Assembly: GCA_020443325.1 (NCBI GenBank)
Contig: JAGRIK010000020.1
Span: 1 to 33,334 of the forward strand
Source: Halioglobus sp.
Lineage (GTDB): Bacteria; Pseudomonadota; Gammaproteobacteria; Pseudomonadales; Halieaceae
Direction of reading: 5' to 3'
DNA: 33,334 nucleotides
How positions within the stretch are numbered: position 1 is the first letter of the stretch; every line of letters starts with the position of its first letter. The notes under the pieces are model-generated. The model was not told the DNA's origin. It did no database searches and saw only the letters and a program-made list of their open reading frames with translations. Made by a program: the position numbers and the translations under genes. Below, piece after piece: positions 1 through 33,334 of the stretch.

Positions 1-238
1 CGGCAGGCGTTTCAGTCGCTCCACGTAATTCGCTTGGTGAAACGCCTGCCGGGGCACGAGCCCTGCATCCCAATGCTACGGCACGAATTGTGACGAACGT
101 AAGATTGTGAGATGCATGGATGGAAAGTTCTTTTGTGATCTAGTCGAATGGTATGCACTGAGGTTACGGATAGAAAAAGTGTTTCTCACCAAGCGAATCA
201 CGTGGAGCGACTGAGAAACACTTTTTCTATCCGTAACC
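1..238 (+). repeat. Two-hairpin composite repeat, copy 1 (left end cut by window edge)
   Basis: This copy consists of hairpin A (1-62), a 99-nt spacer (63-161) and hairpin B (162-238). Hairpin A has visible arms 1-14 and 38-51 around a 23-nt loop at 15-37. Its right arm continues to 62 as GGGGCACGAGCC, so the left arm probably extends about 11 nt beyond the window. Hairpin B has a perfect 27-bp stem (162-188 with 212-238) around a 23-nt loop at 189-211. The two loops are reverse complements apart from one base. The whole unit matches 15851-16094 in reverse complement: hairpin A agrees at 58 of 62 positions, and both ends of the spacer are recognisably alike (for example TGATCTAG...ATGGTATG near 135-155). 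There is no coding potential and no transposase. It may be a MITE-like or structured-RNA element; I do not recognise the family. Confidence 0.9.
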
Positions 239-373
239 GCCCAGCAGAACCACTTCCCAGGAGGCGGAAAACCTCAGTTCTCATCCTGGAAAGTTTTCCC
301 CTCGGTCTTGCACTCGCTAGAGACTTTTTCAACACGCAGCCAGGTACGATTAGGGCCTGTACCTTTCGATATC
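239..373. other. Gene-free stretch with small inverted repeats
   Basis: I see no gene here. Two inverted repeats are interleaved: CTTCCCAGGA (253-262) pairs with TCCTGGAAAG (284-293) with one mismatch, and GGAAAAC (266-272) pairs with GTTTTCC (293-299). A third repeat, AGGTAC (342-347) with GTACCT (359-364), lies just downstream of the TM2 gene on the minus strand. It could mark the 3' end of that transcript, but it has no T-run. Confidence 0.4.
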
Positions 374-772
374 CTAATAACTACTGTTCTTGTCCGAGAT
401 CTGCTCATTCAATGTGAGGAAGTCGTAGAGAACGCCAATCAGGAAGAGACCGCCTGTACACAGGTATAACAAACCGGTGAATATTTTCCCCATATAGAAC
501 CGGTGTACCCCAAAAAACCCGAGAAAGGTCAGCAGAATCCAGGTCAGGTCGTAGTTGACCGGGCCAGCGACAAAGCGCCGCTCTGCCTCGCGCTCCATCG
601 ACGGGATCAGGAACAGGTCAATAATCCAGCCGATAAAGAACAGCCCCAGCGTGAAAAACCAAATGACCCCGGTGACCTGTTTCCCATAGTAGAAGCGATG
701 GGCGCCGATAAACCCGAAAATCCAGAGCAGGTAGCCCAGGAGCACCGAGTGGGTAGGGTTGTTCTGCTGCAT
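374..772 (-). CDS. Tandem TM2-domain membrane protein
   Basis: This is a 132-residue inner-membrane protein made of two TM2 units in tandem. Each unit has a hydrophobic segment, a G-x-H-R-F-Y-x-G-K turn, and a second hydrophobic segment ending in D. The first turn is FGFIGAHRFYYGKQ (about residues 19-32) and the second is LGFFGVHRFYMGKI (about 86-99). A charged linker, SMEREAERRFVAGP, separates them, giving about four membrane helices. I chose the ATG at 772 because GGGGAG lies 5 nt upstream; the frame stays open to 838 without a better site. TM2 proteins are widespread and their biochemical role is not settled. The gene stands alone and is divergent from the ydcH-like gene. Confidence 0.85.
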   Translation of the reverse strand: MQQNNPTHSVLLGYLLWIFGFIGAHRFYYGKQVTGVIWFFTLGLFFIGWIIDLFLIPSMEREAERRFVAGPVNYDLTWILLTFLGFFGVHRFYMGKIFTGLLYLCTGGLFLIGVLYDFLTLNEQISDKNSSY

Positions 773-990
773 ATAATCTCCCCGTGATAGACGGACTGGC
801 GGGGATCGAAGGAGTTCCGTCCCCATGTGTAATGCCAAGCATGGTCATAGTTCACGGGACCGGCGTCAAGCCTGCCCGCAAAATGCCGCCCCCCTGATAT
901 GGATCATGGCTCGAGTCCCGCTGCGCGATAAGCTACTGTACGAGCAAAGGCGATACAGCCGTTTTATCCCAATGAGCAGGAGAATAGAGA

Positions 991-1230
991 ATGTCAGTGG
1001 AACACCATGACCTGATACACGAGTTTCCCGAGTTGAAAACACGTATCCATGAGCTTAAGGTATCGGATGCGCATTTTCGCCGCCTGTTTGATGAGTATCA
1101 TGAACTCACGCGCGAAATTGAGAAGATGGAGGATGAGGTCACGCCCGTTTCGTCCCGTACAGAAGAGAGTGCCAAGGTGCGGCGGTTGCACCTGAAAGAC
1201 GAACTGTATCGGCTACTGATGGCTGCTTGA
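991..1230 (+). CDS. YdcH-family (DUF465) small coiled-coil protein
   Basis: This is a 79-residue, highly charged, probably all-helical protein. It shows the DUF465 pattern: an N-terminal HDLIHEFPEL, then HFRRLFDEYHELTREI, and a C-terminal LKDELYRLL. No signal peptide or membrane segment is visible. The start is supported by AGGAG about 11 nt upstream. Family members are short cytoplasmic proteins without a firmly assigned function. The DksA-like gene follows after 14 nt, so the two are probably co-transcribed. No clear promoter is visible in the 218 nt upstream. Confidence 0.85.
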   Translation: MSVEHHDLIHEFPELKTRIHELKVSDAHFRRLFDEYHELTREIEKMEDEVTPVSSRTEESAKVRRLHLKDELYRLLMAA

Positions 1231-1244
1231 GCAGGGGTACTGCG

Positions 1245-1559
1245 ATGACAGATAAAGCATTACAAGCGGAGTTGGAAGCGCGGCTGGCCAGTTTGCAGTC
1301 GCGCCTTGCGAGTCTCAAGAAAGACGCCACCCAGCCGCATTCTAGCGATTCCTCCGAGCAGGCGCAGGAGCGTGAGAACGACGAGGTTGTGGACGCTATT
1401 GCCAACGAGACCAGGCTCTCGATTCGGGTCATCCAGGCCACGTTGAAGCGCATTGAAGACGGCACCTACGGTGCGTGCGAGGCGTGCGGGGAGCCGATTG
1501 GCGAGGCCCGGCTGAACGCGATTCCCGAGGCAACCCGCTGTGTGAGCTGCGTTTCCTAG
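1245..1559 (+). CDS. Small DksA/TraR-type C4 zinc-finger protein
   Basis: This is a 104-residue protein with an N-terminal helical region (about 1-70) and a four-cysteine zinc finger: C78-x2-C81-x17-C99-x2-C102, with GTYGxCExCGE before it and ATRCVSC after. This is the DksA/TraR finger; canonical DksA is about 150 residues, so this is a short paralog of the TraR/YbiI class. DksA relatives bind the RNA polymerase secondary channel and tune rRNA and ribosomal-protein promoters. Whether this one does so is inference: the acidic coiled-coil tip cannot be located confidently (a DE pair lies at 46-47). The ATG at 1245 follows CAGGGG. An upstream in-frame TTG at 1227 is less likely because it overlaps ydcH. 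Confidence 0.85.
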   Translation: MTDKALQAELEARLASLQSRLASLKKDATQPHSSDSSEQAQERENDEVVDAIANETRLSIRVIQATLKRIEDGTYGACEACGEPIGEARLNAIPEATRCVSCVS

Positions 1560-1686
1560 CGCTATTCCTTTTTAGTATGTTTGTTTGTCCTATGCATTTG
1601 TTTTTGGGATATCTCCCGGGTTTGTATTGAGCCTTTGCCGCCCCGGGTCCTCTAGGAAGGCGGGGGCCGAAAAAAGGATGCGGTAC

Positions 1687-1695
1687 TGCTATAAT
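1687..1695 (+). promoter_or_regulatory. Extended -10 promoter candidate (P1 of S10 operon)
   Basis: TGCTATAAT is a perfect extended -10 element (TGn followed by TATAAT). No good -35 lies 16-18 nt upstream, as is common for extended -10 promoters. Predicted initiation near 1702 would give a leader of about 105 nt before rpsJ. Confidence 0.45.
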
Positions 1696-1711
1696 TAATT
1701 CGTAACCCTCC

Positions 1712-1740
1712 TTGACAGAACCCGGGGCCGTCATTAGAAT
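1712..1740 (+). promoter_or_regulatory. Sigma-70 promoter of the S10 operon (P2)
   Basis: A perfect -35 TTGACA (1712-1717), a 17-nt spacer and the -10 TAGAAT (1735-1740) make this the strongest promoter-like match I saw in the window. Initiation near 1747 would give a leader of about 60 nt before rpsJ. Its position just ahead of the ribosomal super-cluster fits a high-output promoter. Confidence 0.8.
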
Positions 1741-1754
1741 TCGCGTTCCTTTTT

Positions 1755-1786
1755 CAGGGGGTCCCACTGCGGGCCTCTGGTTTTTT
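1755..1786 (+). promoter_or_regulatory. Attenuator-like hairpin in rpsJ leader
   Basis: CAGGGG (1755-1760) pairs with CCTCTG (1774-1779), including one G-U pair. An inner TCC/GGG extension is possible after a bulged G. GG and six T residues (1781-1786) follow, just before the rpsJ ribosome site GGAG at 1794. This resembles an intrinsic terminator inside the leader. In E. coli, L4 controls the S10 operon by attenuation and translation of its leader; a similar role here is inference. Confidence 0.35.
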
Positions 1787-1806
1787 ATTGTTTGGAGTTA
1801 CATCAG

Positions 1807-2118
1807 GTGCAGAATCAGCGCATTCGAATTCGCTTAAAAGCCTTTGACCATCGACTGATAGATTCGTCTACTCAGGAAATCGTAGAAACAGCGCGCCGTA
1901 CCGGAGCACTGGTCAAGGGTCCGATTCCCCTTCCCACGCGGAAAGAAAAGTTCACCGTGTTGGTTTCGCCACACGTTAACAAGGATGCTCGTGACCAGTA
2001 CGAAATTCGTACCCACAAGCGCCTGTTGGACATCGTGGAGCCCACAGAGAAAACCGTGGACGCCCTGATGAAGCTTGACCTGGCAGCAGGTGTGGAAGTA
2101 CAGATTAGTCTTGGTTAA
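1807..2118 (+). CDS. rpsJ: 30S ribosomal protein S10
   Basis: S10 is a 30S head protein and, with NusB, part of the transcription antitermination complex as NusE. The 103 residues match the family closely, with [14 protein letters not shown] at the N-terminus, [15 protein letters not shown] in the middle and [13 protein letters not shown] at the end. I chose the GTG at 1807 because it gives the standard length and N-terminus ([10 protein letters not shown]) and has GGAG 9 nt upstream; an upstream TTG at 1792 has no ribosome site. It is the first gene of the S10 operon. The usual str operon (fusA, tuf) is not upstream. Confidence 0.98.
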
Positions 2119-2240
2119 CTACAGAGCATTGTAGCAAGACCTGCTTGGGGCAGGAGTCCCGAGTGTGTAACGCCCAGCTCTTCATCGAGAAAGCGGGGCG
2201 GCCATAGAGGGTAAGCCCCGTACACTGAGAGGTTAGTAAG
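2119..2240 (+). promoter_or_regulatory. Structured rpsJ-rplC intergenic leader
   Basis: The 122 nt between rpsJ and rplC is the largest gap inside the S10 part. It holds two hairpins: CCTGC with GCAGG around a 5-nt loop near 2141-2155, and a perfect CGGGGC (2194-2199) with GCCCCG (2215-2220). The second hairpin lies about 20 nt before the rplC start. It could control rplC translation or protect the mRNA; no promoter was convincing. Confidence 0.3.
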
Positions 2241-2876
2241 ATGACTATTGGTTTAGTCGGTCGTAAGTCCGGCATGACGCGCGTTTTCACCGAAGACGGC
2301 GTATCAATCCCAGTAACCGTAGTGGAGGTCACTCCAAACCGCGTTACTCAAATCAAAGAGATCGATAGCGATGGCTATCGTGCGATACAGGTCACAGCGG
2401 GTAGTCGCAAGGCCTCCAGGGTAAGCAAGGCACAGGCCGGGCAGTTCGCCAAGGCGGGTGTTGAGGCTGGCCGAGGTTTGTGGGAGTTTCGCCTGGATGA
2501 CGCCGATGAGGCGCCTGCCGTGGGTTCGGAGCTCACCGTAGAGCGGTTCGCAGCTGGCCAGAAAGTTGATGTGGCGGGCAAGTCCAAGGGTAAGGGTTTT
2601 CAGGGTGTCATCAAGCGCTGGAATTTTTCCATGCAGGATGCCACGCACGCCAACTCACTCTCACATCGCGCGCCTGGTTCTATCCGCCAGAACCAGACTC
2701 CCGGTCGCGTTTGGAAAGGCAAGAAGATGTCCGGTCATATGGGTGCTGCAAATGTAACAACCCAGGGACTCGAAATTGTCCGAGTAGATGCCGAGCGGAA
2801 TTTATTGCTTATCAAGGGGGCCGTACCAGGGGCACCCGGCGGTGACGTGATTGTCCGTCCCGCAGTCAAAGCATAA
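2241..2876 (+). CDS. rplC: 50S ribosomal protein L3
   Basis: L3 is a 211-residue early-assembly 23S rRNA-binding protein near the peptidyl-transferase centre. The N-terminus [14 protein letters not shown] and the extended loop region [20 protein letters not shown] are characteristic. Gln150 in this loop corresponds to the residue methylated by PrmB in E. coli. The C-terminus [15 protein letters not shown] is also typical. Length is within two residues of the E. coli protein. The ATG follows GAGAGG. Confidence 0.98.
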
Positions 2877-2894
2877 GGTTAGGGGGTCTCTAAC

Positions 2895-3512
2895 GTGGAA
2901 TTAAGTGTTGTTAAGCCGGGTAGCAGCGACGCGGGCACAGTGTCTGTGTCTGATGTTGCCTTCGCACGTGAATACAATGAGGACCTGGTCCACCAGGTGG
3001 TAACTGCCTATCTGGCGGGTGCACGACAGGGGACTCGGGCGCAGAAAAATCGCGCAGCTGTGAGCGGTGGCGGTAAGAAGCCCTGGCGCCAGAAAGGTAC
3101 CGGACGTGCGCGGGCTGGTACGTCCAGCTCTCCTATATGGCGCACGGGTGGTGTGACCTTTGCCGCGCAGCCCCAGGATCACTCCCAGAAAGTGAACCGC
3201 AAGATGTACCGGGCGGCTATGCAGTCGATCATGTCGGAACTGGCACGCCAGGATCGCCTTTTGGTGGTTGAGAGCCTGGATCTTGAGGCTCCCAAAACCA
3301 AACTGCTGGTACAGCAGCTTGGGGAGTTCGGTCTGGACAACGTGCTGATCGTATCTGCGGAAGTAGACGAGAATCTGTATCTGGCAGCGCGCAATCTGCA
3401 CAAGGTTGATGTGCGTGATGTCGAGGGTATCGATCCGCTGAGCCTTATCGGTCACGACAAGGTAATGGTTACGGTTGATGCCGTGAAGAAAATAGAGGAG
3501 ATGCTGGGATGA
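2895..3512 (+). CDS. rplD: 50S ribosomal protein L4
   Basis: L4 is a 205-residue 23S-binding protein whose long loop lines the peptide exit tunnel. In E. coli it also represses its own operon. The loop is visible as [20 protein letters not shown] (about 43-62), followed by [20 protein letters not shown] and NLHKVDVRD mark the globular part. The start is GTG at 2895 behind AGGGGG. The stop overlaps rplW by 4 nt (ATGA), suggesting translational coupling. Confidence 0.98.
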
Positions 3513-3805
3513 ACCAGGAGCGCATATTCCAGGTGCTGGTAGGTCCGCATGCTTCCGAGAAGGCCGCTATTGTGGCTGATGCAAGCAACCAGTATGTATT
3601 TCGAGTGGCAACTGACGCGACTAAAGCAGAGATCAAGAAGTCTGTTGAGCAGTTGTTCAAGGTAAAGGTCAGCGACGTGAATACCTTGCGGGTCAAGGGA
3701 AAGGTCAAGCGCAACAAGTTTGGCTTCAGCACGAAATCGACCTGGAAAAAAGCATACGTGAGACTGGAGCAGGGTCAGGACATTGACTTTGCCGTGGCGG
3801 ATTAA
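3509..3805 (+). CDS. rplW: 50S ribosomal protein L23
   Basis: L23 is a 98-residue protein at the exit of the peptide tunnel, and the docking site for trigger factor and SRP. The family motifs VGPHASEKA (near residue 11), [20 protein letters not shown] and [23 protein letters not shown] are present. The ATG overlaps the rplD stop. Confidence 0.97.
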
Positions 3806-3819
3806 GGAGCAGGAGCGAA

Positions 3820-4647
3820 ATGGCAGTTTTAAAGAGTAAGCCCACTTCCCCGGGTCGTCGCCATGTCGTCCGGGTGGTCAATGAAGATTTGCATAAAGGC
3901 GCCCCTTACGCGCCTCTATTGGAAAACCAGACCAGGAATGGCGGTCGCAACAACAATGGGCGGATTACCACGCGTCACGTTGGTGGTGGCCACAAGCAGC
4001 ATTATCGCATTATCGATTTCAAGCGCACCAAAGATGCGGTTCCCGCGAAGGTGGAGCGTCTTGAGTACGATCCCAACCGCACTGCGCATATTGCACTGCT
4101 GTTGTTTGCCGATGGTGAGCGCCGCTACATTATTGCGCCCCGTGGTGTAAAAGCTGGCGATGTGCTGCAGTCTGGCTCCGCCGCTCCGATCAAGGCAGGT
4201 AACTGTCTGCCGCTGCGCAACATTCCCGTTGGTTCCGTTGTGCATTGTATTGAATTGAAGCCAGGAAAGGGTGCCCAGATAGCGCGATCCGCCGGTGCAT
4301 CGGTTCAGGTGGTTGCGCGTGAAGGACAGTACGCAACGCTGCGTCTGCGGTCTGGAGAAATGCGCAAGGTGTTGTCCGATTGTCGCGCAACGCTGGGTGA
4401 AGTGTCTAACTCCGAGCACAACCTGCGCAAGCTGGGTAAGGCTGGAGCCAGTCGCTGGCGCGGTGTCAGGCCGACGGTTCGCGGTGTTGCGATGAACCCG
4501 GTAGATCACCCGCATGGTGGTGGTGAAGGTCGTACATCGGGTGGTCGTCACCCTGTAAGCCCATGGGGTACCCCATCCAAAGGCTATAAAACACGTAAGA
4601 ACAAGCGCACCGACAGCTATATTGTGCGCCGTCGTGGTAAGAAATAA
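3820..4647 (+). CDS. rplB: 50S ribosomal protein L2
   Basis: L2 is a 275-residue primary 23S-binding protein needed for subunit joining and peptidyl-transferase activity. It shows the OB-like RNA-binding middle ([15 protein letters not shown] near 51-65) and the conserved C-terminal [20 protein letters not shown], whose histidine is functionally critical in E. coli L2. Length is normal. GGAG precedes the ATG. Confidence 0.98.
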
Positions 4648-4685
4648 GACCGGTCGTTAGAGCCAAGAGACTAGAGGAATATATT

Positions 4686-4961
4686 GTGCCGCGTTCACTG
4701 AAGAAAGGTCCATTTATCGACCTTCACCTGATGAAAAAAGTTGAAGCTGCCGTAGAAAGCAACGACCGTCGACCCATCAAGACCTGGTCACGTCGCTCTA
4801 TGGTTTCACCTGATATGGTCGGCCTGACTATCGCCGTACACAACGGGCGACAGCACGTGCCAGTCATCATTACTGAAGATATGGTCGGACACAAGCTGGG
4901 GGAATTCGCGGCAACGCGCACATTCCGAGGCCACAGTGTAGACAAGGCAGCCCGGCGTTAA
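4686..4961 (+). CDS. rpsS: 30S ribosomal protein S19
   Basis: S19 is a 91-residue 30S head protein that pairs with S13 near the A site. The N-terminus [11 protein letters not shown], middle [12 protein letters not shown] and C-terminus [15 protein letters not shown] are diagnostic. The start is GTG at 4686, with GAGGAA 8 nt upstream; no upstream in-frame ATG exists. Confidence 0.98.
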
Positions 4962-4989
4962 GCGCTGATCTGTAGCGAGGTTCAGGAAA

Positions 4990-5328
4990 ATGGAAGTAGC
5001 AGCAAAATTGAAGGGCGCACAGATTTCACCACAGAAGGTTCGCCTGGTGGCGGATCAGGTTCGTGGTTTAAGTGTCGAGGAAGCGCTCGGGTTGCTGGAG
5101 TTCAGCAGCAAGAAAGCCGCTCACATTGTCAAAAAATTGCTCGACTCAGCGATTGCTAACGCTGAGAACAATGAAGGTGCGGATGTCGACGAGTTAAAGG
5201 TGTCCAGCATTTTTGTAGACGAAGGTATGACTATGAAGCGCCTGCGGCCGCGAGCCAAGGGCCGTGCGGATCGTATTTTGAAGCGCAGCTGTCATATCAC
5301 TATAAAAGTTGCAGACAGCGACCGCTGA
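4990..5328 (+). CDS. rplV: 50S ribosomal protein L22
   Basis: L22 is a 112-residue protein whose beta hairpin lines the exit tunnel at its constriction, a known macrolide-resistance site. [14 protein letters not shown] (about 13-26) and the hairpin [20 protein letters not shown] (about 77-96) are standard, with no insertion or deletion in the hairpin that would suggest resistance. Confidence 0.98.
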
Positions 5329-5345
5329 GTTCAGGAGAAGACTAA

Positions 5346-6014
5346 ATGGGTCAGAAAGTACATCCAACCGGCATACGCCTGGGAATTGTCAAAGACCATA
5401 CCTCAATCTGGTATGCCGACAAAAACTATGCGAAGCAGCTGATTACGGATCTGGAAGCGCGAGCTTACATTGAGAAAGCGCTGGATCATGCGTCAGTGAG
5501 CCGCATAGTGATAGAGCGCCCGGCGCAGACTGCTCGTATAACCGTGCACACTGCGCGGCCGGGTATCGTTATCGGTAAGAAGGGTGAAGATGTCGACAAG
5601 CTTCGCAAGGACCTGACCCAGAAGATGGGTGTGCCGGTGCACATCAATATCGAGGAGATCCGCAAGCCGGATCTGGACGCCAGACTGGTCGCGCAGAATG
5701 TTGCCCAGCAACTGGAGCGTCGTGTGATGTTTCGTCGCGCGATGAAGCGAGTGGTACAGAATGCCATGCGCCAGGGTGCTGAGGGAATCAAAGTGCAGAT
5801 TGGAGGCCGCCTTGGTGGCGCCGAGATCGCACGTACGGAGTGGTATCGCGAAGGCCGGGTGCCACTGCATACCCTGCGCGCAGATATCGATTACGCCACG
5901 TATGAGGCCGTCACTACATACGGCATCCTGGGCGTGAAAGTGTGGATATTCAAGGGCGAAGTCATTGGCACTGAAGGCCAGGAAGACGCCGCCAAGAAGA
6001 CAGCAACTAATTAA
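5346..6014 (+). CDS. rpsC: 30S ribosomal protein S3
   Basis: S3 is a 222-residue protein at the mRNA entry channel with helicase-like activity together with S4 and S5. It starts with [13 protein letters not shown]. The KH domain carries the GxxG motif in [14 protein letters not shown] (about 75-88), and the C-terminal domain has [14 protein letters not shown]. Length is slightly under E. coli S3 (233), the difference being at the variable C-terminal tail. Confidence 0.98.
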
Positions 6015-6025
6015 GGGTTACGCAG

Positions 6026-6439
6026 ATGCTACAACCAAAGCGTACAAAATTTCGCAAGATGATGAAGGGTCGCAATCGCGGCCTGGCTAATCGCGGCAGT
6101 AAAGTGAGCTTCGGCGAGTATGGGTTGAAGGCAGCGGGTCGTGGCCGCCTGACAGCCCGTCAAATTGAAGCGGCGCGTCGTGCCATGACTCGTCATATCA
6201 AGCGTGGTGGAAAAATCTGGATCCGTGTATTTCCCGACAAGCCGATTACCGGTAAGCCGCTGGAAGTACGCCAGGGTAAAGGTAAAGGTAATGTTGAGTA
6301 CTGGGTAGCCCAGATCAAGCCCGGCAAGATGCTCTATGAACTGCAGGGTGTATCTGAGGAATTGGCGCGCGAGGCCTTTGCACTGGCTGCGGCGAAGATT
6401 CCAATCGCTACTCAATTTGTTAAGCGGACGGTGATGTGA
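6026..6439 (+). CDS. rplP: 50S ribosomal protein L16
   Basis: L16 is a 137-residue protein next to the A-site tRNA elbow. [39 protein letters not shown] and [20 protein letters not shown] are diagnostic. Arg81 of E. coli L16, hydroxylated by YcfD, lies in the corresponding [13 protein letters not shown] segment, which is conserved here. Its stop overlaps the rpmC start by one base. Confidence 0.98.
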
Positions 6440-6630
6440 TGAAAGCAAGCGAGCTACGTGCAAAGTCATCTGAAGAATTGAATAAAGAGCTTTTATCCCT
6501 GCGTGAAGAGCAGTTCAAGCTGCGCATGCAGAGAACGACTGGTCAGTTGGGGCAGACGCATTTGTTGCAGCTGAACCAGCGCGACATCGCTCGGGTAAAA
6601 ACTCTACTCACTGAAAAGGCGGGTAACTGA
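6439..6630 (+). CDS. rpmC: 50S ribosomal protein L29
   Basis: L29 is a 63-residue two-helix protein next to L23 at the tunnel exit. [20 protein letters not shown] and RRDVARVKT-like [14 protein letters not shown] are typical. I chose the ATG at 6439, not the preceding in-frame GTG at 6436, because it gives the canonical MKA start and a TGATG overlap with rplP. Confidence 0.96.
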
Positions 6631-6632
6631 AC

Positions 6633-6899
6633 ATGTCAGGTGCAGAGAAGCGTACTAGAGTTGTAACCGGCAAGGTTGTAAGCAACAAGATGGACAAGAC
6701 GATTACTGTATTGATCGAGCGCAGGGTCAAGCACCCTGTCTACGGCAAGTACATTACTCGTTCTTCGAAGGTTCATGCCCATGACGAAGCCAATCAGTGT
6801 GGCATTGGCGATACAGTGACTGTTGCCGAAACGCGCCCTATTTCCAAGAACAAGACCTGGAAATTGTTGGAAGTAGTAACGGTGGCCACGCAGGTCTGA
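6633..6899 (+). CDS. rpsQ: 30S ribosomal protein S17
   Basis: S17 is an 88-residue OB-fold protein that binds 16S rRNA early in assembly. [19 protein letters not shown] and [19 protein letters not shown] are characteristic. The gene starts 2 nt after rpmC and is the last of the S10-type block. Confidence 0.98.
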
Positions 6900-6951
6900 C
6901 CGAACAACAGCAGCTATGGGTTCGCGGCTTGGCCGCAAGTGGGAGTAAGAA

Positions 6952-7320
6952 ATGATTCAGACACAGTCGTATTTGGAAGTCGCCGATAACAGCGGTGCTC
7001 GTCGGGTGATGTGCATTAAGGTACTGGGTGGTTCCAAGCGTCGTTATGCGCGAGTTGGCGACTTGATAAAAGTCACCATAAAGGAAGCAAGCCCTCGTGG
7101 CAAAGTTAAGAAAGGCCAGGTGATGACTGCCGTGGTTGTGCGAACACGTAAAGGTGTGCGGCGCCCAGACGGATCGCTTATCAAGTTTGATGATAATGCA
7201 GCTGTCCTTTTGAACGCACAGGAAGCTCCTTTGGGCACACGTATTTTTGGACCGGTTACCCGCGAACTGCGTGGTGAGAAGTTCATGAAGATCATTTCCT
7301 TGGCCCCGGAAGTTATTTAG
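6952..7320 (+). CDS. rplN: 50S ribosomal protein L14
   Basis: L14 is a 122-residue five-stranded barrel at the subunit interface (bridge B8) and the binding site of the silencing factor Rsf[21 protein letters not shown] and [19 protein letters not shown] are diagnostic. The 52-nt gap upstream contains a small GCGGC-TTG-GCCGC hairpin (6924-6936) but no convincing promoter, although spc operons begin here in E. coli. Confidence 0.98.
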
Positions 7321-7346
7321 TCCACCGGATAGGGATGGGTAGAGCA

Positions 7347-7661
7347 ATGTTGAAGATCAAAAGTGAAGACGAAGTAATTATCCTGGCCGGGAAAGACAAA
7401 GGTAAGCGGGGTAAGGTGCGTAGGGTATTGGACGACAACAGGGTTATCGTGTCCGGTATCAATATGGTTAAAAAGCATACCAAGGCTAATCCGCAGGCTG
7501 GAGTGGCTGGTGGGATTGTTGAGCATGAAAGCCCCATTCAAATTTCAAATGTGGCGATTTTCAATCCGGGCACCAGTAAGGCTGATCGAGTTGGTTTTAA
7601 AGTAAGCGGTGAGAAAAAAGTTCGAATTTTCAAATCCAATGGCGAGGAGATTGACTCCTAG
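7347..7661 (+). CDS. rplX: 50S ribosomal protein L24
   Basis: L24 is a 104-residue assembly initiator protein with a KOW motif ([19 protein letters not shown], about 11-29). [19 protein letters not shown] is typical. I chose the ATG at 7347, giving [10 protein letters not shown] and the usual 104 residues, over the ATG at 7335, which adds four residues not expected in the family. Neither has a strong ribosome site. Confidence 0.96.
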
Positions 7662-7696
7662 GTCCCAGGTGGCTGGCTAGTCAATAGGTAGAAGAC

Positions 7697-8236
7697 ATGG
7701 CAACGTTGAAAGAAAGATACAAGAACGAGATGGTTCCCCAGCTTAAAGAACAGCTGGGTCTGTCTAATGTGATGGAGGTTCCACGCGTAACCAAGATCAC
7801 CCTGAACATGGGTGTCGGTGAAGCGCTGGGCGATAAAAAAGTCCTGGAAAGCGCCGTCGCGGACATGGAAAAAATCGCCGGGCAGAAAGTGGTGGTGACC
7901 AAGGCTCGAAAGTCTATTGCCGGCTTCAAGGTCCGCGACGGATGGCCTATCGGCTGCAAAGTGACCTTGCGTTCCGATCGCATGTACGAGTTCCTGGAGC
8001 GCCTGATCAGTGTTGCCATTCCACGTATCAGGGATTTTCGCGGTGTGAGCCCCAAATCTTTCGACGGACGTGGAAATTTCGCCATGGGCGTCACCGAGCA
8101 GATTATTTTCCCGGAAATTGAGTATGACAAGGTGGACGCGCTGCGTGGTATGGATATCACCATCACCACCTCCGCTCGTACGGACGATGAAGGCCGCGCA
8201 CTGCTGCGCGCTTTCCAGTTCCCCCTGAAGGATTAA
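7697..8236 (+). CDS. rplE: 50S ribosomal protein L5
   Basis: L5 is a 179-residue 5S rRNA-binding protein that contacts P-site t[41 protein letters not shown] and [17 protein letters not shown] are diagnostic. Length equals that of the E. coli protein. Confidence 0.98.
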
Positions 8237-8248
8237 GAGGCTTTATAC

Positions 8249-8554
8249 ATGGCAAAGAAATCAATGATTGCGCGCGAGACCAAGCGTACCCAGATCGCTG
8301 CTAAATATTCAGTAAAGCGGGCAGCGTTGAAAGCAATATTGGTCGATACCAAGGCTTCCGACGACGAGAAGTGGGAAGCGCAGATCAAGTTGCAGAAGCT
8401 GCCTCGTGATGCCAGCCCGGTTCGCCAGCGACGACGCTGCCAGATCACAGGCCGTCCACATGGTGTCTACCGCAAGTTTGGTCTTTGCCGAAATAAATTG
8501 CGTGAAGCTGCAATGCGTGGCGACGTGCCCGGTCTTGTTAAGTCTAGCTGGTAA
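8249..8554 (+). CDS. rpsN: 30S ribosomal protein S14 (zinc-free type)
   Basis: S14 is a 101-residue 30S head protein. The long form without the CxxC zinc knuckle is seen: [20 protein letters not shown] followed by [15 protein letters not shown]. This is the usual gammaproteobacterial C-minus paralog, independent of zinc supply. Confidence 0.98.
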
Positions 8555-8586
8555 CAGGCGAGATTTTCTACGGAGATGATTAGATT

Positions 8587-8982
8587 ATGAGTATGCAAGA
8601 TCCACTGTCAGATATGCTGACGCGCATTCGTAACGCACAGATGGCTGGAAAAACCCGGGTGGAGATGCCTGGTTCCAAGTTGAAAGTCGCTGTGGCCCAG
8701 GTACTGAAAGACGAAGGTTATGTTGCCGATTTCAACGCGTCGAGCGACGGTGGCAAGCCTCGCCTGGCCATTGATTTGAAATACTACCTCGGTAAGCCTG
8801 TGATTGCAGAGATTGATCGGCAGAGCCGTCCGGGGCTGCGTAAGTACAGCAGCACAGATCAGCTGCCTTCCGTTCGGTCTGGCCTGGGAGTGGCGATCAT
8901 TTCAACTTCCAAAGGTGTTATGTCCGATCGTGCTGCACGCGCAGCCGGTATCGGTGGCGAAGTGCTCTGCACTGTTTACTAA
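8587..8982 (+). CDS. rpsH: 30S ribosomal protein S8
   Basis: S8 is a 131-residue primary 16S-binding protein and, in E. coli, the translational repressor of the spc operon. [18 protein letters not shown] and the C-terminal [20 protein letters not shown] are typical. I could not identify an rplE-proximal copy of the 16S site with confidence. Confidence 0.98.
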
Positions 8983-9012
8983 AACCCGCTTTGATTTAAA
9001 GAGTATTTTGAA

Positions 9013-9540
9013 ATGTCTAGAGTCGCGAAGAATCCAATACAGCTGCCCAAGGGTGTAGAGGTCAAGCTCAATGGCGGCGACCTCACAGTGAAAGGCGGCA
9101 AAGGTACTCTGGCGCTTTCCCTGGTGGAAGGTATCGAGATGAGCCAGGAAGACAATGTCCTGAGCTTCTCCTACACCAGCGATACGCTGGCTGCCATGGC
9201 CGGAACCACCCGTTCGCTGGTAAACAATATGGTCAAGGGTGTGAGTGATGGCTGGGAGAGAACGCTGCTGCTGAATGGCGTTGGTTATCGAGCCAAGGTC
9301 ACGGGTGATGTTGTCAACCTGAGCGTGGGTCTGTCGCACCCGGTCGATTACAAATTGCCCGAGGGAGTGTCTGCCGAGAGCCCCAGCCCGACAGAAGTGA
9401 TTTTGAAAGGTATAGACAAGCATACGGTGGGCCAGGCGGCAGCGGAGCTGCGCAGTTTCCGACCACCGGAGCCGTACAAAGGTAAGGGCATTCGCTATTC
9501 AGATGAGTTTGTCCGTCGTAAAGAAGCCAAGAAAAAGTAG
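9013..9540 (+). CDS. rplF: 50S ribosomal protein L6
   Basis: L6 is a 175-residue two-domain protein near the sarcin-ricin loop. [31 protein letters not shown] and [20 protein letters not shown] are diagnostic. The duplicated alpha/beta fold is implied by the family. Length is normal (177 in E. coli). Confidence 0.98.
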
Positions 9541-9549
9541 GTAAGTGAG

Positions 9550-9900
9550 ATGAGTGCAAAGAATGATTCAAGGTTACGCCGCGCTCGCCGTGCGCGTGCC
9601 CGCATACGTGATTTGGGGATGAACCGCCTTAGCGTGCATCGAACTCCCAGGCATATATACGCACAGATTATCGCCCCGGCTGGGGATAAAGTCCTCGCCA
9701 GCGCTTCTACTCTTGATTCGGATTTGCGCAAGAGTGCGACAGGGAATATTGCAGCGGCAGTGGCGGTAGGCCAGTTGGTGGCCAAACGCGCCAGGGAAGC
9801 TGGCATTGAGAAGGTCGCTTTTGACCGCGGTGGGTACAAGTATCATGGTCGAGTAAAGGCGTTGGCTGATGCCGCTCGTGAGACTGGACTGGAATTCTAG
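9550..9900 (+). CDS. rplR: 50S ribosomal protein L18
   Basis: L18 is a 116-residue 5S rRNA-binding protein. The basic N-terminus ([14 protein letters not shown]), [16 protein letters not shown] and the C-terminal [20 protein letters not shown] are conserved. Confidence 0.98.
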
Positions 9901-9909
9901 GGTATAGAT

Positions 9910-10422
9910 ATGGCTTTCAACGATCAGAAAAAGCAGCAGCAGGAAGGCGACCTCCAGGAGAAGCTGGTACAGGTCAACCGTGTGGCCAAAGTGGTCAAGG
10001 GTGGTCGGATTTTCAGTTTCACAGCCCTGACTGTGGTTGGTGACGGAAACGGAAAAGTTGGCTTTGGTCGTGGTAAAGCACGCGAGGTTCCAGTTGCTAT
10101 CCAGAAGGCTATGGAAGCGGCGCGTCGCAACATGATTAATGTCGACCTGAACAACGGCACTATTCAGTATGCGGTGAAGGCGAATCACGGCGCTTCAAAA
10201 ATTTACATGCAGCCGGCTTCGGAAGGTACTGGTGTGATCGCTGGTGGCGCCATGAGAGCGGTACTGGAGATTGCGGGTGTTCACAACGTGTTGGCCAAGT
10301 GTTACGGCTCCACGAACCCCGTCAATGTGGTAAGGGCGACGTTTAACGGTCTCCGCGAAATGTCCTCGCCCGAGACGATTGCTGCCAAGCGCGGTAAAAC
10401 TGTCGAAGAAATTCTGAATTAA
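9910..10422 (+). CDS. rpsE: 30S ribosomal protein S5
   Basis: S5 is a 170-residue protein at the mRNA entry pore that affects translational fidelity. The double-stranded RNA-binding-like N-domain ([20 protein letters not shown], about 27-46) and the C-domain ([19 protein letters not shown]) are intact. The loop that carries spectinomycin-resistance changes in other species (KVVKGGR) looks wild-type. Confidence 0.98.
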
Positions 10423-10440
10423 CAACCAGGTTGGTTAGTC

Positions 10441-10623
10441 ATGGCTAAAGCATCTATTAAGGTCACCCAGGTCAAAAGCACCTACGGTCGCCTGGAAAAA
10501 CACAGGGCGTGTGTGGCGGGGCTGGGGTTGCGCCGTATTGGTCACACCGTTGAAGTAGAGGATACACCCTCGGTTAGAGGCATGATCAACCGAGTGCACT
10601 ACCTGGTCAGGGTAGAGGAGTAA
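10441..10623 (+). CDS. rpmD: 50S ribosomal protein L30
   Basis: L30 is a 60-residue small 50S protein. [40 protein letters not shown] and [14 protein letters not shown] are diagnostic. The gene sits between rpsE and rplO as in E. coli. Confidence 0.97.
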
Positions 10624-10626
10624 TTT

Positions 10627-11073
10627 ATGTCAGAAGTTATGCGACTCAATGGCCTGAGCCCCGCTCCTGGTGCCAGGAAAAATGCCAAGCGCGTAGGGCG
10701 TGGGATAGGCAGTGGCACCGGTAAAACTGCGGGCCGCGGTCACAAGGGGCAGAAGTCTCGCTCGGGCGGCAGTGTTCGACCCGGGTTTGAGGGTGGCCAG
10801 ATGCCGCTGCAGAAGCGTTTGCCGAAGTACGGTTTCACCTCGCGCATCGCGCGCACTACTGCGCAGATTCGCCTGAGCGAACTGAATGCAGTGGATGGCG
10901 ATACTGTCGATCTGGCAGCACTGAAAAACGCTGACCTGGTGAAAGAAGATGTATTGCGTGCTCGCGTTTTCCTATCCGGTGAGTTGAAGAAAGCCGTTAC
11001 CGTCAAGGGCCTCGTTGTCACCAAGGGTGCACGAGAAGCCATTGAACGCGCTGGCGGAAAAGTAGAGGAATAA
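10627..11073 (+). CDS. rplO: 50S ribosomal protein L15
   Basis: L15 is a 148-residue late-assembly 50S protein. The glycine- and basic-rich N-terminal extension ([20 protein letters not shown], about 21-40), [18 protein letters not shown] and the globular C-terminus ending ERAGGKVEE are typical. The stop TAA is directly followed by the secY ATG. Confidence 0.98.
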
Positions 11074-12402
11074 ATGGCAACCGGACAGCCACCCGCGGTA
11101 AACAAAGCAGGCCTGAGCGAACTCTTCTCACGCCTTCGTTTTGTGTTGATGGCCATTCTTGTCTATAGAATTGGCACGCACATTCCTGTGCCCGGGATTG
11201 ATCCCAACCAGTTGGCGGCGCTGTTCAACCAGAACCAGGGAACCATCCTGGGCCTGGCGAATATGTTCTCCGGCGGTGCGCTGGAGCGGATGAGTATCCT
11301 CGCACTGGGCATCATGCCGTACATTTCTGCGTCCATTATCATGCAGTTGATGTCGGCAGTGACACCGCAGTTGGAGGCATTGAAGAAGGAAGGCGAATCC
11401 GGTCGCCGTAAGATCAGTCAGTACACGCGCTACCTTACGGTGGTGCTGGCGATAATCCAGGCCACTGGCATGACGGTGGGTATGGCCAACCAGGGTATGT
11501 CTTACGATACCTCGATTGTCTTTTACGTTATCGCCATCACATCTTTGGTCACCGGCGCCGTGTTTATGATGTGGCTGGGCGAGCAGATTACAGAGAAGGG
11601 CGTGGGTAACGGTATATCGTTGCTCATCTTCGCCGGTATTGTGGCAGGTCTGCCCGCTGCAATTGGGCAGTCTTTGGAGCAGGCGAGACAGGGTGAACTC
11701 AATATCCTGATCCTGCTGTTTATCCTGACACTGGCGATTGCAGTGATAGCGATGATCGTATTCATCGAGCGCGGCCAGCGTCGCATCACGGTGAACTACG
11801 CCAAGCGGCAGCAGGGTCGAAAAATGTACCAGGCCCAGAGCTCCCATTTGCCCCTCAAGGTGAATATGGCCGGCGTTATTCCCGCTATTTTCGCCAGCAG
11901 TATACTGCTGTTCCCTGCCTCGATTGCGCAGTGGTTCGGTTCCAGTGGCTCGGCCGACTGGTTGCAGGATCTGGCGGTGGCGATCGGGCCAGGCCAACCG
12001 TTGAATATCCTGTTGTTTACTGTGTTTATTGTATTTTTCTGCTTCTTTTATACGGCGTTGATGTTCAACCCGGTGGAAGTGGCGGACAACCTGAAGCGAT
12101 CAGGGGCATTTGTGCCTGGCATACGGCCGGGAGAGAAGACCGCCGATTACATCGATGGGGTACTGACCCGTTTGACGGTATTTGGCGCCGCATATATCGC
12201 GCTGGTCTGCCTCATGCCCCAGTTTCTGGTTGTCATGTGGAATGTGCCCTTCTACCTGGGCGGAACCTCATTGCTGATTGTGGTGGTCGTGGTGATGGAT
12301 TTCATGGCTCAGGTACAGAGTCACTTGATGTCACACCAGTATGACTCAGTGATGAAAAAGGCAAACTTGAAGAATTATGGTGGAGCCGGGCGAGTCCGAT
12401 AG
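11074..12402 (+). CDS. secY: Preprotein translocase subunit SecY
   Basis: SecY is a 442-residue, ten-helix pore protein of the Sec translocon, working with SecE, SecG and SecA, or with ribosomes, in the inner membrane. [12 protein letters not shown] at the end of helix 1, the plug region around [20 protein letters not shown] (about 67-86), the helix 2 segment that follows, and the cytoplasmic loops [16 protein letters not shown] and [20 protein letters not shown] are family signatures. Length matches E. coli SecY (443). It begins immediately after rplO, which favours coupled translation. Confidence 0.98.
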
Positions 12403-12436
12403 TCAGGCCCGGGTTGCCCAAGTAGGAGTAGGTGTT

Positions 12437-12553
12437 ATGAAAGTACGTGCATCAGTAAAGACAATTTGCAGAAACTGCAAGATAGTAAGGCGTAAGGGAG
12501 TTGTCAGGGTTATCTGTAAAACAGATCCACGACACAAACAGCGCCAAGGCTAA
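12437..12553 (+). CDS. rpmJ: 50S ribosomal protein L36 (zinc type)
   Basis: L36 is a 38-residue protein, [20 protein letters not shown] then [18 protein letters not shown]. The zinc ligands C11, C14, C27 and H33 are all present, so this is the C-plus form. AGGAG lies upstream of the ATG. It ends the spc block, 34 nt after secY. Confidence 0.97.
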
Positions 12554-12569
12554 GGTCAGCCGTTAATGG

Positions 12570-12598
12570 TTGATTTTTACTAACGATATCGCTAGACT
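12570..12598 (+). promoter_or_regulatory. Possible promoter for the alpha operon
   Basis: TTGATT (12570-12575), a 17-nt spacer and TAGACT (12593-12598) form a four-of-six / four-of-six sigma-70 match in the 145-nt gap between rpmJ and rpsM. Initiation near 12605 would leave a leader of about 94 nt. In E. coli the alpha operon leader folds into a pseudoknot bound by S4; I could not trace that fold here. Confidence 0.3.
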
Positions 12599-12698
12599 GC
12601 TGCGCCTTTTGTGCGGCCCCAGCCTGCGTCCAGAGTGACGTATGGGGTTTGTACAGGGTCCTAGCTACCAGCGACGACACATGATTGGAGAGAGTTGA

Positions 12699-13055
12699 AT
12701 GGCTCGTATTGCCGGCGTCAACATACCAGATAACAAGCATACTGTTATCGCATTGACATATATTTACGGTGTAGGTCGCAGCCAGGCCCGTCGCCTTTGT
12801 GCAGACACCGGCGTTGGCGAAGCAGTCAAGATCAGTGAGTTGACTGAACAGGAAATGGACGCACTTCGTACCCGAGTAGGCGAAATGATGGTGGAGGGCG
12901 ACTTGCGTCGCGAACTCTCCATGAATATCAAGCGTTTGATGGACCTGGGTTGCAATCGCGGCCTGCGTCACCGCAGGGGTTTGCCTCTGCGCGGTCAGAG
13001 AACAAAGACCAATGCACGTACCCGTAAGGGGCCGCGCAAGCCGATTCGCAAGTAA
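12699..13055 (+). CDS. rpsM: 30S ribosomal protein S13
   Basis: S13 is a 118-residue 30S head protein that makes bridges B1a/B1b and touches P-site tRNA with its basic tail. [48 protein letters not shown] and a tail rich in Arg/Lys are all present. GGAGAGAG precedes the ATG. Confidence 0.98.
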
Positions 13056-13130
13056 TCACCGGATTCAGCGAGTCCTTTTTAGTGTAGCTGCACCGAAGTG
13101 CAGTGTTGATATTAAATCAGGAAAACAAGT

Positions 13131-13523
13131 ATGGCCAAGCCAGGTGCAAAGAGCACTCGAAAGAAAATCACCAAGACAGTTGTCGACGGTATTGCACATA
13201 TCCACGCATCCTTCAACAACACCATTATTACGATTACCGACCGACAGGGTAACACCCTGAGCTGGGCAACTTCCGGTGGCTCAGGCTTCCGCGGTTCACG
13301 TAAAAGCACCCCGTTCGCTGCGCAGGTAGCAGCAGAGCGAGCTGGGGAAGCCGCAAAGGAATACGGGCTGAAAAACCTTGATGTACAGGTAAAAGGTCCT
13401 GGTCCTGGCCGCGAGTCGGCCGTTCGCGCCCTGAATTCCTGCGGTTACAAGATCAGCAATATTACTGACGTCACGCCGATACCGCATAACGGTTGCCGTC
13501 CACCCAAGAAACGTCGCGTATAA
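13131..13523 (+). CDS. rpsK: 30S ribosomal protein S11
   Basis: S11 is a 130-residue platform protein next to the E site. [37 protein letters not shown] and the C-terminal [20 protein letters not shown] are diagnostic. The Asn in HNGC, a site of isoaspartate modification in E. coli S11, is conserved. Confidence 0.98.
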
Positions 13524-13544
13524 CGCTCACAGGATAGAATTGAC

Positions 13545-14165
13545 ATGGCTCGATATATTGGACCCAAGTGCAAACTCTCCCGTCGTGAAGGAACTGACCT
13601 GTTCCTGAAAAGCGGGGTTCGCTCGTTGGAAAGCAAGTGCAAGGCAGAAGCAATTCCCGGTCAACACGGTGCTCGCAGAGGCCGCCTGTCCGACTATGGT
13701 GTGCAGCTGCGTGAAAAGCAGAAAGTACGCCGTATCTATGGCGTGCTGGAAAAGCAGTTCCGCAACTATTACAAAGAGGCAGCCCGCCTGAAGGGCGCAA
13801 CGGGTGAGAACCTGCTGCAACTTCTGGAAAGCCGGCTGGACAACGTGGTTTACCGTATAGGCTTTGGTTCCACCCGTTCGGAATCGCGCCAATTGGTTTC
13901 CCATAAGTCCATTATGGTAAACGGCGCCGTTGTGAATATCCCCTCATACCAGGTGAAGGCAGGTGATGTGATTTCCCTGCGCGAAAAAGCCAAGAAACAG
14001 CTGCGTGTGCAGTCTGCTCTTGCGTTGGCTTCCCACCGTGGCGACTCCGAGTGGATAGACGTCAACAATGAGAAGTTGGAAGGAGTATTCAAGGCAGTGC
14101 CGGATCGTCAGGATCTGTCCTCCGAGATAAACGAGAACTTGATCGTCGAACTTTACTCCAAGTAA
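13545..14165 (+). CDS. rpsD: 30S ribosomal protein S4
   Basis: S4 is a 206-residue 16S assembly initiator and mRNA-entry protein; in E. coli it is also the alpha-operon repressor. [19 protein letters not shown], the S4 RNA-binding domain around [20 protein letters not shown] (about 93-112) and [17 protein letters not shown] are present. Length equals E. coli S4. It lacks the four-Cys N-terminal zinc site found in some phyla. Confidence 0.98.
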
Positions 14166-14200
14166 TCCACCAAGGATCAACTTAAAAGACAGGTGCCCCA

Positions 14201-15205
14201 ATGCAGAGTGCAGTTAACGAATTTCTAACGCCCCGCGTAATCAATGTTGATGAAAAGAACAGCACGCGCTCCCAGGTCACTCTGGAGCCACTCGAGCGTG
14301 GCTTTGGCCACACTCTGGGTAATGCGCTGCGACGTATTTTGCTTTCTTCCATGCCCGGTTGTGCTATCACAGAAGCGGAAATTGATGGCGTATTGCACGA
14401 GTACAGTGCGATCGAAGGTGTTCAGGAAGATGTCATCGAAATCCTTCTAAACCTGAAGGGTGTTGCGCTGGTCATGAGCGGCAAGGAAGAAGCTGAAGTG
14501 ACCCTGAGCAAGAAGGGTCCCGGCCTGGTCACGGCTGGTGACATTCAGGTGGATCACGATATCGAGATTCGCAACCCTGACCATGTTATCTGTCACCTGA
14601 ACGAGGGTGCAGAGATCAATATGCGACTGACGGTCGCGCTGGGTCGCGGCTACTCACCTGCTGATTCCCGCGTTAACCCCGAAGACGAAACGCGTTCGAT
14701 CGGCCGCCTGCAACTGGACGCCTCCTTTTCACCGGTGTACCGGGTTTCCTATGTTGTTGAAGCAGCCCGTGTTGAACAGCGTACGGATTTGGACAAGTTG
14801 GTACTGGATCTGGAAACCAATGGCACCATTGATCCGGAAGAAGCGATTCGCCGCGCAGCCACGATTCTGCAGCAGCAGCTGGCCGTATTTGTTGATCTGG
14901 AAAGCGAGTCGGAGTCGGAGTCTGTGGTGGAAGAGGACGAAGTCGATCCTATCCTGCTGCGCCCCGTCGATGACCTGGAGTTGACAGTACGCTCCGCTAA
15001 CTGCCTCAAGGCAGAGAATATTTACTACATTGGTGATCTGGTGCAGCGCACTGAGGTCGAGCTGCTTAAGACCCCTAACCTGGGTAAGAAGTCACTCACC
15101 GAGATCAAGGATGTGCTGGCCTCTCGCGGCCTGTCGCTGGGTATGCGACTGGACAACTGGCCGCCAGCCAGCCTGAAAAACGATGATCGGGTTTTGAGCG
15201 CGTAA
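14201..15205 (+). CDS. rpoA: RNA polymerase alpha subunit
   Basis: Alpha is a 334-residue protein that dimerises to start polymerase assembly and reads UP elements and activators. The N-terminal domain shows [20 protein letters not shown] and [20 protein letters not shown]. The C-terminal domain shows [20 protein letters not shown] and [19 protein letters not shown], with the Arg and Asn-Gly-type DNA contacts preserved in outline. The interdomain linker (about 226-245) is unusually Ser/Glu rich ([14 protein letters not shown]), slightly longer than E. coli's (329 residues in total). Confidence 0.98.
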
Positions 15206-15258
15206 GCGGATCCGGTCAATAGACAGCAGACATAGCACAGTAGAATAGGAAAGCAAAA

Positions 15259-15648
15259 ATGCGTCATCGTCACAGTGGACGTCAACTGAATCGCAACAGC
15301 TCACACCGTAAAGCGATGTTTCGCAACATGGCTGTCTCTCTGGTAGAGCACGAGCTGATCAAGACAACTTTGCCCAAAGCGAAGGAACTGCGCAGCTACG
15401 CTGAGCCGTTGATCACATTGGCCAAAAAAGACAGCGTTGCCAATCGCCGCCTGGCGTTCGATCGCACGCGTGATAACGCGGCTGTCGGCAAGCTGTTCAA
15501 CGAACTGGGCCCACGCTATCAGGAGCGCCCGGGTGGTTATATCCGTATTCTCAAGTGCGGCTTCCGAACCGGCGACAAGGCACCCATGGCCTACGTGGAA
15601 CTGGTTGATCGTCCCCAGCCTGAGGTCGAGGCGGACGACGAGGATTAA
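15259..15648 (+). CDS. rplQ: 50S ribosomal protein L17
   Basis: L17 is a 129-residue 50S protein near the tunnel exit. [40 protein letters not shown] and [20 protein letters not shown] are diagnostic. The C-terminal tail is acidic. It is the last gene of the super-cluster and is followed directly by hairpins. Confidence 0.98.
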
Positions 15649-15650
15649 TC

Positions 15651-15697
15651 GCTGCGCCTAGCGCAGCTCGCAATACAGCCCCCGGCGTCGTCGGGGG
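15651..15697 (+). terminator. Two-hairpin terminator after rplQ
   Basis: A perfect GCTGCGC-CTA-GCGCAGC hairpin (15651-15667) starts three bases after the rplQ stop. A second hairpin follows: CCCCCGGC (15679-15686) pairs with GTCGGGGG (15690-15697) including one G-U pair. The tract after it (TCTCTCCTCCCC) is pyrimidine-rich but not a pure T-run, so termination may be partial or Rho-assisted. Confidence 0.6.
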
Positions 15698-15850
15698 TCT
15701 CTCCTCCCCTCTGGTTTCTCTAGTTTCGATTTTCGTTAGTTTAGTGCCCGTCTGGGAACACATTATCTTGGGAACGTTGATGGTCAAGCTGGAGCCCGAA
15801 GCTTTGGGTAGGTTTTGTCACTTTGTTTTTGGGTAGTTGCTACGCCGGCC

Positions 15851-16094
15851 GGGTGCGGGTAGCAATGTGTCTCTCAGTCGCTCCACGTGATTCGCTTGGT
15901 GAGAGACACATTCCTACCCACACCCTCAGCTCATACCATCGATCTAGATCAGAAAACCTTGCTACGCGCGAACCCGCAACCTGAAGCATCGTAAATAACG
16001 TCCCGAAGCATCGCGATGTAGGGCTCGTGCCCCGGCAGGCTTTTCACAAAGCGAATCACGTGGAGCGACTGAAAAGCCTGCCGGGGCATGAGCC
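15851..16094 (-). repeat. Two-hairpin composite repeat, copy 2 (inverted)
   Basis: This is the reverse-complement copy of 1-238. Read on the minus strand it runs hairpin A (16094-16022), spacer (16021-15926, 96 nt) and hairpin B (15925-15851). Hairpin A has 25-bp arms (16022-16046 with 16070-16094, one G-T pair) around a 23-nt loop at 16047-16069. Hairpin B has 26-bp arms (15851-15876 with 15900-15925, two mismatches) around a 23-nt loop at 15877-15899. The spacer matches copy 1 best at its two ends. As in copy 1, the two loops are reverse complements with one mismatch. It contains no coding sequence. Confidence 0.9.
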
Positions 16095-16219
16095 GGGTCT
16101 ACGACGAACCCCCTGCACGCATGCCCATAGAGAAGTACAGCGCCGGTGCCACACGGTCCCGCCAGAAACGCAAGCCTTCTAAGTGCGCAACAAAATTAGC
16201 ACAGACTCACTACCTCGAT

Positions 16220-19066
16220 TCAAGCCGCCTTGCGTCGATTCTGCTTTTTCAGCACCGGTGCAAGAAACTGCCCCGTATAGGAGCCCTTGGTCTTCGCCAC
16301 GTCCTCGGGTGTACCTTTGGCGATAATCTGGCCACCGCCACTGCCGCCCTCGGGCCCCAGATCCACGATCCAGTCAGCGGTTTTGATCACATCCAGGTTG
16401 TGTTCGATGATCACGACAGTGTTGCCGTGATCGCGCAGTCGGTGCAGCACTTCCAGTAACTGTTTGATGTCCTCGAAGTGCAGGCCTGTAGTCGGCTCAT
16501 CCAGAATGTACAGTGTCTTGCCGGTGTCCCGTTTTGACAGTTCCCGCGACAGTTTGACCCGTTGGGCCTCACCGCCGGACAGCGTGGTGGCGGCCTGCCC
16601 CAGACGAATGTAGGAGAGGCCGACGTCCACGAGGGTCTGCAGTTTCCGCGCGATAGAGGTGACGGGTTCAAAAAACGGCAGCGCGTCCTCCACGGTCATC
16701 TCCAGCACTTCATGAATATTCTTGCCCTTGTAGCGAACGTCCAGTGTTTCGCGGTTGTAGCGTCTTCCCTTGCAGATATCGCAGGCGACATAGATATCGG
16801 GAAGGAAATGCATTTGCACCTTGGTGACGCCGTCGCCCTGGCAGGCTTCGCAGCGTCCCCCCTTCACGTTGAAGCTGAAACGGCCGGGCTTGTAGCCCCT
16901 TGAGCGGGCCTCCTGTGTGCCTGCGAACAGCTCGCGTACGGGCGTAAAGATACCGGTATAGGTGGCGGGATTAGAGCGCGGTGTGCGCCCGATCGGGCTC
17001 TGGTCGATGTCGATACATTTGTCGATCTTGTCCATGCCGGTGATGGACTCAAACGGCGCGGGTGTGAGAGTGGTAGCGCCGTTCAGCTCTGTGGCTGCGA
17101 TGGGGTAGAGTGTGCTGTTGATCAGGGAGGATTTTCCCGAACCGGAAACCCCTGTGATGCAGGTTAGCAATCCCAGCGGGATTTCCAGGGTGACTGACTG
17201 CAGGTTGTTGCCGGTCGCTCCGGTCAGGACCAGTTGCTGCCGCGCATCGGGCTTGGTACGCCGCTTTGGAATGCCGATTTCACGCGCGCCGGAGAGATAG
17301 GCGCCAGTGAGTGATTGTTCAGAGTTCAGGATGTCTTCCAGCGTGCCGGACGCGACCACTTGCCCGCCGTGGATCCCGGCGCCGGGCCCTATATCAATGA
17401 TGTGGTCGGCGTTGCGGATGGCGTCCTCGTCGTGTTCCACCACCAGCACTGTATTCCCCATGTCCCTCAGGTGCGTGAGCGTCGCCAGCAGGCGTTCATT
17501 GTCGCGTTGGTGCAGGCCGATGGAGGGCTCGTCGAGAATATACATCACGCCCACGAGGCCCGCGCCGATCTGCGATGCCAGGCGGATGCGCTGCGCCTCT
17601 CCACCGGAGAGTGTTTCGGCGCTGCGATTCAGGGAGAGGTAGTTCAGGCCCACATCGACCAGGAAGCGATAGCGGGCGCGCAGCTCCTTGAGTATCTTGT
17701 CGGCGATTTCACCGAGCCGGCCTTTCAGTTTCAGTTGGTTGAAATAGGCTTCCGCCTCGCCGACGGGCATGGCGGTGATGCTGGGGAGATTGTAACCGTC
17801 AACGAATACGTGGCGTGCGTCGAGGCGCAGTCGGGTTCCTTCACAATCCGGGCAGGGTTGGGTGGCCAGATATTTGGACAGATCCTCGCGGACAGATTGT
17901 GACTCGGTGTCGCGATAGCGGCGCTCCAAATTGGGAAGAATGCCTTCAAAGACGTGTGTGCGTTTGAAGACATCCCCTCGGTCATTGATGTAGGAGAAGG
18001 CGATTTCCTGCTTGCCGCTCCCGTGCAGGATGACTTGCCTGTGCTTTTTGCTCAGCTGGTCAAAAGGTGTATCGATGTCGAAGCCGTAGTGCTCTGCCAG
18101 TGAGGTCAGCATATGGAAGTAATAGACATTCCGCCTATCCCAGCCGCGAATGGCGCCTTCTGCCAGGCTCGACTCCGGGAACAGGATCAGCCGTTCCTCG
18201 TCAAAAAATTGCTTTACGCCCAGGCCGTCGCACCCGCTGCAGGCACCCGCAGGATTGTTGAAAGAAAACATCCGGGGTTCCAGTTCATCAATGCTGTGTC
18301 CGCACTCGGGACAGGCAAAGCGGGCAGAAAAGCTCATCTCCTTGCCCTTTTCTTCCATGTAGCTGATGGATGCCTGGCCGTCAGTCAGCGCCAGGGCGGT
18401 CTCAAACGACTCCGCCAGCCGGACACCGAGGTCCTTGCGCACTTTGAAGCGGTCGACAACCACCTCAATGCGATGTTTCTTCTTTTTGTCCAGCGCGGGG
18501 GCGTCGTCGAGGTCCGTTATGATGCCGTCGATGCGCGCGCGAACAAAACCGCTGGCTCGCAGTTCCTCCAGCACATGCAGGTGTTCCCCCTTGCGGTCGC
18601 GCACTACCGTCGCCAGCAGCATGAGTTTCGTATCTTCCGGCAGGGCCAGCACCGCATCCACCATCTGGCTGACGGTTTGAGCCTGCAGGTTCAATCCGTG
18701 CTCGGGGCAGCGAGGTTCTCCCACGCGCGCGTAGAGCAGACGCAGGTAATCGTAGATCTCGGTAATCGTGCCCACCGTGGAGCGGGGGTTGTGTGAGGTG
18801 GATTTCTGCTCGATGGAAATGGCGGGCGACAGCCCCTCAATATGGTCCGTATCCGGCTTCTCCATCAGGGAGAGAAACTGCCTGGCGTAGGTCGACAGGG
18901 ACTCCACGTAGCGGCGTTGCCCCTCGGCGTAGAGCGTGTCAAACGCAAGCGAGGATTTGCCCGAGCCCGAGAGGCCGGTGATCACCACCAGTTTGTCCCG
19001 GGGGATATCGAGATCGATATTTTTGAGATTGTGGGTGCGAGCCCCGCGTATCTGGATGGTATCCAT
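16220..19066 (-). CDS. uvrA: UvrABC excision nuclease subunit A
   Basis: UvrA is a 948-residue damage-sensing ATPase of nucleotide excision repair that loads UvrB on lesions. It has two ABC modules. The first has Walker [10 protein letters not shown] (31-39), zinc finger ligands C252, C255, C276 and C279, signature [16 protein letters not shown] and Walker [11 protein letters not shown]. The second has Walker [10 protein letters not shown], a second zinc finger (CEAC ... CDIC, near 730-765), signature [16 protein letters not shown] and [11 protein letters not shown] chose the ATG at 19066 ([15 protein letters not shown]) with AGAGG just upstream, instead of the longer frame to 19132, because it matches the family start. 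It is divergent from the MFS gene. Confidence 0.98.
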
Positions 19067-19102
19067 TTGACCTCTGTCGCTGTGCCGAAACCGAAACCGA
19101 AC

Positions 19103-19132
19103 AGTATATGCCCTTAGCCGGCGGCGTGGCAA
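19103..19132 (-). promoter_or_regulatory. uvrA sigma-70 promoter
   Basis: On the minus strand TTGCCA (19132-19127), an 18-nt spacer and TATACT (19108-19103) each match consensus at five of six positions. Predicted initiation near 19096 gives a leader of about 30 nt. No canonical LexA box (CTGT-N8-ACAG) overlaps it: CTGT and ACAG occur just downstream but are spaced by 11. Confidence 0.55.
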
Positions 19133-19189
19133 AAACCGGGCTTTTTATTTCATCTGGCGGGGTTGTGTGGTGTCCCCGGCGTGGTGGAA

Positions 19190-19205
19190 CTGGTACTATT
19201 GTCAG
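19190..19205. promoter_or_regulatory. Weak LexA-like site upstream of the MFS gene
   Basis: CTG, ten bases, CAG (CTGGTACTATTGTCAG) fits the minimal LexA half-site spacing but lacks the usual T-A-rich interior and the outer T/A of CTGT...ACAG. It is 37 nt before the MFS start and about 58 bp upstream of the uvrA -35, so it is not ideally placed to control uvrA. Confidence 0.2.
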
Positions 19206-19241
19206 CTGTTTTTCCAGCGTCTTCCCGGTGAATAACCCGCA

Positions 19242-20483
19242 GTGATTACTGAACATCCCATGACAGCGCAGGAGCGCCGCTCCGTAGCTTCGCTGGCGCT
19301 CCTGTACTGCTTTCGAATGCTGGGCCTGTTCATGGTACTGCCGCTGCTGGCCCTCTATGCAGCGGACCTGCCCGGATCAACCCCCGCCCTGATCGGGCTG
19401 GCGCTCGGGACTTATGGCCTGACCCAGGCGCTGCTCCAGATTCCGCTGGGCTGGCTCTCTGACCAGATCGGCCGCAAGCCCGTTATCATTGCAGGTCTGC
19501 TCATGTTCGCACTCGGCAGCGTCATCGCAGCCCTGGCAGACAGTATGTGGGGCATTATCCTGGGGCGCACCCTGCAGGGTGCGGGTGCAATTGCCAGTAC
19601 CGTCCTGGCGCTGGTTGCAGACCTGACGCGTGAGGAGCAGCGTACCAAGGCGATGGCCGCCGTGGGGATGAGCATCGGGCTGTCTTTTGCGGTGGCCCTG
19701 GTTGTCGGCCCGGTTGTGGCGTCATTCGGGGGCCTGCCTCTTGTCTTCTGGTTTACCGCGGCACTGGCGTTCATCGGGATCGCGATCCTTGTACTGCTGG
19801 TGCCGTCCCCGCCCGATATCGGCGCCGGGGGCAGTGAGGGCAGTGAGGTTGGTGGAGCCAGCCCCAGGCTGGGCCTGATGCGGCGCAGTCTCGGGGATCG
19901 GGTGCTGTTGCGGCTCAACTTTGGCGTGTTCGTATTGCATTTCATCCTGACCGCCAGTTTCCTGGTTGTGCCGCGCTTGCTGGAGCAGTCTATGGGTGTC
20001 GATCGGGAGCATCACTGGATGGTGTATCTGCCGGTACTGGTGTTGTCTCTGGTGGGCATGGTGCCACTGATGATCATGGCGGAGCGAGGCGGGCGCCTGC
20101 AGCAAACGTTCCTGCTGGGTATTGCGCTGGTATTCGCCGCGATAGCAATGCTCGATTTCACCTCTAGCGCTCTGCTGTTCTACGGCGGCTTGTGGCTGTT
20201 CTTCGTGGGTTTCAATTACCTTGAGGCAACACTGCCCTCGCTGCTCAGCAAATCGGTCTCCGCCGGTGGCAAGGGAACGGCAATGGGTGTGTATTCCACC
20301 TTCCAGTTTATGGGCGCCTTCGCCGGCGGTGCAGGTGGCGGCTGGTTGCTGCAATATATGGGGGAATACGCGCTGACTGGCGTGTGCCTGCTGCTCGCGG
20401 CCGCCTGGTGGCTACTGGTCTTGCGTGCGCCAGTCCCGTTGGGCGGGAAAAAAGGCAGCCCCAGCCCGGTGCCGGGCATTTAG
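19242..20483 (+). CDS. MFS transporter (YajR-like, without C-terminal domain)
   Basis: This is a 413-residue, about 12-helix major facilitator protein. Motif A is clear between helices 2 and 3 (GWLSDQIGRKPVI, about 70-82) and is followed by LGRTLQGAGAIASTVLALVA, typical of drug:H+ antiporter type carriers. A Gly/Ser-rich cytoplasmic loop (about 190-210) separates the two halves. YajR of E. coli carries an extra ferredoxin-like C-terminal domain, absent here. The substrate cannot be deduced. I chose the GTG at 19242 with a weak GGTGA upstream; the ATG at 19260 is possible but has no ribosome site. The uvrA - MFS - ssb order is shared with Pseudomonas. Confidence 0.85.
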   Translation: MITEHPMTAQERRSVASLALLYCFRMLGLFMVLPLLALYAADLPGSTPALIGLALGTYGLTQALLQIPLGWLSDQIGRKPVIIAGLLMFALGSVIAALADSMWGIILGRTLQGAGAIASTVLALVADLTREEQRTKAMAAVGMSIGLSFAVALVVGPVVASFGGLPLVFWFTAALAFIGIAILVLLVPSPPDIGAGGSEGSEVGGASPRLGLMRRSLGDRVLLRLNFGVFVLHFILTASFLVVPRLLEQSMGVDREHHWMVYLPVLVLSLVGMVPLMIMAERGGRLQQTFLLGIALVFAAIAMLDFTSSALLFYGGLWLFFVGFNYLEATLPSLLSKSVSAGGKGTAMGVYSTFQFMGAFAGGAGGGWLLQYMGEYALTGVCLLLAAAWWLLVLRAPVPLGGKKGSPSPVPGI

Positions 20484-20582
20484 GGCCGACGGGGCGCAGA
20501 GTATCCGCGCCGGTTCGTGCCTCCCCGAAAGCTGATTTGATGGACAATGGCGGGTGATGTTGTCGCAATTACAAGAGTGGAT

Positions 20583-20591
20583 TGCTATAGT
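20583..20591 (+). promoter_or_regulatory. Possible extended -10 promoter of ssb
   Basis: TGCTATAGT is an extended -10 (TGn plus five of six of TATAAT). No convincing -35 is seen. Initiation near 20598 would give a leader of about 40 nt to the ssb ATG. Confidence 0.4.
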
Positions 20592-20637
20592 CGATCCCAA
20601 ATCCGTACTGAATATGCAGAATTAATGAGGAAAGTTT

Positions 20638-21147
20638 ATGGCCGCACGGGGCATTAACAAAGTCATCCTGGTAGGTAACCTGGGCAATGATCCGGAAGTC
20701 CGCCACACGGCGAACGGCACAGCTGTCACGACGATCTCCGTCGCCACCGGAGAAACGTGGAAAGACAAGCAGACCGGGCAACCGCAGGAGCGGACAGAGT
20801 GGCATCGTGTGGTGTTTTTCAATCGTCTCGCGGAGATCGCCGGGGAGTATTTGCGCAAGGGCTCCAAAGTGTATGTGGAGGGCAGCATACGCACGCAAAA
20901 ATGGCAGGATAAGGAGGGCCAGGATCGCTATACCACTGAGATCGTGGCCAATGAAATGCAGATGCTCGACAGCCGTGGCGCCGGCCAGGGTGGTGACGGT
21001 CAATCAAGCTACAGCCAGTCAGGCTACGGCGAGCAACAGCGAGCGCCGCAGTCCAGTGGACCGCGTTCTGGGGGTGCGTCCCAGCCGCAGGGCGGTGGTG
21101 CCCCCGCTACCGATTACAGCAACTTCGATGATGACATCCCGTTCTGA
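20638..21147 (+). CDS. ssb: Single-stranded DNA-binding protein
   Basis: SSB is a 169-residue tetrameric protein that coats single-stranded DNA in replication, repair and recombination. The OB fold occupies about 1-110 ([60 protein letters not shown]). A Gln/Ser/Gly-rich disordered linker follows (about 114-158), then the acidic partner-binding tip DDDIPF at the very end. GAGGAAA precedes the ATG. The CTG-AATATG-CAG sequence just upstream is too short to be a LexA box. Confidence 0.98.
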
Positions 21148-21182
21148 CGCGTATTTGCCAGGTATCAGGCCAATAGGGTTGA

Positions 21183-22079
21183 GTGGGTGGAACGGCTAAG
21201 GTGCGCGTACTCATATTGGGATCCGATACGCCTCTGGGGATGGCGCTGTTGCAGCGCCAGGCGCTGCAGGGGCGCCATGAATTAGTACCGATGAGCCGAT
21301 CGGCCTGTCGCTGGAAAAGCGAGCGGCAGGCGAAGAAGAGCGTCTCCCGGGCCAAGAGCGATATCGTGGTAGACGTGCGTATCGAAGCGGCCGGTGATGG
21401 CGGTATCCAGATCCAGGAACTCGATTTGCAGCGCTGTCACTGGGTGGCCAAGAGCTGCCAGCGGACCAGTACTGCGTATCTTTATGTCTCCAGTTCCAGG
21501 GTGTTCTCCGGCCAGTTGCATCGCCCCTATGTTGAGCAGGATCCGCCGGATAACGAGGAGAACGTGGGAGAACTGTTGGCGCGCGCGGAGCACACGGTTG
21601 CTGAAGCCTGCGCCCGTCATCTGATCCTGCGTTTTGGCCCGATATTCTCGTACGAGGGATCGAACCTCATTACGCAGATGCTGGGGCCCCTGCGCGAGGG
21701 TGACAGCCTCATCCTGGACAACAACCTGCGCGGTTGCCCGGTGGCTGCCGATGATGGCGCGAGGGTCATACTGGCCATCCTGGACCAGTTGGGCACTGGG
21801 CTGGAGCCCTGGGGTATCTACAATTACGGCAGTTCAGATACGGCGACCTATTACGAGTTTGCGGAGGCCCTGCTGGCGGCGGCCTCGCAGTTTTCCGAGT
21901 TCAGCTCGTCAGCGGTGCAACTGGAGCGCGAGCCAGAGGGCTTGCCGCCGCTGAGCAGGACGCTCAACTGCAGCAAGATTCGCAATACGTTTGCCATCAG
22001 GCAGGTACCCTGGCGCAGCGCGATCGGTGATCTGGTGAAGCATTATTACGAACAACAAGAGGAGGCCCGACATGGCTAA
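21183..22079 (+). CDS. Degenerate extended-SDR / RmlD-like sugar-nucleotide-binding protein
   Basis: This is a 298-residue protein resembling dTDP-4-dehydrorhamnose reductase-type extended SDRs. A Rossmann-like start VRVLILGSDTPLGMALL (7-23), strand AYLYVSSSRVFSG (98-110), PYVEQDPP (115-122) and HLILRFGPIFSYEGSN (146-161) follow the RmlD pattern in order. The glycine-rich motif lacks the usual first GxxG, and where YxxxK is expected (about 127-137) the sequence reads NVGELLARAEH with neither Tyr nor Lys. Catalysis is therefore doubtful. The start is GTG at 21183, just after an in-frame stop, with AGGG 5 nt upstream; GTG at 21201 is possible. Its end overlaps moaB by 8 nt, so the two are probably translationally coupled. 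Confidence 0.7.
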   Translation: MGGTAKVRVLILGSDTPLGMALLQRQALQGRHELVPMSRSACRWKSERQAKKSVSRAKSDIVVDVRIEAAGDGGIQIQELDLQRCHWVAKSCQRTSTAYLYVSSSRVFSGQLHRPYVEQDPPDNEENVGELLARAEHTVAEACARHLILRFGPIFSYEGSNLITQMLGPLREGDSLILDNNLRGCPVAADDGARVILAILDQLGTGLEPWGIYNYGSSDTATYYEFAEALLAAASQFSEFSSSAVQLEREPEGLPPLSRTLNCSKIRNTFAIRQVPWRSAIGDLVKHYYEQQEEARHG

Positions 22080-22599
22080 TGTGGACGGCGATATGGGGCA
22101 CTTGTCGATCGCCGTGTTAACGGTGTCTGATACCCGCACGCGTGAAAATGATACCTCCGGCGACTACCTGGCACAGGCGCTGCAAGAGGAGGGGCATCAC
22201 ACCGCTGCCAGGGTGATTGTCCGTGACGATATTTACCAGATACGCGCTACGCTGTCTGCGTGGATAGCGGATGCGAAAATCAACGCGGTACTCATCACCG
22301 GGGGCACGGGTTTTTCCGGGCGGGATTCTACCCCCGAGGCCGTTCTGCCCCTGTTTGACAAAGAGGTCGATGGTTTTGGTGAGGTGTTTCGCGCGCTCTC
22401 GTTCAGCGAGATCGGCTCCTCCACCATCCAGTCTCGCGCGGTGGCAGGGTTTGCGAACGATACCGTTATCTTCTGTATGCCGGGCTCCACGGGTGCCTGC
22501 AAGACCGCCTGGAACGGCATAATCCGCGAACAGTTGGACAGCCGTCACCGGCCCTGTAATTTTGTCGGCGTACTCGGGGTCAGGGAAGCGAACGAGTGA
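22072..22599 (+). CDS. moaB: Molybdenum cofactor biosynthesis protein B
   Basis: This is a 175-residue MogA/MoaB-fold protein of the molybdenum cofactor pathway; family members bind or adenylylate molybdopterin. The binding motifs VLITGGTGFSGRDSTPEA (about 73-90) and the later VIFCMPGSTGACKTAWN are present, as is SSTIQSRAVAG in between. The SSTIQSR stretch and length favour MoaB over MogA, though the two are hard to separate by eye. GAGGAGG precedes the ATG. moeA overlaps its end by 4 nt. Confidence 0.92.
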   Translation: MANVDGDMGHLSIAVLTVSDTRTRENDTSGDYLAQALQEEGHHTAARVIVRDDIYQIRATLSAWIADAKINAVLITGGTGFSGRDSTPEAVLPLFDKEVDGFGEVFRALSFSEIGSSTIQSRAVAGFANDTVIFCMPGSTGACKTAWNGIIREQLDSRHRPCNFVGVLGVREANE

Positions 22600-23804
22600 G
22601 TCCTCTGCTGCCGGTTGCGGAGGCCGTAGCGCGGGTTCTTGCGCTTGTTCGCCCGGTGTCCGACGTCATTGAGCTGCCCCTGTTGGAGGCGCTGGGCCTG
22701 GTGTTGGCGAGCGATGTTATATCTCCGCTGGATGTGCCGCCCCTGGACAACAGCGCGATGGACGGCTATGCGTTGCGCGCACATGAGGCCCACCAGGCCC
22801 TGCCCGTGAGCCAGCGTATTCCCGCCGGTACTGTCGGCACCGCCCTGGGTGTCGGCACTGCCGCGAGAATTTTTACCGGCGCGCCGATTCCACCGGGTGC
22901 GGACGCCGTGGTGATGCAGGAAGACTGTACGGAGTCGGCTGGAAACGTCACGGTGTCGGGTGTTGTCACGGTTGGGCAGAACATTCGCCCGCGTGGCCAG
23001 GATATTGCCGCCGGTGAAACAGTCCTGGCGGCTGGCCGCGTACTGCGCCCGCAGGATCTGGGCTTGCTGGCGTCCATTGGTTGCAGTACCGCGCGTGTCT
23101 ATCGCCCGTTGCGGGTGGCCGTCCTGTCAACGGGCGACGAACTGGTTGAGCCCGGCAGCGATGAGCCCGCGGATGGCGCCATTTATAACTCCAATCGCTA
23201 TACGCTGGCGGGATTGCTGCGTGTCCTCAATCTGGGATTTGTTGACTGCGGCATCGTTGCAGACACGCCGCAGGCGACCGCAGAGGCCCTGCTGGATGCC
23301 GCCGCGCGCGCGGACTGCGTCATTACCACGGGTGGCGTTTCTGTGGGGGAGGAAGATCACGTTCGGGCCCAGGTCGAGCGGCTCGGTCGGCTGGACCTCT
23401 GGAAACTCGCGATAAAGCCGGGTAAGCCGCTGGCTTTCGGCAGTATCGGCGAAACGCCATTTATCGGTCTGCCGGGCAACCCGACTTCCGTATTCGTTAC
23501 TTTCTGCCTGGTCGCCAGGCCTTTCCTGTTAAAGATGCAGGGTGTTGCCGAGTCAGAACCACTGCGCCTGCAGGCCCGAGCGGCTTTTTCCGTCGCAAGG
23601 CCTGGCACACGCCAGGACTACCTGCGGGTTACACTGGAGAACACGCCCCAGGGCCTGCAGGCCCGTCGGTACGCCAACCAGAGCTCCGGTGTGCTCAGCT
23701 CGGTGAGTCACAGCAACGCGCTGGCAATCATTCCGGTTGGCGCCACAGTGGAGCCGGGCGATACGGTGGAGGTTATGCTGCTGGATCTGGCAATTCGCGG
23801 ATAA
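22596..23804 (+). CDS. moeA: Molybdopterin molybdenumtransferase MoeA
   Basis: MoeA is a 402-residue enzyme that inserts molybdate into adenylylated molybdopterin. The order of motifs is LPLLEALGLVLASDVISPLD near the N-terminus, PLDNSAMDGYALRA, FTGAPIPPGADAVVMQED, VLSTGDELVEPG, TTGGVSVGEEDHV and PLAFGSIGETPFIGLPGNPT, all typical. The start is GTG inside the moaB stop (GTGA). The gene ends 24 nt before the convergent fabB; the palindrome CGACGCGTCG lies in that gap but has no T-run. Confidence 0.96.
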   Translation: MSPLLPVAEAVARVLALVRPVSDVIELPLLEALGLVLASDVISPLDVPPLDNSAMDGYALRAHEAHQALPVSQRIPAGTVGTALGVGTAARIFTGAPIPPGADAVVMQEDCTESAGNVTVSGVVTVGQNIRPRGQDIAAGETVLAAGRVLRPQDLGLLASIGCSTARVYRPLRVAVLSTGDELVEPGSDEPADGAIYNSNRYTLAGLLRVLNLGFVDCGIVADTPQATAEALLDAAARADCVITTGGVSVGEEDHVRAQVERLGRLDLWKLAIKPGKPLAFGSIGETPFIGLPGNPTSVFVTFCLVARPFLLKMQGVAESEPLRLQARAAFSVARPGTRQDYLRVTLENTPQGLQARRYANQSSGVLSSVSHSNALAIIPVGATVEPGDTVEVMLLDLAIRG

Positions 23805-23828
23805 AGCCTCGCAACGACGCGTCGCGCT

Positions 23829-25055
23829 TCAGTCGGTATATTTCTGGAAAACCAGCGACGCGTTAGTGCCACCAAAACCAAAGCTGTTGGACATGACCCG
23901 CTGCAGGTCGACGTTGTCGTGGCGGGTGATGGCAATGGGTAGCCCGGCGGCCTCGGGATCCAGCTCTTCGATATTGGCCGAGGCGGCAATGAAGTTGCGC
24001 TGCTGCATCAGCAGGGAGTAAATGGCCTCCTGCACGCCGGCTGCGCCCAGTGAATGCCCGGACAGGGATTTGGTCGAGCCGATCACCGGAATAGTCGCCT
24101 GCCCCTCGTAAACGGTGCGAACGGCCTTCAATTCCTGGATGTCGCCCGCGGGGGTGCTGGTGCCGTGTGCGTTAATGTAATCCACCGGGCCATCGACAGT
24201 GCTGAGCGCCTGTTGCATGCAACGCACAGCTCCCTCACCGGATGGCGCGACCATGTCGTATCCGTCAGACGTGGCGCCGTAGCCAACCAGCTCAGCGTAG
24301 ATTTTTGCACCCCGGGCTTTCGCGTGCTCCAGTTCCTCCACGACCAGCATGCCGCCACCACCGGCTATAACGAAACCGTCGCGGTTGGCGTCATAGGCGC
24401 GCGAGGCTTTTGCCGGCGTGTCGTTGTATTTTGTCGACAGTGCGCCCATCGCATCGAACAGGCAGCTGAGTGTCCAGTGCAACTCTTCACCGCCGCCGGC
24501 GAAAACCAGATCCTGCTTACCCAGCTGGATCTGTTCCATGGCGTTGCCGATACAGTGCGCGCTGGTTGAGCAGGCCGACGAAATGGAATAATTCACGCCC
24601 TTTATTTTAAACGGCGTGGCGAGACAGGCCGAGACAGTGCTGCCCATTGTCTGGGTGACCCTGTAGGGTCCGACACGACGCAGGCCCCGCTCACGCAATA
24701 TGTCGGACGCCTCTACCTGGTTTGAGGAAGAAGCGCCGCCAGAGCCGGCGATTATCCCGGTGCGTACGTTGGAGATAACGTCTGGCGTCAGGCCGGCATC
24801 ATCAATCGCCTGCTGCATTGCGATGTAGGCATAGGCCGCCGCATCACCCATGAAGCGCAACTGTTTGCGATCGATGTGCGCGGCGATATCGATATCCGGC
24901 GCCCCGGACACGTGCGATCGCATACCGATATCAATCTGTTCCTGGTTCAGGCTGATGCCTGAGCGACCTTCAAAAAGGGACTCAGAGACGCTGTCCGCGT
25001 CGTTACCCAGGCAAGAGACAATACCCAGTCCTGTGATGACTACTCTTTTTCCCAT
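23829..25055 (-). CDS. fabB: 3-oxoacyl-ACP synthase I (KAS I)
   Basis: FabB is a 408-residue condensing enzyme needed to elongate unsaturated acyl chains downstream of FabA. The catalytic Cys162 lies in [13 protein letters not shown]. Two histidines follow in [11 protein letters not shown] (His297) and [11 protein letters not shown] (His334), with Lys329 just before the latter. [14 protein letters not shown] ends the domain. Length and motifs are normal, with no sign of decay. It starts 4 nt after the fabA stop, behind GGAG at about 18 nt, so expression probably depends on the fabA transcript. Confidence 0.97.
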
Positions 25056-25059
25056 AGGG

Positions 25060-25575
25060 CTAGAAAGACTCCGTTGATTTGAAGAGGCCGACTCTCAAGT
25101 CTTTTGCGGTATAAATCTCTTTGCCGTCTACCGAAAGACTGCCATCGGCCATTCCCATGATCAGTTTGCGCTCGATGACGCGCCTGATGTTGATGTTATA
25201 GACTATTTTGGTGGCGCTTGGCAGTATCTGGCCGCTGAATTTTACCTCACCGCATCCCAGTGCGCGCCCGCGCCCCGGATTTCCCCGCCACCCCAGGAAA
25301 AATCCCACGAGTTGCCACATGGCGTCAAGGCCCAGGCAGCCGGGCATAACCGGGTCGCCGGGGAAGTGGCACTGGAAAAACCAGAGATCGGGATTGATAT
25401 CCAGTTACGCGATTTTCTCATTTTGTCCATAATCGTTGCCGTCGGAACTTATATGGGCAATTCGGTCGATCATCAGCATGTTGTCAGTGGGTAGTTGGGC
25501 ATTGCCAGGACCGAAGAGCTCACCGTTGCCGCATGCAATCAGGTCATCCTTGGAGTAAGTGCTTTTCGCGATCAT
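25060..25575 (-). pseudogene. fabA: fabA with an in-frame TAA at codon 57 (3-hydroxydecanoyl-ACP dehydratase/isomerase)
   Basis: FabA makes the cis-3 double bond that starts unsaturated fatty acid synthesis. Read from the ATG at 25575, the frame runs 171 codons, the usual FabA length, with TAA as codon 57 (25407-25405). Before it: [20 protein letters not shown] and NMLMIDR. After it, in the same frame: [20 protein letters not shown] (58-77), [19 protein letters not shown] and the normal C-terminus GLFKSTESF. Catalytic His70 and Asp84 lie after the stop. The internal ATG at 25347 starts beyond His70, so reinitiation there could not give an active enzyme. E. coli and P. aeruginosa FabA have Glu here (from memory). 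There is no frameshift or other decay; either a recent mutation, readthrough or a sequence error is possible. Confidence 0.9.
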
Positions 25576-25930
25576 AAAGTTTCCAGTAGGCGTTGGATTC
25601 GGGCGCTGCATGCGCCAGGCTTCTTGTCTCGGGATATTTTTGGCTGCGAGGCCGAGACTGCAAGGGGAGACGGTCAAGCGCACCATTTTAATTGCTGCGT
25701 TTCACAAGTCCAGTGGTTTGAACCAAATTGCAGGCCGTGGACTCCGGATGGGTTTCGGGCCAGATTTCCATGGGAATAGTGCACCGTCTCACGTTTGAGG
25801 CTACTGAAAAGGCCTTTTGCTGGCCAAAAATAGTGCCTTCGGATACCATGCACAGGCTGCATGCACCCGCCGTGGAGCGGTGCACAACACTAACAAATCA
25901 AACAATTTTGGCGTGCAACAGGGGAACCAG
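25576..25930. promoter_or_regulatory. Divergent fabA / manC intergenic region (355 nt)
   Basis: No gene is called here. On the fabA side are a hairpin GGCGC-TGCAT-GCGCC (25602-25616) and an inverted repeat GTCTCGG (25626-25632) with CCGAGAC (25652-25658), which would fold in the fabA leader. Further up is the near-palindrome TGGTTTGAACCA (25714-25725). Toward manC is the perfect palindrome AAAAGGCCTTTT (25807-25818). A minus-strand TAAAAT (25690-25685) could be a -10 for fabA but has no good -35; I found no convincing manC promoter. Confidence 0.4.
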
Positions 25931-27340
25931 ATGTTAACACCAGTACTTCTTTCCGGAGGCGTCGGCAGCAGGCTCTGGCCGGTCTCCCGGGAGACCCATC
26001 CGAAACAGTTCCTGCCCCTGGTCGGCGAAATCACCATGTTGCAGGAGACATTGCGACGCACCGTCGGCCTCGAGGCGGCAGCGCCACTGGTGGTGTGCAA
26101 TGAAGATCACCGTTTTATGGTGGCCGAGCAATTGCGGCAACTGGACGTGGCGTCGGGTGCCCTGATTCTTGAGCCGCAGGGTCGCAATACCGCGCCGGCG
26201 GTAGCGCTGGCAGCACTGCACGCGCTCAAAACCGACCCGGAAGCGATTTTGCTGGTATTGCCCGCCGATCACCTGATCAAGGATGTCGATGCGTTTGTCT
26301 CGGCAGTGAGTAAGGCAATGCCGGTGGCCAATCAGGGGCGGCTGATGACATTTGGTGTCGTTCCAACGTCTCCCGAGACGGGGTACGGCTATATCAAATG
26401 CGGTTCGGCCCTTGCGGACGATCTATTTGAACTCGAGCGATTTGTTGAAAAGCCGGACGCGACTGCTGCGCAGGGTTACCTGGAAAGCGGCGGCTATCTC
26501 TGGAACAGCGGTATGTTTCTCCTGCGCGCGCAAAGTTTCCTGGACGAGTTGGGCAAATTAGCCCCTGAAATTCTCAGCTGTTGCCAGGAGGCGATGGACG
26601 CTGCCACGGTCGATACGGTTTTTGTTCGCCCGGAATCCGATGCGTTCCTGCGCTGCCCGAGTGACAGCATCGACTACGCTGTGATGGAAAAAACCAGCGT
26701 CGGCGGCGTAGTGTCGCTCGATTGTGGCTGGAGCGATGTGGGGGCGTGGTCGGCATTGTGGGAGGTTTCGGAGCGCGACGCCGAGGGGAATGTCTTTCGC
26801 GGCGATGTCATAGCCGATAATTGCAGCGGCAGCTATTTCCGCAGTGATTCGCGCCTGATAGCAGCAACCGGCGTGAATAATCTCGTGGTGGTGGAAACGA
26901 CCGACGCGATCCTTGTTGCAGACCGTGAGAAAGTTCAGGATGTAAAAAGAATTGTTAACCTGCTCAAGACACAGCAGCGCACAGAAGCGTCGCTGCACCG
27001 GCGTGTCGATCGGCCCTGGGGATCCTACGAATCTTTGGTATCCTCGGAACGGTTCCAGGTAAAACGTATTGTTGTGGGACCGGGGCAGAGGCTGTCACTG
27101 CAGATGCATCACCACCGCGCAGAACACTGGATTGTCGTCAAAGGCACTGCGGAAGTGACCTGTGAGGATAAGGTGTTTATGCTGGCAGAAGATGAATCAA
27201 CCTACATCCCGCTGGGGCATAAACACCGGCTGGCAAACCCCGGGCATATTCCATTGGAAATCATCGAAGTGCAGTCCGGAGCCTATTTGGGCGAGGATGA
27301 CATTGTGCGCTTTGAGGATGTATACGGCCGCAATAAGTGA
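25931..27340 (+). CDS. manC: Mannose-1-phosphate guanylyltransferase / mannose-6-phosphate isomerase
   Basis: This is a 469-residue bifunctional type II enzyme making GDP-mannose from mannose-1-P and GTP. The N-terminal nucleotidyltransferase has GGVGSRLWPVSRETHPKQF (about 8-26), EPQGRNTAPAVALAAL and the metal/sugar segment ETGYGYI and FVEKP. The C-terminal cupin isomerase (about 350-469) starts DRPWGSYESL and contains LSLQMHHHRAEHWIVVKGTA. The ATG at 25931 follows AGGGGA; the open frame extends upstream but those codons do not match the family. It heads a manC-galU-manB operon (gaps 28 and 11 nt). The symbol algA or xanB is used for close relatives. Confidence 0.93.
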   Translation: MLTPVLLSGGVGSRLWPVSRETHPKQFLPLVGEITMLQETLRRTVGLEAAAPLVVCNEDHRFMVAEQLRQLDVASGALILEPQGRNTAPAVALAALHALKTDPEAILLVLPADHLIKDVDAFVSAVSKAMPVANQGRLMTFGVVPTSPETGYGYIKCGSALADDLFELERFVEKPDATAAQGYLESGGYLWNSGMFLLRAQSFLDELGKLAPEILSCCQEAMDAATVDTVFVRPESDAFLRCPSDSIDYAVMEKTSVGGVVSLDCGWSDVGAWSALWEVSERDAEGNVFRGDVIADNCSGSYFRSDSRLIAATGVNNLVVVETTDAILVADREKVQDVKRIVNLLKTQQRTEASLHRRVDRPWGSYESLVSSERFQVKRIVVGPGQRLSLQMHHHRAEHWIVVKGTAEVTCEDKVFMLAEDESTYIPLGHKHRLANPGHIPLEIIEVQSGAYLGEDDIVRFEDVYGRNK

Positions 27341-27368
27341 AGACAACGCGGTATGGGGAGTTATTGCC

Positions 27369-28196
27369 TTGATTAAAAAATGTCTTTTCCCGGTGGCCGG
27401 CTATGGCACCCGGTTTCTGCCCGCTACCAAAAGCATGCCCAAGGAAATGCTGCCGGTGGTCAATAAGCCGCTGGTGCAGTACGGCGTGGAGGAGGCTATC
27501 GCTGCCGGCATGACGACCTGCGCGATGGTCACTGGTCGCGGCAAACGCGCGATCGCCGATCACTTCGATATCAGTTACGAACTGGAACACCAGATTTCAG
27601 GCACCGGCAAGGAGGCAGCGCTTGCCAGCATTCGCAATGTATTGGATAAGGGCGTGTTCACCACAGTACGGCAGCGGGAGATGAAGGGGCTGGGCCATGC
27701 CATTCTCACCGGCGAAGCACTCATCGGCAACGAACCCTTCGGTGTCCTCCTGTCAGACGATCTCTGTGTGAATGACGGCCCGGGTGTGCTCGCCCAGATG
27801 GCTGAGTTGTACAAGCAGTTTCGCTGTTCCATCGTCGCCATCCAGGAAGTCCCGGCGGATGAAACCCACAAGTACGGGGTCATTGGCGGCAAGAGCATGA
27901 AGGACGGTATCTACAGCGTCGAGGAAATGGTGGAAAAACCCCAGCCCCAGGACGCACCGTCAAACCTGGCGATTATCGGGCGCTATATCCTGACGCCCGA
28001 TATTTTCGACATCCTGCGCGAGACAGGCCCGGGTGCCAACGGAGAGATCCAACTCACTGACGCACTGCAAACACAGGCGAAAAAGGGTTGTGTCATTGCG
28101 TACAAATTCCAGGGTCGGCGCTTTGATTGCGGCAGCGTGCCCGGCTTTGTGGAAGCGACGAATTTCGTGTACGAAAACTACTACCAGAAAAGTTGA
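27369..28196 (+). CDS. galU: UTP-glucose-1-phosphate uridylyltransferase
   Basis: This is a 275-residue enzyme making UDP-glucose from glucose-1-P and [23 protein letters not shown] and [20 protein letters not shown] are the nucleotide-binding motif; [27 protein letters not shown] and [12 protein letters not shown] follow as expected. I chose the TTG at 27369 because it gives the family N-terminus ([10 protein letters not shown]) and has GGAG 8 nt upstream; the frame is open further up, but that part overlaps manC. UDP-glucose and GDP-mannose both feed surface polysaccharides. Confidence 0.95.
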
Positions 28197-28207
28197 GAGA
28201 ACGCCCA

Positions 28208-29557
28208 GTGCAAGAAATCACCTGTTTCAAAGCCTACGATGTGCGCGGACGCGTACCGGATCAACTCAATGAGGAGATCGCCAGGCGGATTGGTCGCGCC
28301 TTCGCGGAGGTTGTCAAGCCGCGGCAGGTTGTTGTGGGACACGATATCCGGCTGACCAGTGAAGCCATCAAGGCCGCGCTGACCGAGGGTTTACTGGAGC
28401 AGGGAGTCGACGTTTACGATATTGGGCTGTGTGGCACCGAGGAAATTTACTTTGCCACTTCTCATGCCGGCATGGACGGCGGTATCGCGGTCACGGCCAG
28501 CCATAATCCCAAGGATTACAACGGCATGAAATTCGTGCGCGAGGAGTCGCGGCCGATATCCGGCGATACGGGCCTGTTCGACATCAAGGCACTGGCGGAG
28601 CGCAACGAGTTTACCGCTGCAAAGCAGCCGGGCAAATTGTACGCGTTGGATACGTCCGAGGCCTATGTGCTGCACCTGCTGTCCTATGTCGATGTCGCGA
28701 GTTTGAAACCGCTGAAAATTGTCGTCGATGCCGGCAATGGTGGCGCCGGACGTGTGGTGGACCTGTTGGAACCACACCTGCCGTTTGAATTCATCAAGCT
28801 ACATCACGAAGCCGATGGCAACTTTCCCAATGGTGTGCCCAACCCGCTGTTGCCGGAGAATCGAACGGCGGCGATAGAGGCTGTGCGCAAGCATGGCGCC
28901 GATCTCGGTCTGGGGTGGGACGGTGATTTTGACCGCTGCTTTTTCTTCGACGAGCACGGCGAGTTCATCGAGGGCTATTATGTCGTCGGCCTGCTGGCGG
29001 AAGCCTTCCTCAAGAAACACGGCCCGGCCCGCATCGTGCACGACCCGCGATTGACCTGGAACACCATAGATATTGTCACGTCTCAGGGTGGCGAGGCAGT
29101 ACAGAGTAAAACCGGGCACGCGTTCATCAAGGAGCGCATGCGGCTGGAAAATGCGGTGTATGGCGGTGAGATGAGTGCACATCACTACTTTCGTGATTTC
29201 GCCTATTGCGACAGCGGCATGATCCCCTGGTTGCTGGTAACAGGCCTGATATGCCAGAGCGGACAGCCGCTCTCAACACTGGTGGCTGAGCGCATGGCGG
29301 CCTTTCCCTGCAGTGGCGAAATCAATCGCACGATAGCTGATCCGGCGAGTGTCCTGGCAAAAATAGAGGGCGCCTACGCCGCAGATGCCGAATCGGTCGA
29401 GCGCGTCGACGGCTTGAGTATGTCCATGGGTGACTGGCGTTTTAACCTGCGGATGTCCAATACCGAGCCAGTGGTGCGGCTCAATGTGGAAAGCCGCGCC
29501 GATCATGCGCTGATGGAAAGCAAAACGGCGGAGTTGCTGGCCCTGATCGACGCCTGA
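28208..29557 (+). CDS. manB: Phosphomannomutase (ManB/CpsG type)
   Basis: This is a 449-residue alpha-D-phosphohexomutase converting mannose-6-P to mannose-1-P for ManC. It shows the phosphoserine loop [13 protein letters not shown], the metal loop [20 protein letters not shown], the sugar-binding [20 protein letters not shown] and the phosphate-binding [14 protein letters not shown]. The sequence resembles E. coli CpsG closely. The start is GTG at 28208 giving [14 protein letters not shown]; the ribosome site is weak (GAGAGA). Some relatives (AlgC) also use glucose phosphates, so dual use is possible. It converges on pgi with a 29-nt gap. Confidence 0.92.
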
Positions 29558-29586
29558 TGCCGGGCTGATGCGCAATGCAGCGAGTG

Positions 29587-31224
<1,638 letters not shown>

Positions 31225-31257
31225 TGATGGTTTCCGCATGGAAGAGTTCGGGTGCCC

Positions 31258-31286
31258 AGTATAGGAAGTGCGGTTTGCTGGCGCAA
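31258..31286 (-). promoter_or_regulatory. pgi sigma-70 promoter
   Basis: On the minus strand TTGCGC (31286-31281), a 17-nt spacer and TATACT (31263-31258, five of six) form a good match. Initiation near 31251 supports the downstream ATG of pgi at 31224. Confidence 0.5.
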
Positions 31287-31338
31287 ACTTAAGGCGTCAA
31301 ACCTGTCGCATGGGTGAGTGTTGCCGCGATAGGCGTAA

Positions 31339-32301
31339 TCAGTGTTCGCGATTGATCGCCAGTTCAGTCATGCGCACGAGCGCGGTGCGGGCGTCGCTGT
31401 CTGGCAGTTGTGAGAGATTCTCCAGTGCCAGATCGTGATAATGCCGGGCTCGCGCACGCGTGTAATCGAGCGCTCCACAGCGTTTTACTGCGGTCACAAT
31501 CTGCTCGATCCGGGCGGTACTCTTGGTGGTAATCGCTTCCCGCACAATGTCTTGCTCAGTGGCGTTACCCTCGCGCAGCGTATGTATCAGCGGCAGGGTG
31601 ACTTTGCCTTCCATCAGGTCATCCCCGACATTCTTGCCCATCGTGGCGGGATCGCCGTCGTAATCCAGGGCATCGTCGATCATCTGGAACGCGATACCGA
31701 GGTTGAGGCCGAATGCCTGCAGCGCGGCGCGCGTTTGCTCGTCCCGGTCGGACAGGGTGGCCGCGCCATAACAGGCGGCGGAGAACAGAATGGCGGTTTT
31801 ACGCGTGATCACATCCAGGTATTGCGCTTCGGTGGTGTCCGGATTTCCGGCGCGCGTCAGTTGCAGCACCTCTCCCTCGGCGATGGTGTTGGTGGTCTGT
31901 GCCATGTGCGCCAGAATGTCCATGTCCGCCAGGCGAACCATCAGCTGGAAAGCACGTGTATACAGGAAGTCGCCCACCAGCACGGAGGGGGCGTTGCCAA
32001 ACTGGGCATTGGCAGTGGGCCGCCCGCGACGCAGGGTAGAGATGTCGACCACATCGTCATGCAGCAGCGTGGCAGTGTGGATAAACTCGATAATCGCCGC
32101 AAAGGTGATATGGCGATCATCACAGCGGCCGAGCGCGGCAGCCGTCAGCAGTACCAGCAGCGGGCGGAGTCGCTTACCGCCGGCATCCACAATATAGTGC
32201 CCGACGTTCTCCACCATATCGACATTCGAATGGAGTTGGTCAATGATCAGTTGATTGACCAGTTCAAATTCTTTGGCGACGGTAGCGCGTATCTGCTGCA
32301 T
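31339..32301 (-). CDS. ispB: Octaprenyl (polyprenyl) diphosphate synthase
   Basis: This is a 320-residue trans-prenyl diphosphate synthase that makes the ubiquinone side chain. The first aspartate motif is LLHDDVVD and the second is QMIDDALDYDGD. DAGGKRLRPLLVLL, GNAPSVLVGDFLYTRAFQ and GKNVGDDLMEGKVTLPLIHT are family-typical. I chose the ATG at 32301 (MQQIRATVAKEFELVN), which matches Pseudomonas IspB; the ATG at 32334 is also open. Neither has a strong ribosome site. It is divergent from rplU, the common gammaproteobacterial arrangement. Chain length of the product cannot be read from the sequence. Confidence 0.95.
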   Translation of the reverse strand: MQQIRATVAKEFELVNQLIIDQLHSNVDMVENVGHYIVDAGGKRLRPLLVLLTAAALGRCDDRHITFAAIIEFIHTATLLHDDVVDISTLRRGRPTANAQFGNAPSVLVGDFLYTRAFQLMVRLADMDILAHMAQTTNTIAEGEVLQLTRAGNPDTTEAQYLDVITRKTAILFSAACYGAATLSDRDEQTRAALQAFGLNLGIAFQMIDDALDYDGDPATMGKNVGDDLMEGKVTLPLIHTLREGNATEQDIVREAITTKSTARIEQIVTAVKRCGALDYTRARARHYHDLALENLSQLPDSDARTALVRMTELAINREH

Positions 32302-32440
32302 AGGGGATAAAAGGATTAAAAAGTGCCCGCGCATGCTAGGGTGCCGCTATCGGTGTGTCAAGCAATGCGGTTCCGGCCGGGGTGCCGTCCGTCGCAGCCT
32401 GTAGCGTTTGCAACTCGTTGTTTTTATAAAAAATTAACGC

Positions 32441-32469
32441 TTGCTCCGCTATGCCGATTTGCGTAAAAT
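32441..32469 (+). promoter_or_regulatory. rplU-rpmA sigma-70 promoter
   Basis: TTGCTC (32441-32446), a 17-nt spacer and TAAAAT (32464-32469) lie in the ispB-rplU gap. Initiation near 32476 gives a leader of about 125 nt before rplU. Confidence 0.5.
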
Positions 32470-32602
32470 CGCCGGCCTCCGGACCCTACCGCGTGCAATC
32501 GTGGTGGTCGCGGGTAAACTCAACTGTTTATGCCTGACTCTGCCCCCTTGATTTATAAGGGTTTATTACAACTGCGAGCAGGCTAATTGAACGGAGCACA
32601 CT

Positions 32603-32911
32603 ATGTACGCAGTAATAGAAAGCGGCGGTAAGCAACACCGCGTCGTTGAGGGTGAAACCCTCAAACTGGAAAAGATTGAAGTAGCGCCAGGCGAAACCAT
32701 CGAGTTCGACAAGGTCCTGATGGTAGGCGGCGATACGATTAAAATCGGCACCCCACTGGTTGCCGGTGGTGTGGTCACTGCCGAAGTCGTCGCGCAGGGC
32801 CGTCACAAGAAGGTCAAAATCATTAAATTCAACCGCCGTAAGCACTATCGTAGAGAGACTGGCCATCGCCAGTGGTTTACCGAAGTGAAGATAACCGGTA
32901 TCAAGGCTTAA
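32603..32911 (+). CDS. rplU: 50S ribosomal protein L21
   Basis: L21 is a 102-residue 50S protein that binds 23S rRNA in the presence of L20. [36 protein letters not shown] and the basic [18 protein letters not shown] are diagnostic. ACGGAG precedes the ATG. Confidence 0.98.
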
Positions 32912-32926
32912 GGGAGGGCTTGAACA

Positions 32927-33184
32927 ATGGCACACAAGAAAGCTGGTGGTAGTACCCGTAACGGACGCGATTCAGTCAGCAAGCGATTGGGCGTCAAGTG
33001 CTTCGGTGGTGAAGTGGTAAAAGCTGGAAATATTATCGTACGTCAGCGTGGTACACGCTTTCACGCGGGCGATAATGTCGGCATCGGCAAGGATCACACG
33101 CTGTTTGCCAAGGCTGACGGCAAGGTCGAGTTCATTGCCCGCGGGCCGAAGAGCCGCAAGTTTGTACAGGTGGTGAGCGCCTGA
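32927..33184 (+). CDS. rpmA: 50S ribosomal protein L27
   Basis: L27 is an 85-residue protein whose N-terminus reaches the peptidyl-transferase centre. [20 protein letters not shown] and [20 protein letters not shown] are typical. The N-terminus is the simple form (MAHKKA), without the cleavable Firmicutes extension. GGAGGG precedes the ATG. Confidence 0.98.
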
Positions 33185-33212
33185 GTCGGCGGCACCAGCT
33201 GTAGGATACGGG

Positions 33213-33241
33213 GCCTCGTCGATTGACGGGGCTTTTTTTTA
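33213..33241 (+). terminator. Intrinsic terminator after rpmA
   Basis: GCCTCGTC (33213-33220) pairs with GACGGGGC (33225-33232), with one G-U pair and a GATT loop, followed by eight T residues. It is the clearest Rho-independent terminator in the window. The remaining 93 nt to the window end contain no gene I can support. Confidence 0.9.
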
Positions 33242-33334
33242 TCTGCGTGTGGGATGATTTTTCAGGAAGGGTCCGAAGGGTGGGTTCCTGGTGTATTGGC
33301 CGGTCGCGCGATGTGGCGGGCTGTGTGAACGGCC

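Follow-up and report, generated by a model that had tools for sequence, protein, structure and literature searches.

Does an in-frame stop codon ahead of the catalytic residues of FabA mark a real loss of this enzyme in a bacterium of the Haliea/Halioglobus group (Halieaceae), a gene that is used in spite of its stop, or an error of the assembly? The question is raised by a stretch of 33,334 nucleotides (the window), which is the whole of contig C146 in a draft genome, G000, of 4,706,817 bases in 365 contigs (89.96% complete), which its named relatives put close to Haliea and Halioglobus. The site lies mid-contig and the window contains no N. The features concerned are the following:

25060..25575, minus strand: fabA frame, 171 codons followed by TAG, with one TAA inside (codon 57)
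25408..25575, minus strand: fabA codons 1-56, which alone should be translated, without a catalytic residue
25405..25443, minus strand: fabA lesion patch, codons 45-57, with 17 of 39 bases different from the closest relative
25405..25407, minus strand: in-frame TAA at fabA codon 57, Glu in every orthologue (43 of 43) and in every named relative with a FabA motif (78 of 78)
25060..25404, minus strand: fabA codons 58-171 and stop, well conserved, including His70 and Asp84
25684..25720, minus strand: fabA upstream block, CAAACYACTGGACTTGT then TTAAAATG
23829..25055, minus strand: fabB, intact, its start 4 bases past the fabA stop

Consistent with the first-pass annotation, the fabA frame (25575-25060) carries a TAA at codon 57, ends on TAG and shows no net frameshift. 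His70 and Asp84 are intact and, as also reported there, are both encoded 3' of the TAA, so that the gene does not specify FabA as one uninterrupted chain. Read through the stop, the translation scores 290.1 bits against TIGR01749, above the family cut-off of 238.15, and 159.6 bits against PF07977; the C-terminal piece alone falls below that cut-off with 215.8 bits, and codons 1-56 alone score 63.2 bits over profile positions 2-50. The gene is thus still recognisable and carries a presumably inactivating lesion, the stop lying before the catalytic residues, which corresponds to the definition of a pseudogene. Compared with the TIGR01749 FabA proteins of fabAB operons, the window copy is the same in length, in its order with fabB, in His70 and Asp84 and in its conserved upstream block, but differs by the TAA and by a rewritten hairpin (see below), and an active protein would not be expected from such a sequence. 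The fabB gene directly downstream had been described as intact and is so: its product of 408 amino acids scores 718.9 bits against the FabB model (cut-off 630). A second fabA, which had been put forward as a possible bypass, was not found in the 4.71 Mb of G000 (89.96% complete), nor was a contig with a second fabA allele. Apart from fabA, PF07977 matches in this genome only FabZ and the C-terminal portion of an acyl-CoA-ligase-like open reading frame of 581 amino acids, and multidomain FabA-like frames, present in the genomes G017 and G056, were not found in G000. Among the papers listed by a literature search (15 of 125), none deals with a natural bacterial fabA nonsense allele, as judged from titles and abstract openings.

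The same annotation held that only codon 57 was changed, which proved too narrow. Between fabA of the window and that of the closest relative (locus L020, genome G016), 72 of 513 bases differ. Codons 45-57 (39 bases) account for 17 of these differences and the other 474 bases for 55; the densest 13-codon window of this comparison was equalled in 15 of 20,000 shuffles of codon order. The anomaly is therefore larger than first described, since the patch spans codons 45-57 and not a single codon. Non-synonymous divergence (NG86 dN) against G016, G001 and G008, respectively, reaches 0.557, 0.523 and 0.479 in codons 45-57, vs 0.030, 0.083 and 0.060 in codons 1-44 and 0.023, 0.019 and 0.041 in codons 58-171, the latter range (0.019-0.041) bearing out the earlier statement that the C-terminal two thirds are well conserved. 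With dN of 0.019-0.083 in the flanks vs 0.479-0.557 in the patch, the three relatives do not indicate relaxed selection along the whole gene. Indeed, outside the patch dN is 0.02-0.03 and dS 0.45-1.4 against G016, and this part of fabA is under strong purifying selection.

The changes also concern residues that are otherwise conserved. The full-length FabA orthologues compared came from 43 of the 50 other genomes that exceed the family cut-off (none of the seven left out was flagged for a stop). Against these 43, the residues private to the window are at positions 47, 51, 52, 54, 57 and 142. Five of these six fall in a stretch of 11 codons; of 200,000 random placements, 35 were clustered as tightly. 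Columns 47, 52 and 57 are invariant in all 43 orthologues, codon 57 being a sense codon (Glu) in every one of them, which answers the comparison of close relatives proposed earlier; column 54, a Lys in the window, holds I, L, M or V in each of the 43. The same three columns are Gly, Gly and Glu in the 78 named relatives, from 80 loci, in which a FabA motif was seen, a set that overlaps in some genomes with the 43 orthologues. On a structure model of an intact relative (the best of five, with a mean pLDDT of 87.9 vs 68.9-76.8 for the other four; codon n is residue n + 2 of the model), the patch takes in the loop that joins strand 38-43 to strand 53-59, together with the beginning of the latter strand; it would thus correspond to the beta1-beta2 loop and the start of beta2 in the first predicted beta-hairpin of FabA. 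Because the protein changes are clustered and little has changed elsewhere, the pattern speaks for a single event rather than slow decay.

The region upstream of fabA has been kept. In the four aligned genomes, CAAACYACTGGACTTGT is identical except for one base and TTAAAATG, which follows it, is identical throughout, while the remaining leader varies. The single sigma-70-like match of this region (25712-25685) overlaps the block, for a mean chance expectation of 1.1 matches. The block is possibly a regulator site plus promoter. In Pseudomonas, a conserved 30-bp sequence upstream of fabA is described (PMC3462791).

We searched for the sequence from which the patch could derive. In the neighbourhood, no candidate source scored higher than what 300 control stretches gave. 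In its own genome, the patch 19-mer has no match with three mismatches or fewer besides the patch itself; the 20-mer has one match, with exactly three mismatches (one for the reversed-pattern control, chance estimated by hand at about 0.3), and the 18-mer has four, all with exactly three mismatches (none for the control, hand-estimated chance of about 3). The patch 27-mer was not found in 17 relatives of the genus, and the 18-mer has no exact match in viral contigs. Modelling the patch as a +2/-2 indel pair improved the alignment by 7-8 points for four of nine relatives, by 3 points for two and not at all for three, the closest relative being among the last. The patch could come from a complex local mutation, from a short patch of illegitimate recombination or from an artefact. 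Short-patch double illegitimate recombination (SPDIR) gives clustered mutations over short patches, and the fabA lesion resembles its products in being a short stretch with many simultaneous changes and intact flanks; it differs from them in that no donor sequence was found in its own genome, the genus or the viral contigs.

The quality of the assembly was considered through other genes. None of the 137 SDR-family matches across G000 contains an internal stop. When 87 genes from six contigs were compared with G016, stops appeared in three, two of which have the stop before the start Met and the third of which is a frame antisense to a 385-amino-acid thiolase-like frame; a gene entered this comparison through a single long match, and a frameshifted one would drop out of it. 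Seven queries had been excluded for partial coverage; the five of them that reach 75% identity or more were listed and include no broken gene. Four of these were inspected closely, and one runs past a contig end. Where looked at, the assembly is apparently clean elsewhere. A chimeric contig was also considered and rejected: neither side of the patch stands out in third-position divergence from three relatives, which is even across the region and gives therefore no sign of a species-level chimera.

Among the 34 correctly framed genes of the window (manC and galU were left out), clusters of residues private with regard to three relatives are densest in fabA, with seven in 11 codons, followed by ssb with six. 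By the number of differing bases alone, the patch in fabA is no more than the fifth densest distinct spot among window genes in the comparison with G016 and the fourth with G001, and with G008 it is not in the first eight; ssb and a transporter have denser spots. The patch is distinctive in that its changes strike conserved residues. The six private residues of ssb (20638-21147, codons 23-33) still look like those of an ordinary SSB, include no stop and probably reflect ordinary divergence or a recombined patch.

The stop is not shared with relatives. The only other flagged TAA (locus L034, genome G023, contig C55) lies in the last few codons of fabA and is a different case, a small C-terminal truncation in which the TAA comes a few codons early (VGLY*PTESF). 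The FabA frame of Mangrovimicrobium sediminis (L057) is likewise short, with 170 codons. Fifteen other genomes of the genus have a full-length fabA with no stop inside and also possess a desaturase, and as they keep a stop-free fabA despite this desaturase, FabA seems worth keeping in the genus. The two genus genomes lacking a full fabA (G010, contig C77, and G017, contig C386) are uninformative on its loss, because in both of these fragmented genomes the contig breaks off within fabB before fabA is reached; that both end there may be either coincidence or a feature that breaks assemblies. More broadly, a FabA motif was seen upstream of fabB in 78 of the 80 named loci and was missing in L096 and L127, the latter (Methylophaga sp. 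UBA2689) showing none on the fabB strand within 3 kb upstream of fabB. In the same order, two well-completed genomes (G043 and G053) have no FabA over the cut-off and their full-length matches to FabB of the window are only 37-40% identical; the FabAB pair thus seems to be naturally missing from some members of the order.

Could the interrupted gene nevertheless be used? That the TAA is read through or suppressed, giving full-length FabA, would agree with a frame open to its normal end, with constraint that continues past the stop and with the retention of the upstream block and of fabB. Ochre suppression, suggested in the first-pass annotation, found no support: no tRNA with a TTA anticodon is among the 26 genes called by ARAGORN (27 Rfam tRNA matches in G000), a set that is incomplete, since tRNAs for Ala, Ile, His and Trp are missing from it as well in this 89.96% complete genome, so that the absence is no proof. 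Read-through is moreover unattractive because the patch replaces the invariant G47 and G52 and brings a Lys to column 54, where each of the 43 orthologues has a hydrophobic residue, and none of these orthologues has a stop at codon 57; we regard it as very improbable. Even less credible is a split enzyme, formed by the 56-residue piece and a re-initiated C-terminal piece. Both His70 and Asp84 do lie within codons 58-171 and a CTG stands immediately 3' of the TAA, but CTG start codons are rare, the first ATG, GTG or TTG downstream of the stop is the codon of Met77, already past His70, and the break would fall inside the predicted beta-hairpin. Taken together, any functional use of the stop-containing gene is highly unlikely, and the narrower idea that it serves by read-through or as two pieces, with the rewritten hairpin as part of the arrangement and not as damage, is scarcely plausible.

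There remain explanations in which no FabA is made from this sequence, or in which the sequence is wrong. An old pseudogene, under relaxed selection in a lineage where FabA has long been dispensable, would suit the presence of a desaturase, but this reading is hard to reconcile with the values outside the patch (dN 0.02-0.03 and dS 0.45-1.4 against G016) and with just one private residue outside it, and we hold it for very doubtful. The pattern is better explained by one local recent lesion, or by an assembly artefact, than by prolonged decay or an isolated nonsense change. The artefact, i.e. a misassembly, a gap-fill or the path of a minority variant that replaced 39 bases of an intact fabA by wrong sequence, is a possible though distinctly less probable explanation than a real lesion. 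The genome is a draft of 365 contigs, the protein-altering changes are limited to about 40 bases whereas the decay of a real pseudogene would be spread along the gene, the rest of fabA and the upstream block look functional, and the own genome, the neighbourhood, the genus and the viral contigs yielded no source for the patch. Against it, other genes give the impression of a clean assembly, and the site is far from a contig break, in a window that contains no N. If the assembly is a short-read graph assembly, the patch would moreover have to be present in several reads.

We lean, without great assurance, towards a real loss-of-function allele. The stop and the clustered lesion are absent from the examined relatives, the rest of the gene is under strong constraint, the assembly is clean where looked at, no second fabA was found, and the fabB, fabZ, fabF and desaturase genes are intact. 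Several observations weigh on the other side: 15 other genomes of the genus keep a stop-free fabA alongside the desaturase, other spots of the window exceed the patch in raw base differences, no donor for a one-step event was found in the own genome or nearby, and the conserved upstream block and the low dN show no further decay. In addition, strain Ivo14 of the OM60/NOR5 clade, without desaturase genes, is presumed to depend on the oxygen-independent route (PMC3679898). Unless raw reads reveal an assembly error, the locus is thus probably an otherwise ordinary broken gene that is locally odd.

If the loss is real, gene content suggests how the cell could do without FabA. G000 encodes one FabZ (TIGR01750, 192.1 bits) and one FabF over the cut-off (629.9 bits, intact), and has six PF00487 matches. 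One of these is an intact protein on contig C71 with three His boxes (HRLWSH, HRRHH and HNYHH); three such boxes are the hallmark of fatty-acid desaturases, and we take those of the C71 protein to be of the stearoyl-CoA type. Relatives of this protein are present in 18 of 18 genomes of the genus, although G011 has its copy in two contig pieces. The C71 protein is not labelled DesA here, because it scores 59.9 bits against the DesA equivalog NF049918, below the cut-off of 400. Desaturase, FabZ and FabF may together offer an aerobic bypass of FabA. In the proposed sequence of events, one recent local event would have rewritten about 39 bases of the fabA beta1-beta2 hairpin, leaving a TAA; ribosomes would stop at codon 57 and release a 56-residue peptide without any active-site residue; the dehydration of saturated chains would fall to FabZ and their elongation to FabB/FabF, and unsaturated chains would be supplied by the oxygen-dependent C71 desaturase. 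The earlier proposal of a recent nonsense mutation with a bypass thus stands as regards a desaturase that could bypass FabA, and fails as regards a clean single nonsense change.

There are laboratory precedents for such a bypass. In P. aeruginosa, the growth of a delta-fabA strain can be supported by DesA or by DesB when aerobic conditions are suitable (PMC10634369), although Tian et al. report that fabA is essential unless desA is mildly over-expressed (PMC10269440). In view of the former result, the essentiality of FabA, invoked in the first-pass annotation, is a weak argument in a bacterium that has a desaturase. The likeness to these P. aeruginosa strains is that FabA is lost and that a membrane desaturase could give unsaturated chains in air; the difference is that those are laboratory deletions, whereas the window loss would be natural and is putative, and the C71 enzyme is a candidate for a role like that of DesA or DesB. 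In Congregibacter litoralis (OM60/NOR5 clade), omega-7 chains are proposed to arise via desaturases and omega-6 chains without oxygen, and the oxygen-dependent position of the double bond is explained by desaturases together with an oxygen-independent pathway (PMC3679898). A polyunsaturate synthase is also described as compensating for lost monounsaturate synthesis (PMC8174602); G000 yielded no FabA-like domain of this type.

For annotation practice, a premature stop should lead one to look for a surrounding cluster of changes before calling it a point nonsense mutation. For the organism, if the allele is real, this would be a natural lineage that gave up the oxygen-independent synthesis of unsaturated fatty acids by FabA; its membrane would depend on oxygen, and it would be a natural counterpart of the laboratory fabA suppressor strains.
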